From Aurantimonas coralicida DSM 14790 (GTDB taxonomy: Bacteria > Pseudomonadota > Alphaproteobacteria > Rhizobiales > Rhizobiaceae): a stretch of 64,000 nucleotides of DNA. The translations under genes and the position numbers were made by a program. The notes beneath the pieces were generated by a model. It ran no database searches. It had not been told where the DNA came from and saw only the letters and a program-made list of their open reading frames with translations. This document shows positions 1 to 64,000 of the stretch, piece after piece (the stretch's first letter is position 1; each line of letters begins with the position of its first letter). The stretch spans positions 1 through 64,000 of the forward strand of contig NZ_ATXK01000007.1 of NCBI RefSeq assembly GCF_000421645.1. Direction: 5' to 3'.

Positions 1-355
1 TGTGGTCTGTGATGGTTGTAATCCTCCTTCCATGAGGTGATGGCGCTGCGGGCCTCGGACAGTGTCGAGAACAGCGTGTCATTGAGGCACTCGTCCCTGA
101 AGCGCCCGTTGAAGCTCTCCACGAAGGCATTCTGCATGGGCTTTCCCGGCGCGATGTAATGCCATTCGACGCCGGTCTGCTGGGACCATCGCAGGACCGC
201 CATCGAGGTCAGTTCGGTGCCATTGTCGGAGACGATCGTAGCGGGCTGCCCACGCCAGCAGATGATGGCGTCCAACTCGCGCACGACGCGCAAGCCTGAC
301 AGCGAGGTGTCGGCGACAAGCGCCAGGCATTCCCGCGTGTAATCGTCGACCACGG
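1..355 (-). pseudogene. IS3-family transposase OrfB, internal fragment
   Basis: Reading the minus strand gives an open frame beginning [11 protein letters not shown] and containing [32 protein letters not shown] and NHHRP. These are the DDE integrase core motifs of IS3-family OrfB (IS51/IS407-like). The fragment runs off the window start and is cut at its N-terminal side by the inverted repeat of the element at 355-1608. The OrfA and N-terminal OrfB coding sequence that should continue to the right is missing; only the terminal repeat of this IS type survives at 1609-1656. It is a broken, non-functional transposase as seen here, though the part outside the window is unknown. Confidence 0.85.
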
Positions 356-409
356 TGGACCTGCCCGGGAAAAGTGGAGAGCACCAACTGAGGAACCAGG
401 GGGTGTTCT

Positions 410-694
410 ATGGGAAACGGGAACAGGTCGACGCCGGAGTTCCGCCGTGAAGCGGTGCGGCTGGCACTGACCAGCGGCCGGACGCGGCGGGAGATCGCGG
501 AGGATCTGGGCATTGGCTTATCGACGCTGACGCGTTGGCTAAGCCATGAGCGCGATGCCAGTGAGCCAAGCGAGGCGCCGGTCGATCTGCATGCCGAGCT
601 GAAGCGGCTGCGGCGGGAGAATGCGGTCCTGAAGCAGGAGCGCGACATCTTAAAAAAAGCCGCGGCCTTCTTCGCGAAAGAGGGAAGTCGATGA
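410..694 (+). CDS. IS3-family transposase OrfA
   Basis: A 94-residue protein with an N-terminal helix-turn-helix (FRREAVRLALTSGRT through GLSTLTRWL, about residues 10-45) and a leucine-zipper-like coiled coil (LKRLRRENAVLKQERDILKK, about 65-85). This is the usual OrfA layout of IS3 elements, where OrfA binds the terminal repeats. Its stop overlaps the orfB start (ATGA at 691-694). The A7 run at 652-658 lies where IS3 elements make the OrfAB fusion by -1 frameshifting, and the orfB frame is open back to that run. The protein itself looks intact. Confidence 0.85.
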   Translation: MGNGNRSTPEFRREAVRLALTSGRTRREIAEDLGIGLSTLTRWLSHERDASEPSEAPVDLHAELKRLRRENAVLKQERDILKKAAAFFAKEGSR

Positions 695-1578
695 CCTTCG
701 GCTTCATCGAGGCGGAGAAGGCCAGCTTCCCGATCAGCCGGATGTGCCGCGTTCTCGGGGTCAGCCAGAGCGGCTTCTTCGCCTGGCAGGACCGTCCGGC
801 CTGTCGCCGCCAGCAGCAGGACATGGTCTATCTGGCACATATCCGCACGGCCTTCGCGTTGTCGAACGGCACCTACGGCAGCCCGCGCATGCACCGCGAT
901 CTCGTTGATGAGGGCCATGAGATCGGGCGACACCGCACGGCGCGGCTGATGCGCGAGAACCAGTTGATCGCGCGGCAGAAGCGGCGCTTCAAGCGCACGA
1001 CGGACAGCGAGCACGCCTGGCCCGTCGCCCCGAACCTCGTGGCGCAGGACTTCACGGCGCACGGCCCGGACAGGAAGTGGGGGGCGGACATTTCCTACAT
1101 CTGGACCGCGGAGGGCTGGCTCTACCTTGCCATCGTGCTCGACCTCTTCTCCCGGCGCGTCGTCGGCTGGGCCACGAGTGACCGACTGAAGCGCGACCTC
1201 GCGGTCGAAGCGCTGCGCCGTGCTCTCGTGGCTCGCAACCCGGCGCCGGAGCTGGTGCACCATTCCGACCGTGGATCGCAATACTGCTCTGTCGACTATC
1301 AGGGCTGCTACGAAGGCGCGGCATCCTGATCTCGATGAGCGGGCGCGGGAACTGCTACGATTGTGAGACTATGCGGGCAGCCTGAAGGATCTGGCCCGTG
1401 CTACGATTGACCTTGTGTCATGGCGTTGATCTGGCAGGTCGCATGGCAATCCCGCAAGCAAGCCGAGAACGCCGTCGCCAGATACATCGACGGGTTCTAT
1501 AACCCCGTCAGGCGGCATTCATCGCTCGGCTTCCAGAGCCCCATAGCCTTCGAGCGAAACGCCCGGGAAGTAAGCTAA
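691..1578 (+). pseudogene. IS3-family transposase OrfB, frameshifted and internally damaged
   Basis: The first 200 codons encode the N-terminal HTH_21-like region and the first part of the integrase core (DRKWGADISYI, LAIVLDLFSRRVVGW, HHSDRGSQYCS). The frame then breaks near 1300: the expected sequence LLRRRGILISMSGRGNCYD continues in another frame, followed by a scrambled stretch at about 1360-1450. The correct C-terminus resumes (AENAVARYIDGFYNPVRRH, ending at TAA 1576-1578). The third acidic residue of the DDE triad lies in the damaged part, so this copy should not make active transposase. Confidence 0.8.
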
Positions 1579-1608
1579 ACGCTCTCCACAAAAGCCGGGC
1601 AAGTCCAC

Positions 1609-1656
1609 AGGTCAGACTCTAATCTGCCGTGGAGGAAAAACTCAGTGGCAGGTCAG
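1609..1656 (-). repeat. Terminal end of a disrupted IS3-type element
   Basis: On the minus strand this reads CTGACCTGCCACTGAGT, then TTTCCTCCAC and TTAGAGTC. It matches closely the left end of the IS3 remnant at 20237-20280. It is therefore the orfA-side end of the IS whose orfB fragment lies at 1-355, left behind when the intervening part was replaced by the 355-1608 element. Confidence 0.7.
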
Positions 1657-1728
1657 TTCCAGAAGGCACTATGAGAAAGCAGACGCGCGAACCGAAAGCC
1701 CGGGGACTAAATCAGATCGAGTGCCACC

Positions 1729-3819
1729 CTAATTATGGCGTCCAGGGGCATACTTCAATGCCGTAAGGCAGGTCCATCTGAACACTGGCTTCACTGATCT
1801 TGCGACAGATCCCTCCGGCCAGTAGGAGATACGGCGGGAGGACCGGCCGCTTTTCGCGAACTTCAGAAGGTTTCTCGGATGGAAGTCCATGAGTCCAGCC
1901 AACGGTTCTAGCTGCCGATGCTGTTCGTCCTCTGAATGTAAAAACTGCCCATAAGCATTCGCCTCCTCACGCAGTGGGTACTCGAAAAACATCTCTGTGA
2001 CTTTCCGAGCGCTCTGCGCCAGCGCCTCGACATGATTGAACGGATCGAGCCTCGCCAGCAGAAGCATATCACCCATTTCCTGCGCGAATGCGATGACAGC
2101 TTCCTGCTGGACAATCAGCCCCCAATCCTCTGCGAGAGGGTTCTTTTCCGATTCGAGCAGCGGACCAGAAAGGCCGTCTTCTGCACGAAAATAATTTTTA
2201 GTCGTCCCATGAGTGGCTGCACAAAACACTTCGAAGAGCGGGCCCCGTTTAGCCCAATTTCCAGCCTCTAAGCCGCACAGCTCGCTGAACATCGTGAAGG
2301 TTCCGGAGTTATCCGGAAAGCTTGTGAGATCGATGTAGAAACCGTGAAGCCTCTCTTGGAACCTAGCTTCTTGCGTAGTCAAGATACGGCAGAGAGAGCG
2401 TTGCAGACGACCACGCCATCCGACGTCGACGACGCCAATGGCGCCCGGATCCAGAAGTCCCTCCTGCGCCATGTAGTCCAGGCAAGCGGCGCGACGGTAT
2501 GCGCTTCGCTGAACGACGAGAGCGCGAAACTCTGACACATCGAGAGCTCGAGATATCTCGGAGACACATGCTGCCGTCAGCCTGCCGTCTGGCGGCAATC
2601 GACGCAGTTGAGACTCTGGTGGCACATGGAACAGTAGCTCGAAAGGCTGTATATCAAGCCTATCCAGATGCTCGCGAAGGGTCCTCCCTTCAGCCCCCTC
2701 CAAGATCCATTCACGATCCGCCATCCCCACCTCGACCAAGGAAGCCAAGTGAAGACTCTGGCGAGATACGTACAAGTAACGACACTCCACATTCGGCGCG
2801 AACTTGGGAGCGAGGACTTTTGCGATCTTTGTCAGTATCTCTCCGTCGCGCGCAAGGAAATAGAGCGTACGCAATCGAAGTCGCACCGCTTCGCGAAGAG
2901 ACCAGATAACGAAGCTTACTAAGAGCGGACCAACCACGTTAGCCGAAACATCCCACACTGTTTGCTCATGGCTGGAGAGAAACGACCTTCTAAGACGCAC
3001 AGCACGCGCGCTCCCAGCGAAGATAGAAGCAAGAAGCTCTGAATCTTCGGTAAGTTCACAGGCAGACGCTTCGTATCGGCTCGGTCGTCCCTCGAGGTAG
3101 GGAGCCGCTGGCACCCCCCAAGCGCGCGCGCGCTGAACATCGGAGCCGAAATTATCGCCGACGTGCAAGATTTTTTTCAGCGGCTGAGCGGTTCGTGCAA
3201 GGTCGGCGAAGAGTTCGCCGCTGTGCTTCGTATGACGTGACACTGATGAGGCGAAAACAGCATCCGACGGCAGACGAACTCCGCACCTTGATAGCAACTG
3301 ATACAAAACTGAGTGAGGTAGACAAGTGTCGGAAATTACATACGCGCGTCCTCCGCGCGAGACAAAGTCTTTAACAATATTGATATTCGCTTCGATCGGC
3401 CGACACAAGCTCTTTTCTAAAAAAATTTCTAATTCCAAAGCTTCGATAATGTTTTCACGAGAAATAAATGCATCACTGACGAGCTTTTCGTAAATCTCCT
3501 CAAGAGTCACTTGCTTTGGATAGGTCGCTTTTGCCAGGGTTTGCTCTGCTTCGTGCCTCACGCTCCGCCAGCGCGAAGGTGTCATAAAGATGATAGAACG
3601 CTCCCGAAGTGACAATCCGTGAATAAGAAAAATATCTATCGGCCGAGAGAGCGGGCGTGTTATCAACGTATCAAAGGCATCAATCGTCAGAACTTCCGCG
3701 AGCATTAACCGTTTGTCATTTGTACGCTTGATCGGCAAGGCTCCGTGCAAATGCAGATACATAGTGCGAAAAAATGGAATTGCTGCTTTTGCTGTCGACG
3801 AATCCTGCCACGTTCTCAT
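1729..3819 (-). CDS. Large HAD-type hydrolase of a polysaccharide locus
   Basis: About 696 residues. The N-terminal third carries HAD-superfamily motifs: DAFDT (motif I, about residues 47-51), VISDT (motif II, about 170), a conserved Lys in KHSGE, and GDNFGSDV (motif IV, about 233). The remaining ~450 residues form a region I cannot name but which often accompanies HAD domains in surface-polysaccharide loci (LYFLARDGEIL, YLYVSRQSLHLASL). ATG at 3819 was chosen because an AAAGGA ribosome site lies 8 bases upstream; an ATG 14 codons earlier has none. The coding sequence looks noticeably less GC-rich than the nitrate and phosphonate genes, which hints at separate ancestry. A sugar-phosphate phosphatase role in EPS synthesis is inference. 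Confidence 0.75.
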   Translation of the reverse strand: MRTWQDSSTAKAAIPFFRTMYLHLHGALPIKRTNDKRLMLAEVLTIDAFDTLITRPLSRPIDIFLIHGLSLRERSIIFMTPSRWRSVRHEAEQTLAKATYPKQVTLEEIYEKLVSDAFISRENIIEALELEIFLEKSLCRPIEANINIVKDFVSRGGRAYVISDTCLPHSVLYQLLSRCGVRLPSDAVFASSVSRHTKHSGELFADLARTAQPLKKILHVGDNFGSDVQRARAWGVPAAPYLEGRPSRYEASACELTEDSELLASIFAGSARAVRLRRSFLSSHEQTVWDVSANVVGPLLVSFVIWSLREAVRLRLRTLYFLARDGEILTKIAKVLAPKFAPNVECRYLYVSRQSLHLASLVEVGMADREWILEGAEGRTLREHLDRLDIQPFELLFHVPPESQLRRLPPDGRLTAACVSEISRALDVSEFRALVVQRSAYRRAACLDYMAQEGLLDPGAIGVVDVGWRGRLQRSLCRILTTQEARFQERLHGFYIDLTSFPDNSGTFTMFSELCGLEAGNWAKRGPLFEVFCAATHGTTKNYFRAEDGLSGPLLESEKNPLAEDWGLIVQQEAVIAFAQEMGDMLLLARLDPFNHVEALAQSARKVTEMFFEYPLREEANAYGQFLHSEDEQHRQLEPLAGLMDFHPRNLLKFAKSGRSSRRISYWPEGSVARSVKPVFRWTCLTALKYAPGRHN

Positions 3820-4139
3820 CTCGAGAGTCCTTTCGTAGTCGCTCGCCCGTGGCTCAGACATGTTATATCTGGGAGACGACAGTTTTTAGCTTGCGAAGAC
3901 ACTATCATGTTCGAGATTCGCCCTCGCGGAAGCCGTTTACGTCGTTTGTACAAAGCGAAATTTGGCGTCTACGGGTATTGTTCGTCTAGCGGGAGAGAAA
4001 TGGAAGCGAATTGGAGTCGTTCGATCTCGTGTCTCTTATCCGCCCTAGCGTACTCAGCATCGCTAGCCGGTCGTGCGAAAGATGTCACTCGCAGCTGCAG
4101 GAACGTCGTGCTACTAGGGCTGACGATTGGACAGGCTCT
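3820..4139. other. Intergenic region, no gene recognised
   Basis: About 320 bases between two minus-strand genes. No open frame here has protein-like content on either strand. It must hold the promoter of the downstream HAD gene, but I could not identify a convincing -35/-10 pair or a terminator for the GT8 gene. Confidence 0.5.
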
Positions 4140-5051
4140 TCAGGCAGCGTACTCGCCAACGAACAGATCCTCGATTCTCGGATTGGCGGGGGACCGATCA
4201 GCCAAGTGCGCAATTCGCTGGCGCGCAGAGCGATAAGTGTAAAGGAGCCGGCGGTTCAAACCAATCCCTCGATAGAGGGCCGCGATCGCGGGATGCTTCA
4301 GGCGCAGCTCCTTGTAAACGCCGCTCTCCTTCGCAGTCCAAGGGAAGAATGTGCCATGCCAGGGCTTCGGATGTGCCATGTAGTGAACAATCGAAAGATT
4401 GGACATCGGGACGAGGTGAAGGAACTGCTTGGGGAAATTCCAGCGGTTCGAGATCAACATTAGAGCGGGCCCGGCAACCTCGTTGAGCGCGCCTTGGTCG
4501 TGCTTACCCGCGCAGGCTTCTGGGTCGCGCTCAAACAGCGCGAGGGCCTCCTTCCCTATCCAACTGGAGCGGTGAAACTTCAGGACGCCCGCGTTGAAAT
4601 AGTGGCTGTCCGTCCCGTTCACGAGGACGTCGTGAATCGCAGTGTAGTCGCGAGCGGCGAAGAAACGGCCCTCTGGCACATAGGAACACTCGAGTTGGGC
4701 GAGGCTTCCCACGATTTGCGTGTCGCCGTCGAGATAAATGACTTGCGTATAGCGGTCCGGAAGCACATCCGGCAGGACGAGTTTGGCCATGGTGCTAACG
4801 CTGATGCGCCCAGCGAAATATCGTCGGTCCAGACGTCCGAGCGCTTCCTGCAGGGGCTTCGACGCATCAATAAGGATGACGCCGGCCTCGGCCAGGACCT
4901 CAACAACCGCGTCATCGTTCGCAAGCGTCTCAAAGGTAAGGATGAGAACGTCCGTGTCCGGGGCCGCAAAGGCGCGAGCCTGTAGTGCGGACAAGATGGT
5001 CGGAAACGCGTATTCGAGGTCGGTTACGTAGACGATGCACTGGTGGTCCAT
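4140..5051 (-). CDS. Glycosyltransferase family 8
   Basis: A 303-residue cytosolic protein with the GT8 hallmarks: TMAKLVLPDVL before the metal-binding DGD (YLDGDTQIVG, residues 108-110), YFNAGVLKF at about 155, KHDQGALN at about 190, and HYMAHPKPW (about 240), which supplies the conserved His-x-x-x-x-Lys/Trp nucleotide-sugar region. Such enzymes are retaining transferases using UDP-glucose or UDP-galactose. ATG at 5051 is preferred because AGGGAG lies 6 bases upstream; the ATG five codons earlier has its purine run directly abutting. It lies in the EPS cluster, so a side-chain sugar-adding role is likely. Substrate and acceptor cannot be read from sequence. Confidence 0.85.
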   Translation of the reverse strand: MDHQCIVYVTDLEYAFPTILSALQARAFAAPDTDVLILTFETLANDDAVVEVLAEAGVILIDASKPLQEALGRLDRRYFAGRISVSTMAKLVLPDVLPDRYTQVIYLDGDTQIVGSLAQLECSYVPEGRFFAARDYTAIHDVLVNGTDSHYFNAGVLKFHRSSWIGKEALALFERDPEACAGKHDQGALNEVAGPALMLISNRWNFPKQFLHLVPMSNLSIVHYMAHPKPWHGTFFPWTAKESGVYKELRLKHPAIAALYRGIGLNRRLLYTYRSARQRIAHLADRSPANPRIEDLFVGEYAA

Positions 5052-5275
5052 GATTAACTCCCTCATCTCTCCAGCTCGGCCGGCGCGCTGGCGTTCCCGC
5101 CCGGCAGTCGCGCAGAATTCGATACGGCGCCGCCCCGCAGGAGAGCCGGAGCGCTGCTTCCGAGCCGATGGGGTGCGTCACTTTGCGAGATGCGGCGATG
5201 TGGATCGCGCGATCGCGTGGTAAGCTTCGCAACATCGAGGCATGATTTTATGCGCGCAAGGTAGGGAGGTGAACG

Positions 5276-5572
5276 ATGCTCAATGCGGCCATACTGTCCG
5301 TCCTCGCCTCGATCGCAGCCGGGGTCTATATCCGGGCATGGGCGTTCTTGTGTTTCACAGTAGTAATCGCGATGACGGCCGGGGTGATCCTTTCGGATGG
5401 CAGCGTATCTGGCGTTATCTTCACCCTGATGGGGTTCCTTGCGATCATGCAAATTGGATATTTCGTCGGCGCCTTCTTGGCCGAGTTCGCGCGACGCCAC
5501 CAGCGGCGCACCGAGACAAAGCCGATCGGCGAGTCTTCGGCTCAACAGGCCCAGCAGCGAAACGGGCGCTGA
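5276..5572 (+). CDS. Small SyrA/ExoX-like membrane protein (possible EPS repressor)
   Basis: A 98-residue protein with two predicted membrane segments (about residues 5-35 and 45-70) and a polar, Arg/Gln-rich tail. The second helix ends in MQIGYFVGAFL, which recalls the QVGYF motif of the short SyrA/ExoX exopolysaccharide-production repressors of rhizobia. Length and topology agree with that family. A strong GGGAGG site lies 7 bases before the ATG. It is convergent with the ExoQ-like polymerase gene (72-base gap) and divergent from the GT8 gene. Regulation of EPS output by interaction with the ExoY-type transferase is known for the family and only inferred here. Confidence 0.55.
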   Translation: MLNAAILSVLASIAAGVYIRAWAFLCFTVVIAMTAGVILSDGSVSGVIFTLMGFLAIMQIGYFVGAFLAEFARRHQRRTETKPIGESSAQQAQQRNGR

Positions 5573-5643
5573 GTGGGTGGACCGGGCGAGCGGATTAAGG
5601 CCTTTGATCTGGAGACTAGCCCGCGGGACAAGCGATGTGACCA

Positions 5644-7248
5644 TCAGGCACGCGCGCCTTCGCTCTGAAGAGCGGTCGAGAGGCGGTCAGCACCTTGCCG
5701 CACCTGCAACTGTCCGACGTCGAGGGCTCTGCGCGCTCTTGGCCCTTCGTACATTGGCCCGAGAGCGTATCCCGCTGCCAGTCCGCTTGTAACGCTGAAC
5801 AAAAGGCCGAGATCGGTGCTGCTGCCGGATACAGTAGCAGAAGTGATCTGCGCGAACGAGGAGATCAATGCAGCGAGCCCGAGGGTCCGCTGATTGGCAG
5901 AGGCCAGCCTCTGGCGCAAAACTCCGGCGACCAGACGGACGAGGAAAAAGCAAAAGAGCAAGGTTCCGAAAAGTCCAACATTTGACAGGAGCGCGACTAG
6001 AAAACTCGACGCACGGACCGTCCCCAAACCCGCGCCGAGAAGCGAGGTTTCGATGAAGCTGACGAGCGCAAGAGTGTTCCAGGCCGTTCGTTCCTCTCCC
6101 GACTGCGACTGCATCTTCTGCGCTATCGCCCCGTTGAACAGGTCGCTCATCGCCGCATAGGCTTGGGGCGATAGCATTAGCCCCATGAAGGCCAGCGGAC
6201 CGACGATCAGGAGGCTCGCGAGGAAGAGATTGTGGCGGCGATGCGCCCGCCCGGTCGCCAAACTCACTAGGCAGAAGCACACGACCATGGCGATGACAAC
6301 GAGGCTGGCCAAATAAGCTGTTGTCGAGGTGCTGAAGAGCACTGCCGCCGCAAGTAGTAGGGTGATGAGTCCTATTGCTCGGGCCGGATACTGATCGAGC
6401 CACAGGATCACAAGAAACGTGCACAAGGCGAGTGCAACAGAGCCGAAAGCACTGGCCTCGGGGTAGGAGCCGACGATGCGCTTGAAGCCGTGGAATGTTG
6501 CGCCAGTGTGCAGAGTGTAGTTCGCGTTCCGAATCGGGTCCAACAGATCCGCATGGCCAGTGAAATAAGTGCCTAGGTCGAGCACGGCGAAGAGGAGGCA
6601 TGTGGCGCTCATCACGATTAGCGCGCGCACGATAGCGCCAGCGTAGCCGAACCGTGCGAGGCCGGCCACTAGCAGGAAGCACACGAGATCGCCGAGGAGA
6701 TACACCGACTGCGTCACGTTCGACGATCCCGGCGCGAGCGGTGCAGCGATCGTCTTCATCATGCCGGAATGGTCGCGGGCGGAGGAGTAGACCAGCGTTG
6801 CGCCGGCGAAGATGCGCGGGAGGAAGATCGCCGTCATGACGGAGAAGAGAACATAGGCGGCGAACCAGAAGCCCGCGCCGCGAGAGCCCATAGCAGAACA
6901 CGCGGCCGTGGCCTGACCGGGACGTAGAATAAGGCCGCAGAGGAGAAACGGCAGGAGAAAATGGCTGGGCTGGATGCTTGCGCCTCCGAGGACTGGCATC
7001 TGCAGCACGGCTGCACTGCCCAAGAGAATGGCGAGGCACAAAACGGCCATGGCGAACCGCGCGCCCAGGAAGATCGCGAGCAAACCGCACAAGATGACCA
7101 GATATCCAAGCGGCTCAATGTTCACTACGCGCACGCCCCGTCTTTTGATGTTCGATAGTCGCGATATCACCGCCCTACAAACCCACGGCAGCTCCAACGC
7201 GTCCGGAGGCGGTATCAGATTCGTTGCCGGTGGCTGCGCTCGCATCAT
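5644..7248 (-). CDS. ExoQ-like polysaccharide polymerase (O-antigen ligase/Wzy superfamily)
   Basis: About 534 residues with roughly eleven or twelve hydrophobic segments and a large extracytoplasmic loop containing the GSYPEASAFGSVALALC region (about 265-280). That loop motif is typical of ExoQ/Wzy-type polymerases, which join lipid-linked repeat units in the periplasm. The C-terminus is hydrophilic. It ends a minus-strand series exoP-GT2-exoF-exoQ and overlaps the end of the exoF-like gene by about 70 bases. The start is uncertain: ATG codons at 7248 and 7245 lack a clear ribosome site, and GTG starts about 35-40 codons in, just before the first membrane helix, are possible. Confidence 0.8.
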   Translation of the reverse strand: MMRAQPPATNLIPPPDALELPWVCRAVISRLSNIKRRGVRVVNIEPLGYLVILCGLLAIFLGARFAMAVLCLAILLGSAAVLQMPVLGGASIQPSHFLLPFLLCGLILRPGQATAACSAMGSRGAGFWFAAYVLFSVMTAIFLPRIFAGATLVYSSARDHSGMMKTIAAPLAPGSSNVTQSVYLLGDLVCFLLVAGLARFGYAGAIVRALIVMSATCLLFAVLDLGTYFTGHADLLDPIRNANYTLHTGATFHGFKRIVGSYPEASAFGSVALALCTFLVILWLDQYPARAIGLITLLLAAAVLFSTSTTAYLASLVVIAMVVCFCLVSLATGRAHRRHNLFLASLLIVGPLAFMGLMLSPQAYAAMSDLFNGAIAQKMQSQSGEERTAWNTLALVSFIETSLLGAGLGTVRASSFLVALLSNVGLFGTLLFCFFLVRLVAGVLRQRLASANQRTLGLAALISSFAQITSATVSGSSTDLGLLFSVTSGLAAGYALGPMYEGPRARRALDVGQLQVRQGADRLSTALQSEGARA

Positions 7249-8542
7249 CTCCGGCAACGCTCGGGCTAAGCGACTGCGCGAGATCGAGCGTCACCTTGAC
7301 TAGATCATGCGGAAGCAGAACTGTCGTTTCCTCGGCGGCAATCGTTTGGGGCGTCCCGTCCTTCTTGCCCCGGACGATCTCGAAACGCGGTCGCGCGCCA
7401 CCTTTGATAGAGTTGGCTTCCATTGCTTCAAACGCGCCAGCGCTGTAACCGGCTTGCTCGCCGAGGAGTTGGGCAACCTGCATGTCAACTTCAGTTTTGC
7501 GAAGAACTAGCTCAAGCGTGTTCAGCTCCTGCTGGTTTTCCGCGTTGCGCGTGTTGACGATGTCGGCCCGATCCCTCTTGCTTTCCTCTAGGGCTTGGCG
7601 CGCCTTGGTCAACGCGATCTCTAGATCGAGAAGCTGGCTCTGGGCATCGGCGAGGGCACGATCGAGACCAAACTGGCGTGCGTTGTTCGTCAAACCCCGG
7701 TCACGCAAGCTACTTACGGCTTCGAGTTCCTGGCGCGCCATGGCAACCTGTCGATCCTGCGAGACCATCTTTGCTTCAAGCGTCTCGATCTGCTGCTCGT
7801 AGAGACTGATCAGATCGTCGGTGCTGGCACGACGACTTTCGAGCTCGACTCTTCGCATGAGCATGAGGTCGAGTTCCTGCGCATGCCCCGTCTCGATACC
7901 GGGCGCGTCGGCTATTGCTCCCGGGATCGCAAACGTTTCCCGCCCTGCGATTTCTGCCTGCAAGCGCGCGCGTCGCATCAGGAGATCACGCTGGGTCGTC
8001 AATGCGGTGCGATAATCGCCCGCCGCCTGAATTCGATTGCGTTCGAAGGAGGCGGTGTCGAAATCGGTCGCCCGTTCGAGCCCGCCGGCCAGACTCACGG
8101 CCTTTAACACCGTCATCCCCGGTTCGAAACTGTAGCGGCCGGGGGTCGTAATCTTACCAGTCACGAAAATGGGCGCGTGTTGCACGATCTCTGCGGACAC
8201 AAAGGGTTCGAATGCCAATCCCGTGCCTTCCGCCAACGCCGACGCTATAGCTTTCGCGACCTCGTCCGTAGTAAGACCGGCCGCCTTCACCTGCCCGGCG
8301 ATGGGAATGGCGAGCGCGCCGGCATCATTAACGCCGTACGTGCCTTCAACGGCCTCCCAACCGATGTAGCGACCTTCGCCGGGTTGCCATTCGACAATGC
8401 GCAACGCAATCTTGTCCTCTGGGACGAGCGTGTAGGGCGCCGCCCCCGCGAGGCTTGAAAAAGCGAGAATACCGATAAAGACAACGAGCGTTGCGGCCGC
8501 GCGACTGCGGAAGGCCTTCCAGCGTAGCGAATGCTTCTCCAT
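7175..8542 (-). CDS. ExoF-like polysaccharide export protein (SLBB domains)
   Basis: About 455 residues. A signal-like hydrophobic segment (AAATLVVFIGILAFSSLAGA, about residues 15-35) is followed by the polysaccharide-export fold (YTLVPEDKIALRIVEW, GYVND-like strand, AIPIAGQVKAAGLTTDEVAKAI), then an SLBB repeat (PIFVTGKITTPGRYSFEPGMTVLKAV, about 150-175). A long coiled-coil region (about 210-370) follows, and a second SLBB-like region near the end. This order matches ExoF of the succinoglycan system, a periplasmic/outer-membrane export partner of ExoP. ATG 8542 is preceded by AAAGGGG. The gene follows the GT2 gene after 4 bases and overlaps the polymerase gene. Confidence 0.85.
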   Translation of the reverse strand: MEKHSLRWKAFRSRAAATLVVFIGILAFSSLAGAAPYTLVPEDKIALRIVEWQPGEGRYIGWEAVEGTYGVNDAGALAIPIAGQVKAAGLTTDEVAKAIASALAEGTGLAFEPFVSAEIVQHAPIFVTGKITTPGRYSFEPGMTVLKAVSLAGGLERATDFDTASFERNRIQAAGDYRTALTTQRDLLMRRARLQAEIAGRETFAIPGAIADAPGIETGHAQELDLMLMRRVELESRRASTDDLISLYEQQIETLEAKMVSQDRQVAMARQELEAVSSLRDRGLTNNARQFGLDRALADAQSQLLDLEIALTKARQALEESKRDRADIVNTRNAENQQELNTLELVLRKTEVDMQVAQLLGEQAGYSAGAFEAMEANSIKGGARPRFEIVRGKKDGTPQTIAAEETTVLLPHDLVKVTLDLAQSLSPSVAGDDASAATGNESDTASGRVGAAVGL

Positions 8543-8546
8543 AAGC

Positions 8547-9470
8547 TCAACCCCTTTTAACGGGAGATAGCGCGGTAGCCGAGCGGCGCGAGCTCCCCTC
8601 CATGTCAAGGATCCGACCCGGCGAAACTCGGAATCGGACGACGTCCGCGAGAGCCGAGAGATTGCCTTTCAGACGGCCGCGACGGTCGATCTGCGCATCG
8701 CCCCGAAGGCTTCCGAAGATGTTGGCGAGAACATTGCGTCCCATCTGTGCGAGTGCACGCGGAGTCGACATCGTGCCCTTGGCGATGAGACGGCTCGGAT
8801 TTGCGATCTGCGAGTAGCCAAGTCGCAGGCCGGGTTGGCGCCCGGAGCGCACGCCGAGATGCACGCCTACCGCCCCTGCCACCTTCAGGCAGCGACCATG
8901 TGCGGCCAACGCCCGGCTGAAATCGACGTCCTCGAGCCAGCCATAGAGTGGGAGCTCTTCGTCGAAAGCAAGAGAGTGTTCTTTGACGGGCTGCAACCGG
9001 ATCGCCATGTTGCAGCCATAGGCATTGTAGACTGGTTGGATCAAACAACTATTGCGGTCAGCTTGATAAATAATCGCGAGCGAGTCCGAAAACGCTATCG
9101 GCTCACCGAGAATGCCGTCCGCGACCACGTGCCCGGTGGCGATTACGGCCGTCTCGTCGGCGGCGAAGGCCGCCTTCATGCGCCGCACATAGTCCGGCGC
9201 GGGGGTGAAGTCATCATCAAGGAACACTAAGAAATCGGACTGCGCGTCCAACGCGTCTGCGATAATCTGGTTGCGCTGACGCGTCAGGCCCCGCGGCCCG
9301 ACGACGACGTGGACGTCGGGACAACCAGACATGTCGCCGGCGTCCTCCCACGCCGGCACGCAAACCACGATCCGATCGCCCGGATCGAGAATTGAAGCGA
9401 GGTAGACAATGGTGTCGCCCAGCGTTTGCGGGCGCCCAGCTGAGGCGATTCCGATTGTCGCTCGTATCAT
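8547..9470 (-). CDS. Glycosyltransferase family 2
   Basis: A 307-residue GT-A fold protein. It shows the N-terminal nucleotide-sugar region (TIGIASAGRPQTLGDTIVYL), GLTRQRNQII (about 82-91), the metal-binding FLDDDF (about 104-109), and the downstream EDVDFSRAL motif (about 192-200) that supplies the ED acceptor-site residues. These are standard features of inverting family 2 transferases. The 5' end overlaps the exoP-like stop by 4 bases (ATGA type), so it is translationally coupled within the export operon. It most likely adds one sugar of the EPS repeat unit; the donor is unknown. Confidence 0.85.
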   Translation of the reverse strand: MIRATIGIASAGRPQTLGDTIVYLASILDPGDRIVVCVPAWEDAGDMSGCPDVHVVVGPRGLTRQRNQIIADALDAQSDFLVFLDDDFTPAPDYVRRMKAAFAADETAVIATGHVVADGILGEPIAFSDSLAIIYQADRNSCLIQPVYNAYGCNMAIRLQPVKEHSLAFDEELPLYGWLEDVDFSRALAAHGRCLKVAGAVGVHLGVRSGRQPGLRLGYSQIANPSRLIAKGTMSTPRALAQMGRNVLANIFGSLRGDAQIDRRGRLKGNLSALADVVRFRVSPGRILDMEGSSRRSATALSPVKRG

Positions 9471-11245
9471 GCATGCCCCCGCGGGACTTTGTTGACGATG
9501 GCACCGAGCACCGTGCCCCCAAGCGTGCGGAATACATCAACTGCCGAAGCGGCAGCCTCCAGCCCGCTGCGGCCATGGCTCGCGACAAGAAGAATGCCGT
9601 CTAGTTCCGGAGCTATCGCGCGCACATCAGGTGTTGTGGAAAACGCCGCCAGATCGACGATTACCATGTCGAAGCGGCTTTTGAGGTCTTCGAGCTTAAG
9701 CGCAGTGCGCTGAGATCCGAGCCGAGCTGCCGGACTTGCGCCCGGGGATGAGCCGAGCGGCAGAAAAACGAGCTCATCGGTGATCGGCACGAACGCCTCA
9801 CTGAGGCGGGAACTGTCTTCCAAGAGCTCTCCAAGACCGGGCCCGCTGTCCCGCAAGAGCGATAGGCTCAACTCGCCGTTCGGTGCCGCATCCACGAGCA
9901 GGGTCCTGCAGCCCGACGCGGCGGTGAATAATGCCAGTTCGAGCGCAATCGACGATGCACCCGAGCCGGGGTCCAGCGGAACAAGGCCGATCAGCGAAAC
10001 CTTCTTCCGGCGTAGCGCGGACACAAAGGCGCCTAGTTCCTCAATGCCTGGGATCGTAGGCCTCAGATAGGCAAAGCCCGGCGCGCCGGGCTTCGATTTG
10101 GCGAAACGCGAGCGTAGACGCCGCACCTTCCAGCCCCGCGTCTTGCGCGCGTTGACGACGAAAGGAAGTTGCGCAAGTTCGGCGAGATGATCGGCTCGGT
10201 GGAGACGTTTGTCACCCGCATGGCGTGCCAAGCCCGACATTAGCCCGAGCCCCGCCCCGAGCAATAAGGCGAAGGCGAGGACCAGTCCCGATCGGGGCCG
10301 CGCTTTTGTCAAAGGCGGCGTTGCGTTGGAGATCACCGTCGCATCTGACATCGGATAGGAGATGCGCTGTTTGACTTTGGTATACTCGGTCAAGGTGTTC
10401 TCGTACAGCGCGCGCTGGGCATTGGCCGCGCTCTCCAGTTCAGCGAGCTGAAACTGGTTGCGTGGCCCTGTACCGCCGCCCTTGAATGCGGCAAGCGCGG
10501 CCGCCGCCTTGGCGAGCGCGCTTTGCTGCTCGGCGACGAAACGACCCAGCCATTCGCTATAATGCCGCGCACCGTCGGCTTTCATGGCGAGATTCTTCTC
10601 TATGTAATGTGCTGCGAGAGAATTCGCAATCTTTGCGGCAAGCTCGGGATCGTGCCCGGAAGCGGTGATCTCTATGATCATTGAGCCCCCGACGCGTCTG
10701 AGGCTGACGAGCTCCCGAAGTCGCGCTACAGCACGATAAAGGGGATCGATGGCATCCGCAGAATCGACTGAAGGGACGTCGAGTATAGTTCCCGCCATCT
10801 CGACGCCATCGCTGTACCGATCTACTTCAACGATAAGGCTCAGGAGCCAGCTTTTAATCTGTCGACGCAGGTCCTTCTCGGTCGCGGTGAAATCAGGATC
10901 ATCTATTAGATCCAACGCTGAAGCGGTGGCGGCAAGGACGTCGGTTGAACGGGCGACCTCGATCTGCCCTTCCACAAAGGCATTCTCCGCCGAAGCATTC
11001 TGCGCCGGGTCTCCGGCGGTGGTGAACTCCACGAGCAGCTGAGTGGCCGCCACATATGTGGGCTTCGTAACCCAAAGATACGCCGCGGCAAGCGCACCGA
11101 CCAGAACAGGCCCCGCCAAAATCCACATCCACCGCTGGCGCAGGAAAAATGCAATGTTGCGCCAGGACAGCCGGTAGGCGTCCGCAGGAGGTTGGCCGCC
11201 CGGCAATGCGAACACAGTTGGGTACTGCGTAGTGTGGGTAGACAT
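9467..11245 (-). CDS. ExoP/Wzc-like polysaccharide co-polymerase with degenerate kinase domain
   Basis: 592 residues. The N-terminal Wzz domain has a first membrane helix (about 38-58), a periplasmic coiled-coil region, and the proline-rich second helix (PRSGLVLAFALLLGAGLGLM, about 318-338). The C-terminal cytoplasmic part has the ParA/BY-kinase fold: LLVDAAPNGEL (Walker A') and MVIVDLAAFSTTPDVRAI (Walker B). However, the P-loop reads DPGSGASSIA, lacking the lysine of GxGKS/T, and no tyrosine cluster ends the protein. So it should control chain length and export but probably cannot autophosphorylate. ATG 11245 is the first Met; no strong ribosome site is seen. Gene order with exoY, exoF and exoQ types resembles succinoglycan loci. 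Confidence 0.85.
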   Translation of the reverse strand: MSTHTTQYPTVFALPGGQPPADAYRLSWRNIAFFLRQRWMWILAGPVLVGALAAAYLWVTKPTYVAATQLLVEFTTAGDPAQNASAENAFVEGQIEVARSTDVLAATASALDLIDDPDFTATEKDLRRQIKSWLLSLIVEVDRYSDGVEMAGTILDVPSVDSADAIDPLYRAVARLRELVSLRRVGGSMIIEITASGHDPELAAKIANSLAAHYIEKNLAMKADGARHYSEWLGRFVAEQQSALAKAAAALAAFKGGGTGPRNQFQLAELESAANAQRALYENTLTEYTKVKQRISYPMSDATVISNATPPLTKARPRSGLVLAFALLLGAGLGLMSGLARHAGDKRLHRADHLAELAQLPFVVNARKTRGWKVRRLRSRFAKSKPGAPGFAYLRPTIPGIEELGAFVSALRRKKVSLIGLVPLDPGSGASSIALELALFTAASGCRTLLVDAAPNGELSLSLLRDSGPGLGELLEDSSRLSEAFVPITDELVFLPLGSSPGASPAARLGSQRTALKLEDLKSRFDMVIVDLAAFSTTPDVRAIAPELDGILLVASHGRSGLEAAASAVDVFRTLGGTVLGAIVNKVPRGHA

Positions 11246-11337
11246 TTGCGAACATTCAGATGGAGGCCTGGCCCGCTTGCTATGAGCCGAATTAAGGCAG
11301 TTAATCGCTTCGACTAGAAGCCGGCTTGCCTGGCGGT

Positions 11338-12033
11338 TCAGTAAGCTCCGCGCCTAGAAAACAGGACCGGAACGGTCTTGAGAATGATCTTTAGGTCAGC
11401 GGCAAGAGACCAGTTCGTGACGTAGCCAACGTCGAGCGCCACGCGCTGTTCATAGCCCACATCGCTCCGGCCACTCGCTTGCCATTGCCCGGTCAAACCC
11501 GGCCGAACGGCCAAATACATGGACTTGTGTGCGCCATAGAGCGCCAGTTCATCGGCAATCACCGGCCGCGGGCCGACGAGGCTCATTTCGCCTCGCAGAA
11601 CGTTTATCAACTGCGGAAGCTCGTCGAGGCTTGTGCGACGCAGGACGCTTCCTACGAATGTGATCCGCGGGTCGCATTTTAGCTTACATGACGCGTCCCA
11701 CTCCCGCCGAGCATCTGGATTCTCTCTCAACAATTCTGCGAGGCAGAGATCTGAGTCTTCTCGCATCGTGCGAAATTTCAAGCAACCAAACTGTGCACCT
11801 CGGAAACCAATCCGCGGGTGACAGTAGAACACTGAACCCTTGTCGGAAATCTTGATGATCAACGCAAGAATGATCATCAAGGGAAACAATGCGACTATGG
11901 CACATAGCGATACTACGACGTCGAATATTCGCTTAAGAGTCCCGCCGAGCGCCACCTGCGACTCACCTGTGTTGGTGGCATTATCTACTAAACGGAGCCC
12001 CGGAACGCTAAGCCTTCTCGAGTAATTTTCCAA
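11338..12033 (-). CDS. exoY: ExoY-like undecaprenyl-phosphate sugar-1-phosphate transferase
   Basis: 231 residues. One N-terminal membrane helix (KRIFDVVVSLCAIVALFPLMIIL, about 34-57) is followed by the bacterial sugar transferase catalytic region: KFRTM (about 86-90), RRTSLDELPQLINVL, GPRPV (about 152-156) and RPGLTGQWQ (about 175-183). These are the conserved blocks of ExoY/WbaP-type enzymes that start the repeat unit by moving sugar-1-phosphate (galactose in ExoY) onto undecaprenyl phosphate. The start is TTG at 12033, supported by GGAG seven bases upstream. A CRP-type palindrome lies 60 bases upstream of the start. The gene heads the minus-strand EPS series. Confidence 0.9.
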   Translation of the reverse strand: MENYSRRLSVPGLRLVDNATNTGESQVALGGTLKRIFDVVVSLCAIVALFPLMIILALIIKISDKGSVFYCHPRIGFRGAQFGCLKFRTMREDSDLCLAELLRENPDARREWDASCKLKCDPRITFVGSVLRRTSLDELPQLINVLRGEMSLVGPRPVIADELALYGAHKSMYLAVRPGLTGQWQASGRSDVGYEQRVALDVGYVTNWSLAADLKIILKTVPVLFSRRGAY

Positions 12034-12092
12034 GGTTTTACTCCAGATTCTGCTTCTCTAAATTCAGGATGACGAAGGGTTCCCATCCTGTC

Positions 12093-12108
12093 TGTGACCC
12101 CGGTCACA
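12093..12108. promoter_or_regulatory. Perfect CRP/Fnr-type palindrome upstream of exoY
   Basis: The sequence TGTGACCCCGGTCACA is a perfect inverted repeat of TGTGACC and fits TGTGA-N6-TCACA, the CRP half-site pattern. It sits 60 bases upstream of the exoY TTG start, a normal distance for activation or repression. A Crp/Fnr-family regulator is encoded nearby at 13208-13936. Confidence 0.6.
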
Positions 12109-12122
12109 AAGTTAACTTTCGG

Positions 12123-12476
12123 TTAAACACGTTCGCAGGGCCTCGTCACCGGCAGCCTGCGCAAGAGATAGGGATAGATCTTGTGGCCCGGCGCAGGTTT
12201 CGAGGTGTTCGGCCTGCGGTAAATCGCCTCGATCGCCAGTCGCTTCATCAGCGTCGCGACATGAAGGCGGCCGACGACTATGCCTTCCCCGCCGAGGATG
12301 TCGCGCAGCATCCGGCTACCGGCAAAGGGATATTCCAGATGCAGCTCGTCGATCCGCCGCATCAACGCGAGGTCGGCGGAGGGAACCGGGCGCGGCAGGT
12401 AGTAGACGCTCCCCCGGCTGATCCCGAGTTCACGTGCCTGCCGGGCGATCGGCAGATCGTGCGACCGGTCGATCAT
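12123..12476 (-). pseudogene. IS3-family transposase OrfB, truncated
   Basis: Begins with MIDRSHDLPIARQARELGISRGSVYYLPRP, the N-terminal region of IS3 OrfB, then RRIDELHLEYPFAGSRMLRDIL and KIYPYLLRRLPVTRP. The frame ends there with unrelated residues and a stop. The normal continuation (WAxDITYI, the DDE core) is absent, so the gene is cut to about 115 of 270-280 residues. Confidence 0.85.
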
Positions 12477-12787
12477 CGTCTTGCGCTCGGCAACAGTCCG
12501 ACCTTGTCGAGCGCGCCTTCCAAAAAATCGTTCGCCAGCGTCAGCTCCCCAATCTTGGCATGCAGCGTCTTCACGTCGACCGTCGGCGCCGCGGCAATAG
12601 CAGTCGCTTCCGGCCCAAAGACACCGGCGGCACCTTCCAGGAGCCGGGAACGCCACTGCGTAATCTGATTGGGATGCACATCGAACTGCTGTGCCAACTC
12701 GGCCAGCGTCTTCTCACCGCGCACCGCAGCGAGCGCCACCTTCGCCTTGAAGGCAGAGCTGTGGTTCCGCCTGGGTCTCTTTGTCAT
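12473..12787 (-). CDS. IS3-family transposase OrfA
   Basis: 104 residues. The N-terminal helix-turn-helix (SSAFKAKVALAAVRGEKTL, then QFDVHPNQITQWRSRLLEGA, about residues 10-52) and the C-terminal coiled coil (KTLHAKIGELTLANDFLEGAL, about 73-94) are those of IS3-family (IS2/IS407-like) OrfA. AGGAGAGACG precedes the ATG. Its stop overlaps the orfB start. The partner orfB is truncated, so it can at most bind IS ends. Confidence 0.8.
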   Translation of the reverse strand: MTKRPRRNHSSAFKAKVALAAVRGEKTLAELAQQFDVHPNQITQWRSRLLEGAAGVFGPEATAIAAAPTVDVKTLHAKIGELTLANDFLEGALDKVGLLPSARR

Positions 12788-13207
12788 CGTCTCTCCTGAT
12801 CACGGCCATCCTGGCCGCCTTCAGGCAGACAATCTACTCAGCCCGCTGTGCAGATTGGCCAAGCCACCTCAGTTTCCACCCGGCATCGAGGCGGCCGCTC
12901 AACCCTTTCGAAATGGCCTCTCAAAGAGGTAGTCGCCATGCGACGCATGCTGCGATCAGATATGGAAGAGCAACCGCGTGAAAGTTGGAACTCACCCGGG
13001 CAGAGGTACAGAAGTTCACCTGCCCCGGTCTTCGACGACCGCTATTCCCTCGTTGAATTTAAGGGCGCTTCGGAGGCTCGCAGTAGGAGTCGATCGGTCT
13101 TTATCAATTCTAGTGTTGACCTCACGTAATCCCTCATGATTAAGATAATTTTCGGATTTGCTTGATGCCGCTGCGGCAGTCCTTGCGATCCATCCGCGCA
13201 TATTACG
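12788..13207. other. Intergenic region upstream of the Crp/Fnr gene
   Basis: 420 bases. The left part probably includes the remaining end of the IS3 remnant. A 63-codon plus-strand frame at 12938-13129 has an AGAGG site before its ATG but encodes a low-complexity Arg/Ser-rich sequence without recognisable family. I do not call it a gene. The AT-richer stretch at 13110-13165 is the likeliest promoter area for the regulator. Confidence 0.45.
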
Positions 13208-13936
13208 ATGCGGAGCAACCAGTGTGGCATAGTATCGCGCATGATGACCCATAGTGATCGGAAATCTGCACCGTCATCCGTCGTGCCCTGCAATTTCGAT
13301 GCAGGTGTTTCCGCCGATCTGCCGTTTCCAGCCGCCGCGCACCGGAGCTTTCGACGCGGAGACGTTGTGATGGGCGTTGACGCTTCAAGCGACACATTTG
13401 CGTTCGTTAGATCTGGAATCGTTAACGGCGTTGCATCGCACTACGACGGACGTGAATTCATCCTAGACGTTCTGAGCAAAGGGAGGTTCATCGGCGAATT
13501 CGAGGTCCTTCGCCGATGTTCGTCGTCCCTCGAATTTCGGTCGGCGACCGACTGCACGCTCGATTATTATGACGGACGTCATCTTCGCGAACTCTGTCGG
13601 CGCGATGAGGAGTTTAAAGAGCGGATCCTTCGGCGCGCGCTCGAACGCGTCGTTGAACTCGAAGAACGCGTAGTCGACAAGGCTTATCACAGCCTTCCGG
13701 TGCGGGTAGCCAAGGTACTCTTGCGCCTATCTCGCGTCTATGGATCTGAGACCGGCGTTGACAGCGACGAGTTGGCGATTCTCCAGCATGATCTCGCCGC
13801 CACCCTTCCGGCGTCTCGCGAGAAGGTGAACAAGGCTTTGCGGCGTCTGCGCGAACACGCTGTGGTCGATATCCAGCACGGGGTCATCCGCATTCTCGAT
13901 CGAAACGCCCTCAGACTTCATGCGGAATCCGATTGA
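13208..13936 (+). CDS. Crp/Fnr-family transcriptional regulator
   Basis: 242 residues. The N-terminal half is a cyclic-nucleotide-binding beta-roll (FRRGDVVMGVDASSDTFAFVRSGIVNG, GREFILDVLSKGRFIGEFEVL, about 50-115), followed by the long dimer helix (about 135-165). The C-terminal winged helix-turn-helix is VDSDELAILQHDLAATLPASREKVNKALRRLREHAVV (about 185-222). No cysteine cluster of Fnr type is visible. The start is uncertain: ATG at 13208 lacks a ribosome site, and ATG pairs at 13241/13244 are alternatives. It lies beside the EPS genes and a perfect CRP-type palindrome precedes exoY, so control of EPS synthesis is plausible but inferred. Confidence 0.8.
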   Translation: MRSNQCGIVSRMMTHSDRKSAPSSVVPCNFDAGVSADLPFPAAAHRSFRRGDVVMGVDASSDTFAFVRSGIVNGVASHYDGREFILDVLSKGRFIGEFEVLRRCSSSLEFRSATDCTLDYYDGRHLRELCRRDEEFKERILRRALERVVELEERVVDKAYHSLPVRVAKVLLRLSRVYGSETGVDSDELAILQHDLAATLPASREKVNKALRRLREHAVVDIQHGVIRILDRNALRLHAESD

Positions 13937-14129
13937 ACAGCGGCACGCGCGACTCCTCTCGGCCCCAAACGTGGCACAGGCAGTTAACATCTGGACCAGG
14001 TCTGGCGAAGTCGGACTCACCTTCTGGATCTGCGAGCATGCGGGCGTTCACAAACGGGGGGGGTGGCGCGGGGATCACTGACCCTATTCCGCCCCGCGCA
14101 TATCAGAGTTTCGGGATTGGGGATCGCTA

Positions 14130-15485
14130 GTGCCAAGTCTTTGTCAACAATCCCAGTCGAAGCCTGAGGGGACTCTCGTCGCGCTCCAGCGACCGGTGCA
14201 GGACGTCTCCTTCCGGCGGCCCCTCACCCATGGCGTCGGTCGGCTGGTCGTCATCGATGATTATTCTCTAGCGCGAGGCGGTGCAACAGCGTTGGCACTT
14301 GCTTGCGCCAAGGGAATGCGCGCGGCGAACATTCCTGTGGTCTATCTGTGCGGCGACGAGGGCGACAACGAGGAGTTGCGCACACTCGGGATCGAGGTAG
14401 TCGCCCTGGGGCAGAAGGATCTGCTTCACACCTCGCGTATGCGGGCGTTTACAGTAGGCCTTCACAATCTCGCGGCACGACATCTGATCGAGCAGTGGAT
14501 TGCGCGCTTCGACGATGAGCGGACCGTCTATCACGTACACGGCTGGTCCAAGATTCTCTCGCCATCGATCTTCGCGGCGTTGAAGCCCGTGGCCCGTCGT
14601 TGCGTGATCCACGCTCACGACTTCTTTGCTGCCTGCCCGAACGGCTCCTTCTACGATTATCGTCGAAACGTGATCTGCGAGCGGCGTCCCTTGAGCTCCA
14701 GTTGCGTCTTAGCCCGATGCGACAAACGGAGTTACGCCCAGAAACTCTGGCGGGTCGCTCGCGGCTCGAGCGTGGCCGCGGGGCTCTCCGGCGAGCCGGA
14801 CTTCGCGAAAATCGTCCTGCTCCACCCTCAAATGGTCGAGTTCTTCGTGCGAAGCGGCTATGATGAGAACCGGCTGACGACGATCCGCAACCCGGCGGGT
14901 GCCTTCACGACAGAGCGAATCTGCGCTGAAGCAAACGATGAATTCGTCTTCATCGGACGCCTAGACGAGGAAAAAGGCATCGAAGATGTCCTGACTGCCG
15001 TAGAGAAGTCCGGTGTCCGGCTTAAAGTCATCGGCGACGGGCCACTCATCGAGCGCGTACGCGCCAGCACCGGTGATGTGAAGGCCACGGGGTGGCTGTC
15101 GCATGCTGAAATTGCAGGGACGATCAGCAGCGCCCGAGCTCTCGTCATGGGTTCGCGTTATCCGGAGCCGTTCGGCATGGTTGCAATAGAGGCGGCCAAG
15201 AGCGGATTACCCGTCATTCTCCCAAAGAGCGCGTTCCTAGCCGGCGAGATGACCGCTGCCGGTTTCGCTATCTCCTGCGATACGCGGGATGCGGACGCCT
15301 TCGCTCATGTCCTGACCGATTATGCGAGATTCTCTGAAACTGAGGTCAAAGGAATGAGCGAACGAGCTTATAGCCTATCTCCCGCTTTTTCCCTTAACCA
15401 CGACACTTGGTGTGTCGCGCTTCAAGACGAGTATCACGACATCTTGGGTAGAGAAGCTTTAGTCACGATCGGTCGGGATCGATGA
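14130..15485 (+). CDS. Glycosyltransferase family 4 with Cys-rich insertion
   Basis: 451 residues, GT-B fold. The N-terminal domain has SLARGGATALALACAKGM and HVHGWSK. The C-terminal donor site has FIGRLDEEKGIEDVL (about 272-286), VIGDGPL, and the EPFGMVAIEAAKSGLPVI motif (about 348-365). A cysteine-bearing segment HDFFAACPNGSFYDYRRNVICERR to CVLARCDKRSYAQKLWRV (about 163-213) is typical of one GT4 subgroup. The start is GTG at 14130 with GGGGA seven bases upstream; no in-frame ATG is well placed. It is the first of three closely spaced plus-strand EPS genes. Sugar donor unknown. Confidence 0.85.
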   Translation: MPSLCQQSQSKPEGTLVALQRPVQDVSFRRPLTHGVGRLVVIDDYSLARGGATALALACAKGMRAANIPVVYLCGDEGDNEELRTLGIEVVALGQKDLLHTSRMRAFTVGLHNLAARHLIEQWIARFDDERTVYHVHGWSKILSPSIFAALKPVARRCVIHAHDFFAACPNGSFYDYRRNVICERRPLSSSCVLARCDKRSYAQKLWRVARGSSVAAGLSGEPDFAKIVLLHPQMVEFFVRSGYDENRLTTIRNPAGAFTTERICAEANDEFVFIGRLDEEKGIEDVLTAVEKSGVRLKVIGDGPLIERVRASTGDVKATGWLSHAEIAGTISSARALVMGSRYPEPFGMVAIEAAKSGLPVILPKSAFLAGEMTAAGFAISCDTRDADAFAHVLTDYARFSETEVKGMSERAYSLSPAFSLNHDTWCVALQDEYHDILGREALVTIGRDR

Positions 15486-15492
15486 CGCTCTG

Positions 15493-16713
15493 ATGATGAT
15501 CGGAACGACGATGGAAGCGGATCTGGCAACCGCAGAAGACACGGCCACGGTAAGCAGCGCCGGAACTGCAGGATCGCCAGACTTGGCTACCCTGCGCGTC
15601 GCCATCGTTCACTACTGGCTCGTATCAATGCGAGGCGGTGAAAAGGTTATCGAGCAACTCTGCAAGCTCTTCCCGCAGGCCGATATTTTCACACTCGTTT
15701 GCGACCCATCGCGGCTTAGCGACGATCTTAGATCGAAAGCCATCCACACCTCGTTTCTGCAGCGGATTCCGGGAGCCCGTCGACATTACACCAAGATGTT
15801 GCCGCTGATGCCCTTCGCGCTTGAGCAGTTTGATCTGCAGGATTACGATCTGATCCTTTCGAGCGAATCTGGGCCGGCTAAGGGGATCGTCCCCCGGTCT
15901 GACGCGGTGCATATCTGCTACGTTCATTCGCCGATGCGCTATGTGTGGGATCAGTTCCACGCCTATCGCCGGGAACTTTCCCTTCCGGGTCGTCTGGCTA
16001 TGACGCTGGCCGGCCCTCCCCTCCGAGCCTGGGATGTAACCACCGCTGCTCGGGTCGATACCTTCGTTGCCAATTCATATTATGTGGCCGGGCGGATCCG
16101 GCGCTTCTACAATCGCGCGGCCACGGTCGTTTATCCGCCGGTCGCTGTGCTTGATTTTCAGCTTGCCCGAGACCGGGGTGACTTTTACCTCTGCGCCGGA
16201 CAACTAACTGGATACAAGCGCGTTGACATCGCAGTCGAAGCCTGTACCGCCACCGGTCGCAGTCTCGTCGTGATCGGAGAGGGAGAGCAAGAGAAACGGT
16301 TGAAGAGGACAGCCGGCCCCTCCGTCCGGTTCCTTGGTCACCAGCCCTTCAGCGTCTTGAAGGATCACCTGACGCGCTGCCGTGCCCTTCTTTTTCCCGG
16401 CGTGGAAGATTTCGGCATCGTGCCGATCGAGGCCATGGCCTCGGGCCGCCCCGTCATCGCTTTCGACGCCGGCGGCGCGAAGGAAACCGTTTCGAATTCG
16501 GACGTGGGTCTGCGCTTTCCTAGCCAAAGCGCGGCATCGCTTATCGAAGCTCTGGATGAGTTCGAACGGCGGGAAGCTAACTTTGATCCTCTCGCGATCC
16601 GCGTCCATAGTAAGCAATTCTCCGAAGCGATCTTCCGCAGTCGGTTCGAGGAGGTCGTAAGACGCAGTTTTGCGAGGTGCCGCGCGGGCGGAGCCGAGGC
16701 GGTGTCCCCATGA
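15493..16713 (+). CDS. Glycosyltransferase family 4
   Basis: 406 residues. The N-terminal domain contains VAIVHYWLVSMRGGEKVIEQL (about 36-56), HTSFLQRIPG and the HSPMRYVWD motif (about 144-152). The C-terminal donor domain has AGQLTGYKRVDIAVEA, VIGEGEQEKRL and GVEDFGIVPIEAMASGRPVIAF (about 304-325), with the E-x7-E pattern of retaining GT4 enzymes. It follows the previous GT4 gene after 7 bases, and its stop overlaps the flippase start (ATGA). ATG codons at 15493, 15496 and 15511 are all possible. Probably a mannosyl- or glucosyltransferase of the EPS repeat unit. Confidence 0.85.
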   Translation: MMIGTTMEADLATAEDTATVSSAGTAGSPDLATLRVAIVHYWLVSMRGGEKVIEQLCKLFPQADIFTLVCDPSRLSDDLRSKAIHTSFLQRIPGARRHYTKMLPLMPFALEQFDLQDYDLILSSESGPAKGIVPRSDAVHICYVHSPMRYVWDQFHAYRRELSLPGRLAMTLAGPPLRAWDVTTAARVDTFVANSYYVAGRIRRFYNRAATVVYPPVAVLDFQLARDRGDFYLCAGQLTGYKRVDIAVEACTATGRSLVVIGEGEQEKRLKRTAGPSVRFLGHQPFSVLKDHLTRCRALLFPGVEDFGIVPIEAMASGRPVIAFDAGGAKETVSNSDVGLRFPSQSAASLIEALDEFERREANFDPLAIRVHSKQFSEAIFRSRFEEVVRRSFARCRAGGAEAVSP

Positions 16714-18242
16714 GTTTGCGCCCGTCGCGGGGAGATCGACCGCCGGCGTCGAACGTTTCCATCTCCACGACGCGGGCCGGGTTTTGGCTGCTGAGCGGCA
16801 AGTTTCTCGCCCGCTCGCTTGACCTCGTCAGCCTCTTGGTGCTCGCACGGCTTCTAAGCCCTGAGGATTTCGGCCTGGTCGCGATCGCAACCACGGTGCT
16901 TGTGATTGTGGAAACCGTGTTCGACCTTCCTTTGGTCCAGGCGCTCGTGCGCCAAGGCGATCTCAGCGATTCCATGCTGACGACGGCCTTTACGCTCGGC
17001 TTGATGCGCGGCCTGACAATCTGTCTTATCATGGTGCTGGCCGCCTGGCCGCTGGCATGGATCTACGGCGACCCCCGGCTTACTGCCCTTCTAGCGGCGC
17101 TCGCCCTCGCTCCGGCGATGCGCAGCGTAGTTAGCCCGCGGCTCGTCCTCTTTATGCAACGCTTCGATTTCCGTCCGGAGTTCGCGCTCGACCTTATCCA
17201 GAAAGGCGCTACTTTGGCTGTCGCAATTGTGGCCGCAATCCTCACAGGGAGCTATTGGAGCCTTGCGATTGGCTCGGTAGTGGGACCCACAGCAGCCGCC
17301 GCCGCCTCATACGTCATCGCTCCGATGCGGCCGGCCTTCGGTCTATCCGAATGGGCGCGCTTCAAGGACATGATCGGCTGGCACACGGTCGCTCAGGTGC
17401 TTAGCGCCTTCACTTGGCAGATCGACAGGCTTCTACTACCCCGTTTCACCAGCCTGAGCGTTTTCGGCAATTTCACCGTGGCCGACAATCTGGCGAGCAT
17501 CCCGCACCAGACGTTCGTCGGACCGTTGATCCGACCGCTGATGGCAGCCTTTTCAAAGTTCGAGCCGGGAACCCCGCCCCTCGCGGCCGCCTTCCTCAAG
17601 GCGACCCATGCGTTGGTTCTCGTGGGTGCGCCAATCCTGATTGTCCTAGCTTTCCTCGCCGAGCCAGTCATCGCCGTGGTTGCGGGCAGCGGGTGGGATG
17701 CGGCCGCGTTAATCCTCCAATGGCTTTGTTTTGCGAGCCTGATCGGTCTTCCGGCCATCGCGATGCCACCGCTCGCCATGGTGCTGGATCGTACGCAATA
17801 CGCGACGCTGCGGATGGCCCTCGAATTTGCGGCGAGAGTCCCATTGACCGTCGCGGGACTGATGCTGTTCGGACTGATGGGAGCGCTCTTCGCTCGCGTC
17901 GCCTCGGCGGTCGTTGCTTATCTAGCCTCCGCGTTCCTCTCTCGCCGACTGATCGGCGTCAGCCTAGCCCTTCAATTTCGCACTCTGTTGTTATCACTGC
18001 TGCCGGCGCTGCCGATGATCGCCTTCCTCGCATTCGCCCAGTCCGAATTGGCCGGAGATATCGTGGACCTGCGTCTGATCCTAACCCTCGGGACCAGCGT
18101 AGCCCTCGCCCTAGGAATTTTTTGGGTATCGGCCCTTGCGCTGTGGACTCTGCGCGGTAGGCCCGCCGGCCTTGAGTCGACGATCGTTCAGATGGCGGCC
18201 GACCTTCTGGAAGGATGGCGGCAAATACCCCGTAAACCCTGA
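16710..18242 (+). CDS. Wzx-type polysaccharide flippase (PST/MOP superfamily)
   Basis: 510 residues with about twelve to fourteen hydrophobic segments and few charged loops. The N-terminal TTRAGFWLLSGKFLARSLDLVSLLVLARLLSPEDFGLVAIA (about residues 18-58) is the signature region of polysaccharide transport proteins. Such proteins flip undecaprenyl-linked repeat units to the periplasm, where the ExoQ-like polymerase acts. ATG 16710 overlaps the preceding stop and is better than an in-frame ATG 33 bases earlier inside the GT4 gene. It forms one transcription unit with the two GT4 genes. Confidence 0.85.
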   Translation: MSLRPSRGDRPPASNVSISTTRAGFWLLSGKFLARSLDLVSLLVLARLLSPEDFGLVAIATTVLVIVETVFDLPLVQALVRQGDLSDSMLTTAFTLGLMRGLTICLIMVLAAWPLAWIYGDPRLTALLAALALAPAMRSVVSPRLVLFMQRFDFRPEFALDLIQKGATLAVAIVAAILTGSYWSLAIGSVVGPTAAAAASYVIAPMRPAFGLSEWARFKDMIGWHTVAQVLSAFTWQIDRLLLPRFTSLSVFGNFTVADNLASIPHQTFVGPLIRPLMAAFSKFEPGTPPLAAAFLKATHALVLVGAPILIVLAFLAEPVIAVVAGSGWDAAALILQWLCFASLIGLPAIAMPPLAMVLDRTQYATLRMALEFAARVPLTVAGLMLFGLMGALFARVASAVVAYLASAFLSRRLIGVSLALQFRTLLLSLLPALPMIAFLAFAQSELAGDIVDLRLILTLGTSVALALGIFWVSALALWTLRGRPAGLESTIVQMAADLLEGWRQIPRKP

Positions 18243-18293
18243 CCGCTTCTTCACGGGTTTGAAGCGACAACTATCTTCAAGAGGAGTGTCTCA

Positions 18294-19091
18294 ATGCGCA
18301 TCTTGGCGGCGAAGTTGCTCACTCTCATGACGATCGCTACACCGTCCGTTGCACAGGAAATTTTCCCGAAGGTGCTGAACATCTCGCAATTCGAGCGTAC
18401 CTTCACCGAAGACTTCGATACGCTTGACGTCAGCCCCTGGGGCGAGAACGGATCGCGCTGGATCGCTCACACGCCGTGGAACGGCGACTTCGGCGACGCC
18501 CGTTTCAGCGATCCGCATCCGGGTTTCCCCTTCACTACTCAAAACGGGATCCTAACGATCGAGGCGCGGAAGGACGAGAATGGCGAGTGGCGCTCGGGCC
18601 TTCTAGCCTCCACCAATTCGGGCGGAGAAGGGTTCTCGCAGAAGTTTGGCTATTTCGAAGTGCGCATGAAGCTGCCGCCCGGAAAGGGCGTCTGGCCGGC
18701 CTTCTGGCTAATTGGCGTCGATCGATCAAATTATACCGCCGAGATCGATGTCATCGAGTATTACGGAAGAGTGCCTTCCGAATTCAGCAGCGGCTACCGC
18801 ATCTGGACCGCGGACCAGGACGACGAGGATCCGAGCGACGGTCGTTGGACGAATGTGGAGGACGGATCGCTTAGCGCCGATTTCCACTCCTACGGCGTCG
18901 AGATTGGAAGCGAGGAAACCATCTTCTATCTCGACCGCGAGGCGATTTGGTCGTTCGAGACGCCGGAAGAGTTCCACATGCCGTTTTTCCCGTTGGTCAA
19001 TCTTGCACTTGGCTCCGGCTGGCCGATCGACGAGACACCGAACCCGTCCCATCTTCTCATTGACTACATCCACGTCTATCAGCGCAAGTGA
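18294..19091 (+). CDS. Secreted glycoside hydrolase family 16 (ExoK-like glycanase)
   Basis: 265 residues. A signal peptide (MRILAAKLLTLMTIATPSVA, cleavage near residue 20) precedes one GH16 domain. The catalytic signature is EIDVIE (E150, D152, E155: nucleophile, helper Asp and acid/base). Other GH16 features are FGYFEVRMKLPPGKGVWPAFWL (about 118-139) and the C-terminal HLLIDYIHVYQ strand. AGGAG lies before the ATG. ExoK of rhizobia is a GH16 enzyme that trims succinoglycan; this gene's place after the flippase and the similar domain suggest the same role. Other beta-1,3/1,4-glucanase specificities are possible. Confidence 0.9.
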   Translation: MRILAAKLLTLMTIATPSVAQEIFPKVLNISQFERTFTEDFDTLDVSPWGENGSRWIAHTPWNGDFGDARFSDPHPGFPFTTQNGILTIEARKDENGEWRSGLLASTNSGGEGFSQKFGYFEVRMKLPPGKGVWPAFWLIGVDRSNYTAEIDVIEYYGRVPSEFSSGYRIWTADQDDEDPSDGRWTNVEDGSLSADFHSYGVEIGSEETIFYLDREAIWSFETPEEFHMPFFPLVNLALGSGWPIDETPNPSHLLIDYIHVYQRK

Positions 19092-19151
19092 TCCCCAATC
19101 CAGGTGAATGACGCCGTTTTCCCCGAGCGCGCCTTCGCCGCACACAATTTG

Positions 19152-20147
19152 TCAGCCGGCTTTTGCCGGCAGCATGCTGCTCCCAGCATGCCATCTCCAC
19201 GCGCTCTCAATGATAGAGGCGAGATCGTGGCGCGGGCGCCAGCCGAGGGTCTCTGATGCGCGCCTGTTGTCCGCCACAAGCACCGGCGGATCGCCCGGCC
19301 GCCGGTCCGTGCGCTCGATGTTGAGCGGACGGCCCGCGACCCGTTCCACCTCCTCAATCAGCTCGGCGACGGACGTGCCCGTCCCCGTGCCGAGATTGAG
19401 CGCCGTACTGGATCCGCCGCCTAGGAGGTAGTCCACGGCGCGCACATGGGCGTCGGCAAGGTCCATCACATGGACGTAATCGCGTACGCAGGTTCCATCG
19501 CGCGTGGCGTAATCAGTGCCGAATATCCTAAACTGTTCACGCCGACCGAGGGCCGTCTCGATCACGAGCGGGACGGCATGGGTTTCGGGCATATGCCATT
19601 CTCCGATCCGCGTTTCTGGGTCGGCCCCCGCCGCATTGAAGTAGCGAAGCATGACGGATCGCATCCGATCGAGCCCAGCAAGGTCGCGCAGGATGTGTTC
19701 CACGAGCAACTTGCTCCAGCCATAGGGGCTGATCGGCGCCTGAGGATGATCTTCCGTAAGCGGCGAGAATTCTGGAGTTCCGTAAGTCGCGCAGGTCGAG
19801 GAGAAGACGACCTTATCGAGACCTGCCTCCTCTGCCGCTAAGAGCAATGACACTGTTCCGGCTAGATTGTTGTCATAGAAAGCGAGCGGAGCGTGGACTG
19901 ATTGCCCGACCTCGATTAGAGCGGCGAAATGGACAATAGCCTCCGGCTCGTATCGGTTGAAAACGCTCCGAAGCCTCGCCCGATCGCGAATGTCGCCTAG
20001 CTCCAGCGGTCCCCACCGGGCGAATTCGGCATGACCATTCGTTAGGTTGTCGTAGACGACCGGAACGTAGCCGCGCTGGGCGAGAAGTAGGCAGGTGTGC
20101 GCGCCAATGTAGCCCGCTCCACCGACTACAAGCACCTTCTTTTCCAT
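19152..20147 (-). CDS. galE: UDP-glucose 4-epimerase (GalE/ExoB)
   Basis: 331 residues. It has an N-terminal Rossmann motif GGAGYIGAH (about 9-17) for NAD, SSTCATYG with the catalytic Ser/Thr (about 120), YGWSK (the Tyr-x3-Lys pair, about 145-149), RYFNAAGADP (about 170) and the sugar-binding TRDGTCVRDYVHV (about 214-226). This is a standard short-chain dehydrogenase/reductase epimerase interconverting UDP-glucose and UDP-galactose. In succinoglycan producers ExoB supplies UDP-galactose to ExoY, and this gene is likely to do the same for the EPS here. It is convergent with the GH16 gene. Confidence 0.95.
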   Translation of the reverse strand: MEKKVLVVGGAGYIGAHTCLLLAQRGYVPVVYDNLTNGHAEFARWGPLELGDIRDRARLRSVFNRYEPEAIVHFAALIEVGQSVHAPLAFYDNNLAGTVSLLLAAEEAGLDKVVFSSTCATYGTPEFSPLTEDHPQAPISPYGWSKLLVEHILRDLAGLDRMRSVMLRYFNAAGADPETRIGEWHMPETHAVPLVIETALGRREQFRIFGTDYATRDGTCVRDYVHVMDLADAHVRAVDYLLGGGSSTALNLGTGTGTSVAELIEEVERVAGRPLNIERTDRRPGDPPVLVADNRRASETLGWRPRHDLASIIESAWRWHAGSSMLPAKAG

Positions 20148-20302
20148 TCGCTAAAAACCCTAAATCTTTGGCGACCTGCCGGACAAGATCAATCGACATC
20201 TTTGTTACCTGGAACACTTATAGCGCACAAGCGCCCCTGACCTGCCACTGAGTATTTCCTCCACTTCGAGTTAGAGTCCGGCCTCGACGGAAGGACGGGC
20301 AG

Positions 20303-20556
20303 ATGAAGCGGATGCGGTTTACGGAAGAACGGATCATCACGTGCTTTGGGAGCAGGAGGCGGGCGCGAGGGCTGGTGATCTGCCCTGCCGGCACGGGGTC
20401 AGCGAGGCGACGCTGTATAACTGGAAGGCGAAGTATGGCGGAATGGACGTGTCCGACGCCAAGCGCCTGAAGGCCCTTGAAGATGAGAACGCGAAGCTGA
20501 AGAAGCTAATCGCAGACCAGATGCTGGATGCCTCGGCACTTCGCGAGCTTCTGTAA
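20303..20556 (+). pseudogene. IS3-family OrfA, frameshifted
   Basis: MKRMRFTEERIIT at the ATG (20303) must shift frame near 20341 to continue as VLWEQEAGARAGDL, CRHGVSEATLYNWKAKYGGM and the zipper DAKRLKALEDENAKLKKLIADQML, ending at TAA 20554-20556. The reconstructed product is a full OrfA; the single frame break means it is not made as such. Confidence 0.8.
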
Positions 20557-20569
20557 AAAATTGTAGGGG

Positions 20570-20897
20570 CCGCCGCCAAGCGCGAAAGCCGTTGCGCATT
20601 TGCAGTCCGTAATGGGGCTTTCAGAGCGTGGGGCCTGTTCCTTCGTCGGTGCCGATCGCAAGATGATCCGCTACCAGTCGTGCCGTCCGCCGGAGACCGA
20701 ACTGCGTGGTCGGCTACGTGACGTTGCCAATGAGCGCCGGCGTTTCGGCTATCAACGCCTGTTCGCCGTGCTGCGCGGGAGGGTGAGTATTCGGGGATCA
20801 ACCGCATCCATCGGCTCTACCGGCAGGAAGGGCTGAAGGTGTCCAAGCGCCGGCCCCGGCGACGCGCGGTGGGGACGCGTGCGGCGCGAAAATCAGG
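20570..20897 (+). pseudogene. IS3-family OrfB, N-terminal fragment with frameshift
   Basis: Reads AVAHLQSVMGLSERGACSFVGADRKMIRYQS, then RFGYQRLFAVLRG. After a frameshift near 20785 it continues in another frame as INRIHRLYRQEGLKVSKRRPRRRAVGTRAA and stops. These are the first ~110 residues of IS51/IS407-type OrfB; the catalytic core seen at 1-355 is missing here. Confidence 0.8.
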
Positions 20898-21051
20898 GTG
20901 AGAACACGTATTGCTGCATCCAAGGATGTTCCTAAGGGATCAGGCCGTTGCCTCAGCCATTTGTTTCTGGAGGTTTTCGCCCCCGTGGATGTCAGGTTCG
21001 GTTGTTTCCCGATGCCCCCTGTCGCGCGAAGCCTTCATATCGCGCAGCGCG

Positions 21052-21501
21052 TCAGGGGTCATCGGCGGGTTGCGCATCCGCCTTGGCGCCGAACACCAAT
21101 AGTCTGGCCATGTCTCCTCTCCGAATTTTCACTCGGCGCTGCACCGTGCGGATCAACCTGTCTGGATAAGCATTCGGATGAGTGGTCTGAAGCCTCCCCA
21201 GGAGCTCGCGCCCAGTCTGTGACGGGTCTCCGTGGAACCACTCTTTGAGATCTTCGGCGACTTTGGCCAGCGGATCGGGGGCGGCGGCGCCCGCGGGTAC
21301 GGACAGTTTTTTCCGCAACGTGGGCCTGATCTCACCCTCCATCCAGGCATGGCGCAGACCGCTCAGGAAAGCTTCGACGTCCTCCTTGGCGCCATCGCCA
21401 CCGGCGAATGGCGTCACATCGGCCACCGCCGTCAGCCGCGCCTGTGCCTGTGCCTGTGCCTGGCGGATCTCGTGGAGCAGGATGACCGGGTCGAGCTGCA
21501 C
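21052..21501 (-). pseudogene. C-terminal remnant of an integrase-type transposase
   Basis: 149 codons. The end of the protein, RELLGRLQTTHPNAYPDRL then IRTVQRRVKIRRGDMARLLVFG, resembles the C-terminus of a widespread group of DDE integrase-domain transposases in alphaproteobacteria. The upstream part HEIRQAQAQAQARL matches the segment after their catalytic core. In the same frame upstream there is a stop (TAG near 21525), and no DDE core can be found, so only the tail remains. The family assignment rests on remembered motif similarity. Confidence 0.5.
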
Positions 21502-21792
21502 AAACTGCGCCGCAAGCGCGTCCTATAAGGCCGGCGCGACGGTGGGATGAGCCTGTACGCGCTGGAACGGCGTCACGGCGGTGCGCCTCCGATGCGTTCG
21601 TTGGCGTATACATAGATCCACTCCGAATTTGCGTACTGACTTAGTCGAACGTGCCCCAGCGGAATCATATTTTAGGCAGCATATACTCCCGGTTTTAGTG
21701 AAATAATGGTACTTAGTCGCATGACAAATTGGACCTTATGCGCAGATCCGTTGGACTAAAGTCCGGCCATCATTCGTAAGACGCGCAATTAG

Positions 21793-22026
21793 GTGTTCGA
21801 GGATGAGGGGGTGCAGGCGCGGCTCGCCGGATATCGGCTGCTGAAGGTGGACGTCACGGACGAGCGCCCCGGGTCAGCCGGACCGATGTCGGAACTGGCG
21901 GTTGTCGGGCCGCCGACCATGTTGTTCGTTGACCATGAAGGCTTCGAGATACCGGGATCGCGGATCGTAGCCGAGATCCCCGCCGAGGCCTTCATCGAGC
22001 GCATTCGTCTTGCGGAGGGCAACTGA
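21793..22026 (+). pseudogene. dsbD: C-terminal thioredoxin-like domain of DsbD, truncated
   Basis: 77 codons reading FEDEGVQARLAGYRLLKVDVT, ELAVVGPPTMLFVDHEGFEI and RIVAEIPAEAFIERI. This is the second half of the periplasmic thioredoxin-fold gamma domain of DsbD, including the cis-Pro loop (VGPPTMLF). The N-terminal half with its CxxC, the membrane domain and the alpha domain are missing; the sequence upstream of 21793 is unrelated and follows IS debris. It is a decayed tail, but its stop is two bases from the next gene start, suggesting the pair was once an operon. Confidence 0.7.
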
Positions 22027-22027
22027 G

Positions 22028-22834
22028 GTGGCTGCCCTGACACTGGGTCCCCTGGTCTTCGCCGGAGACCGCCTTGCGGCCATCATGGCAATTGTCGTGT
22101 TTCGGGGCGTCGCGGCCATTCTGATAGGACGTGTCGACGAGCGGCTGGGCAACTGGTCGCTGACGGTCGTGCCAATTGGTATCATCGCTGCCCGGCTGGG
22201 GCATGTCGCCCTTCACTGGGAGACCTTTGCACCGAAGCCGTTCCGCGTTTTCAGCATCTGGGAAGGAGGCTTCGCAGCGTTGGCCGGGCTTGCGGCCGCC
22301 CTTCTCTACACCCTCTACGTGTTTCAGGACGTTCGTCTCCGGATCTGGTCGATGGGCGCGCTCGCCGGCTCTTTCGTTGCCTGGAACATTGCCTGGCAAC
22401 TGGTCGCGAGCACGGAGGCAATCGCGGCTCCCAGCGAAAGCTTTGCCATGCTGGACGGTCCGGCCCGCTCACTGGCCGATTTCGGTGAGAAGCCGATTGT
22501 CCTCAACCTCTGTGCCTCCTGGTGCCCACCATGCCGCCGCGAAATGCCAATGATGGTGAGGATGACCGCAATTCGAGCTGATGCGGTGTTCGTCTTCGCC
22601 AACCAGGGCGAAAGCGCGCAAACCGTGTCTCGGTTCCTGGCGAGAGCCGACCTCGAAATCGACCATGTCGTGCTTGATCAAGGGTATGCGCTCGCACAGC
22701 ATTACGGCGTCTCCGGCTACCCCGCCACATTGTTTCTCGATGCGACCGGAACGCTCCGTTCGCTACATTTCGGAGAGATCTGGCGCGAAGCAATCGCGGC
22801 GGATATCGATAACGCCAAGGCGGAATGGGACTGA
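22028..22834 (+). CDS. Lgt-like membrane domain fused to TlpA-type thioredoxin
   Basis: 268 residues. The N-terminal ~130 residues form several membrane helices with a prolipoprotein-diacylglyceryl-transferase-like block (IGIIAARLGHVALHW, RVFSIWEGGFAALAGLAAALLY). The C-terminal domain is a TlpA/ResA thioredoxin with the active site CASWCPPCRREMPMM (CPPC at about 165-168) and the cis-Pro YPATLFLD (about 232-239). The start is GTG 22028, with GGAGG nine bases upstream overlapping the dsbD remnant. Electrons from the membrane to a periplasmic thioredoxin is a likely role. The Lgt-type part lacks much of the full enzyme and may be only an anchor or redox partner. Confidence 0.75.
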   Translation: MAALTLGPLVFAGDRLAAIMAIVVFRGVAAILIGRVDERLGNWSLTVVPIGIIAARLGHVALHWETFAPKPFRVFSIWEGGFAALAGLAAALLYTLYVFQDVRLRIWSMGALAGSFVAWNIAWQLVASTEAIAAPSESFAMLDGPARSLADFGEKPIVLNLCASWCPPCRREMPMMVRMTAIRADAVFVFANQGESAQTVSRFLARADLEIDHVVLDQGYALAQHYGVSGYPATLFLDATGTLRSLHFGEIWREAIAADIDNAKAEWD

Positions 22835-22835
22835 C

Positions 22836-23516
22836 ATGACTTTTAGGAACGCTCACCGCACAGGCCTGCTGGCCGCGGCTCTCCTTACGATGACGGGTTG
22901 CTCGTCTGTCGGCGAACTGCCCCGGACCGTGCTCGGCTACGCTGCGCCGAGCCTGATCGGCGATCCGCGATATGCCGCCTTCGAGGACAGTGGCCGCACC
23001 ATCCCCGCCATTCCCGCTGCCCATCTTACCGATGAAAACCGGCGCCAGATCGTTGATTTCGCCGGCTCTGAAGCTCCGGGCACCATCGTCGTCGATCCGG
23101 CCGCGCATTTCCTCTATCTCGTCGAGGAAAACGGCAAGGCCATGCGCTACCGTGTCGGCGTCGGCAAGGCAGGCTTCGCGTTTACTCGCAACGCGACAAT
23201 CGCCCGCAAGGCTGAGTGGCCGGGCTGGACGCCGACCCCCAACATGCTGAAGCGTGAGCCCGAACGGTTCGGCCCCTACGCGAGCGGCCTTGAGGGCGGG
23301 CTCGGCAACCCTCTGGGAGCCCGCGCTCTCTATCTCTATCGCGGTGGCCGGGACACCTACTACCGGATTCACGGCACCAACGAGCCCTCAACGATCGGCC
23401 GATCAGTGTCGTCAGGCTGCATTCGTATGTTCAACCAGGACGTCATCGATCTGGAAGATCGTGTTCCCGTTGGAGCGAACGTCGTTGTACGAAGTGCGCT
23501 CGGCACCGCTGCGTAG
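22836..23516 (+). CDS. L,D-transpeptidase (YkuD/ErfK family) lipoprotein
   Basis: 226 residues. A lipoprotein signal (LLAAALLTMTGCSS, lipobox Cys at about 24) precedes a YkuD domain. The catalytic motif HGTNEPSTIGRSVSSGCIRM (about 184-203) contains the His, Ser-x-Gly-Cys and Arg residues; Cys acts as nucleophile to form 3-3 peptidoglycan crosslinks or attach proteins to the wall. VVDPAAHFLYLVEENGK is the first strand of the fold. It starts one base after the TlpA-fusion stop, so the two are co-transcribed. A link to envelope thiol chemistry (keeping the catalytic Cys reduced) is inference. Confidence 0.9.
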   Translation: MTFRNAHRTGLLAAALLTMTGCSSVGELPRTVLGYAAPSLIGDPRYAAFEDSGRTIPAIPAAHLTDENRRQIVDFAGSEAPGTIVVDPAAHFLYLVEENGKAMRYRVGVGKAGFAFTRNATIARKAEWPGWTPTPNMLKREPERFGPYASGLEGGLGNPLGARALYLYRGGRDTYYRIHGTNEPSTIGRSVSSGCIRMFNQDVIDLEDRVPVGANVVVRSALGTAA

Positions 23517-23538
23517 GGCATTCCGAAAAACGGATGCC
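23517..23538. terminator. Hairpin after the L,D-transpeptidase gene
   Basis: GGCATTCCG, a loop AAAAA, then CGGATGCC form an 8-9 bp stem with one bulge, directly after the stop codon. No T-run follows, so it is a weak or Rho-assisted terminator at best. Confidence 0.4.
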
Positions 23539-23676
23539 AGTAGACGCTGACTGGCGATCTGACGTCGAGTTCGTCTCAACGCTGATCCAGTGCTTGATCG
23601 CTGTGTATCGCCGCGTCTCCGGATGCGAGCACTCTTGAATTACGACACGCCTCATGTGCGGATTTTCGATCCCGCC

Positions 23677-23700
23677 TTGACCTTCCAGTAGCTAGAATCT
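23677..23700 (+). promoter_or_regulatory. CueR/MerR-like operator-promoter
   Basis: TTGACC as a -35 hexamer runs into ACCTTCCAG, a central TAG, and CTAGAATCT. This imperfect dyad (6 of 9 positions) follows the ACCTTCC-N-GGAAGGT pattern of copper-responsive MerR regulators (CueR/HmrR). The -10 region near 23702-23711 is weak, as usual for long-spacer MerR promoters. It lies 65 bases upstream of the glutaredoxin-MauE gene. Confidence 0.5.
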
Positions 23701-23765
23701 CCATCTGATACCGACGATCGGCGAACGAACGAGTGCTCGCTGATCATCGTTGCAGGAGAAGTGGC

Positions 23766-24536
23766 ATGAGTACGATATTGCCTTCACCAACACGGAAGAC
23801 GGCCGTCCTCTACCGGATGGTCATGGACGAGCATGTCTGCCCCTACGGGCTGAAGTCGAAGGATCTTCTCGAGCGCGAAGGGTACGCGGTCGAAGACAAC
23901 TGGCTGACCACCCGCGAGGAGACCGACGCCTTCAAGGCAAAGCATGGCGTCGAGACGACGCCTCAGGCCTTCATCGGCGGCGATCGCGTCGGCGGCTATA
24001 CGGATCTGCGCGAACATTTCGGCAAGTCGGTCCAGTCTGAGGACGAGACCACCTACCAGCCGGTGATCGCCATCTTCTCGGTCGCATTCCTGATGGCGCT
24101 GGCGGTCTCCTTCGCCGCCTATGAAACGATCTTCACCGTGCGGGCGATCGAGTGGTTCTTCGCCATCTCCATGTGCCTGCTCGGCATCCAGAAGCTGCAG
24201 GACGTCGAAAGCTTCTCGACCATGTTCCTGAACTACGACCTCCTGGCGAAGCGATGGGTGCGCTACGGCAAGATCTACCCGTTCGGCGAGACGCTGGCCG
24301 GCGTGCTGATGATTGCCGGCACCCTCACCTGGCTGTCGGCGCCGATCGCGCTGGTCATCGGGACGATCGGCGCCGTGTCGGTCTTCTATGCGGTCTATGT
24401 GCAGAAACGCGAACTCAAATGCGCCTGCGTCGGCGGCGGCTCGAATGTGCCCCTGGGCTTCGTGTCGCTGACCGAGAATCTCGTCATGATCGGCATGGGC
24501 CTGTGGATGCCCCTGCGCATGATCTGGGGAGGCTGA
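23766..24536 (+). CDS. Glutaredoxin-like domain fused to MauE/DoxX-type membrane domain
   Basis: 256 residues. The first ~80 form a glutaredoxin fold: YRMVMDEHVCPYGLKSKDLLEREGY with CPYG in place of CPYC, then VETTPQAFIGGDRVGGYTDL carrying the cis-Pro and GG. The remainder has four or five membrane helices of the MauE/DoxX redox-associated family (IEWFFAISMCLLGIQKLQD, LIGTIGAVSVFYAVYV) and a KCACVGG motif near the end. CAGGAGAAG precedes the chosen ATG. A membrane-bound thiol carrier for periplasmic redox or metal chemistry is likely. It lies downstream of the CueR-like promoter and beside copper genes. Confidence 0.75.
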   Translation: MSTILPSPTRKTAVLYRMVMDEHVCPYGLKSKDLLEREGYAVEDNWLTTREETDAFKAKHGVETTPQAFIGGDRVGGYTDLREHFGKSVQSEDETTYQPVIAIFSVAFLMALAVSFAAYETIFTVRAIEWFFAISMCLLGIQKLQDVESFSTMFLNYDLLAKRWVRYGKIYPFGETLAGVLMIAGTLTWLSAPIALVIGTIGAVSVFYAVYVQKRELKCACVGGGSNVPLGFVSLTENLVMIGMGLWMPLRMIWGG

Positions 24537-24667
24537 AGCCTCCTCGTTCCAACCATGTGCCAACACTGCGGACAAGGATCGGGGGCGCTCCTCGTCTTCG
24601 ACAAGACTCCGGCGTTGGCTCGCAAGACTACCCGACGGAAAAGCCACCTTTAGCAAGGAGAACAACG

Positions 24668-24790
24668 ATGATGGGCGAACACTCTGGCGATATGGGATGG
24701 ATGCCCCTTGGCATGGGACTCTGGGGCATTCTGGTCCTTGTGGTCTTTGTGCTGGTGATCGCGGCGCTGGTGAAATACCTGCGACGGTGA
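24668..24790 (+). CDS. Small single-span membrane peptide (40 aa)
   Basis: 40 residues with a Met/Gly-rich N-terminus (MMGEHSGDMGWMPLGMG) and one strong membrane helix (WGILVLVVFVLVIAALVKYL), ending KYLRR. AAGGAGAACAACG gives a strong ribosome site before the ATG. The Met/His-rich N-terminus beside copper genes suggests metal contact. The function is unknown, and the next gene is convergent (11-base gap). Confidence 0.65.
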   Translation: MMGEHSGDMGWMPLGMGLWGILVLVVFVLVIAALVKYLRR

Positions 24791-24801
24791 TCGTGGCGGG
24801 T

Positions 24802-25215
24802 TCAGAAGATGCCGTTGGCCTTCTGGACCGCGCGAACATAGGCAACGATATCGGCGACCTGGCGCTCGCTCACGCCCACGACCGGCGGCATGCTTCCGAA
24901 GCCCCAGTGGTGAGCACGGACCCCCTGTGTCACGGCGATCAGGAATGCCTGGTCGCCATGGTGGTTCGGCTCATAGACCCGATGGATCAGCGGCGGCCCC
25001 TGATCGGTGCCGCCGGCGTTCTCCCCGTGACAGGCAGCACAGTTCGCGGCGAAGAGTTCCTGTCCACGCTCCGCCCGGACGGAGAGCTGCGGGACTGTCA
25101 CGGCCACGATATGCGCGTTGGATGCCGGTCCCCCGGACAGGGTCCGCCAGACAATGAACGCGCCGATTGCGAGCGCGCCGGCGACGGCCGCGATGGTCGC
25201 TTTCGATGCCCTCAT
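24802..25215 (-). CDS. Membrane-anchored c-type cytochrome
   Basis: 137 residues. One N-terminal membrane anchor or uncleaved signal (TIAAVAGALAIGAFIVW, about 7-23) precedes a single cytochrome c domain with the heme motif CAACH (about 60-64) and a distal Met in GFGSMPPV (about 110). The end VADIVAYVRAVQKANG is the usual C-terminal helix. It lies 10 bases after the multicopper oxidase gene in the same direction, so it may accept or donate electrons for that oxidase. Confidence 0.9.
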   Translation of the reverse strand: MRASKATIAAVAGALAIGAFIVWRTLSGGPASNAHIVAVTVPQLSVRAERGQELFAANCAACHGENAGGTDQGPPLIHRVYEPNHHGDQAFLIAVTQGVRAHHWGFGSMPPVVGVSERQVADIVAYVRAVQKANGIF

Positions 25216-25225
25216 CGGCGTCTCC

Positions 25226-26626
25226 TCATGTCACGTCGAACCAGGTCATCATGCCGCCGGCGGCATGCTCCAGCATGTGGCAATGAAGCAGCCATTTCCC
25301 CGGATTGTCGGCGACGAAGGCGATCTCGATCGTCTCGTCGGGCATCATCAGCTCGGTGTCGCGCAGGACCGGGCTCGCAACGGGCTTGCCGTCGCGAGAG
25401 ACGACACGGAAGTGATGGCCGTGGACATGCATCGCATGGGGCCATCGGGTCTGGTTGCGCAGGGTGAAGACGATCGGACGGCCTCGCGCCACGGTCGCGA
25501 GCGGTTGGTCCATGTCGCCGGCCACCCCGTTGAAGGACCAGACCCGGCTCCTCGAGACGAGTTCGCGCATGTCCATCCAGCGGCCCTGATGCGTGGCGCC
25601 CTGCATGCTGCCCATGGCGCCGCCCTCCGTCACCAGTTCGGTCCTGAAGGCGTTCGACAATGCGGGCAGAGCGGCCGGGCCGGACTGCGGCAGCCCGACA
25701 GGATCGGCATATCGCGATCGCACGGGTTCCCCTTGAAGCGCGAACGTGGCCATCTCAAAGGGCCCATCCCGCGTCTGGAGCGACAGCGCGATTGTGTCTC
25801 CGTCCGCTCCGGCAAAGTCGACGAGGAGGTCTGCCCTTTGTGCGGGCGCAAGCTGGATGGTTCCGCTTAGCGCTTCGATGGTCGTCGGCATGCCGTCCAG
25901 CGCCAGGAGGTGCACCGGCAGACCCGCAAAGGCTATCTCCATGATCCGCGCATTGGCCGCATTGATCAGGCGCACCCGGATCCGCTCGTTCGGCCGGACG
26001 GCGATCTTTGAGCCCAGGCGTCCATTGACCGTCGGCGTGTTGCCGATGCGGCCGCCATGTGCCCATTCCATCATCTGGCCGAAGCCGTCTGCGATGGCGC
26101 CGTCCCGGGCAAGACGCCAGTCGTCGAGGACCAGAACGAGGTCGCGGTCGGCGCCCCGCCACAGCTCAGGCTCGTCGACGATCAGCGCCCCGTGAAGCCC
26201 GCGGGCATTCTGCTCCCAGGATCGATTGTGGGAATGGTACCAGTAGGTCCCTGGATCCGGCGGGACGAACTCGTAGGAAAATTGCTCGCCCGGCGCGATC
26301 GCCGCCTGCGTCAGGCCGGGAACGCCATCCATCCCGTTGTCGATCCGGATGCCGTGCCAGTGCACGCTGGTCGGCTGATCAAGGCAGTTCTCGACATCGA
26401 CGGCCAGACGTTCGCCTGCACGCACCCGCAGCACGGGCCCTGGCGCGGTACCGTTGAATGCCCAGACTGGCGTGGGGCCTGCGAATGTCTCGGGCACGAT
26501 CTGCGCCTGGCCTACGGCAGCGACGAGACGGTGCCGCGTGGCGGCGGAGGCCCTCGGTATTGCCGTCGTTGCAAGCATCGCGCTCGATCCGAGCAGGAAG
26601 CTCCGGCGACTGATCGGACATGTCAT
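25226..26626 (-). CDS. Multicopper oxidase (CueO/laccase-like), Tat-exported
   Basis: 466 residues. A Tat signal (SRRSFLLGSSAML) leads into three cupredoxin domains. The copper motifs are HWHG (about 94-97), WYHSHNRSWEQ (about 137), HAMHVHGHHF (about 408) and HCHMLEHAAGGM (about 448-459), which carry type 1, 2 and 3 sites, with the Met as axial type 1 ligand. CueO-like enzymes oxidise Cu(I) in the periplasm. The start is eight bases after the stop of the DUF305 frame, with GGGAG overlapping that end, so translation is probably coupled. Confidence 0.92.
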   Translation of the reverse strand: MTCPISRRSFLLGSSAMLATTAIPRASAATRHRLVAAVGQAQIVPETFAGPTPVWAFNGTAPGPVLRVRAGERLAVDVENCLDQPTSVHWHGIRIDNGMDGVPGLTQAAIAPGEQFSYEFVPPDPGTYWYHSHNRSWEQNARGLHGALIVDEPELWRGADRDLVLVLDDWRLARDGAIADGFGQMMEWAHGGRIGNTPTVNGRLGSKIAVRPNERIRVRLINAANARIMEIAFAGLPVHLLALDGMPTTIEALSGTIQLAPAQRADLLVDFAGADGDTIALSLQTRDGPFEMATFALQGEPVRSRYADPVGLPQSGPAALPALSNAFRTELVTEGGAMGSMQGATHQGRWMDMRELVSRSRVWSFNGVAGDMDQPLATVARGRPIVFTLRNQTRWPHAMHVHGHHFRVVSRDGKPVASPVLRDTELMMPDETIEIAFVADNPGKWLLHCHMLEHAAGGMMTWFDVT

Positions 26627-26633
26627 TGCGGAC

Positions 26634-27080
26634 TTACTCCCTTTCGAGATCGGCGATCAGAGCCTTCATCTCGCCGATCTCCCGGCGCTACGCCTCGATG
26701 ATCGCGTCCGCGAGCTTGCGGACGCGCGGATCGGAGATGTTGGCACGCTCGCTGGTCAGGATAGCGATCGAATGATGCGGGATCATCGCTTTCATCCAGG
26801 CGACGTCCGCGATCGTGTCCTGGCTGCGCACGTGATAGAGCGCGCCGGCGAAGGCGATGATTGCCGCGGCAAAGATCGCGATATTGGTCGTCCGGTTTCG
26901 GTACATGCCGAGCATGAAGGCCAGCATGATGACGGCCATCGTCGCCCCCATGACGATCGCCATCCACGCCCGGGTTTCGCTGAAGAGGACATGATCGAGG
27001 CTGTAGGTGTTCAGATACATCAGTCCGAACATCACGATGGTGGAGGTCGCGATGATCGCGCCGAAGGTCGAGTATTTCAT
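26634..27080 (-). pseudogene. DUF305 protein gene with in-frame amber codon
   Basis: The frame encodes three or four membrane helices (about residues 5-95), then the DUF305 core AWMKAMIPHHSIAILTSERANISDPRVRKLADAIIEA (about 94-130). It is interrupted by TAG at 26688-26690. The same frame continues as RREIGEMKALIADLERE to TAA 26634-26636, the usual family end, in which the TAG position is normally Gln (CAG). A single C-to-T change therefore shortens the protein by 18 residues. The 130-residue product could still fold, since the HH of PHHS is kept. DUF305 proteins commonly sit with multicopper oxidases in copper-resistance loci. Confidence 0.75.
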
Positions 27081-27160
27081 GGGGCCGGCCTGTGGTGATG
27101 GTGGTGGTGTTTGGGACCTGCTCCCGCCGAGCGGTTGGTGCCGCCCGACGGGAAAGGCGC

Positions 27161-27445
27161 CTATTTCATCTCGACGACGGTCAACTTGCCCCGGATCCGT
27201 TCCGCCACGAACTCGATCGCCTGGCCTTCCTTTGCCGTTTCCAGCATCGCCGGATCGGCGACGACGAACACCATCGTCATGGCCGGCATGTCGAGATTGG
27301 CCAGTTCCTCATGCCTGATCGTCAGCTTCCCGGCCTTGGTATCGACCTTCTGGACGGTGCCTCTGGTGTAATCGGCGGCAAGAGCCGGCAGAGCCAGGGG
27401 AAGCGCAACGAGCGCGAGGGCGAGGGTTTTCACGAATTTGGACAT
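27161..27445 (-). CDS. CusF-like periplasmic copper-binding protein
   Basis: 94 residues. A cleavable signal (MSKFVKTLALALVALPLALPALA) is followed by one small beta-barrel (OB-like) domain. The metal region is IRHEELANLDMPAMTMVF (about 43-60), with the conserved His and two Met of CusF; the Trp of enteric CusF is not at its usual place. CusF-type chaperones bind Cu(I)/Ag(I) in the periplasm and hand it to exporters. No CusCBA-type RND pump is encoded here, so the partner may be elsewhere. Confidence 0.85.
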   Translation of the reverse strand: MSKFVKTLALALVALPLALPALAADYTRGTVQKVDTKAGKLTIRHEELANLDMPAMTMVFVVADPAMLETAKEGQAIEFVAERIRGKLTVVEMK

Positions 27446-27476
27446 GGTTTTCTCCTGAGAAGCGTTCAGTCGGGGG

Positions 27477-27965
27477 CTATTCGGCGGCGACGGTCAGCGG
27501 ACCGTGCATGCCGGATTCGTAGTGGCCGGGGATGAGGCAGGCGAACTCGAAGCTGCCGTCATTGGTGAAGGTCCAGGCGATCTGGCCGCTCTCGCCGGGC
27601 TCCAGACGCACGGCGTTCGGATCGGCGTGCTCCATCTCCGGAAACTTCTCCATCAGCACCTTGTGCTCCTGGATCATCTCGTGCCCGTCCATGACGAATT
27701 CGTGCTCGATCTCGCCATCGTTGCGGATCTCCAGAAGCACGGTCTCGCCCCGCTTGACCGCGATGGACGACGGCTCGAACAGCATCGCGCCATCGTCGGT
27801 CTCCAGCATCCGCACGGCGATGGTTCGCCCCGCCTGCGCGGGCTCCGCCGGCTTGCCAAGCATCATCTCGTCGTGGTGCCCGCCCGAATGGCTCCCGGCC
27901 GCCAGGGCGGTGACGGGGGCAAGCGGCAAGGTGGCGGCGAAGAGCAGCATCGTAAGTTTGCGCAT
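27477..27965 (-). CDS. Periplasmic cupredoxin (plastocyanin-like)
   Basis: 162 residues from ATG 27965, which has AGAGGA upstream; the longer frame adds 16 residues without support. A signal peptide (MRKLTMLLFAATLPLAPVTALA) and a His/Met-rich linker (GSHSGGHHDEMM) precede a cupredoxin domain with ligands in IEHEF (His, about 92) and CLIPGHYESGMHG (Cys, His and Met, about 142-154), a complete type 1 copper set. Such proteins shuttle copper or electrons. It lies between the cusF-like gene and the second multicopper oxidase, all in one direction. Confidence 0.85.
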   Translation of the reverse strand: MRKLTMLLFAATLPLAPVTALAAGSHSGGHHDEMMLGKPAEPAQAGRTIAVRMLETDDGAMLFEPSSIAVKRGETVLLEIRNDGEIEHEFVMDGHEMIQEHKVLMEKFPEMEHADPNAVRLEPGESGQIAWTFTNDGSFEFACLIPGHYESGMHGPLTVAAE

Positions 27966-28009
27966 GAATGGTCCTCTTTGATTGTGGTTGGTGTCCCTTG
28001 CGTCCGGCC

Positions 28010-29401
28010 TCAATGGCCGGAATGATCGCCGCCGGCCGGCATGACCCGTCTGGCGGATGGCGTGTGGGGCAGTGCGGCACCGTCGGCGCTGCCAGCCGGC
28101 GCGACAGGGGCTTCAGGGAGCGATCCGGTCCATTCGTAGGCCACCGTTCCGGCAGGAAACTCGTAATCGCCCGGATCGGCGTAATCGTCGGCCGCAAGCC
28201 CGTCCCGGACCTTCATCACGGTGAACATGCCGCCCATTTCGAGGGCGCCGAACTGCCCCCAGCCGGCCATCATCGGGATCGTGTTATCCGGCAGCGGCAT
28301 CGCCATCTCGGCCATTTCGGCCATCCCGGTTTCGCCCATCGGCATGTAGTCCGGTTGGATCTGGCGGATCTTCGCCGCAACCCTGGCCTTGTTGGCATTC
28401 ATCGGCGTCGGGATGTCGTGTCCCATCGCGTTCATCGTGTGGTGCGACTTGTGGCAATGCAGGGCCCAGTCGCCCGGATAGACCGCGTCGAACTCGTAGG
28501 CGCGCATCGCCCCCACGGGAATGTCGATCGAGACCTCCGGCCAGCGTGCCTCGGGCCTCACCCATCCTCCGTCGGTGCAGGTCACCTCGAAGTCGTAACC
28601 GTGCATGTGGATGGGGTGATTGGTCATCGTCAGGTTTCCGACCCGCACCCGGACCCGGTCGCCGGTCGCCGCGACGAGAGGTGCAACATCCGGGAAAACC
28701 CGGGCGTTGATCGCCCACAGATTGAAGTCGGTCATCTCCATGACCTTCGGCAGATACGCACCGGGATCGATGTCGTAGGCCGACAGCATGAAAACGAAGT
28801 CGCGATCGACCGGCATGAAGGCCGGATCCTTCGGATGGATGATGAACATGCCCATCATCCCCATGGCCATCTGGACCATCTCGTCGCCATGCGGATGGTA
28901 CATGAAGGTCCCGCTCTTCACGGCGTCGAACTCGTAGACGAACGTCTTGCCCGGCGGAATTCCCGGCTGGGTCAGGCCGGTCACGCCATCCATGCCACAG
29001 GGCAGGATGACGCCGTGCCAGTGAACGGTCGTGTGCTCCCTCAACCGGTTCGATACGAAGATCCGCACCCGGTCGCCTTCGACGCATTCGATGGTCGGTC
29101 CCGGCGCCTGGCCGTTGTAGCCCCACAGATAGGCGGTCATGCCCTCGCCCATCTCCCGCTCCACCGGTTCGGCAACGAGGTGGAACTCCTTGACGCCGTT
29201 GTTCATGCGAAAGGGCAGCGACCAGCCGTTCAGCGTCACCACGGGATTATAGTCCGGCCCGGCCGTCGGCATCACCGGCGGCTGCGTGGCCGCCGTTTCC
29301 ATGATCGGCGCTTCCGGAAGCCCCATGGCCGACGTCTTCGACCAGGCAGCGACACCTGCAAGAGCCGCTCCGGCCCCGATGAATTGTCGTCTCGAAACCA
29401 T
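28010..29401 (-). CDS. Second multicopper oxidase, Tat-exported
   Basis: 463 residues; ATG 29401 with AAAGGA upstream. A Tat-like signal (SRRQFIGAGAALAGVAAW) is followed by three cupredoxin domains with HWHG (about 128), MYHPHGDE (about 173), HPIHMHGYDF (about 267) and HCHKSHHTMNAMGH (about 327-340). The Met-rich segments MVQMAMGMMGM and MGETGMAEMAEMAM recall the methionine-rich regions of copper oxidases such as CopA/PcoA. The H-P-H-G-D-E motif differs from the usual HSH of CueO. The C-terminus ends in GGDHSGH. It lies directly downstream of the TolC-like gene. Confidence 0.9.
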   Translation of the reverse strand: MVSRRQFIGAGAALAGVAAWSKTSAMGLPEAPIMETAATQPPVMPTAGPDYNPVVTLNGWSLPFRMNNGVKEFHLVAEPVEREMGEGMTAYLWGYNGQAPGPTIECVEGDRVRIFVSNRLREHTTVHWHGVILPCGMDGVTGLTQPGIPPGKTFVYEFDAVKSGTFMYHPHGDEMVQMAMGMMGMFIIHPKDPAFMPVDRDFVFMLSAYDIDPGAYLPKVMEMTDFNLWAINARVFPDVAPLVAATGDRVRVRVGNLTMTNHPIHMHGYDFEVTCTDGGWVRPEARWPEVSIDIPVGAMRAYEFDAVYPGDWALHCHKSHHTMNAMGHDIPTPMNANKARVAAKIRQIQPDYMPMGETGMAEMAEMAMPLPDNTIPMMAGWGQFGALEMGGMFTVMKVRDGLAADDYADPGDYEFPAGTVAYEWTGSLPEAPVAPAGSADGAALPHTPSARRVMPAGGDHSGH

Positions 29402-29418
29402 CGTTCGGATCCTTTCGA

Positions 29419-30873
29419 TCAATCGTCGCCGGAGGCCGACGCCATCTCGGCGCCACCAGCGGCTTCGGGCGCATCTTCGCCGCCGCCGTAGACGGCCGCG
29501 GTGAGAGCGGCGTCGGCGAGGTGGAATTCGCGCTTTGCGTTGAGGGAGAGCAGGATCGCGTCGAGCTTCGCCCGCGTATCGGCGAGGAGATCGAAGGTGC
29601 TCGTGATCATCCCGTTGTAGGTGAGAAGAGCTTCTTTCTCGATCGTCGTCCGCAATGGCACGACGCGAGAGCGGTAGTGCCGGGCGATCTCGCTGCGACC
29701 GCGATAGGCCTTGTAGGCAGCACGTGCCTGCGACCGGATGTCGACGGCTTTGGCTGCCAGCTGGTTGGCTGCTTTCAGGTACTGGAATTCCGCCTTTCGA
29801 AGCCGGGCCTGCCCGCTGTCGAAGATCGGGATTTCGAGCCCCACCTCCACGGATGCGGACACGACTTTGCTTGCCGCTTCGGACCCGTCCTCGCGTTCCT
29901 CGACCTCGCGTTCGACTTCGACGCCGGCGGCCAGTTCGAGGTCGGACACATATCGCGTGGCCCTGGTCAGGCCGTAGGACCGCGCCAGCGCCTCGAGTTC
30001 GAGACGCGCGACCTGAAGGTCGACCCGGTTGCGAAGGGCTTCGGCCTCGATGGCCTTGAAGCCCTTCAGCGTGCCGGGCAGTGCGGGCAATGCGTTCGGA
30101 ACCTCGAAATCGAGATTCTTCCCCCATACGCCCATCACCCGGTAGAGCTTCTCCTTCGCCAGTTGCGCGGCCAGTCGCGCTTCGGCCGTCCGCCCGGTCA
30201 GTTCGGCATAGAAGGCCTGTTCGCGGGCCTGCTCGACCTTCGGCATCGCTCCGGTCCGGCCCAGTTCGCTGGCCAGTTCCGCAGCAGCGTCCGCGGCGAG
30301 TTTCGCACGGTTCAGATAGGCGACCGTCTCCCAGGCCGCGACAGCCTCGATCCATGCCTCACGCGTTCTGGCCGCAAGCGCCAGCGTTGCGTCGACGGCC
30401 CGCAATTGCGCCTGGAGGACCCGGACCTCCGCGACGTCGAGGCGCCGTTCCCGGGTCATCATCCGGATGATGTTGGCGGCGATCAGCCCCTCGATCGTCC
30501 GTCCGACGCCAATCCCGCTGTAGGAGAGCGAAAGCCTCGGATTGACGGCGAGCCCCTCCTGCCAGAGCTCGGCAACCGACAATCCGACCTCTGCATAGTC
30601 CGCCTGCAACGTCTTGTTGCCGAGAAGCGCGACCTGCACGGCCGCGTCGGCGCCGATATATTTCGCCGCGAGCAGGTTCCGGACCCGCTCGTTGGCCGCC
30701 GCAGCCTGCGCCTGATCCTGGACCCAGACCGTCTGCTTTCCCAGGCGCCGTCCGGCGTCTGCCGACACGACATCGAAGCCGAGATCCGGCTCGAAAGTCT
30801 CCGAAGCCGCAACGCAGCCTGACATGATCAGTGGCAGGAGTACGACGCTGCACACCCTGAACAGCGGCCTCAT
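29419..30873 (-). CDS. TolC-like outer-membrane efflux lipoprotein
   Basis: 484 residues; ATG 30873 overlaps the preceding lipoprotein stop by 4 bases. A lipobox (LLPLIMSGC) precedes two repeats rich in long alpha helices (about 75-300 and 310-460), the outer-membrane efflux protein architecture (QAREQAFYAELTGRTAEARLAAQLAKEKLYR; IFDSGQARLRKAEFQYL; ALLTYNGMITSTFDLL). It usually pairs with inner-membrane pumps, but none lies beside it. In copper loci of this type the gene is often found immediately upstream of the multicopper oxidase, as here. Confidence 0.85.
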   Translation of the reverse strand: MRPLFRVCSVVLLPLIMSGCVAASETFEPDLGFDVVSADAGRRLGKQTVWVQDQAQAAAANERVRNLLAAKYIGADAAVQVALLGNKTLQADYAEVGLSVAELWQEGLAVNPRLSLSYSGIGVGRTIEGLIAANIIRMMTRERRLDVAEVRVLQAQLRAVDATLALAARTREAWIEAVAAWETVAYLNRAKLAADAAAELASELGRTGAMPKVEQAREQAFYAELTGRTAEARLAAQLAKEKLYRVMGVWGKNLDFEVPNALPALPGTLKGFKAIEAEALRNRVDLQVARLELEALARSYGLTRATRYVSDLELAAGVEVEREVEEREDGSEAASKVVSASVEVGLEIPIFDSGQARLRKAEFQYLKAANQLAAKAVDIRSQARAAYKAYRGRSEIARHYRSRVVPLRTTIEKEALLTYNGMITSTFDLLADTRAKLDAILLSLNAKREFHLADAALTAAVYGGGEDAPEAAGGAEMASASGDD

Positions 30874-31115
30874 CGTGCCAGCTCCCGGCCGGCTACGGGG
30901 GAAACGTCCACGCCCGTACCGCGCCAACCATCCGGCTCGCGGACAGTGCGATGGGTATAGGCGCCGACGACGGAAGCACGGCCGGGTGTTCCGCCAGGGA
31001 TGCTCGGGTCATCAGGCGACGGGAATAGGGTTGTTTCGGGCAGACCCCGAGCAGCGTCCGCGCAGCCCGCCAGAAGCAGGCCGGGCAGGATGCCGGCAAT
31101 GATGGAGAATCTCAT
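30870..31115 (-). CDS. Small lipoprotein in the copper operon
   Basis: 81 residues: a lipoprotein signal (MRFSIIAGILPGLLLAGC) and a short, Pro/Gly/Arg-rich mature part without cysteines or metal motifs. ATG 31115 was chosen for its lipobox. It overlaps the TolC-like start by 4 bases and heads that transcription unit. The function is unknown. Confidence 0.65.
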   Translation of the reverse strand: MRFSIIAGILPGLLLAGCADAARGLPETTLFPSPDDPSIPGGTPGRASVVGAYTHRTVREPDGWRGTGVDVSPVAGRELAR

Positions 31116-31276
31116 TGTTGAACCTGAACGCCATACCGTTCGCCGCGAGATGCGCCTCGCGGAACCGGTCATGGAGGAAGAGGATCAGGCTTCGCCGTAG
31201 GCGAATTCCTGACGTCCACGCTTGCGACCAAGGGCTGGCCGGAAGACGCAATAAGGCTGAGAAAAGCCCTGGACGA

Positions 31277-31666
31277 TCAGATTCGAGGAGGACGCTCGGT
31301 GGTGGGGCCGGACTGTCCGGTCAGATCCGTCGTGAGGATCGGATAGGACAGATTGCGGCTGACCGGCATGGCGTCGGTCGGCCCGATAGCCTGCGGGACG
31401 GCTGTCAGGCAGTGCGTCGCACAGTCACTTGCGCCGGCGGCCTTGTGATCATGGGCTTTCGCGGGCGCATGGTGGCCATCGTGCGCATGCCCGGGTTCGC
31501 CGGCCATATCCGCCTCAGCGACCATCGCCATGGCGAGGGGCTGCGACGACATGATGGGGGTTTCCGCCCCGACCGATCCGACGGATGCGAACAGCATGCT
31601 CAGCATGACCGCGAGAGCAGTCAGCAGCCAAGCAGGCGTGCGAGCATGGGATCGGTGGAACATCAT
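31277..31666 (-). CDS. Secreted His/Met-rich small protein
   Basis: 129 residues. A hydrophobic signal (TPAWLLTALAVMLSMLFASVGSVGA) precedes a mature chain with clustered His (PGHAHDGHHAPAKAHDHKA), several Met and CATHC. The layout is that of small periplasmic metal-associated proteins (DUF2946-like) often found in copper clusters. No enzymatic motif is present. Metal buffering is a reasonable inference. Confidence 0.6.
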   Translation of the reverse strand: MMFHRSHARTPAWLLTALAVMLSMLFASVGSVGAETPIMSSQPLAMAMVAEADMAGEPGHAHDGHHAPAKAHDHKAAGASDCATHCLTAVPQAIGPTDAMPVSRNLSYPILTTDLTGQSGPTTERPPRI

Positions 31667-31794
31667 CGCGCTGTGGATATCATGAACTCGAAGAGGCGTC
31701 CATTCTCAGACCCCTGCCCTCGTGGGACGCGCCTGACCCGCAGCTGCGACTTCCGTACTCCTGAAACCACCCCGTGATCGGGGCAAGCCGCGGA

Positions 31795-33177
31795 TCAGCC
31801 ACCGGCGGTGCCGGTCGGCCAGGTCGCGTGGTGGTCGTCGATCACCAGAGCGTGCCGATGGCGGATCGGCTGGTGGCGATGCGGATGGCGGTGTGGCTCC
31901 GGACCCTCCCAGCCTTCGTGTTGGTGCTGATGATGATCGTCGTGGACATGCAGTGCATCGTGCGCCAGCGCCTGGTGGACATGCTCGACCTCCACCGGAT
32001 CGTTCGCCGGCCACAAGACCCGCGCGACTGCGGCGCCCGCAGCCGCTCCAGCAGCCATGACCAGGAAGGTCGGGCCAAGGCCGAGCGCCGCGCCGAGCCA
32101 GCCGGCGGCTGGATAGGTGACGAGCCAACAGGCGTGCGAGAGAGCGAATTGCGCGGCGAAGACGACGGGCCGGCTGTCGGCATCGGAGGAGCGGCGCAGG
32201 AGCAGCCCCCCGGGGGTGCCGATCGCCGACGCGGCCGCACCGAGCAGGGCCCACAGGATGAGGCTGCCCATCCATCCGGGGCCCGTGCTGGCTATGACGA
32301 GGAGACCCGCCATGGCGCTCGCGCCCGTCAGCATGACGGTGCGGGCCGGAACCCGGTCGAGAAGCCGCGAGAGCAGGATGGCGACCGCCATCGAGCCCAG
32401 CCCGTAGGCCGCGAAGAGGAAGGCCACGTCGTCGTTGGTGCCGCCGAGATCGGCGCGCACGAACACGACGGTGTTGACGATCACCATCGCCCCGCCCGAC
32501 GACGCCGCGAAGGACAGGGCCAGGAGACCGCGCAGCCGCGGTGTCGCGAGGTAAACGCGGATACCGCGGGTCAGCTTGTCGACGAACCGACCGCCGCTGG
32601 CCGCCTTGGCGACCGGAAGCGCGACCGAGACGACCAGCCCCGCCGATGCGAGGAAGCCGAAGACCGTGCCAAGAAACAGCCAGTGGAAGGAGATCACGGT
32701 GAGCAGAAGCCCCGCCAGCAGCGGGCTGAAGAGCGACTCGAGGTCATAGGCAAGCCGCGAGAGCGACAGGGCGTTCGTGTACTCCCGCTCGTCCGGCAGG
32801 ATATCCGGGATCGTGCCCTGGAAGGTCGGCGTGAACAGCGCCGACATCGACTGGAACGCGAAGACGAGGGCATAGACCTGCCAGATCTCGGTGACGAAGG
32901 GCAGGACGAGCACGAAGGCCGCCCGGGCAAGGTCGAGGCCGACGAGCAGCGTCCGCCGCGGCAGGTAACCCGTCAGGACCCCGGCGAACTGCGAGACACC
33001 GACATAGGCGATCATCTTGATCGCAAGCGCCGTCCCGAGCACCGCGCCGGCGTTGGCGCCGGCAAGGTCGTAGGCGAGCAGCCCCAGCGCCACCGTCGTC
33101 AGGCCGGTCCCGATCAGCGACAGAACCTGCGCTGCGAAGAGATGGCGATAGGTGCGATGGCGCAGGACGGTCAGCAT
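31795..33177 (-). CDS. MFS exporter with His-rich C-terminus (NreB-like)
   Basis: 460 residues with twelve predicted membrane helices of the MFS_3/enterobactin-exporter-like family (GLTTVALGLLAYDLAGANAG, LSRLAYDLESLFSPLLAGLLL). The last ~55 residues are cytoplasmic and contain about twenty His in clusters (HVHDDHHQHQHEGWEG, HRHPHRHQPIRHRH). Nickel-resistance NreB proteins have the same MFS body plus His-rich tail, so Ni/Co export is the best guess. It starts before the anchor and HupE genes in the same direction, which supports a metal role. Confidence 0.75.
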   Translation of the reverse strand: MLTVLRHRTYRHLFAAQVLSLIGTGLTTVALGLLAYDLAGANAGAVLGTALAIKMIAYVGVSQFAGVLTGYLPRRTLLVGLDLARAAFVLVLPFVTEIWQVYALVFAFQSMSALFTPTFQGTIPDILPDEREYTNALSLSRLAYDLESLFSPLLAGLLLTVISFHWLFLGTVFGFLASAGLVVSVALPVAKAASGGRFVDKLTRGIRVYLATPRLRGLLALSFAASSGGAMVIVNTVVFVRADLGGTNDDVAFLFAAYGLGSMAVAILLSRLLDRVPARTVMLTGASAMAGLLVIASTGPGWMGSLILWALLGAAASAIGTPGGLLLRRSSDADSRPVVFAAQFALSHACWLVTYPAAGWLGAALGLGPTFLVMAAGAAAGAAVARVLWPANDPVEVEHVHQALAHDALHVHDDHHQHQHEGWEGPEPHRHPHRHQPIRHRHALVIDDHHATWPTGTAGG

Positions 33178-33276
33178 GGTTGCGTTACCTCGACCCCGGC
33201 GTTGCGGCTGCCCGGCCGGAAGAAGGTGCCGACCGACGGCACGAGACCATCGGTCGGCGGTGATTGGAAGGCCTTG

Positions 33277-34014
33277 TCAGACCTTCCGCTCGAAGGCGGT
33301 GTAGGTGCCGCTCGTGCGCAGCGTCAGGGACACCGGCGCATCGCCGCGGTTGCGCCAGAACCAACCGTGGTTGCCGGTGAAGGCCGCCTGGATCGTCCCC
33401 TCGTCGGAAGAGACCGAGCGCCCCTTCTCGTAGGAGATGTTCTGCCCGCCGCCGTCGCCATGGGTGTCGTAGTTGACCGCACCGCCTTCCGAAACGACCC
33501 AGGCGAAGGATGCGATCTCGCCCTCCTGCATGGCCAGCTTGATCTCCGCGCCCTCCCCGGGCGCGAGCGTGATGGTCATCTCGTCCTGGCGCATCTCCTG
33601 GGCGACGGCGGACGAGACAAAGAGACTGCCGATCGCACCGAACAGGCTGGACTGCCGCTCCGGGGCGGGCGGTGCCGGTGGCGCGGGCGGTGCCAGCGGG
33701 GCGACGGGCGGCGGCACCACCCCGACGGCGGCAGGCGGAAGCGGCGTGGCGTCGGCACCGGTTGGCGGGGCAGCGCGGGTGCCCGCGTCCCTCGCGGCAT
33801 CGGCTTCGGCTTCTGCCGCGAGCTGGGTCTTGATCTCGCCCATCTCCGTGAGGTTCAGCGCCGATCCGACCCCGGTCGGATCGATCCCGTACTCGGCCGG
33901 GAGCACGACCGTGACCAGGATCGCAGTGGCGGAGACCGCCGCGATGACGGTCGAGCGCACCAGCTTCCGCGTGGACGGAAGCTCGGCGCGGGTGGGCATG
34001 TCGGTATTGTACAT
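33277..34014 (-). CDS. Single-span membrane anchor protein next to HupE
   Basis: 245 residues. One membrane helix near the N-terminus (LVRSTVIAAVSATAILVTVVL, about 18-38) precedes a long Ala/Pro-rich linker (about 85-120) and a C-terminal periplasmic beta domain (MTITLAPGEGAEIKLAMQEGE to NHGWFWRNRGDAPVSLTLRTSGTY). Proteins of this form, annotated only as transmembrane anchor proteins, regularly accompany HupE/UreJ-type metal permeases, as here. There are no metal motifs. A scaffold or sensor role is speculative. Confidence 0.65.
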   Translation of the reverse strand: MYNTDMPTRAELPSTRKLVRSTVIAAVSATAILVTVVLPAEYGIDPTGVGSALNLTEMGEIKTQLAAEAEADAARDAGTRAAPPTGADATPLPPAAVGVVPPPVAPLAPPAPPAPPAPERQSSLFGAIGSLFVSSAVAQEMRQDEMTITLAPGEGAEIKLAMQEGEIASFAWVVSEGGAVNYDTHGDGGGQNISYEKGRSVSSDEGTIQAAFTGNHGWFWRNRGDAPVSLTLRTSGTYTAFERKV

Positions 34015-34041
34015 GTGTCGTATCCTTGCGTTGAGAGGTCG

Positions 34042-34772
34042 TCAGGCGACGAGATAGCCGGCGACCTGGTAGCCGAAGAGCACGAAGCCGGCGGCCATCA
34101 TGACGACGTTGGCGGTGTAGGCGTGGCGGAAGAAGCTCGGTGTCCTGCGCCAGAAGCCCATGACGATGAGGCGCCGAGGGCGAGGAGTTGGCCGATCTCG
34201 ACGCCGACATTGAAGGCGAGGAGGTTCGGCACCAGGCCGTCCGGCGAGATGTCGTATTTGAGGATCTTGGTCGACAGACCGAAGCCGTGAAAGAAGCCGA
34301 AGATCAGGGTCGCGGCCTTGGTGTTCGGCTGGAAGCCGAACCACCGCTGGAACGCCCCCATGTTGTCGAGCGCCTTGTAGACGACCGACAGGCCGATGAT
34401 CGCGTCGATGATGTAGCTGTTGATCCCGATGTTGAAATAGACGCCGAGCAGCATCGTCGTGGAGTGACCGATCGCGAAGAGGGTCACGTAGATGCCGATG
34501 TCCTTCATCCGGTACAGGAAGAAGATCACGCCGAGCAGGAACAGGATGTGGTCGTAGCCCGTCGCCATGTGTTTGGCGCCGAGATACATGAAGGCGATGA
34601 GGTTCACCCCGGTGATCTCCTGGATGTAGCCCTGGTCGCCGGCGGCAACGCCGTGGGCGAGAGCTGTCGTGCCCCATGTCGTCGCCAGGAGAAGCGCGAG
34701 CATGGGGGGGCGAAGCGTCGACCGGATCGCGTGGCGCGACTCGAGACGACCTTCGACGGAAGGGTCTTGCAT
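34042..34772 (-). pseudogene. HupE/UreJ-type metal permease, C-terminal frameshift
   Basis: From ATG 34772, a signal-like helix leads to the HupE/UreJ core (HMATGYDHILFLLGVIFFLY, LFAIGHSTTMLLGVYFN, FGFFHGFGLSTKIL), whose His and Asp residues are the family's metal ligands. After NVGVEIGQLLALGA (near 34166) the frame shifts. The expected end IVMGFWRRTPSFFRHAYTANVV to FGYQVAGYLVA lies in another frame, ending at 34042. One missing base explains it. The uninterrupted frame stops at 34098 with an unrelated tail lacking the last helix. Either a true frameshift or a sequencing error. Family members import Ni, Co or Cu. Confidence 0.75.
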
Positions 34773-34825
34773 GGTTGGTTCCGATTGTCCGTAAGGTGCC
34801 ATGCCGTCGCGGGGACGGCGTCTGA

Positions 34826-35191
34826 TCAGGCGGTGACGGACGGTCTCGGCGGTCGATCGAGGGTGGGAGCTTCGCCCTCCAAACCTCGGTCCTGACGGAC
34901 CAGGGCATGCTGCACGGCACCGGGCGGCACCGGCGCGTCGAACCGGGGCAACGTTCCGGGCTTGTCGTGGGAATGGTCGAACGGGTTGTGCTTGTGCTCG
35001 TGATCGCCGTGCCCGGATGTGTCGGCGAGCGGCTCGCCATCATGCGAGTGGCCGTGGTCATCAAGGGCGGCGTGCAGCGTGGCGACCGGGTCGTGCGAAG
35101 CCGACGGCCCCTGAGGCGCCGCAAACATGGCGAAGGCGACCGCCAGGGCGATCGTCAGATGTCCAAGGAGGGTTCGACTGGGCGTCAGCAT
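34826..35191 (-). CDS. His-rich secreted protein
   Basis: 121 residues. A signal segment (LTIALAVAFAMFAAPQGPSA) precedes a His/Asp-rich region (HAALDDHGHSHDGE, HGDHEHKHNPFDHSHDK, about 40-76) and a Pro-rich tail. No domain is known to me. It lies 53 bases before the HupE-type gene in the same direction, so binding of Ni, Co, Cu or Zn in the periplasm is likely. The first gene of the minus-strand metal series. Confidence 0.65.
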   Translation of the reverse strand: MLTPSRTLLGHLTIALAVAFAMFAAPQGPSASHDPVATLHAALDDHGHSHDGEPLADTSGHGDHEHKHNPFDHSHDKPGTLPRFDAPVPPGAVQHALVRQDRGLEGEAPTLDRPPRPSVTA

Positions 35192-35533
35192 ACTGTCGGC
35201 GATTGGTTCCCTCGGGCGAAGACCGCGATCCTGATCCCCGATCCCGGCGCGAAACTTGTCGGCGAAGAAGATGGCACGGTCATGGTGGCAAATGAACCTC
35301 CTTCGTGCTCGACGCCACCGGCTCGCGATTGCGACCAGGCCATCGCGGCGATGGACCGGTCCAGCGGGAATGCGGAGGGCATCCCCAACACGATGGCGGC
35401 GGCTTCTTCCATCGCAGCCAGGAGCAGATGTTCAGCCGGGAGGCAGCGCAACGGGCACCCCAGGCTCCCCCGCGATACAGGCCGTCGAAAATATTGCATT
35501 GCGGAAAAATCCTGCGTGCGCACACTGCGCAGC
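35192..35533. other. Divergent intergenic region between metal and nitrate genes
   Basis: 342 bases separating the minus-strand metal series from nasT. The nasT frame is open through this region, but the encoded sequence is not protein-like and no ribosome site supports an earlier start. It must hold both promoters. The AT-richer stretch near 35488-35510 is the likeliest promoter area for nasT; no convincing sigma-54 or sigma-70 site was found. Confidence 0.45.
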
Positions 35534-36136
35534 ATGGACGCCGATCTTTCCATCCTGGTCTTCGACGAAAATGCCGTTCGTGCCGCGATCATCGAGGCGG
35601 GACTGCGCGAGGCCGGACATCGGCGGGTGGCCGTCGTCAGGGAAATCCTCGGCCTTGTGAAACGCATCGAGACGGTTCAGCCGGACGTGATCGTCGTGGA
35701 CCTTGAAAACCCCAACCGGGACCAGCTGGAACACTTCTTCCAAGTCTCCCGCTTGGTGAAGAAGCCGGTGGCGATGTTCGTCGACCGCTCCGACGCCGGC
35801 GCGATCGAGGCGGCCGTCGATGCCGGCGTCTCGGCCTATATCGTCGACGGGCTCAGGAAGGAGCGCGTCAAGCCGATCCTCGACATGGCGATCTCGCGCT
35901 TCAATGCCTTCTCCCGGCTGTCCAGCGAACTGGCGGAAGCGCGCTCGGAACTGGCCGAGCGCAAGGTGATCGAACGCGCCAAAGGCATTCTGATGAAACT
36001 GAAGAAGCTGGACGAGCCTGCAGCTTACGCGCTCCTGCGTCGAACGGCGATGAACGAGAACCGGAAGATCGCCGACGTCGCCCAGGGCCTCGTCAGCGCC
36101 TATTCGCTGTTGGGAGATGCCCGTGACGAAGCTTGA
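35534..36136 (+). CDS. nasT: NasT-type ANTAR antiterminator
   Basis: 200 residues. The N-terminal half is a response-regulator-like receiver domain (LSILVFDENAVRAAIIEAGLREAG, PDVIVVDLENPNRDQLEH). The C-terminal ANTAR domain spans about 130-190: LAERKVIERAKGILMKLKKLDEPAAYALLRRTAMNENRKIADVAQGLV. ANTAR proteins bind paired RNA hairpins with A-x-x-G loops in leader RNAs and prevent terminator formation. A matching leader lies downstream at 37455-37572. The gene overlaps nasS, its usual partner, which holds NasT inactive without nitrate. ATG 35534 fits the normal family length. Confidence 0.92.
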   Translation: MDADLSILVFDENAVRAAIIEAGLREAGHRRVAVVREILGLVKRIETVQPDVIVVDLENPNRDQLEHFFQVSRLVKKPVAMFVDRSDAGAIEAAVDAGVSAYIVDGLRKERVKPILDMAISRFNAFSRLSSELAEARSELAERKVIERAKGILMKLKKLDEPAAYALLRRTAMNENRKIADVAQGLVSAYSLLGDARDEA

Positions 36137-37289
36137 GAGCGTGCGCCTCGGCTATCTGCCGCTGCTCGACAGCGCCGTGCTGCTGGTTGCGGCGAAGCTC
36201 GGCATTGCCGAGGAACGCGGCCTCGATCTCACCCTCTTCCGGGAAACCTCCTGGGCGACGATCCGCGACCGGATGGGGGTCGGCCAGTTCGACGCCGCAC
36301 ACATGCTGGCGCCGATGCCGATCGCGGCCAATCTGGGCATTGGCCCGCTCGCCGTTCCGATGATCGCGCCGATGGTGCTGGCGCTCGGCGGCAATGCCGT
36401 CACTGTCTCCACCGCCCTCGCCCGGGCCATGGCCGATACGGCTGGCGACGATCCGGATGGACCTGCGGCGGCGGGTGCCGCGCTGAAATCAGTCCTCGGC
36501 CGGCGGGCGCAGGCGGGGCGCAGCCATGCCCGCCTTGCTGTCGTCCATCGCTATTCGAGCCACAATTACGACCTGCGGTACTGGCTTGCCGCGTCCGGGA
36601 TCGAACCGGACCGGGACGTGGAGATCACCGTCGTGCCGCCGTCACTGGTGCCCGACGCCCTCGCCGCCGGGGAGATCGACGGATTCTGCGTCGGCGAACC
36701 CTGGAGCACGGTGGCCGTGCGGCGCGGTGTCGGGCGGATCGTCACCAGCAAGGCGGAGATCTGGCGGCGCGGCCCGGAAAAGGTGCTCGGCGTCTCCGCC
36801 GCGTTTGCAAGGGACCGCCCGGAAACCCTGTCCCGGCTCATCGACGCCCTCGGCCAGGCCGCGCTCTGGTGCGCTGATCCGGCCAATCATCGCGCTCTCG
36901 CGGATTTGCTGGCCCTGCCGCAACATCTCGGCGTGCCGTCGGATGATCTCATGGCGGGGATAACGGGTCGCATGGAAGTCGCTCCCGGACGATTCCGGGC
37001 CATCGAGGGCTTCATGATCTTCGCCGGTGGGGACGCCAATCGTCCTGACCGGAGCCATGGCCGGTGGCTTTATCGTCAGATGGCACGTTGGGGCGACGTC
37101 CGCTTCTGCGAAACCGGGCTGGCCATCGCCGGCCGGACATTCCGCCCGGATCTCTTCGACGAGGCACGAGGAGATCCAAAGCCCACTGCCGCACAAGATG
37201 AAGATGCGGACGAGGATGGACCGTCCTCCATCACGGACCGTCCGGCGGGCCTTTTTGATGCAGAAACCGGCGATCCGCATGAGACATGA
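36117..37289 (+). CDS. nasS: NasS-type cytoplasmic nitrate sensor
   Basis: About 390 residues of the NrtA/CmpA solute-binding fold but without a signal peptide, so it is cytoplasmic, as expected for NasS. Conserved blocks are LGYLPLLDSAVLLVAAKLGI, TSWATIRDRMGVGQFDAAHML (about 42-62), YSSHNYDLRYWLAASGI (about 143-159), GEIDGFCVGEPW and RWLYRQMARWGDVRF. NasS binds nitrate and then releases NasT. It overlaps nasT by 20 bases. ATG 36117 is used, but GTG 36123 with GGGAG six bases before it may be the true start. The last ~50 residues are acidic and unusual. Confidence 0.9.
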   Translation: MPVTKLESVRLGYLPLLDSAVLLVAAKLGIAEERGLDLTLFRETSWATIRDRMGVGQFDAAHMLAPMPIAANLGIGPLAVPMIAPMVLALGGNAVTVSTALARAMADTAGDDPDGPAAAGAALKSVLGRRAQAGRSHARLAVVHRYSSHNYDLRYWLAASGIEPDRDVEITVVPPSLVPDALAAGEIDGFCVGEPWSTVAVRRGVGRIVTSKAEIWRRGPEKVLGVSAAFARDRPETLSRLIDALGQAALWCADPANHRALADLLALPQHLGVPSDDLMAGITGRMEVAPGRFRAIEGFMIFAGGDANRPDRSHGRWLYRQMARWGDVRFCETGLAIAGRTFRPDLFDEARGDPKPTAAQDEDADEDGPSSITDRPAGLFDAETGDPHET

Positions 37290-37454
37290 GCACATCGCCT
37301 GATCGGATCCATGGCGATCTGCACAACAAATATACAGACTTTGGAAAAGTTCAAAAAAACCGCAAAAACGCATCCTGCCGCGTTGCAACATCGCCGCTGC
37401 GGCAGTAAGAATGGTCGCCAGAGACCGGATGACTGATCCGTCTCCCATTATCTC

Positions 37455-37572
37455 CCGGCAACGCTTGCCGGCATCATAGGCGCCCAATGGCGGGCGCACC
37501 GGCAAGGCTGCCGACTTCGTTTTCATGCGCTTCCGAGGCTTCGGAGCGACAACGGGTCGGGCAGCCTTTTTT
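37455..37572 (+). promoter_or_regulatory. ANTAR-type leader RNA controlling the nitrate operon
   Basis: Three structures are visible between nasS and nrtA. P1: CCGGC, loop AACGCTT, GCCGG (37455-37471). P2: GCGCCC, hexaloop AATGGC, GGGCGC (37480-37497). Both loops have A at position 1 and G at position 4, the ANTAR recognition rule, although the P1 loop is seven bases. CTTGCCGG (37464-37471) can also pair with CCGGCAAG (37499-37506), and that 3' strand overlaps the 5' arm of the terminator starting at 37504. So pairing choices are mutually exclusive, as expected for NasT antitermination of the operon. Confidence 0.7.
37504..37572 (+). terminator. Leader terminator upstream of nrtA
   Basis: AAGGCTGCCGAC (37504-37515) pairs with GTCGGGCAGCCTT (37556-37568) with one bulged G, followed by six T (37567-37572). 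The 40-base loop holds a second small hairpin (TCCGA, GGCT, TCGGA). It lies 58 bases before the nrtA start, so it would stop transcription unless NasT acts. Confidence 0.75.
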
Positions 37573-37630
37573 CATTTCAACGATCAGCAACGCCGGCGCG
37601 GCATGCCCGGCGAACGGGGACGCTTACGCC

Positions 37631-39013
37631 ATGGCCAGCATCATCGCAGTCTCTCGCCGAACCCTTCTTGGCTGCACGGGAGCGTTTGCCGTCCTGGCCG
37701 CCTCGCCTGCGTCGGCCGGCATGCTGCCGGTCGAGAAGGACGAACTGACCTTCGGCTTCATCAAGCTCACCGACATGGCACCGCTCGCCATCGCCAAGGA
37801 GATGCACTTCTTCGAGGATGAGGGCCTGTACGTCACGATCGAGCCCCAGGCCAACTGGAAGGTGCTGCTCGACCGCACCATCACCGGCGAGCTCGACGGC
37901 GCCCACATGCTGGCCGGCCAGCCCCTGGCGGCGACGATCGGCTACGGCACCAAGGCGCATATCGTCACGCCGCTCTCCATGGATCTGAACGGCAACGGCA
38001 TCACCGTCTCGAACGACGTCTGGGCGGAGATGAAGACGCACATCCCGGCGGGCCCCGACGGCAAGCCGGAGCATCCGATCTCGGCTGCCGCGCTTGCACC
38101 GGTGGTCGAGCAGTACCGCTCGGCCGGCAAGACCTTCAACATGGGGATGGTGTTCCCGGTCTCGACCCACAATTACGAGCTGCGCTACTGGCTTGCGGCC
38201 GGCGGGCTCAACCCCGGCTATTATTCGCCGAGCGACACCTCCGGCCAGATCGACGCCGAGGTGCTCCTGTCGGTCACCCCGCCGCCGCAGATGCCGGCGA
38301 CGCTCGAGGCCGGCACCATCCAGGGCTATTGCGTCGGCGAACCGTGGAACCAGCAGGCGGTGTTCAAGGGCATCGGCGTGCCGGTGATCACCGACTACGA
38401 GATCTGGAAGGACAATCCCGAGAAGGTCTTCGGGATGACGGCGGCCTTCGTCGAGGAAAACCCGAACACCGCGATCGCCGTCACCAAGGCGCTGATCCGC
38501 GCCGGCCAGTGGCTCGATGCCGATGGCGGCGCCAATCGCCGGCAGGCGGTCGAGATCCTGTCGCGACCCGAATATGTCGGGGCCGATCCCGAGGTCATCG
38601 CCAACTCGATGACAGGCACCTTTGAATACGAGAAGGGCGACACGCGCGAAGCGCCGCACTTCAACGTCTTCTTCGACAAGTTCGCGACCTACCCCTTCTA
38701 CTCGGATGCGGTCTGGTACCTCACCCAGATGCGCCGCTGGGGCCAGATCTCCGAGGAAAAATCCGATGCCTGGTACGCGGAGACCGCGGCGTCGGTCTAC
38801 CGGCCCGACATCTACCGCCAGGCTGCGGAATCCCTCGTCGAGGACGGCTATCTGGACCCGTCCGCAGTGCCCGACACCGATGGCTACAAGCCGGCGACGG
38901 CCGAGTTCATCGACGGCGTCGAATATGAGGGGCGCAAGCCGAACGAATATCTCGCGAAGTTCGAGATCGGGCTGAAGGGCTCCGAGGACGTCGCCAGCGT
39001 CGTCTCCAACTGA
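37631..39013 (+). CDS. nrtA: Nitrate ABC transporter substrate-binding protein NrtA
   Basis: 460 residues. A twin-arginine type signal ([23 protein letters not shown]) is followed by the NrtA fold: [68 protein letters not shown] and [18 protein letters not shown]. These blocks match the cytoplasmic NasS here but with an export signal. ATG 37631 directly precedes the signal; an upstream in-frame extension to the leader is not protein-like. First gene after the NasT leader, followed by the permease after 74 bases. Binds nitrate (or nitrite/cyanate) in the periplasm. Confidence 0.92.
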
Positions 39014-39087
39014 GCGCAGCCGCTCGCGCCGGGCAGCCCCTGCCCGGCGACCTTGCCGCCGAAGCATTCGACGAAGGAACGCCAGCG

Positions 39088-40182
39088 ATGAGTACCGCCT
39101 CCGATTTCATGGGCGACGAGCTGTCCCCCGCCGAGCGCCGGATTCTGAAGCGCGAAAAGCGGATGTCCCGGATCACACGCGCCACCGGACCGCTGACCGC
39201 GATCGGCCTCGGCTGGTCCGTGCCGGTCATGAAGATCGCTGCGGGAGACGATGCCCGCAGCAATCTGCGCGCCTTGTGGCAGAGCCTGATCGTGCCGCTG
39301 ATCGGCATCGTCGCCTTTCTCGCCGCCTGGGCCGCCCTCGCCCCGCAGGTCCAGACATCATTGGGAACGGTGCCCGGGCCGGTCCAGGTCTGGCAGCAGG
39401 TCGGCTCGCTCTATGACGACTATCAGCGCGGGCGGCAGGACCGGGTGGCGTTCTACGAGCGCCAGGAGGCGCGCAACGCCAAGCTGGTCGAACAGGGCGT
39501 GGCGGACCGCGTGAAGACCCGCAGCTACACGGGCGCTCCGACCTATCCGGAACAGATCCTGACCAGCCTCAAGACCGTGTTTCTCGGCTTCGTGCTCGCC
39601 ACCATCATCGCCATTCCGGTCGGCATCGCCTGCGGCTTGTCCGCGACAATCAACGGCGCGCTCAATCCGCTGATCCAGGTCTTCAAGCCGGTGTCGCCGC
39701 TGGCCTGGCTGCCGATCGTCACGATGATCGTCTCGGCTCTCTACGTGAACGCCTCCGACGCCGTACCGAAGTCGATGGTGGTCTCGGCGATCACGGTCAC
39801 CCTCTGCTCGCTCTGGCCGACCCTGATCAACACGGCGCTTGGCGTCGCCTCGATCGACAAGGATCTCGTCAATGTCGGCAAGGTGCTGCAGCTGCCGACG
39901 CACAAGACCATCACCAAGCTGGTCCTGCCCTCGGCCATGCCGCTGATCTTCACCGGGCTGCGCCTGTCGCTCGGCGTCGGCTGGATGGTGCTGATCGCCG
40001 CCGAGATGCTGGCCCAGAACCCCGGCCTCGGAAAGTTCGTGTGGGACGAGTTCCAGAACGGCTCGTCGGATTCGCTGGCCCGGATCATCGTCGCGGTGAT
40101 CACCATCGGCATTGTCGGCTTCATGCTCGACCGGATCATGGCTGCCCTGCAAACCGCCTTCACCTTCACGTCGAACCGCTGA
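39088..40182 (+). CDS. nrtB: Nitrate ABC transporter permease NrtB
   Basis: 364 residues. One membrane segment near residue 72-92 is followed by a hydrophilic stretch and the binding-protein-dependent transport domain (about 150-355), with EAL-type coupling region [44 protein letters not shown] (about 268-311). The final helices end [21 protein letters not shown] site precedes the ATG. The long linker around 110-145 ([24 protein letters not shown]) is usual for this family. Forms the membrane channel of the nitrate importer with the next gene's ATPases. Confidence 0.92.
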
Positions 40183-40214
40183 GACGGCCTTCCCGGGCGC
40201 GAAAGGACATGACC

Positions 40215-41975
40215 ATGGCCACTTCCCCGATGATCGAACTGGCGAATGTCTCGAAGGCCTATGGCGAGGGCCCGGCCCGCGCCGAAATCCTCGACGGCAT
40301 CGACCTCAAGGTCGCGGAAGGCGAGTTCGTCGCGATCGTCGGATTTTCCGGTTCCGGCAAGACCACGCTGATCTCGCTGCTGGCAGGGCTGATCCGGCCC
40401 GATGCCGGTCAGGTTTTGATGAAGGGCGCCCAGGTGACGGGACCCGGACCGGAGCGCGGGCTGGTCTTCCAGTCCTATTCGCTGATGCCGTGGCTCACGG
40501 TCCGCGGCAATGTCGCGCTCGCGGTCGACACCGTTTTCGCCCGCGAGACGAAGGCCTCCCGCAAGGCGCGTGTCGACCGATACATCGAGATGGTCGGTCT
40601 CGCACACGCCGTCGACCGCAAGCCGGCGGAGCTCTCCGGCGGGATGCGCCAGCGCGTCTCGGTGGCGCGGGCTCTCGCCATGAGCCCGGAGATTCTGCTG
40701 CTCGACGAACCGCTGTCGGCGCTCGACGCCCTGACCCGCGCCAAGCTGCAGGACGAATTCGCCGCGATCAGCCAGGTCGAGAAGAAGACCATCATCCTGA
40801 TCACCAACGATGTCGACGAGGCGATCCTGCTCGCCGACCGGATCATTCCCCTCGATCCTGGCCCGAAGGCCAGTCTCGGCCCGTCCTTTCCGGTCGAGCT
40901 GCCGCGCCCGCGCGACCGCTCGGCAATGAATGCCAATGACGAGTTCAAGCGCCTGCGGCGCGAGATCACCGGCTATCTGATGGATCGGGGGCGCCATGCC
41001 TCCGCCGACACGGATGCAGCGGTCTGCCTGCCCAACGTCGTCCCGATCACCCAGAAGACGACGAAGGGACCGGTGCCGGAGCTTCCGGCCGCCTATCGCC
41101 GCGCAGCGCAGTCCGCCATCGGGCGCGGCTATGTCGAGTTCTTCGAGGTCACCAAGACCTATCCGACGCCGAAGGGGCCGCTGACCGTCGTCGACGGCTT
41201 CGACATGAAGATGGAAAAGGGCGAGTTCGTCTCGCTGATCGGCCATTCGGGCTGCGGCAAGTCGACGGTCCTGTCCATGGCCGCCGGCCTCAACGACATC
41301 TCGTCGGGAGGCATTATCCTCGATGGCCGCGAGGTCAGCGGGGCCGGCCCCGAACGCGCGGTGGTCTTCCAGTCGCCATCCCTGATGCCCTGGCTGACGG
41401 CCCGGGAGAACGTCGCTCTCGGCGTCGACAGGGTCTATCCCGACGCGACGCCGGCCGAACGCCGCGATGTTGTCGAACATTATCTCCACCGCGTCGGGCT
41501 CGGCGATTCCATGCACCGACGGGCCGAAGACCTGTCCAACGGCATGAAGCAGCGGGTCGGCATCGCCCGAGCCTTCGCCCTGTCGCCGAAACTGCTGCTT
41601 CTCGACGAGCCGTTCGGCATGCTCGATTCACTGACCCGCTGGGAGCTCCAGGACGTCCTGATGGATGTCTGGAAGCGGACCCAGGTGACCACCGTCTGCG
41701 TCACCCACGACGTCGACGAGGCGATCCTCCTCGCCGACCGGGTCGTGATGATGACCAACGGCCCGATGGCCCGGATCGGCAAGATCATGAAGGTCGACCT
41801 GCCGCGCCCGCGCACCCGCAAGGCGCTGCTCGAGCATCCTGATTACTACCTCTATCGCGAACAGCTCCTGAGCTTCCTGGAAGAGTACGAAAAGGGTGGC
41901 CCCGGCGCACAGGCGGCCAGCGCCGAGACGACCGCCGACGACAAGGCCGCCGGCGCGGAAAGGGAAGCGGCATGA
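40215..41975 (+). CDS. Tandem ATP-binding protein of the nitrate ABC transporter (NrtC/NrtD-like)
   Basis: 586 residues with two complete nucleotide-binding domains in one chain. NBD1 (about 5-240): Walker [10 protein letters not shown], signature LSGGMRQR, Walker B ILLLDEP, but the switch His is Asn ([10 protein letters not shown]). NBD2 (about 305-560): [24 protein letters not shown] and a normal VTHDVDEAI. The subunits of the classic importer, NrtC and NrtD, are thus fused, without NrtC's extra NrtA-like domain. ATG 40215 is favoured by AAAGGA seven bases upstream. The stop overlaps the GAF gene (ATGA). Confidence 0.9.
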
Positions 41976-42907
41976 GCGTGATCGCGCCCGAAGTCGCCAC
42001 CCGCGCCTTTATCGAGGTGACGGAAGTATGGGTCCCCGACGGCGACCGCCTGGTCTGGTCGAGCGGCAATTATGGTTCCCTGGACGCCTTCGCCGCCGTT
42101 TCGGCGAAACAAAGCTTCTCCAGGGGCGAAGGCCTGCCCGGCCGAGCCTGGGACGAGGCCCGCCCGGTGGTGCTGAAGCAGTTCGACGGCTCCTATTTCC
42201 AGCGCGCCGAAGCCGCGAGGGCGGCGGGACTGACCTGCGCGGTGGCCGTGCCGATCTTCGCCGGAAGCGCCCTGAAGGCCGTCATCGTCGTGCTGTGCGC
42301 CGATGACGAATCGCGCACCGGTGCTATCGAGGTCTGGCGCGAGAGCGACGGTCTCCTGATGCTGGACGAAGGCTATTACGGCGCGGCGCGGCACTTCGAA
42401 TGGGTCTCGCAGCATACGCATTTCCCCCGCGGACAGGGCCTGCCCGGCGGCGTCTGGGCGGCGAACGCGCCGATGCTGATGCGCGATCTCGGCTCGGGCT
42501 ACCGCTTCATCCGCGCCGAAAGCGCCGGCAGGGCCGGCCTGACCACCGGTCTTGGCCTGCCGATCACCGTGCCGGGGGACCGGACCTATGTCCTGACGCT
42601 GCTTTCGGCCCGCGGCACGCCAATCGCCCAACGGTTCGAGCTGTGGAATGTGCGCGCCGCCGGAACGACCGGCGCCAGGGAAGCGATCCTCGCCGACGGC
42701 ATCTGCCAGCGCGAGGGACCGCTCTGGGACGACGAGACCGAGCGGCGCGTGGCGGCCTGGCAGGGACCGATCGGCGAGGTGCTGGGCACCGGCATCCCCG
42801 CCGTCAAGCACGACAATCCCGCTCTGACCGCCGGCTACGCATCGATGGTGGCTGTTCCGATCTATCGCGACGGAACGATCAGCCACGTCGTCGCCTGGTA
42901 CTACTGA
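41972..42907 (+). CDS. Double-GAF-like protein of the nitrate operon, function unknown
   Basis: 311 residues built from two similar halves of about 140 residues. Each has [19 protein letters not shown] or [19 protein letters not shown], then (A)[25 protein letters not shown] or (A)[24 protein letters not shown], the typical strands of GAF domains. A third LPGGVW-less repeat of the pattern appears near the end ([23 protein letters not shown]-like). There is no output domain, no signal peptide and no catalytic motif. It overlaps the transporter ATPase gene by 4 bases and nirB follows 11 bases later, so it is a fixed part of the operon. A sensory or regulatory role is inferred only from the fold. 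Confidence 0.75.
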
Positions 42908-42918
42908 AAGGAACGTTC

Positions 42919-45363
42919 ATGCGAAAACTGGTCGTCATCGGTGCCGGCATGGCGTCCGGCCGGGTGCTCGAGACCCTGTTCGAGGCCGATCGGGACGCCT
43001 ACGCGGTCACGCTGTTCAATGCGGAACCGCGCGGCAACTACAACCGCATCATGCTGTCGCCGGTCCTGTCCGGCGAGAAGAGCTATGACGAGATCGTCAC
43101 CCATGACGAGGAGTGGTACGGCGCGCACGACGTGACCTGCCGCTTCGGCGAGAAGGTCGTCGCGATCGACCGGGAGCGCAAGATCGTCACCGGCGCGAAG
43201 GGCGAGGTGCCCTACGATAAGCTGATCATCGCCACTGGCTCGGTCCCGTTCATCGTGCCGGTGGAAGGCCGGGACCTGCCCGGGGTCATCACCTACCGCG
43301 ATTTCGACGACACCCACGCCATGATCGAGGCGTCCGGCACGCCCGGCAGCCATGCCGTCGTCATCGGCGGCGGCCTTCTCGGCCTGGAAGCGGCGGCCGG
43401 GCTGCGGCTGCGCGGCATGGAGGTCACCGTCCTGCATCTGTCGGGTCACCTGATGGAGCGCCAGCTCGACGAGGCGGCCGGCTATCTCCTGCGCAAGGAC
43501 CTGGAAAAGCGCGGCATCACGGTGATGACGCGGGCCTCGACCCAGAAGATACTCGGCACGAACCGTGTCGAAGGCGTCGAACTGGCGGACGGGACGACCC
43601 TGAAGGCGGATCTGGTGGTCATGGCGGTCGGCATCCGCCCGGCGGCGCAGATCGCCAGGGATGCGGGTCTCGACGTCGGCCGCGCGATCGTCGTGAACGC
43701 CCAGATGCAGACGTCGGACCCCGACATCTACGCCGTCGGCGAATGCGTGGAGTTCGACGGCACGCTCTTCGGCCTCGTCGCCCCGCTCTACGATCAGGCC
43801 AGGGTGCTGGCGAAGTCGCTGCTCGGCCAGCCGGACGCTTTTGCGGTCAGGGAATTGTCAACCAAGCTCAAGGTCACGGGATGCGACCTCTTCAGCGCCG
43901 GCGACTTTGCCGAGGGCGAGAAACGCGAGGAGATCGTCCTTCGCGATCCGGCGCAGGGTGTCTACAGGCGCCTCGTGATCGAGGACGACCGGCTCGTCGG
44001 CGCCGTGATGTACGGGGATACCGCCGACAGCAACTGGTTCTTCGACCTCATTCGCGACGGCGCGCCGGTATCGGACATGCGCGAAACCCTGATCTTCGGC
44101 CAGTCCTTCCAGGGGGGTGCCCCCCTGGACCCTATGGCGGCCGTTGCAGCCTTGCCGGATGATGCGGAAATCTGCGGCTGCAACGGCGTATGCAAATCAA
44201 AGATCACCGGCGCGGTTGCCGCGGGCGGGCTGACCAGCCTCGACGAGGTGCGGGCCCACACCAAGGCCTCCGCCTCCTGCGGCTCCTGCACCGGGCTCGT
44301 GGAGCAGCTGATGGCGCTGACCCTGGGCGCCGCCTTCAATCCCGCGGCCGTCAAGCCGATGTGCCCCTGCACCGATCTCGGGCATGGCGACGTGCGGCGG
44401 CTGATCCGCGCCAAGGCGTTGAAGTCGATCCCGGAAGTCATGCAGGAGCTGGAGTGGAAGACCTCCTGCGGCTGCGCGAAGTGCCGGCCGGCGCTCAACT
44501 ACTATCTGATCGCCGACTGGCCGGGCGACTATGTCGACGACAAGCAGTCCCGCTTCATCAACGAGCGGGTCCATGCCAACATCCAGAAGGACGGCACCTA
44601 TTCGGTCGTGCCGCGCATGTGGGGCGGCATCACCTCGGCCAACGAATTGCGGGCGATCGCCGACGTCGCAGACAAGTTCGCCATCCCGACCGTCAAGTGC
44701 ACTGGCGGCCAGCGCATCGACCTCCTCGGCGTGAGGAAGGAGGATCTGCCCGCGGTCTGGGCCGATCTGAACGCCGCCGGCATGGTCTCCGGCGCCGCCT
44801 ATGCCAAGGGCCTGCGCACCGTGAAGACCTGCGTCGGCACCGACTGGTGCCGCTTCGGCACGCAGGATTCCACCGGCCTCGGCGTCAGGATCGAGAAGTT
44901 CATGTGGGGCTCCTGGACGCCCGCCAAGGTAAAGATGGCGGTGTCTGGCTGCCCCCGGAACTGCGCCGAGGCGACTTGCAAGGATGTCGGCGTGATCTGC
45001 ACCGACGCCGGCTACGAGATCCAGTTCGCCGGTGCGGCGGGGCTCGACATCAAGGGCACGGAAATCCTCACCCAGGTGAAGACCGAGGACGAGGCGCTGG
45101 AGATGATCGTCGCCCTCGTCCAGCTCTACCGTGAGCAGGGTCATTACCTGGAGCGCATGTACAAATGGCTGAAGCGGGTCGGCATGGACTCGATCCGCGC
45201 CGTCATCGTCGAGGATCCTGCGCGGCGACGCGGCTATTACGAAGCCTTCGTCCACAGCCAGACCTTCAGCCAGACCGACCCCTGGTCGGAGCGGGCCTCG
45301 GGCGCGCGCGCCAGCCACGAGTTCCGCCCGATGGCCGATCTCACCCTGGAGGCTGCGGAATGA
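42919..45363 (+). CDS. nirB: Assimilatory nitrite reductase large subunit NirB
   Basis: 814 residues. The N-terminal half is an NAD(P)H/FAD oxidoreductase (VVIGAGMASGRVLE; NAD-binding VVIGGGLLGLEAAAGLRLRG at about 152-171; PDIYAVGECVEF). Two BFD-like 2Fe-2S regions follow (CGCNGVCKSKI to ASCGSC, about 414-456; CGCAKC, about 516). The C-terminal siroheme reductase carries TCVGTDWCRFG (about 637) and SGCPRNCAEATCKD (about 676), the four Cys that bind 4Fe-4S and siroheme. It reduces nitrite to ammonium. Followed by nirD with a 4-base overlap. AAAGGAACG precedes the ATG. Confidence 0.96.
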   Translation: MRKLVVIGAGMASGRVLETLFEADRDAYAVTLFNAEPRGNYNRIMLSPVLSGEKSYDEIVTHDEEWYGAHDVTCRFGEKVVAIDRERKIVTGAKGEVPYDKLIIATGSVPFIVPVEGRDLPGVITYRDFDDTHAMIEASGTPGSHAVVIGGGLLGLEAAAGLRLRGMEVTVLHLSGHLMERQLDEAAGYLLRKDLEKRGITVMTRASTQKILGTNRVEGVELADGTTLKADLVVMAVGIRPAAQIARDAGLDVGRAIVVNAQMQTSDPDIYAVGECVEFDGTLFGLVAPLYDQARVLAKSLLGQPDAFAVRELSTKLKVTGCDLFSAGDFAEGEKREEIVLRDPAQGVYRRLVIEDDRLVGAVMYGDTADSNWFFDLIRDGAPVSDMRETLIFGQSFQGGAPLDPMAAVAALPDDAEICGCNGVCKSKITGAVAAGGLTSLDEVRAHTKASASCGSCTGLVEQLMALTLGAAFNPAAVKPMCPCTDLGHGDVRRLIRAKALKSIPEVMQELEWKTSCGCAKCRPALNYYLIADWPGDYVDDKQSRFINERVHANIQKDGTYSVVPRMWGGITSANELRAIADVADKFAIPTVKCTGGQRIDLLGVRKEDLPAVWADLNAAGMVSGAAYAKGLRTVKTCVGTDWCRFGTQDSTGLGVRIEKFMWGSWTPAKVKMAVSGCPRNCAEATCKDVGVICTDAGYEIQFAGAAGLDIKGTEILTQVKTEDEALEMIVALVQLYREQGHYLERMYKWLKRVGMDSIRAVIVEDPARRRGYYEAFVHSQTFSQTDPWSERASGARASHEFRPMADLTLEAAE

Positions 45364-45704
45364 CCGGCTGGCATCGCATCGGTGCGGTTACCGACATTCC
45401 CCGCCGCGGCGCGCGCTGCGTGCTCACCCCGTTCGGGCGCGTCGCGGTGTTCCGGACCGCCAATGACGGCATCTTCGCCACCGAGGACCGCTGTCCGCAC
45501 AAGGGCGGGCCGCTCAGCCAGGGCATCGTCCACGACGCCTCGGTCACCTGCCCGCTGCACAACATGGTGTTCTCGCTGGAGAGCGGGATCGCCGCCGGGC
45601 CCGACGAAGGTCGGGTGCGGGTCTTCGCCGTGCGGGTCGACCCGCCGACCGGCGCCATCGAACTGTCGCTGGACGAACCCGCCCTCGTCCTCGCCGCCGA
45701 ATAG
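45360..45704 (+). CDS. nirD: Nitrite reductase small subunit NirD (Rieske-type)
   Basis: 114 residues, a single Rieske fold with CPHKGGPLSQG (about 44-54) and CPLHNMVFSLESG (about 64-76), a complete C-x-H and C-x2-H cluster set, so it should hold a 2Fe-2S centre. Many NirD proteins lack these ligands; this one keeps them. Starts within the nirB stop codon and is followed 15 bases later by nasA. Confidence 0.95.
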   Translation: MTGWHRIGAVTDIPRRGARCVLTPFGRVAVFRTANDGIFATEDRCPHKGGPLSQGIVHDASVTCPLHNMVFSLESGIAAGPDEGRVRVFAVRVDPPTGAIELSLDEPALVLAAE

Positions 45705-45718
45705 CCGGGACCCGCGCG

Positions 45719-48439
45719 ATGGACGAACGACCGGCCGACACCACCATCCGGACCACATGCCCCTATTGCGGCGTTGGCTGCGGAGTCCTGGCAACTCCGC
45801 GTCCGGGTGGCAGCGTGGCGATCGCCGGCGACCCCGCGCATCCGGCGAATTTCGGCCGCCTCTGCTCCAAGGGCTCGGTCCTCGGCGAGACACTGGGGCT
45901 GGAGGAACGGCTGCTGTTCCCCACCATCGCCGGCGCACGTGCGACCTGGGACGACGCGCTTTCGCTTGTTGCCGAACGCTTCACCGCCACCATCGCCGAA
46001 CACGGCCGTGACTCCGTTGCCTTCTACGTCTCCGGCCAGTTGCTGACCGAGGATTACTACCTCGCCAACAAGCTGATGAAGGGCTTCATCGGCTCGGCGA
46101 ACATCGATACCAATTCCCGGCTGTGCATGGCCTCCTCGGTCGCCGGCCATCGCCGGGCCTTCGGCTCCGACACGGTGCCGGGCACCTATGAGGATCTGGA
46201 ACAGGCCGATCTGATCGTCCTCGTCGGCTCGAACCTCGCCTGGTGCCATCCGGTGCTCTACCAGCGGATCGCCGCGGCCAGGGCCGCGCGCCCGCAGATG
46301 AAGGTCGTGCTTGTCGATCCGCGCCGTACGGCGAGCGCCGATCTCGCCGATCTGCATCTGCCGATCGCTGCCGATGGCGACACGGCGCTCTTTGCCGGAT
46401 TGCTGCCGTTCCTCGCCGAGGCCGGTGCGATCCATTGCGACTATGTGGCCCGGCATACCGACGGCTTCGTCGAGGCGCTGCGCCGGGCCCGTGGGATGCG
46501 GCTGCCGCATGTCGCGGAGGCCACCGGCCTCGACAGCCGCCAGATCCAGGCCTTCTACGAACTCTTCGCCAGGACCGAAAAGGTCGTCACGGTCTACAGC
46601 CAGGGCGTCAACCAGTCGGTGACGGGCACCGACAAGGTCAACGCGATCATCAACTGCCATCTGGCGACCGGCCGCATCGGACGGCCCGGCATGGGCCCCT
46701 TCTCGGTGACCGGCCAGCCCAATGCCATGGGCGGGCGCGAGGTCGGCGGCATGGCCAACATGCTCGCGGCGCACATGGCGATCGAGGACCCGGCGCATCG
46801 CTCCCTGGTGCGGGACTTCTGGGACGCCCCGGCGATGCCCGACCGCGCCGGCCTGAAGGCGGTCGACATGTTCCGCGCCGTGGCCGACGGCCGGATCAGG
46901 GCGCTCTGGATCATCGGCACCAATCCCGTCGTCTCGATGCCCGACGCCGATTCCGTGAAGGCGGCCCTCGCCGCCTGCCCCTTCGTCGTCGTCTCCGATG
47001 TCGTTGCACGCAACGACACCCTGCCCTTCGCCGATGTCGCCCTGCCCGCTGCGGCCTGGGGCGAGAAGGACGGAACGGTCACCAATTCCGAGCGACGGAT
47101 CTCGCGCCAACGTCCCTTCCTGCCGCTGCCCGGCGAGGCCCGGCCCGACTGGGCGATCATCGCGGACGTCGCCCGCCGCATGGGCTTCGCCGACGGCTTT
47201 TCCCACGCCAGCGTGGCGGACGTCTTCGACGAACACGCACGGCTCTCGGCCCATGGCAACGCCGGAGCGCGCGACTTCGACATCGGCGCGCTCGCCGGGC
47301 TCGACCAGTGCGGCTACGACGCCCTGGAGCCGGTTCAGTGGCCGCAGCCCCGCGTCGTCTCCCCATCCGATTCCGGCGACGCCCCGGCCGAAGCAGGTGC
47401 GGCTTCGGCGAAGGACGGCAACCGCTTCTTCGGCGACGGACACTTCTACCACCCGGACGGGCGCGCCCGCTTCGTGGCAGTCGATGTCGGCCCCCGTCGC
47501 CGGACGGACAAGGGCCGGTTCCTGCTCAACACCGGGCGTGTGCGCGACCATTGGCACACGATGACCCGCACCGGCCGCTCGGCCCGGCTTTCGGCCCATG
47601 TCGCAGAACCCTTCGTCGACGTCCATCCGGCGGACGCCGCAGCGCAGGGGATTGCGGAAGCCAGCCTCGTCACCGTGCGATCCGGCTTCGGCGCGGCGAT
47701 CGTGCGTTGCCGAACCACGGACCGGCAATCGCGCGGCTCGGTCTTCGTGCCGATGCACTGGAGCGACGAGTTCTCGGGCAGCGGTCGCATCGACGCCGTG
47801 GTCGCACCCGCCGTCGATCCGGTCTCCGGCCAGCCGGGTCTCAAGGGCACCGAGGTGTCGATCGCGCCGTTCCCAGCCGTCTGGTTCGGCTTTGCCGTCA
47901 CGCGGTCGCGGCCCGATCCGCACGGCCTCGACTATTTCGCGCTGGCGCGGGCCGAGGCCGGCTGGCGCATGGAATTGGCCGGCCTGGCGCCGCTGGCCGA
48001 CCCGAGCGCTTTCGCCACGGCGTTGCTCGAGGCGCCGGACAGGGCGCAGATGCTGGCGTTCCACGACACGACGACCGGTGCGCATCGCTTTGCCGCCTTC
48101 GACGGCGAAGCACTGGTCGGCGCGCTGTGGATTGCGCGCGATCCCGTCGCCGTGTCGCGCGTCTGGGCCGCGGGGCAGTTGGGCGACGCGCACAACGCTG
48201 TCAGCGACCGCTTCCGGCTGCTCGCCGGGCGCGGGGGAGCCGACCGCCCGGACCCCGGTGCGATCGTCTGCTCCTGCTTCAGCGTCGGCGTCAACGAGAT
48301 CGCGGCGGCGGTGACCACCGGCCGGGCAATCACTGTCGAGGCCGTCGGCGCGGCGTTGAAGGCAGGAACCAATTGCGGCTCCTGCCGCAGCGAGATCAAG
48401 GGGATCATCGATGATGCACGGCTCGCGAACACGGCGTAA
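45719..48439 (+). CDS. nasA: Assimilatory nitrate reductase catalytic subunit NasA
   Basis: 906 residues of the molybdopterin oxidoreductase family. The N-terminus binds 4Fe-4S (CPYCGVGCGV to RLCSKG, about 18-60). The molybdenum ligand lies in SRLCMASSVAG (about 137-147), and cofactor-binding segments follow (IVLVGSNLAWCHPVL, RIGRPGMGPFSVTGQPNAMGGREVGG, WIIGTNPVVSMPDADS). The molydopterin dinucleotide-binding domain is at about 590-700 (FLLNTGRVRDHWHTMTRTG). A C-terminal BFD-like 2Fe-2S domain (CSCFSVGVNEIAAAV to NCGSCRSEIK, about 853-900) is typical of NasA. It has no Tat signal, so it is cytoplasmic. Overlaps cysG by 29 bases. Confidence 0.96.
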   Translation: MDERPADTTIRTTCPYCGVGCGVLATPRPGGSVAIAGDPAHPANFGRLCSKGSVLGETLGLEERLLFPTIAGARATWDDALSLVAERFTATIAEHGRDSVAFYVSGQLLTEDYYLANKLMKGFIGSANIDTNSRLCMASSVAGHRRAFGSDTVPGTYEDLEQADLIVLVGSNLAWCHPVLYQRIAAARAARPQMKVVLVDPRRTASADLADLHLPIAADGDTALFAGLLPFLAEAGAIHCDYVARHTDGFVEALRRARGMRLPHVAEATGLDSRQIQAFYELFARTEKVVTVYSQGVNQSVTGTDKVNAIINCHLATGRIGRPGMGPFSVTGQPNAMGGREVGGMANMLAAHMAIEDPAHRSLVRDFWDAPAMPDRAGLKAVDMFRAVADGRIRALWIIGTNPVVSMPDADSVKAALAACPFVVVSDVVARNDTLPFADVALPAAAWGEKDGTVTNSERRISRQRPFLPLPGEARPDWAIIADVARRMGFADGFSHASVADVFDEHARLSAHGNAGARDFDIGALAGLDQCGYDALEPVQWPQPRVVSPSDSGDAPAEAGAASAKDGNRFFGDGHFYHPDGRARFVAVDVGPRRRTDKGRFLLNTGRVRDHWHTMTRTGRSARLSAHVAEPFVDVHPADAAAQGIAEASLVTVRSGFGAAIVRCRTTDRQSRGSVFVPMHWSDEFSGSGRIDAVVAPAVDPVSGQPGLKGTEVSIAPFPAVWFGFAVTRSRPDPHGLDYFALARAEAGWRMELAGLAPLADPSAFATALLEAPDRAQMLAFHDTTTGAHRFAAFDGEALVGALWIARDPVAVSRVWAAGQLGDAHNAVSDRFRLLAGRGGADRPDPGAIVCSCFSVGVNEIAAAVTTGRAITVEAVGAALKAGTNCGSCRSEIKGIIDDARLANTA

Positions 48440-49997
48440 GCCGCCCCTCGCCGTGAACGACACCGAACAGCTTCCGCAGCGCTCGCAGCGCATGGGTCCG
48501 CTGGCGAGCCTGCCGGTGTTCTTCGATCTGGCGGGCAAGCGCGTCGTCATGGCCGGTGGCGGACCGGGCGCGGCATGGAAGGCCGAACTCCTGGCCTCGG
48601 CGGGCGCCCACGTCGATCTTTACGTGCCGGCCGACGGGATCGATGGGGAGATGGCCGAGCTTCTCGCCGTGCCCCCGGAAACCGGCGCAATCCTTCATCA
48701 CGACCGGCCCTGGGCGATTGATGTCTTCGCCGGGGCGGCGATCGCCGTCGGCGATACCGAAAGCCTCGCCGAGGGGCAGGCCTTCGCCTGCGCCGCGCGA
48801 GCGGCCGGCGTGCCGGTCAACGTCGTCGACAAGCCGTCCTATTGCGACTTCCGCTTCGGCACGATCGTCAATCGCTCGCCGGTGGTCATCGGCATTTCCA
48901 CCGACGGCGCTGCACCGATCCTGGGGCAGGCTATTCGCCGCCGCATCGAGACCCTGCTGCCGCCGGCGCTCAGCCAGTGGGCGGCCCTGGCTGCCAAAGT
49001 CCGCGGCGCGGTGATGGAGCGGCTGGCGCCAGGCCCTCTGCGCCGTGCCTTCTGGGAACGCTTCGCCGACAGCGCCTTCACCACCAAGCTGCCCGACGCG
49101 GCAGCCGAGGCGGCGGCCAGCGGCTTTATCGACGATCTGGCGCGCTCGCCCGAGGCCGGCGGCCGCGTGACCCTGGTCGGGGCTGGTCCCGGCGAGGCCG
49201 AACTCCTGACGCTGAAGGCGGTGCGCGCCCTGCAGGCAGCCGATGTGATCCTGTTCGACGACCTCGTCTCCGACGAGATCCTGGAGCTTGCCCGCCGCGA
49301 GGCACGCCGCATGCTGGTGGGCAAGCGCGCCGCCCGCGACAGCTGCCGCCAGGAAGACATCAACGCCATGATGGTCAGCTTCGCCAAGGCCGGCAAGCAC
49401 GTGGTGCGGCTGAAATCCGGCGACGTGTCGGTGTTCGGCCGAGCCGGCGAGGAGCTGGACGAGCTGGCGCGCGAGAACGTTCCGGTCGCCATCGTGCCGG
49501 GCATCACCGCCGCTTCGGCGCTGGCGGCGAGCTTCGGCGTGTCGCTGACCCATCGCGACCGGGCCCAGCAGCTGCGTTTCGTCACCGGCCATTCCAAGAA
49601 GGGCGGCCTGCCGGAGGATCTCGACTGGCATGCGCTGGCCGATGATCACGCCACCACCGTCTTCTACATGGGCGGCCGGATGGCGGCGAAGATCGCCGAA
49701 CGCCTGATCCGTCACGGCCTGCCGGCCACGACCCCGGTCGCCGTCGCCGCCAACCTGTCGCGCGACGACGAGACCCGCGCCGCCGGCACGCTCGCCGATC
49801 TCGGCGCCATCGTCGCCAGGATCGGCGTCGACCGTCCGATCCTGATCGGTGTCGGCCGGGTGTTTGCGGAGCGCGCACGGTTTGCCAGCACCATTGCGCA
49901 TGCGCGCGGATGCGCGATCACCGGAGAGGCACACCGCGCTTGGCGTGGGCCTCCCAACGCAACTGACGATCTGGAGGCTCTCGTCGACGCGTGCTGA
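48411..49997 (+). CDS. cysG: Siroheme synthase CysG
   Basis: 528 residues. N-terminal precorrin-2 dehydrogenase/ferrochelatase part (LPVFFDLAGKRVVMAGGGPGAAWKAELLASAGAHV, about 33-67; VVDKPSYCDFRFGTIVNRSPVVIGISTDGAAPILGQAIR, about 137-175) and C-terminal uroporphyrinogen-III methyltransferase (VTLVGAGPGEAELLTLKAVRALQAADVILFDDLVS, about 252-286; VVRLKSGDVSVFGRAGEE; PGITAASALAASFG). It makes siroheme for NirB, which explains its place at the operon end. AAGGGG lies seven bases before ATG 48411; a later ATG at 48492 also remains possible. Confidence 0.95.
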   Translation: MMHGSRTRRKPPLAVNDTEQLPQRSQRMGPLASLPVFFDLAGKRVVMAGGGPGAAWKAELLASAGAHVDLYVPADGIDGEMAELLAVPPETGAILHHDRPWAIDVFAGAAIAVGDTESLAEGQAFACAARAAGVPVNVVDKPSYCDFRFGTIVNRSPVVIGISTDGAAPILGQAIRRRIETLLPPALSQWAALAAKVRGAVMERLAPGPLRRAFWERFADSAFTTKLPDAAAEAAASGFIDDLARSPEAGGRVTLVGAGPGEAELLTLKAVRALQAADVILFDDLVSDEILELARREARRMLVGKRAARDSCRQEDINAMMVSFAKAGKHVVRLKSGDVSVFGRAGEELDELARENVPVAIVPGITAASALAASFGVSLTHRDRAQQLRFVTGHSKKGGLPEDLDWHALADDHATTVFYMGGRMAAKIAERLIRHGLPATTPVAVAANLSRDDETRAAGTLADLGAIVARIGVDRPILIGVGRVFAERARFASTIAHARGCAITGEAHRAWRGPPNATDDLEALVDAC

Positions 49998-50081
49998 TGA
50001 TCGCTCATTTAGAATGGGCCGGTTGCAGCCCGGCAGCTCTCCGGGAGAAGAGGTGACGAAGCCGACGTTCGACTGACAGCC

Positions 50082-50399
50082 CTATTTGGTCGCAGAATGG
50101 AAGTCAGCAGGCTTCTTGGCGACCCATTTTACGAAGCGCGCGACCGTCTGATTGTCCGTAAGGGGCGTCCCGCTTTCTGCGTGGCGGACCAGTTCGCTCG
50201 CCGTGAAATTGGCGTCGATGGTCTCCCGGCAGATGGGATGGACAGGAACGGTGTCTCGGCCACCCCGGCTTTTGGGGATCGGGTGGAAGCGATCCACGGT
50301 CTCACCCAGCAATCGGCCGCATAGCCAGCACGGTTCCGGAGGCTCGGCATCGGCTGTCTGGTTCTCAAGCCAACTTGCGTCCCGAATTTTTCGCGCCAT
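50082..50399 (-). CDS. Small HNH-fold protein
   Basis: 105 residues. CWLCGR (about 24-29) and the HNH-like RFHPIPKSRGGRDTVPVHPICRETIDANFT (about 38-67) give a zinc-finger Cys pair, the first His, Asp/Thr in place of the central Asn region, and a His before PIC. This resembles the small standalone HNH proteins common in alphaproteobacteria, whose role is mostly unknown. No restriction or phage gene accompanies it. Convergent with cysG. Confidence 0.65.
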   Translation of the reverse strand: MARKIRDASWLENQTADAEPPEPCWLCGRLLGETVDRFHPIPKSRGGRDTVPVHPICRETIDANFTASELVRHAESGTPLTDNQTVARFVKWVAKKPADFHSATK

Positions 50400-50788
50400 C
50401 TCACAGCTCCTATTGCGCAGAACACGGTGCGGCTTTGTGCTGTGGCACTATCTGCATTCGGCGCGAACTGATGGGCCGACTTCACGCGGTCGGTCAAGTC
50501 TCGGCGCCATTTTTGACTAACGGAACGGGGCCGAAAGCGGACTGGCAGCATTGGGGCGTTGCACGCGGAGAGCTGCCGTCCCATTCTCGGCCCAGTCTTA
50601 TCGACGCCGTGAAGCGTCCACCAGAAGCCGACTTAGCGTTGTGAGTGCCTCTCAAGGTCCGCGCCAAGCCGGATGCCGCCCTCGTTCGGCGCCGGCGCGC
50701 AGGGCTTCGGCCATGACGCGAAAGGCCCCGATCACCTTCGGCAGGACAGCATGGGATTCGTCGCCGGTAGGCTCGGCTCCTGCGGCGC
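50400..50788. other. Intergenic region, no gene recognised
   Basis: 389 bases between phnF and the HNH gene, both on the minus strand. A short minus-strand frame ending GAFRVMAEALRAGAERGRHP is open but has no start signal and no recognised family. No terminator with a T-run was seen after phnF. Confidence 0.4.
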
Positions 50789-51565
50789 TCAGAAAACGAA
50801 ATCGACCGACGTGAGCAGCCAGCAGCCGGTGCCCCATTCGATCCGGTTCCCCGCCGCGTCGCCATTGACGGCACTGGTGCGGAAGACCGGCGTGCTGGGC
50901 GTGAGCTCCAGCTGGCTCGCCTCCTCGGCGGTGGCGAAGCCTCCGCTGATCCGCGTCTCGATCCGTCGATACTTGCCGATGCCATGTGCGACGAACACAT
51001 CGGTGACCGATTGCCGCCGCGCATAGACGGCGGCGAAGTCCGGCAGGAGCCTCGCGGGCAGGATCTTGGTGCTGGCGTGGATCGGCTGCCCATCGGCCGA
51101 GCGCACGCGGCGCAGCCGGATGACCGGAGCGCCGACCGGCAGATGCAACTGCGCGGCGGCTGCCGCGTCGGCCTCCTCTTCGACCAGCACCAGCGTGCGC
51201 GTCTCGACCAGTTTGCCGTCGGAGCGCAAGCTGTCGAAGAAGCGACTGCCGTCGCGCACCGACAGCACCGAGGGCGGGCTGCGCACGAACACCCCGACGC
51301 CCTTTCGTGAGGTAAGATGCCCTTCCTGCTGCAATTGCAGCAGCGCCTGGCGGAGCGTGATGCGGGTGACGCCGAATTTCTCGGCCAGATGGACCTCGCC
51401 CGGCAACTGGCTGCCCGGGCGCAGCCGCCCATCCTCGACAAGCGCCAGGACATAATCGTGGATCTGCTGCCAGATCGGCATGTCGCTGCGCGGCCGTAAA
51501 ACCAGATCGCCGAAATCCGGCGTCGCGGCGTCGTTTGCAAGCTTCTGCGAGGCGATGCTGCTCAT
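50789..51565 (-). CDS. phnF: PhnF-type GntR/HutC regulator
   Basis: 258 residues. The winged helix-turn-helix of GntR family (IWQQIHDYVLALVEDGRLRPGSQLPGEVHLAEKFGVTRITLRQALLQLQQEGHL, about 31-84) is followed by a UTRA ligand-binding domain (about 105-250; VIRLRRVRSADGQPIHASTKILPARLLPDF). This is the PhnF layout: a repressor of phosphonate genes relieved by a phosphonate or phosphate signal. The start is five bases after the PhnM-like gene. Two GT-N-TA-N-AC sites at 52794-52837 are its likely operators. Confidence 0.9.
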   Translation of the reverse strand: MSSIASQKLANDAATPDFGDLVLRPRSDMPIWQQIHDYVLALVEDGRLRPGSQLPGEVHLAEKFGVTRITLRQALLQLQQEGHLTSRKGVGVFVRSPPSVLSVRDGSRFFDSLRSDGKLVETRTLVLVEEEADAAAAAQLHLPVGAPVIRLRRVRSADGQPIHASTKILPARLLPDFAAVYARRQSVTDVFVAHGIGKYRRIETRISGGFATAEEASQLELTPSTPVFRTSAVNGDAAGNRIEWGTGCWLLTSVDFVF

Positions 51566-51570
51566 GGGTC

Positions 51571-52779
51571 CTACCCCGCCGCCATCTCGGGGGTCGCCTG
51601 GACCGGTGCCGCCAAAGGCGACTCTTCCAGTGCCCGCCGTGCGTACACGATGCGCCCGCCGACCATCGTCGCAACGATTTCCGGATGCCGCATGTCAGCC
51701 ATGTCGACCAGGATGAGATCCGCCCGTTTGCCATTCGTCAGACTGCCGCGATCGTGCAGACCCGCGGCGCGCGCAGCGTTGGCGGAGACAAGCGGCCAGT
51801 AACGCGCCAGCGCGTCCACGTCGCCATCGGCCAGAGCGAAGGCCGCATGCAGCGGAGACGGATAGTGGTAGTCGCTGGTCAGCACCGTGCAATGGCCTGC
51901 TTCGACCGCTTCGCGCGCATCCATCGCCTTGTTGTGGCTGCCGCCGCGCACGACATTCGGCGCGCCGAGAATGACGTCCTCCCCGCCGGCGCGGGCCGCC
52001 GCGGCGGTCTCGGCATTCAGCGGAAACTCGCAGGAGCGCGCGCCGAGCGCCCGGAACCGGGCGCGCTCCTCGGGCGTCGCCTCGTCATGCGCCAGCAGGA
52101 CATTGCCCCCGGCCTTTGCTGCCGCCGCGAGATCGGCGATGGCGCCCGGCACGTCGTCACGCCGCGCCCACACGGCGTCGAGCAGCGCCATGTAGTCCTC
52201 GCGCGACAGGCCGGAGCGCTCGGCCATCTGGCCGATCTTGCGTGCAATAGTCCCCTTCAGCACCGAGCCGGTCGTGTGGTCGTTGAAGGCGAGGATCGGC
52301 GACGGCTCCAGCGACAACCACTCGGTCACCTCGGAGACCGCATCGAGCGCGAATGTTTCCCAGCGCAGATGCAGCCGCGTGTCGCAGTTCAGTTGCGAGC
52401 GCAGGGCCTGGAGCGATCCGATGAAGCTGCGCGCCGCATCGAGCGAGCGGAGCCCCGGCTCCCAGGAGATCGTCACGCCGTGAAACGCCGTGGTGATGCC
52501 GTTGCCAACGAGCTGGCGATCGGTGTCGCGCAGCGCCAGACCGACATCGAAGCGCACGCCGGGCCGCGGCATGATCTGCCGCTCGAAGGCGTCGCCATGG
52601 ATGTCGACGATGCCGGGCAGCACCAGCAGCCCTTCGGCATTCAGTCGCCGCGGACGCTCGGCCCGGTCGACGATGTGCTCGCCCGCGACGTGCAGCCCTC
52701 GCTCATGCCAGCTGTCGCCGGCCAGCGTCGTTGCGTTCTCGATCAGCCACGCCATCTCGGCCCCTCGTGCTTTTGTCAT
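51571..52779 (-). CDS. PhnM-like amidohydrolase, divergent paralog
   Basis: 402 residues. Amidohydrolase-superfamily features: LVLPGIVDIHGDAFERQIMPRPGV (about 52-75, HxD metal site), AFHGVTISWEPGLRSLDAA, FNDHTTGSVLKGTIARKIGQMAERSGLS, VLLAHDEATPEE, and TSDYHYPSPLHAAFAL (about 303-318, the catalytic Asp region). These are PhnM blocks (alpha-D-ribose 1-methylphosphonate 5-triphosphate diphosphatase), but the MPRPGVRFDVGLALRDTD segment differs from the canonical PhnM that begins at 63719. Two ATG starts (52779, 52755) each have a purine-rich site. Probably co-transcribed with phnF and divergent from the first transporter. Confidence 0.8.
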   Translation of the reverse strand: MTKARGAEMAWLIENATTLAGDSWHERGLHVAGEHIVDRAERPRRLNAEGLLVLPGIVDIHGDAFERQIMPRPGVRFDVGLALRDTDRQLVGNGITTAFHGVTISWEPGLRSLDAARSFIGSLQALRSQLNCDTRLHLRWETFALDAVSEVTEWLSLEPSPILAFNDHTTGSVLKGTIARKIGQMAERSGLSREDYMALLDAVWARRDDVPGAIADLAAAAKAGGNVLLAHDEATPEERARFRALGARSCEFPLNAETAAAARAGGEDVILGAPNVVRGGSHNKAMDAREAVEAGHCTVLTSDYHYPSPLHAAFALADGDVDALARYWPLVSANAARAAGLHDRGSLTNGKRADLILVDMADMRHPEIVATMVGGRIVYARRALEESPLAAPVQATPEMAAG

Positions 52780-52793
52780 TCATGCGTCACCTG

Positions 52794-52837
52794 CTGTCTA
52801 TACAGGTAGCTGCGAACCCGCTGCCCTGTCTATACAG
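52794..52837. promoter_or_regulatory. Two identical GntR/PhnF-type operators
   Basis: CTGTCTATACAG occurs at 52794-52805 and again at 52826-52837, exactly 32 bases apart, about three helical turns. Each contains GTCTATAC, fitting the HutC-subfamily GT-N-TA-N-AC consensus. They lie in the short divergent region between the PhnM-like/phnF unit and the first phnD-like gene. The second copy is 14 bases before the phnD-like start, so it could block transcription or ribosome access. Confidence 0.75.
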
Positions 52838-52850
52838 AAGGACAAACAGA

Positions 52851-53708
52851 ATGCTTCGTTCGCTGGTTTTTGCTCTCGCCGCCTCGGTCGTCACTTCGGT
52901 GACGGCCATCGCCGGACCCGTCCGCTTCGCTGTCACCGACATCGAGGGGCTCGAAGCCCTGCAGCAGGAGTTCGGAGGTTTCCAGGAAGCGCTCGAAGCC
53001 GAGACCGGCCTCGATATCGAACTCATTTCCGTCAGCTCGCGCACGGCGGCCGTCGAGGCGCTGAACGCCGGACAGGTCGAGCTGGTCCTGACCGGCCCCG
53101 CCGAATACGTGGTGATGAAGGAGCTGAGCGATCCGCGCATCGTGGTCGCCTGGCAGCGCCCGGACTATTTTGCCCAGCTCGCCGTTCTCGCCGACGGGCC
53201 GATCCGCACCATCGAGGACCTGAAGGGCAAGAAGATCGCCTTCGGTTCGGTCGGCTCGACCTCGCAGCATCTGGGACCCGCCCAGGCGCTCGCAGACCAG
53301 GGCGTGAACTACGGCGTCGACTACGAGCCGGTGATCATTTCGCGCAACGTTGCGGCCGAGGCCCTGATCCGCGGCGACATCGCCGCGATGGGGCTCAATT
53401 TCGACCATCTCAACTCGATCCGGGCCGCCTTCCCCGACAAGGCCTTTGCCGTCGTCGCCCGCGGCCGCGATCTGCCCAATGACATCCTCGTTGCCCGCAA
53501 GGACATTCCCGAAGACGTCTACGAGACGATCCGCGACGCCTTTCTCGAGAACGGCAACGAACTGATGAACGCCGTCCTCAAGGGCGAGGACAATCAGAAG
53601 TTCAAGGGCGGCACCTTCCTGACCGACATCGACGACAGCGAGTACGACTATGTGCGCTCGATGTATCGCACCATCGGCGTCGACACCTTCACCGCCTTCG
53701 TCGAATGA
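52851..53708 (+). CDS. PhnD-like phosphonate/phosphite-binding protein (first transporter)
   Basis: 285 residues. A cleavable signal (MLRSLVFALAASVVTSVTAIA) precedes the PhnD-type solute-binding fold: VRFAVTDIEGLEALQQEFGGFQEALEAETG, VELVLTGPAEYVVMKEL, DLKGKKIAFGSVGSTSQHLGPAQAL (about 121-145), DILVARKDIPEDVYETIRDAF. It is shorter than the canonical PhnD at 61715 and quite different in sequence. AAGGA precedes the ATG. Overlaps the ATPase gene by 4 bases. A different phosphonate, phosphite or phosphate-ester ligand is possible. Confidence 0.85.
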   Translation: MLRSLVFALAASVVTSVTAIAGPVRFAVTDIEGLEALQQEFGGFQEALEAETGLDIELISVSSRTAAVEALNAGQVELVLTGPAEYVVMKELSDPRIVVAWQRPDYFAQLAVLADGPIRTIEDLKGKKIAFGSVGSTSQHLGPAQALADQGVNYGVDYEPVIISRNVAAEALIRGDIAAMGLNFDHLNSIRAAFPDKAFAVVARGRDLPNDILVARKDIPEDVYETIRDAFLENGNELMNAVLKGEDNQKFKGGTFLTDIDDSEYDYVRSMYRTIGVDTFTAFVE

Positions 53709-54556
53709 GCGTTCTTCTGGACCAGACGGCGGCCGCGAAGGCCGGTCCGTTTCACGCAGCCCTGTCGGCTCCCCCTCGCGGGGAGCCGGAACGATTGGAT
53801 GTCCCACCGGCCACGGCGCCGGGGGCAACGATCATCAGCACCCGTGATCTCGGCAAAGCCTACGCCAACGGCCGCCATGTCTTCGCCGGCGTGAAGATCG
53901 ACATCAGGAGCGATCAGCGTGTCGCGCTGATCGGCTCGAACGGCGCCGGCAAGTCGACGCTGCTCAAATGCCTCGTCGGCCTGCTGCCGCTCAGCGACGG
54001 CGAGATCATGACCTTGGGCGAGACCTTCCGGTCGGCCCCGAGCGGCGCGCAATTGCAGCGCCTTCGGCGGCAGATCGGTTTCGTCTTCCAGAACCACGGA
54101 CTGGTCGGGCGCCAGTCGGTGCTCACCAACGTCGTCCAGGGCAAGCTCGGCCTGCCCGGTGGATGGCGCGCCTGGCATCACGCCCTCGCCCGCGAGGACT
54201 GGCGCGAGGAAGCGATGCAGGTGCTTGCCGACAAGGCCTGCGCCCGCGCCGACCAGCTTTCCGGCGGCCAGGCCCAGCGCATCGCCATTGCGCGCGCGCT
54301 GATCAGAAAGCCGAAGCTGCTGATCGCCGACGAGCCCGCCGCGAGCCTCGACCCCTGGGTCGGTCGCGAGATCATGACGATCTTCTCCGACCTCGCCTCC
54401 GAGCACGGCATCACGCTGGTCTACACGACGCACGATATGGAGCATGCGATGCACTATTCGGACCGGATCATCGCCTTGAAGGCCGGCCGGGTGCATTTCG
54501 ATCTCCCAACACCGATGGTCGACCGGCAGCAGATGGAAGACGTCTTCAATGGGTGA
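53705..54556 (+). CDS. PhnC-like ABC transporter ATPase (first transporter)
   Basis: 283 residues with Walker A GSNGAGKST (about 79-87), Q-loop VFQNHGLVGRQSVLTNV, signature LSGGQAQR (about 183-190), Walker B LLIADEP and switch His TTHDMEHAM. The spacing and QNHGLVGRQSVLTNVVQGKLG region are typical of PhnC. The first ~45 residues are an unusual extension rich in Ala and Pro before the ATPase fold. Starts in the phnD-like stop and overlaps the permease by 8 bases. Confidence 0.88.
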   Translation: MSVLLDQTAAAKAGPFHAALSAPPRGEPERLDVPPATAPGATIISTRDLGKAYANGRHVFAGVKIDIRSDQRVALIGSNGAGKSTLLKCLVGLLPLSDGEIMTLGETFRSAPSGAQLQRLRRQIGFVFQNHGLVGRQSVLTNVVQGKLGLPGGWRAWHHALAREDWREEAMQVLADKACARADQLSGGQAQRIAIARALIRKPKLLIADEPAASLDPWVGREIMTIFSDLASEHGITLVYTTHDMEHAMHYSDRIIALKAGRVHFDLPTPMVDRQQMEDVFNG

Positions 54557-55355
54557 CGCGCCGGCTCGGATGCGCGCGCCCTCGCGTCTGCCCTCGATCT
54601 CGCCGATCAGCTTCACGCTGCTCGTCGCATTTGCAGCGGTCTTCCTGGTCTCGCTCGGCCAGGTCGCCCCGTCGCCCGAGCGGCTCGCCGCCGGGGCGCC
54701 GCAGATGGTCGAGCTGATCGGCCGCATGCTGCCGCCCAACCTGGAACCGACGTTCCTCCAGCGCATGGGCTGGCGCATTCTCGAAACCCTGCAGATCGCG
54801 CTCGTCGGCACGGTCATCGGCGTCGTCATCAGCCTGCCGATCGGCTGGCTCGCAGCGCGCGGCATCTCCCCGCTCGGGGCGTTCCGGCAGCTGCCACGGG
54901 GCATCATCTCGCTGTTTCGGACCATCCCGGATCTCGTCTGGGCACTGGTTTTCGTCTCGACCGTCGGGCTCGGCGCAATTGCCGGCACCATGACGATCGT
55001 TGTCGACACGATCGGCTTCTGCGGCCGGTTCTTCGCCGAAGCCATGGAAGAGGCCGACAAGAAGCCACAGGAAGCCTTGCGGGCGATCGGCGCCTCGCGG
55101 GTCAGCATCCTCTTCGGGGCGACGTTGCCGAGCATCATGCCGACGCTGATCAACAGCTCGCTCTTTGCGCTGGAAAAGGGGGTCCGCTCCTCGGTCGTCC
55201 TCGGCCTCGTCGGCGCCGGCGGCATTGGCCAGGAGCTGAAGGTTGCCTTCGACCTCTTCCAGTACCGCAACGCCTCGGCGATCATCCTCGCGATCTTCGC
55301 GATCGTGCTGGTGATGGAATATTTCACCGACCGGCTGCGTGCCCGGTTCGAGTGA
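54549..55355 (+). CDS. PhnE-like permease (first transporter)
   Basis: 268 residues with about six membrane helices. The binding-protein-dependent transport domain spans about 75-265, with FRTIPDLVWALVFVSTVGLG (about 138-157), the coupling segment KPQEALRAIGASRVSILFGATLPSIMP (about 175-201) and VLGLVGAGGIGQELKVAFDLFQYRNASAIIL, all typical of PhnE. Closes the first phnDCE-like set. The phnG gene follows after 114 bases. Confidence 0.88.
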   Translation: MGDAPARMRAPSRLPSISPISFTLLVAFAAVFLVSLGQVAPSPERLAAGAPQMVELIGRMLPPNLEPTFLQRMGWRILETLQIALVGTVIGVVISLPIGWLAARGISPLGAFRQLPRGIISLFRTIPDLVWALVFVSTVGLGAIAGTMTIVVDTIGFCGRFFAEAMEEADKKPQEALRAIGASRVSILFGATLPSIMPTLINSSLFALEKGVRSSVVLGLVGAGGIGQELKVAFDLFQYRNASAIILAIFAIVLVMEYFTDRLRARFE

Positions 55356-55392
55356 GCCGGCCATCGCAGGCCTGACGACCGCCACCGCCAAA

Positions 55393-55413
55393 GCGGGTCC
55401 TGTCGGGACCCGC
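55393..55413. terminator. Strong GC hairpin between first transporter and phnG
   Basis: GCGGGTCC, loop TGTCG, GGACCCGC: a perfect 8 bp stem, 38 bases after the phnE-like stop. No T-run follows. It may partly terminate, stabilise the upstream mRNA, or simply space the two operons. Confidence 0.4.
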
Positions 55414-55469
55414 GCTGACTGTCTCAGCAGACCGACGCCATCAGATCAGACCACAACGGACAGAATGCC

Positions 55470-55943
55470 ATGCCCTCCTCGGACAACCACTCCTCCGATC
55501 CCAGCCGGCCCGCGCGTCGCCGCGCCATGGAAGCCTTTGCAGCCAGCGATGCACACACGCTCGCAGCGGCCTGGGACGCGATCGCCGGCGAAGCGCCGGT
55601 CACCAGCCTGCGCGGCCCCGAGGTCGGGCTTGTCATGCTGCAGGGCCGGATCGGCGGCAGCGGCGCGCCGTTCAATATCGGCGAGGCCAGCGTCACGCGC
55701 GCCAGCATGCGCCTCGCCTCGGGCGAAGTCGGCCACGCGATGATCATGGGTCGCGACGCCGACCACGCGCGCCTCGCCGCGCAACTCGATGCCGGCTGGC
55801 AGCGCGACGACTGGCGAGCCGCGATCGAAGCCATGGTCGTCGGCCCCGCATTGACGAAGCAGGAGGAGGCCGACCGGCGCTCCGCCGAGGAGACCGAGGC
55901 GACGCGCGTCGACTTCTTCACGATGGTTCGGGGCGACGAATGA
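55470..55943 (+). CDS. phnG: C-P lyase subunit PhnG
   Basis: 157 residues: RRRAMEAFAASDAHTLAAAWDAI, TSLRGPEVGLVMLQGRIGGSGAPFNIGEASVTRASMRLASGEVGHAMIMGRDADHARLAAQLDA (about 45-108), matching PhnG. With PhnH, PhnI and PhnJ it forms the core complex; PhnG and PhnI with PhnH and PhnL make alpha-D-ribose 1-methylphosphonate 5-triphosphate from ATP and methylphosphonate. Stop overlaps phnH. The N-terminal 15 residues are low complexity and the start could be slightly later. Confidence 0.93.
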   Translation: MPSSDNHSSDPSRPARRRAMEAFAASDAHTLAAAWDAIAGEAPVTSLRGPEVGLVMLQGRIGGSGAPFNIGEASVTRASMRLASGEVGHAMIMGRDADHARLAAQLDAGWQRDDWRAAIEAMVVGPALTKQEEADRRSAEETEATRVDFFTMVRGDE

Positions 55944-56551
55944 TGAGCGGCACAATGACCACTACATTCCTCGAAGGTGGCTTCGCCGACCCCGTCTTCG
56001 ATGCCCAGGCCGCCTTTTTCGCGATCATGAATGCCTTTGCCCGGCCGGGCACGATCGTCGACCTTGGCGCGTTGGCCGCGCCGCCTTCGCCTGTCCCACC
56101 TGCGGCGGGGGCGATCCTTGCCGCGCTGGCCGACTACGACACGCCCCTCTGGCTCGACCCTGCGGCGCTCGGCGCCGGTGTCGCCGAATGGCTTGCCTTC
56201 CACACCGGTGCGGCGATCGTTCCCGAGCCGCAGGCTGCCGCCTTCGCCCTCGTCTGCGACCCGACCAAGCTGCCAGCCCTGTCGCAATTTTCCGCCGGCA
56301 CTGCGGCTTATCCCGATCGTTCGGCGACCCTGATCCTTTGCCTCCCGGCTCTTCGGGGCGGCGATCGGCTGCAGCTGACCGGCCCCGGCATAGAGACGAC
56401 CGCCTCCGTCAGCCCGTGCGGACTGCCGGACTTCTTCCTTGAGGATTGGGCCAACAATCGCGGCCTTTATCCCCGCGGCCTCGACATGCTGCTCGTTTCC
56501 GGCAGCGAAGCCCTCGGCCTGCCGCGCACCACCCAGATCGGAGATCGCTGA
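55940..56551 (+). CDS. phnH: C-P lyase subunit PhnH
   Basis: 203 residues. The conserved beginning GGFADPVFDAQAAFFAIMNAFARPGTIVDL (about 11-40) and LALADYDTPLWLDPA plus RSATLILCLPALRGGDRLQLTGPGIE (about 125-150) identify PhnH. It overlaps phnG by 4 bases and is one base from phnI. Part of the C-P lyase core complex. Confidence 0.93.
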   Translation: MMSGTMTTTFLEGGFADPVFDAQAAFFAIMNAFARPGTIVDLGALAAPPSPVPPAAGAILAALADYDTPLWLDPAALGAGVAEWLAFHTGAAIVPEPQAAAFALVCDPTKLPALSQFSAGTAAYPDRSATLILCLPALRGGDRLQLTGPGIETTASVSPCGLPDFFLEDWANNRGLYPRGLDMLLVSGSEALGLPRTTQIGDR

Positions 56552-56552
56552 G

Positions 56553-57683
56553 ATGTATGTCGCCGCCAAGGGAGGCGAAGCCGCAATCGCCAGCGCCCAC
56601 CGTCTTCTCGCCGACCGTCGTCGCGGCAACCGCGACGTCCCGGCACTGACACTGGAGCAGATCGCCGGTCAGCTGGCGCTCGCCGTCGACCGGGCGATGG
56701 CCGAGGGCTCGCTCTATGATCCGCAACTCGCCGCGATGGCCGTGCGTCAGGCACGGGGCGATCTGATCGAAGCGATCTTCCTGATCCGCGCCTATCGCAC
56801 CACCCTTCCCCGTTTCGGCAATTCGCAGCCGCTGGAGACCGGGAACATGCGGATCGAACGGCGGGTGTCGGCAACTTACAAGGATCTGCCGGGCGGCCAG
56901 TTGCTGGGCCCGACCTTCGACTACACCCATCGGCTGATCGACCCGGACATGGCGGGCGACGCGCCGGTCGAGGCCGGCGCGCGTCGCGACTGGCCGGGCG
57001 AAGCCTGTCCGCGGGTGACCGACATTCTCGGCGCCGACGGCCTGATCGAGCCGGACGGCGACGGGCCGGACGGCAAGCCGGGTGACCTGACCCGCGAGCC
57101 GATGGAATTTCCTGCCGGCCGCGACCTGCGACTGCAGGCACTGGCGCGCGGCGACGAGGGCTTCCTCCTGTCGCTCGCCTATTCGACCCAGCGCGGCTTT
57201 GCCCGCTCCCATCCCTTCGTCGGCGAAATCCGCATCGGCCTCGTCGATGTCGTGATGGACATGCCCGAAGTCGGCTTCCCGGTGACCATCGGTCGGGTCC
57301 GGATGACCGAGTGCCAGATGGTCAACCAGTTCCGGGGCTCGGCCAAGCAGCCGCCGCAATTCACCCGCGGCTACGGACTGGTCTTCGGCCAGTCCGAGCG
57401 CAAGGCAATGGCCATGAGCCTCGTCGACCGGGCGCTCAGGGCCGACGAGTTCGGCGAGGAACGCACCGCCCCCGCACAGGACGAGGAGTTCGTCATCGCC
57501 CATTCCGACAATGTCCAGGCCACCGGCTTCGTCGAGCACCTGAAGCTGCCGCATTATGTCGACTTCCAGGCCGAGCTCGATCTGGTGCGCCGCATGCGCC
57601 GGGAGCACGCCGCACGAGACATCGATGAGGGCAACGGAGAGACCGGCGACGACGAAGCCGCCGCGCGGGAGGCCGCCGAATGA
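56553..57683 (+). CDS. phnI: C-P lyase subunit PhnI
   Basis: 376 residues, beginning MYVAAKGGEAAIASAHRLLADRRRG, the typical PhnI start, with SLYDPQLAAMAVRQARGDLIEAIFLIRAYRTTLPR (about 53-87), RRVSATYKDLPGGQLLGPTFDYTHRLID and FARSHPFVGEIRIGLVDV. PhnI is the nucleosidase of the core complex. ATG 56553 follows the phnH stop by one base. The C-terminus is acidic and variable. Overlaps phnJ by 4 bases. Confidence 0.95.
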   Translation: MYVAAKGGEAAIASAHRLLADRRRGNRDVPALTLEQIAGQLALAVDRAMAEGSLYDPQLAAMAVRQARGDLIEAIFLIRAYRTTLPRFGNSQPLETGNMRIERRVSATYKDLPGGQLLGPTFDYTHRLIDPDMAGDAPVEAGARRDWPGEACPRVTDILGADGLIEPDGDGPDGKPGDLTREPMEFPAGRDLRLQALARGDEGFLLSLAYSTQRGFARSHPFVGEIRIGLVDVVMDMPEVGFPVTIGRVRMTECQMVNQFRGSAKQPPQFTRGYGLVFGQSERKAMAMSLVDRALRADEFGEERTAPAQDEEFVIAHSDNVQATGFVEHLKLPHYVDFQAELDLVRRMRREHAARDIDEGNGETGDDEAAAREAAE

Positions 57684-58576
57684 CCGCCGCCCTGCCCGCC
57701 TACAACTTCGCTTATCTCGATGAACAGACCAAGCGGATGATCCGCCGCGCGATCCTCAAGGCGATCGCGATCCCCGGCTACCAGGTCCCCTTCGCCTCCC
57801 GCGAAATGCCGATGCCCTACGGCTGGGGCACCGGCGGGGTGCAGGTGACCGCGTCAATCCTGGGGCCGAACGACGTCCTGAAGGTCATCGACCAGGGTGC
57901 CGACGACACCACCAACGCCGTGTCGATCCGCGCCTTCTTCGAGAAGACCGCGCAGGTCGCCACGACGACGCGGACGAGCGAGGCGACCATCGTCCAGACC
58001 CGTCACCGCATTCCCGAAACGCCGCTCACCGCCGGCCAGATCATCGTCTTCCAGGTTCCGATCCCCGAGCCCCTGCGGTTTCTCGAACCGCGTGAAACCG
58101 AAACGCGGGTGATGCACGCGCTGGAAGAATACGGGCTGATGCATGTGAAGCTCTACGAGGACATCGCCCGCCACGGCCACATCGCCACGACCTATGCCTA
58201 TCCGGTGAAGGTCGAGGGCCGCTACGTGATGGATCCCTCGCCGATCCCGAAATTCGACAATCCGAAAATGCACCGCTCGCCGGCCCTTCAGCTTTTCGGC
58301 GCCGGGCGTGAGAAGCGGATCTACGCCCTGCCGCCCTTCACCGACGTCGTGTCGCTGGATTTCGAGGATCACCCCTTCGCCGTTCAGGCTTTCGACCGCC
58401 CCTGTGCGCTCTGCGGCGCCGAGAACGTCTATCTCGACGAGGTCGTGACCGACGACCGCGGCGGGCGGATGTTCGTCTGTTCCGACACCGACCATTGCGA
58501 AACGCGGCGCGAGGCCGGCCATGCCGGCGACGGTGGACCGGCTCTACGGCAAGAGACCAGGCAGGGCGAGGCATGA
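57680..58576 (+). CDS. phnJ: C-P lyase PhnJ (radical SAM)
   Basis: 298 residues. The glycyl-radical candidate lies in AIPGYQVPF (Gly33), and the iron-sulfur/catalytic cysteines are C242, C245, C267 and C273 (CALCG to VCSDTDHC), the exact spacing of the E. coli enzyme. PhnJ cleaves the C-P bond of ribose-1-phosphonate-5-phosphate using S-adenosylmethionine. Overlaps phnI and phnK by 4 bases each. All key residues are present, so the pathway should be active. Confidence 0.97.
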   Translation: MTAALPAYNFAYLDEQTKRMIRRAILKAIAIPGYQVPFASREMPMPYGWGTGGVQVTASILGPNDVLKVIDQGADDTTNAVSIRAFFEKTAQVATTTRTSEATIVQTRHRIPETPLTAGQIIVFQVPIPEPLRFLEPRETETRVMHALEEYGLMHVKLYEDIARHGHIATTYAYPVKVEGRYVMDPSPIPKFDNPKMHRSPALQLFGAGREKRIYALPPFTDVVSLDFEDHPFAVQAFDRPCALCGAENVYLDEVVTDDRGGRMFVCSDTDHCETRREAGHAGDGGPALRQETRQGEA

Positions 58577-59361
58577 CATTGATGGACCAGGCATCGCCGC
58601 TTCTCACCGTTCGCGACCTCACCCGCCGCTATGGCGCCCGGGTCGGCTGCGAAGCCGTTTCGTTCGACGTGTGGCCCGGCGAGGTCGTCGCCATCGTCGG
58701 CGAGTCCGGCTCCGGCAAGACGACACTGCTGAACTGCATCGCAGCGCGCATGGCCCCGACGTCGGGCAGCGTCTCCTACGCCATGCGCGACGGCACGTTG
58801 CGCGATCTCGCCAGCCTCGGCGAGGCCGAACGACGCCTCCTGATGCGCACCGACTGGGGCTTCGTCCACCAGCATGCCGCCGACGGCCTGCGGATGCGGG
58901 TGTCGGCCGGCGCCAATGTCGGCGAACGGCTGATGGCGGTCGGCGAGCGCCATTATGGCGGCATTCGCGAGAGCGCCACCGACTGGCTGGGACGCGTGGA
59001 GATCGCTGCGGACCGCATCGACGACCGCCCGGACGCGTTCTCCGGCGGCATGCGCCAGCGCCTGCAGATCGCCCGCAATCTCGTCACCCGACCGCGCCTC
59101 GTCTTCATGGACGAGCCGACCGGCGGGCTCGACGTTTCGGTCCAGGCCCGGCTTCTCGACCTGATCCGCTCGCTGGTCGCCGAGATGGGCCTGTCGGTTG
59201 TGATCGTCACCCACGACCTCGCCGTGGCGCGGCTTCTCTCGCAGCGCATGATCGTCATGAAGGCCGGCCGCGTCATAGAACAGGGCCTGACCGACCGGGT
59301 CCTCGACGACCCGCACCATGCCTACACCCAGCTCCTTGTTGCCTCGATCCCGGAAAGCTGA
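58573..59361 (+). CDS. phnK: C-P lyase-associated ATPase PhnK
   Basis: 262 residues of the ABC ATPase type without a membrane partner: Walker A GESGSGKTT (about 43-51), signature FSGGMRQR (about 157), Walker B LVFMDEP and switch VTHDLAVARL. The HQHAADGLRMRVSAGANVGERLMAVGERHYG segment is characteristic of PhnK, which binds the C-P lyase core. Starts in the phnJ stop; phnL follows after 3 bases. Confidence 0.95.
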   Translation: MTLMDQASPLLTVRDLTRRYGARVGCEAVSFDVWPGEVVAIVGESGSGKTTLLNCIAARMAPTSGSVSYAMRDGTLRDLASLGEAERRLLMRTDWGFVHQHAADGLRMRVSAGANVGERLMAVGERHYGGIRESATDWLGRVEIAADRIDDRPDAFSGGMRQRLQIARNLVTRPRLVFMDEPTGGLDVSVQARLLDLIRSLVAEMGLSVVIVTHDLAVARLLSQRMIVMKAGRVIEQGLTDRVLDDPHHAYTQLLVASIPES

Positions 59362-59364
59362 GCC

Positions 59365-60087
59365 ATGTCCGTGCCTTCCCAGCCGATCCTCACGGTCCGC
59401 GACGTCGCCAAGTCCTTCAACATGCATCTGCGCGGCGGCATTCGCCTGCCGGTCGTCGAGGCGGCCTCCTTCACCGTCGCGCCCGGCGAATGCGTCGTGC
59501 TGGGCGGCCCCTCGGGGGTCGGCAAATCGTCGATCCTGCGCATGGTCTATGGAAATTACGCCGTCGATGCCGGCGAAATCCTGATCCGCGACGGGGCCAC
59601 TGGCAACCAGACGGACCTCGCCACCGGCGACCCGCGCCGGATCATCGCCCTTCGCCGCGACGCGATCGGCTATGTCAGCCAGTTCCTGCGCGCCATCCCG
59701 CGCGTGCCGGCGCTCGACGTCGTCGCTGAGCCGCTCGTCGCCCGTGGCACGGCGCCCGAGGCGGCGCGCGAACGGGCCCGCGTTCTGCTGGCCCGCCTCA
59801 ATCTGCCCGAGCCGCTGTTCGAGCTGCCGCCCGCCACCTTCTCCGGCGGCGAGAAGCAGCGGGTGAACATCGCCCGCGGCTTCATCACCGACCACCCGCT
59901 GCTGCTGCTCGACGAACCGACCGCCTCGCTCGACGCGCAGAACCGCGACGTGGTCTGCGAGATGATCAAGGCCAAGACCGCGGCGGGCACCGCCGTGCTC
60001 GGCATCTTCCACGATGCGGCGGTGCGCGAGCGGATCGCGACGCGGATCATCGATGTCTCAGCCTTCTCCGCCCGCAAGGCGGCCTGA
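59365..60087 (+). CDS. phnL: C-P lyase-associated ATPase PhnL
   Basis: 240 residues. Walker A GPSGVGKSS (about 49-57), signature FSGGEKQR (about 163-170), Walker B LLLLDEP and FHDAAVRERIATR, where the usual switch His is kept. The segment GYVSQFLRAIPRVPALDVVAEPL (about 101-123) identifies PhnL, which with PhnGHI forms the phosphonate ribonucleotide. Its stop is directly followed by the acetyltransferase ATG. Confidence 0.95.
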   Translation: MSVPSQPILTVRDVAKSFNMHLRGGIRLPVVEAASFTVAPGECVVLGGPSGVGKSSILRMVYGNYAVDAGEILIRDGATGNQTDLATGDPRRIIALRRDAIGYVSQFLRAIPRVPALDVVAEPLVARGTAPEAARERARVLLARLNLPEPLFELPPATFSGGEKQRVNIARGFITDHPLLLLDEPTASLDAQNRDVVCEMIKAKTAAGTAVLGIFHDAAVRERIATRIIDVSAFSARKAA

Positions 60088-60702
60088 ATGCCGAAGCTCT
60101 CCCTATCGCCGCTGGTCCACCCCAGCGCCGAGATCGAGGATTGCGCTCTCGGGCGCTACATCGAGATCGCCGAACGCTGCCGCCTGACCGAGACCGTCCT
60201 CGGCGACTATTCCTACGTGATGGAAGACGGCAGCATCTGGTGCACGGCGATCGGCAAGTTCGTGAACATCGCCGCTTGCGTCCGCATCAACGCCACCAAC
60301 CACCCGACATGGCGCGCCACCCAGCACCATTTCACCTACCGGGCCGGTGATTATTTTGACGGTGAAGAGAACGAAGCGGGCTTCTTCGACTGGCGCCGCG
60401 CGCACCGGGTCGTCATCGGCCACGATGTCTGGATCGGCCATGGCGCGACGATCCTGCCCGGCGTCACCATCGGCAACGGCGCCGCGATCGGCGCGGGCGC
60501 GGTCGTCTCGAAGGACGTGCCGGCTTACACGATCGTCGGCGGCGTTCCCGCCCGGCCGATCCGGCCGCGTTTTGACGCCGAGATCGGCGCGCGCATGGAT
60601 GCGCTGGCGTGGTGGGACTGGCCGCACGAGACGCTGCGCGCCGCCCTCGCCGACTTCCAAAGCCTTGACGCGCGGGCGTTTCTCGACCGTCACGGCGGAT
60701 AA
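60088..60702 (+). CDS. Hexapeptide-repeat acetyltransferase of the phn operon
   Basis: 204 residues of left-handed beta-helix type with hexapeptide repeats ([49 protein letters not shown], about 112-142) and a C-terminal helix. It belongs to the xenobiotic acetyltransferase group often encoded in phn operons between phnL and phnM/N. The His of the ATNHP segment (about 70) is the usual catalytic base. Acetylation of an aminoalkylphosphonate, like the unrelated PhnO, is a possible role. No spacing to phnL. Confidence 0.85.
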
Positions 60703-60730
60703 TCCGCCGCGCTTCGATGCTGCCGAGCGG

Positions 60731-60759
60731 CTGTCATCGAACGTTTAGAAAGTCGTCAT
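60731..60759 (+). promoter_or_regulatory. Pho-box-like repeats upstream of phnC
   Basis: CTGTCAT (60731-60737), CGTTTAG (60742-60748) and TCGTCAT (60753-60759) are spaced by exactly 11 bases, the PhoB half-site period. The first matches the CTGTCAT consensus perfectly, the third at most positions and the middle one poorly. They lie 59 bases before the phnC start. Confidence 0.5.
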
Positions 60760-60817
60760 CGCACCCACATGGAGCGCTCCTAAGAGTCACCCGTCGAGAC
60801 GCTGGACGGGAGCCCGC

Positions 60818-61675
60818 ATGAGCGCCATAGCGATCAAAGACCTGTCCAAGCGCTTCGCCCTGAAGCAGGCGCTCGACAAGGTCAGCCTGACCATTGCCGA
60901 AGGCGAAATGGTCGCGCTGATCGGCGCGTCCGGTTCCGGCAAGTCGACGCTGATCCGCCATATTGCCGGCCTCGAACGCGCCGACCGCGGCACCGGATCG
61001 AGCATCGCGCTGTTCGGCGCACCGATCCAGTCCGACGGCCGGCTCGGCGCCGGCGCGCGCGCCATGCGCCGCGAGATCGGCGTCATCTTCCAGCAGTTCA
61101 ATCTCGTCTCGCGGCTGCCGGTCATCACCAATGTCCTCCTCGGCAATCTCGGCCGGATTCCGCGCTGGCGCGGCACGCTCGGCTGGTTCTCGCGCGATGA
61201 GAAACTTGCGGCGCGCGCCGCGCTCGGCCGCGTCGGCATTCCGGAAGTCGCCTGGCAGCGCGCCTCCACCCTGTCCGGCGGCCAGCAGCAGCGCGCGGCC
61301 ATCGCCCGCTGCCTCGTGCAGAAATCCCGCGTCATCCTTGCCGACGAGCCGATCGCCTCGCTCGATCCGGCCTCGGCCCGCCGCGTCATGGACGTGATCG
61401 CCGAGATCAACCGCACCGACGGGATCACCGCCGTCGTGTCGCTGCATCAGGTCGAATATGCCCGCCGCTACTGCCCCCGCACCATCGCGCTGCGCGGCGG
61501 CGAGGTCGTCTATGACGGCCCCTCCCACGCACTGACCAACGCCTTTCTGACCGAGCTCTACGGCGCGGATTCGGAAGAGCTCGTCCTGCCGGACGCACTG
61601 CCGGTCGACGCCGACAGGCGCGTCCGGGCAACGAAGCAGGCGCCGGTCACCGCACCGGCGCTCGTGCCGGCCTGA
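60818..61675 (+). CDS. phnC: Phosphonate ABC transporter ATPase PhnC
   Basis: 285 residues: Walker [10 protein letters not shown] (about 33-41), [21 protein letters not shown] (about 92-112), signature LSGGQQQR (about 157), Walker B VILADEP and switch [10 protein letters not shown]. This is canonical PhnC including the [16 protein letters not shown] insertion. The last ~35 residues form a Val/Ala-rich tail absent from many homologs. Behind the Pho-box-like repeats; phnD follows after 39 bases. Confidence 0.95.
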
Positions 61676-61714
61676 AGTCACCACGACAGCCAAACGCAAC
61701 AGGGGAACAACGCC

Positions 61715-62710
61715 ATGAACATGGTTCTTCGCACACTCGCCGCCGCCACGATGGTCGCCGGCATCTCGACCACGGCCCTTGCTCAGGACGAGCTCGCCTT
61801 CGGCATCATCTCCACCGAGAGCCAGCAGAATCTGCGGCCGAAATGGGAGCCGTTCCTCGCCGACATGGAAGAGAAGACCGGCCTCGCCGTGAAGCCCTTC
61901 TTCGCGTCCGACTATGCCGGCGTCATCGAGGGCATGCGTTTCGACAAGGTGCAGCTCGCCTGGTACGGCAACAAGTCCGCCATGGAAGCCGTCGATCGCG
62001 CCAATGGCGAGATCTTTGCCCAGACCGTCGATATCTCCGGCAATCCCGGCTACTGGTCGCTGGTGCTCGCACCGAAGGACTCGCCGCTCGAGAAGGTCGA
62101 GGATCTCCTGACCTGCGACCAGTCGCTGAATTTCGGCCTCGGTGACCCGAACTCGACCTCCGGCTATCTCGTCCCGATGACCTTCGTCTTCGCCGCCAAC
62201 GGCGTCGACCCGAAGGAGTGCTTCAAGAACGTCACCAACGCCAACCACGAGACCAACGCCATGGCCGTCGCCAACGGCCAGGTCGATGCGGCGGCGAACA
62301 ATACCGAGAGCCTCGCCCTCATCGAGAAGAACAATCCGGACGCCTTCGCCAAGATCAAGGTGATCTGGAAGTCGCCGCTGATCCCGGCCGATCCGATCGT
62401 GTGGAACACCAACCTGCCGCAGGAGAGCAAGGACAAGATCAGGGAGTTCTTCGTGACCTACGGCACCGACCAGTCGACCGGTGACGTGGCCCACGAGAAG
62501 GAAGTCCTTGCCGGCCTCGAATGGGCGCCCTTCGTCGCATCCACCAATGACCAGCTCCTGCCGATCCGCGTGATGGAACTGTCGAAGACGATCGCCCAGA
62601 TCGAGGCCGACGAGTCCCGGAGCGCCGAGGAGAAGACGGCCGAGATCGAGAAGCTCGAAGCTGAAAAGGCCGGCTACGAGAAGAAGATCAAGAGCGCTCC
62701 GCAGAGCTGA
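61715..62710 (+). CDS. phnD: Phosphonate-binding protein PhnD
   Basis: 331 residues. Signal peptide ([19 protein letters not shown]), then [70 protein letters not shown] (about 27-96) and [28 protein letters not shown], typical of PhnD with the Tyr/Ser/Thr ligand loop. A C-terminal charged coiled-coil tail (about 285-328) is also seen in family members. AGGGGAACAACGCC precedes the ATG. Confidence 0.95.
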
Positions 62711-62814
62711 CGCGTCACGCGGCGACGGGCCCTGCCCGCCGCACGCTTCGCCACACCCCTCCGGCCGGCACCGTATCCAGGCGCCGGCCGGTTTCGCCGA
62801 TCACAGGATGCCCG

Positions 62815-63636
62815 ATGACCGACGACGCGGTTTCTCTCTCGCGCCCCGCTGCCCCCGACCTGAATGCCGGCCGCGACTGGTCTCGCAGTGCCTGGAACGC
62901 GGTGATCTGGGGCGGGCTTGCGGCCGCCCTTCTGTGGAGCTGGGCACCGGCCGAGATGGGTCGCTGGACCTATCTCTTCACCGATGCCGACAACATGGCG
63001 CAATACGCCGCCGGCTTCGCCAATCCCGACTTCACCGACTGGCGCTACTACGCCGAGGAAATGGTCGTCACGGTGCAGATCGCCCTGTGGGGCACCGTCC
63101 TGTCCGTGTTGCTCGCCATCCCCTTCGGCATCCTGTCGGCGCACAACATGGTGCCTTGGTACATCCTGCAGCCCTGCCGCCGGCTGATGGACTTCTTCCG
63201 CGCCATCCACGAGATCGTCTGGGCGGTGCTGTTCGTCGTCGCCGTCGGCCTCGGACCGTTTGCCGGCGTCATGGCGCTGTTCATCCACACCACGGGCATT
63301 CTCGCCAAGCTGTTCTCCGAGGCCGTCGAGGCGATCGACCCGCGGCCGGTGGAAGGCATCCGCGCCACCGGCGCGTCGAAGCTGCAGGAAATCGTCTTCG
63401 GGGTGATCCCGCAGGTGCTGCCGCTGTGGATTTCCTATGCGCTCTACCGTTTCGAATCCAATGTGCGGGCCGCGACGGTTCTGGGTGTCATCGGCGCCGG
63501 AGGCATCGGTCAGGTCCTGTTCGAGTCGGTCCGCGGTTTCTACTATCCGCAATCCGCCGCCATCCTGATCATCATCGTCCTGTCGGTGGTGCTGACCGAC
63601 CTCCTGTCGCAACAGCTCCGTCGTTTCGTCACCTGA
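62815..63636 (+). CDS. phnE: Phosphonate ABC transporter permease PhnE
   Basis: 273 residues with about six membrane helices. Typical PhnE blocks are [29 protein letters not shown] (about 131-159), [35 protein letters not shown] (about 176-210) and [23 protein letters not shown]. Completes the second, canonical phnCDE importer. The phnM gene follows after 82 bases. Confidence 0.95.
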
Positions 63637-63718
63637 GGGTCGATGCCGCGCGCCCCGAAAAGGCAGCGGCCGGCGCCATTCTCCTCCCGCAAGCCCTCAA
63701 CCCAGAAAATCACCCGAC

Positions 63719-64000
63719 ATGCCGCACGAAACAGTACTGACCAACGCCCGCATCGTCACCGCCGATACGGTGATCCACGGGCACCTGGTCCTGCACGGCG
63801 AACTGATCGCGGAGATCGGCGAAGGCCCGGCAAGGACCGGGCAGGACATGGACGGCGACACGCTCATCCCCGGCCTCGTCGAGTTGCATACCGACCATAT
63901 CGAGGGGCATTTTATGCCGCGGCCGAAGGTGCTGTGGAACAAGATGGCCGCCATCCAGGCGCACGATACCCAGATCGCCGGCTCGGGCATCACCACGGTC
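63719..64000 (+). CDS. phnM: PhnM, N-terminal part (runs off the window)
   Basis: The first 94 residues are visible: TNARIVTADTVIHGHLVLHGELIAEIG, GDTLIPGLVELHTDHIEGHFMPRPKV (about 47-72, HxD metal site), and AIQAHDTQIAGSGITTV. These are canonical PhnM (alpha-D-ribose 1-methylphosphonate 5-triphosphate diphosphatase). The reading frame is open to the window end. It is the second PhnM-type gene in the region. Confidence 0.93.
   Translation, partial: MPHETVLTNARIVTADTVIHGHLVLHGELIAEIGEGPARTGQDMDGDTLIPGLVELHTDHIEGHFMPRPKVLWNKMAAIQAHDTQIAGSGITTV

Follow-up and report, generated by a model that had tools for sequence, protein, structure and literature searches.

The leader between nasS and nrtA in the window, the 64,000-nucleotide stretch of DNA analysed here, is a canonical ANTAR dual-hexaloop antiterminator, presumably with NasT as its ligand, an assignment made from the sequence, and its mode of action is very probably standard NasT-dependent ANTAR transcription antitermination. 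A preliminary description of this DNA had proposed that NasS/NasT exert nitrate-responsive antitermination by way of ANTAR hairpins and a terminator; conservation, covariation and gene order support this well, and the type of system was named rightly, but the anatomy given for it is off by one hairpin. The placement of nasT and nasS directly upstream and of nrtA downstream is confirmed by gene reading and domain matches, which give the following order:

35534-36136, plus strand: nasT, 200 aa from a predicted start codon, with a receiver-like domain and an ANTAR RNA-binding domain
36117-37289, plus strand: nasS, NrtA-like nitrate/nitrite sensor, overlapping nasT (NMT1_2, PF13379, 243.5 bits)
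37631-39013, plus strand: nrtA, nitrate-binding protein of an ABC transporter and first gene 3' of the putative switch (NMT1_2, 316.9 bits)
39088-40182: nrtB, 3' of nrtA
ending at 41975: gene for an ATPase with two ABC domains, 3' of nrtB
41972-42907: GAF-domain protein gene (PF13185, 54.4 bits), after the nrt ATPase gene and before nirB
3' of the GAF gene: nirB, nirD and a molybdopterin reductase gene, the reductase taken as nas-type by context

Searched as the longer mechanical ORF (P0001), nasT matched the ANTAR profile (PF03861) at 71.4 bits and Response_reg at 29.9 bits, slightly under the cut-off of 30.2. With an ANTAR protein and an NrtA-like sensor encoded beside nitrate-assimilation genes, the locus has the make-up of a NasS/NasT system. 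Of the named relatives found, Aurantimonas manganoxydans (L033) is the closest, its NasS being 95% identical, and nasS-type relatives were matched in 78 of the 150 genomes of the order, part of these matches being NrtA and not NasS. A genome-wide profile search gave two ANTAR matches, and binding of the leader by the second protein (contig C3) instead of NasT would be conceivable on that count; we consider it extremely unlikely, as nasT lies directly upstream, the C3 match is the weaker one (34.6 versus 75.3 bits for nasT) and the neighbours of the second gene appear, by eye, to encode a substrate-binding protein and permeases. By its neighbourhood this second protein (G000, contig C3, 51217-51369; L002) is AmiC/AmiR-like.

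The leader spans positions 37290-37630 (341 nt), from the end of nasS to the start of nrtA, and contains these elements around the motif:

37455-37471, plus strand: upstream hairpin, most stable as 7 bp closing a CGC triloop, outside the ANTAR motif
37480-37497, plus strand: ANTAR P1, 6-bp stem GCGCCC/GGGCGC around the loop AATGGC
37500-37513, plus strand: ANTAR P2 and putative antiterminator, 4-bp stem CGGC/GCCG around the loop AAGGCT
37504-37568, plus strand: intrinsic terminator stem, 26 bp, -34.0 kcal/mol
37567-37572, plus strand: terminator U-tract (U6), read directly

The motif thus consists of two adjacent stem-loops with six-base loops and stems of at least 3 bp (6 and 4 bp), kept in relatives, and both loops have A at position 1 and G at position 4 (A1/G4). 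An ANTAR target is described in Ramesh 2012 as two hairpins with six-base loops bearing A1 and G4, the second of which overlaps the proximal arm of a terminator, and likewise by Stewart and van Tilbeurgh 2012 as two A1/G4 hexaloops with P2 over the proximal terminator arm. For the 141-nt stretch 37440-37580 the predicted folding energy is -58.5 kcal/mol (z = -3.2), and P2 taken alone is slightly more stable with 5 bp and a 4-nt loop (-6.1 versus -5.2 kcal/mol).

To place the motif among relatives we used the DNA 3' of nasS at 74 loci, namely the window and L004-L076; L001 and L003, which are the window locus itself, and L002, which has no nasS, are not among them. A strict finder, which called for a P1 of at least 5 bp and, at the 5' arm of a U-tract-bearing terminator, a P2 with A1/G4, was positive at 51 of the 74 loci, and A1/G4 was present in both loops at 48 of the 74, its presence in P2 being a requirement of the finder. 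Dinucleotide shuffling, with 20 shuffles per stretch, produced any match in 9 of 1480 sequences and the full motif in none of the 1480, and the full motif was likewise absent from 1000 dinucleotide shuffles of the 341-nt window leader. An alignment of 43 distinct sequences (alignment A1) took in only sequences with A1/G4 in both loops, and the invariance of these columns reflects that choice; five duplicates (L033, L036, L040, L047 and L064) and three loci with a P1 loop lacking A1 (L011, L017 and L029) had been left out. In this alignment 94.9% of the pair cells are kept, compared with 87.1% after shuffling, six of the ten pairs show changes on both sides, and the covariation score is 0.310 versus 0.149 ± 0.014 in shuffled alignments, while sliding the partner by 1-3 columns left 31-59% paired with scores of at most 0.100. 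The P1 helix is 99.6% paired over the 43 sequences, with changes on both sides in four of its six pairs, and the P2 helix is 87.8% paired, its three inner pairs being present in 43/43 and its outer pair unpaired in 21/43.

Because the pairs helped to choose the sequences of alignment A1, a cleaner test is provided by model R2, which was built from 33 sequences (alignment A2), none of them from Aurantimonas, Jiella or Fulvimarina; L013, L015 and L025, which belong to the window's family in the broad sense, are retained in it, and the hold-out is therefore at genus level. R2 was run on 17 and a further 23 sources. Its match in the window, at 37479-37513, scored 45.4 bits (E = 2.7e-8 in 210 kb), and 16 of the 17 held-out sources, window included, were positive, all with E ≤ 5.1e-5; the exception was L065. 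Among the 23 loci missed by the strict finder, 22 were searched with R2 and seven (L006, L007, L009, L016, L018, L037 and L046) were recovered at E < 1e-4, which brings the count to 58 of 74. The other 16 of the 74, among them L065, L019 and L051, have no clear motif by the strict finder or by R2 at E < 1e-4; L019 has only 5 nt downstream and fell outside the R2 search, and L051 has only 205 nt downstream. The L065 sequence, from Aurantimonas sp. CSK15Z-1, encodes a nasS relative (54%), and these two methods detected no ANTAR motif downstream of it.

With model R1, which includes the window, the window motif scores 49.0 bits and is the sole strong match in its own genome (E = 1.7e-7, the next being 0.09). 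Further sites in this genome were rejected as weak matches only (E ≥ 0.09 with R1), and the second-best match within the window, found opposite nirB at 43899-43927 (19.2 bits, minus strand), was taken as chance. In a search of the order under strict filters, 22 of 150 genomes, this genome among them, had a match with E ≤ 0.01. A second match to the motif occurs in some relatives, as at L106 (G127:C1:789198-789238), L107 (G005) and L108 (G024); the L106 motif precedes a 466-aa ORF that appears, by eye, to encode an MFS nitrate/nitrite transporter.

These results bear on the idea that the leader holds a plain, unregulated terminator after nasS next to hairpins that arose by chance. The terminator is strong (-34.0 kcal/mol) and directly follows a gene, which would suit that idea, but conservation, covariation and the shuffle controls all oppose it, as does the position before nrtA in one gene run with its regulator, and we regard it as most improbable.

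They also decide the register of the ANTAR motif. The preliminary description had correctly recognised the hairpin GCGCCC/GGGCGC with an A1/G4 hexaloop, which is present at 37480-37497, and the terminator before nrtA, which is strong and ends in the U6 at 37567-37572. It had, however, numbered this hairpin as P2, whereas it is the true P1; the true P2 at 37500-37513 was missed, and the hairpin that had been called P1, at 37455-37471, lies outside the motif. A leader in which 37455-37471 is P1 with a seven-base loop, 37480-37497 is P2, and pairing of CTTGCCGG with CCGGCAAG acts as the switch is very unlikely. All of these sequences exist. For the segment 37455-37471, though, the best fold has a 3-nt loop: CCGGCAA/TTGCCGG with a CGC triloop, also the form in the minimum free energy structure, is predicted at -9.5 kcal/mol, compared with -7.9 kcal/mol for CCGGC/GCCGG with a 7-nt loop, so that in this best fold loop positions 1 and 4 are not occupied by the A and G said to mark it as an ANTAR loop. 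Nor is its sequence conserved, since only L033 of the 51 loci has it with one mismatch, at base 2 of the supposed seven-base loop, and the others have more than five; the best hairpin upstream of P1 has an A1/G4 hexaloop at just three of the 51. The seven-base loop that had been offered as a possible variant of the ANTAR motif thus falls away, and the models built from relatives match 37479-37513 and not the earlier register.

As for the proposed alternative pairing, the 8 bp between CTTGCCGG (37464-37471) and CCGGCAAG (37499-37506) do exist and do overlap the terminator arm, by 3 nt. They occur in two of the 51 loci, the window and L033, compared with 0.30 expected from shuffles, but these two are near-identical. 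Forming the pairing with a shortened terminator would not be costly (-54.5 versus -58.0 kcal/mol), yet it takes only 3 of the 26 terminator base pairs and leaves 23 in place, and the hairpin that was to serve as P2 in that arrangement has no overlap with the terminator. We therefore rejected this pairing as the switch, on its presence in 2/51 loci and its effect on 3/26 terminator base pairs.

In the register adopted here, P2 overlaps the 5' arm of the intrinsic terminator. The terminator segment AAGGCTGCC (37504-37512), which pairs with GGCAGCCTT in the terminator, lies within the loop and 3' stem of P2, so that 9 nt are common to the two structures. Across 34 distinct loci, P2 loop positions 1-6 are paired with the terminator 3' arm in 32, 32, 29, 34, 32 and 32 cases and the four bases of the P2 3' stem in 32, 32, 25 and 25, an overlap that was itself a condition of the finder, although the identity of the paired bases was not. 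That identity varies with the pairing kept: loop position 3 forms A-T (18), C-G (5) and G-C (5) pairs with the terminator in these 34 loci, and loop position 6 forms C-G (18), T-A (8) and T-G (6). As the pairing is kept across loci, hexaloop and terminator therefore use the same bases. Because the window fold with P1, the terminator and an upstream hairpin (P0) is computed at -58.0 kcal/mol, compared with -30.2 kcal/mol for P0, P1 and P2, a figure that omits a hairpin able to persist 3' of P2 (-14.4 kcal/mol), termination is in these modelled folds the default state and P2 needs help, in line with the ANTAR model.

What was observed here, namely the gene order, the terminator, the bases that it shares with P2 and the two conserved and covarying hairpins, would fit a mechanism in which NasT binding, release from NasS by nitrate and read-through are taken over by analogy from other bacteria. 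When neither nitrate nor nitrite is present, NasS would hold NasT, and the leader would fold into P1 and the terminator, at which RNA polymerase would stop at 37567-37572, before nrtA. When nitrate or nitrite is present, NasS would release NasT, and the free protein would bind the A1/G4 hexaloops of P1 (37480-37497) and P2 (37500-37513). P2 would then occupy the first nine bases of the terminator 5' arm, leaving a residual terminator hairpin detached from the U-tract, and the polymerase would continue past it into nrtA and on through the nrt, nir and nas genes that follow.

The NasT sequence is consistent with RNA binding. Its solved relatives are 1s8n (an antiterminator), 6wsh and 6ww6 (EutV) and 4akk, and it aligns with EutV (6wsh/6ww6) over residues 7-187 of 200 and with 1s8n likewise over most of its length. 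The RNA contacts of EutV were taken from Walshe et al. 2022 (PMC8934654). Of the contacts given there, Lys143, Arg168, Met172 and Asn173 are kept in NasT, Lys147 is changed to Arg, Arg177 to Lys and Arg175 to Asn, the last also being Asn in 4akk; these placements are our own count on the alignment, in which the chain numbering runs 2 ahead of that of the paper.

The leader resembles several known systems. The ANTAR antiterminators of Enterococcus faecalis eutP, eutG, eutS and eutA (with EutV), Klebsiella nasF (with NasR) and Pseudomonas aeruginosa amiE (with AmiR) likewise have two A1/G4 hexaloops, with P2 over the proximal terminator arm and an ANTAR protein controlled by a signal. That signal reaches EutV through a kinase and NasR through a fused NIT domain, whereas the window encodes a separate NasS sensor. 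A NasT with a NasS is shared with Paracoccus denitrificans nasA, Bradyrhizobium diazoefficiens nas/nos and Azotobacter vinelandii nas, where leader hairpins with attenuation or read-through before nitrate genes are likewise reported; in the window, by contrast, the first gene is nrtA of an ABC transporter. In Paracoccus, nitrate or nitrite dissociates NasS-NasT and NasT binds the nasA leader (PMC3795266), and leader mutants indicate that hairpin HI is needed and that HII may contribute to attenuation (PMC5424462); hairpins that interact with NasT are reported for Bradyrhizobium leaders (PMC6759348).

The P1-P2 linker of the window, at 2 nt, differs from those of the E. faecalis eut leaders, which are longer at 5-12 nt, and shortening that of eutP to 3 nt impaired EutV induction (Ramesh 2012). 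This short linker counts against the assignment, as do the competing fold of P2 taken alone, the 16 loci lacking a clear motif and the absence of an Rfam match at gathering score. Because the 51 loci have a short loop-to-loop spacing in common, 18-25 nt throughout and 19 nt in 29 of the 51, short P1-P2 spacing is probably a trait of NasT targets.

The window leader is thus a further, ordinary member of the known NasS/NasT leaders, and the anatomy of the nitrate switch is settled for Aurantimonas and its kin; no literature naming Aurantimonas with NasT was found among the matches listed. Removing the claimed motif variant also matters in practice, as it would have misled mutagenesis: the bases to mutate are A486/G489 and A504/G507, and not those in 37455-37471. 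Rfam gave no family at gathering score for the window and nothing at the motif at gathering score for 20 loci, where its seven hits were tRNAs and a glycine riboswitch, and for this reason the alignments and models could be of use in finding further NasT targets.

Upstream of the motif, the 60 nt that precede P1 were searched for their best hairpin. Its end lies 5-12 nt from P1 in 34 of the 51 loci, compared with a mean of 8.8 and a maximum of 15 of 51 in 40 shuffles, and with similar sequences removed in 28 of 43; moving the search upstream by another 60 or 90 nt gave 12/51 and 7/51. The sequence and loop of this hairpin vary between loci, and it is often not unusually stable (mean z -1.3; z ≤ -1 in 25/51). 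Further upstream, 31 of the 51 loci carry a sigma-54 -24/-12 site, for which shuffling gives a rate of 1.8%, and the hairpin starts at the predicted +1 to +5 in 20 of the 31 (shuffles, mean 4.8, maximum 10), or in 15 of 26 in a less redundant set (3.9, maximum 8), these ranges having been chosen after viewing the data, with predicted start sites and with shuffles that preserve single-base composition only. Loci with such a sequence-free hairpin at the predicted +1 to +5 include L054, L055 and L057; at L005, L063 and L064 the promoter is so near that P1 itself begins at about +5, and 8 of the 31 fit neither arrangement.

The sigma-54 site was found in 0 of the 14 Aurantimonas, Jiella and Fulvimarina leaders, window included. 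Eleven of these 14 have the pattern TTGC[AG]N-N17-TAnn[AC]n, compared with 0.07 expected from shuffles, the pattern having been drawn up post hoc. In the window it predicts a start near 37418, and two further candidate features follow:

37383-37411, plus strand: TTGCAA-N17-TAAGAA, a sigma-70-like promoter predicted with low to moderate confidence
37421-37444, plus strand: hairpin of -10.3 kcal/mol where the leader is predicted to begin, roughly 1-3 nt past the putative start site

Protection of mRNA by a 5'-terminal stem-loop is a known idea, and for that reason we rate the 5'-terminal hairpin as a modest lead, not a finding. Tentatively, and with more doubt than confidence, we suggest that alphaproteobacterial NasT leaders start, at +1 to +5 and whatever the promoter type, with a stem-loop of fixed position and free sequence (P0), the place of which P1 takes when the promoter is closer, and that this is a required 5' element. 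If so, P0 would protect the RNA 5' end or keep upstream RNA from misfolding P1, it would be an element absent from the dual-hexaloop model, and 37455-37471 would be an extra hairpin of one lineage between P0 and the motif. P0 as a third ANTAR site was rejected as not general, the A1/G4 hexaloop being confined to L010, L017 and L020 among the 51 loci; for L014, an alternative drawing of the hairpin has the loop AACGAT.

The window matches the Rfam narK RNA (RF03032) weakly, at 13.8 bits compared with a gathering score of 43.2 (E = 6.4), and we claim no membership. We also rejected the idea, raised by the alignment from this weak match, that P0 of the window is a decayed sigma-54 promoter, since the GG-GC spacing is 8 and not 10. 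The RF03032 consensus has a hexaloop hairpin (AACGGC) followed by CGAC-AAAGAC-GUCG, the same two-hexaloop layout as in the window, and of these Rfam pairs the first hairpin only; the 3' part thus holds an unannotated second A1/G4 hexaloop hairpin. As its 5' part is, by eye, sigma-54-promoter-like (GGCaCAgcucUUGCU) and its 3' part has this second A1/G4 hexaloop, the family looks like a promoter plus an ANTAR motif.
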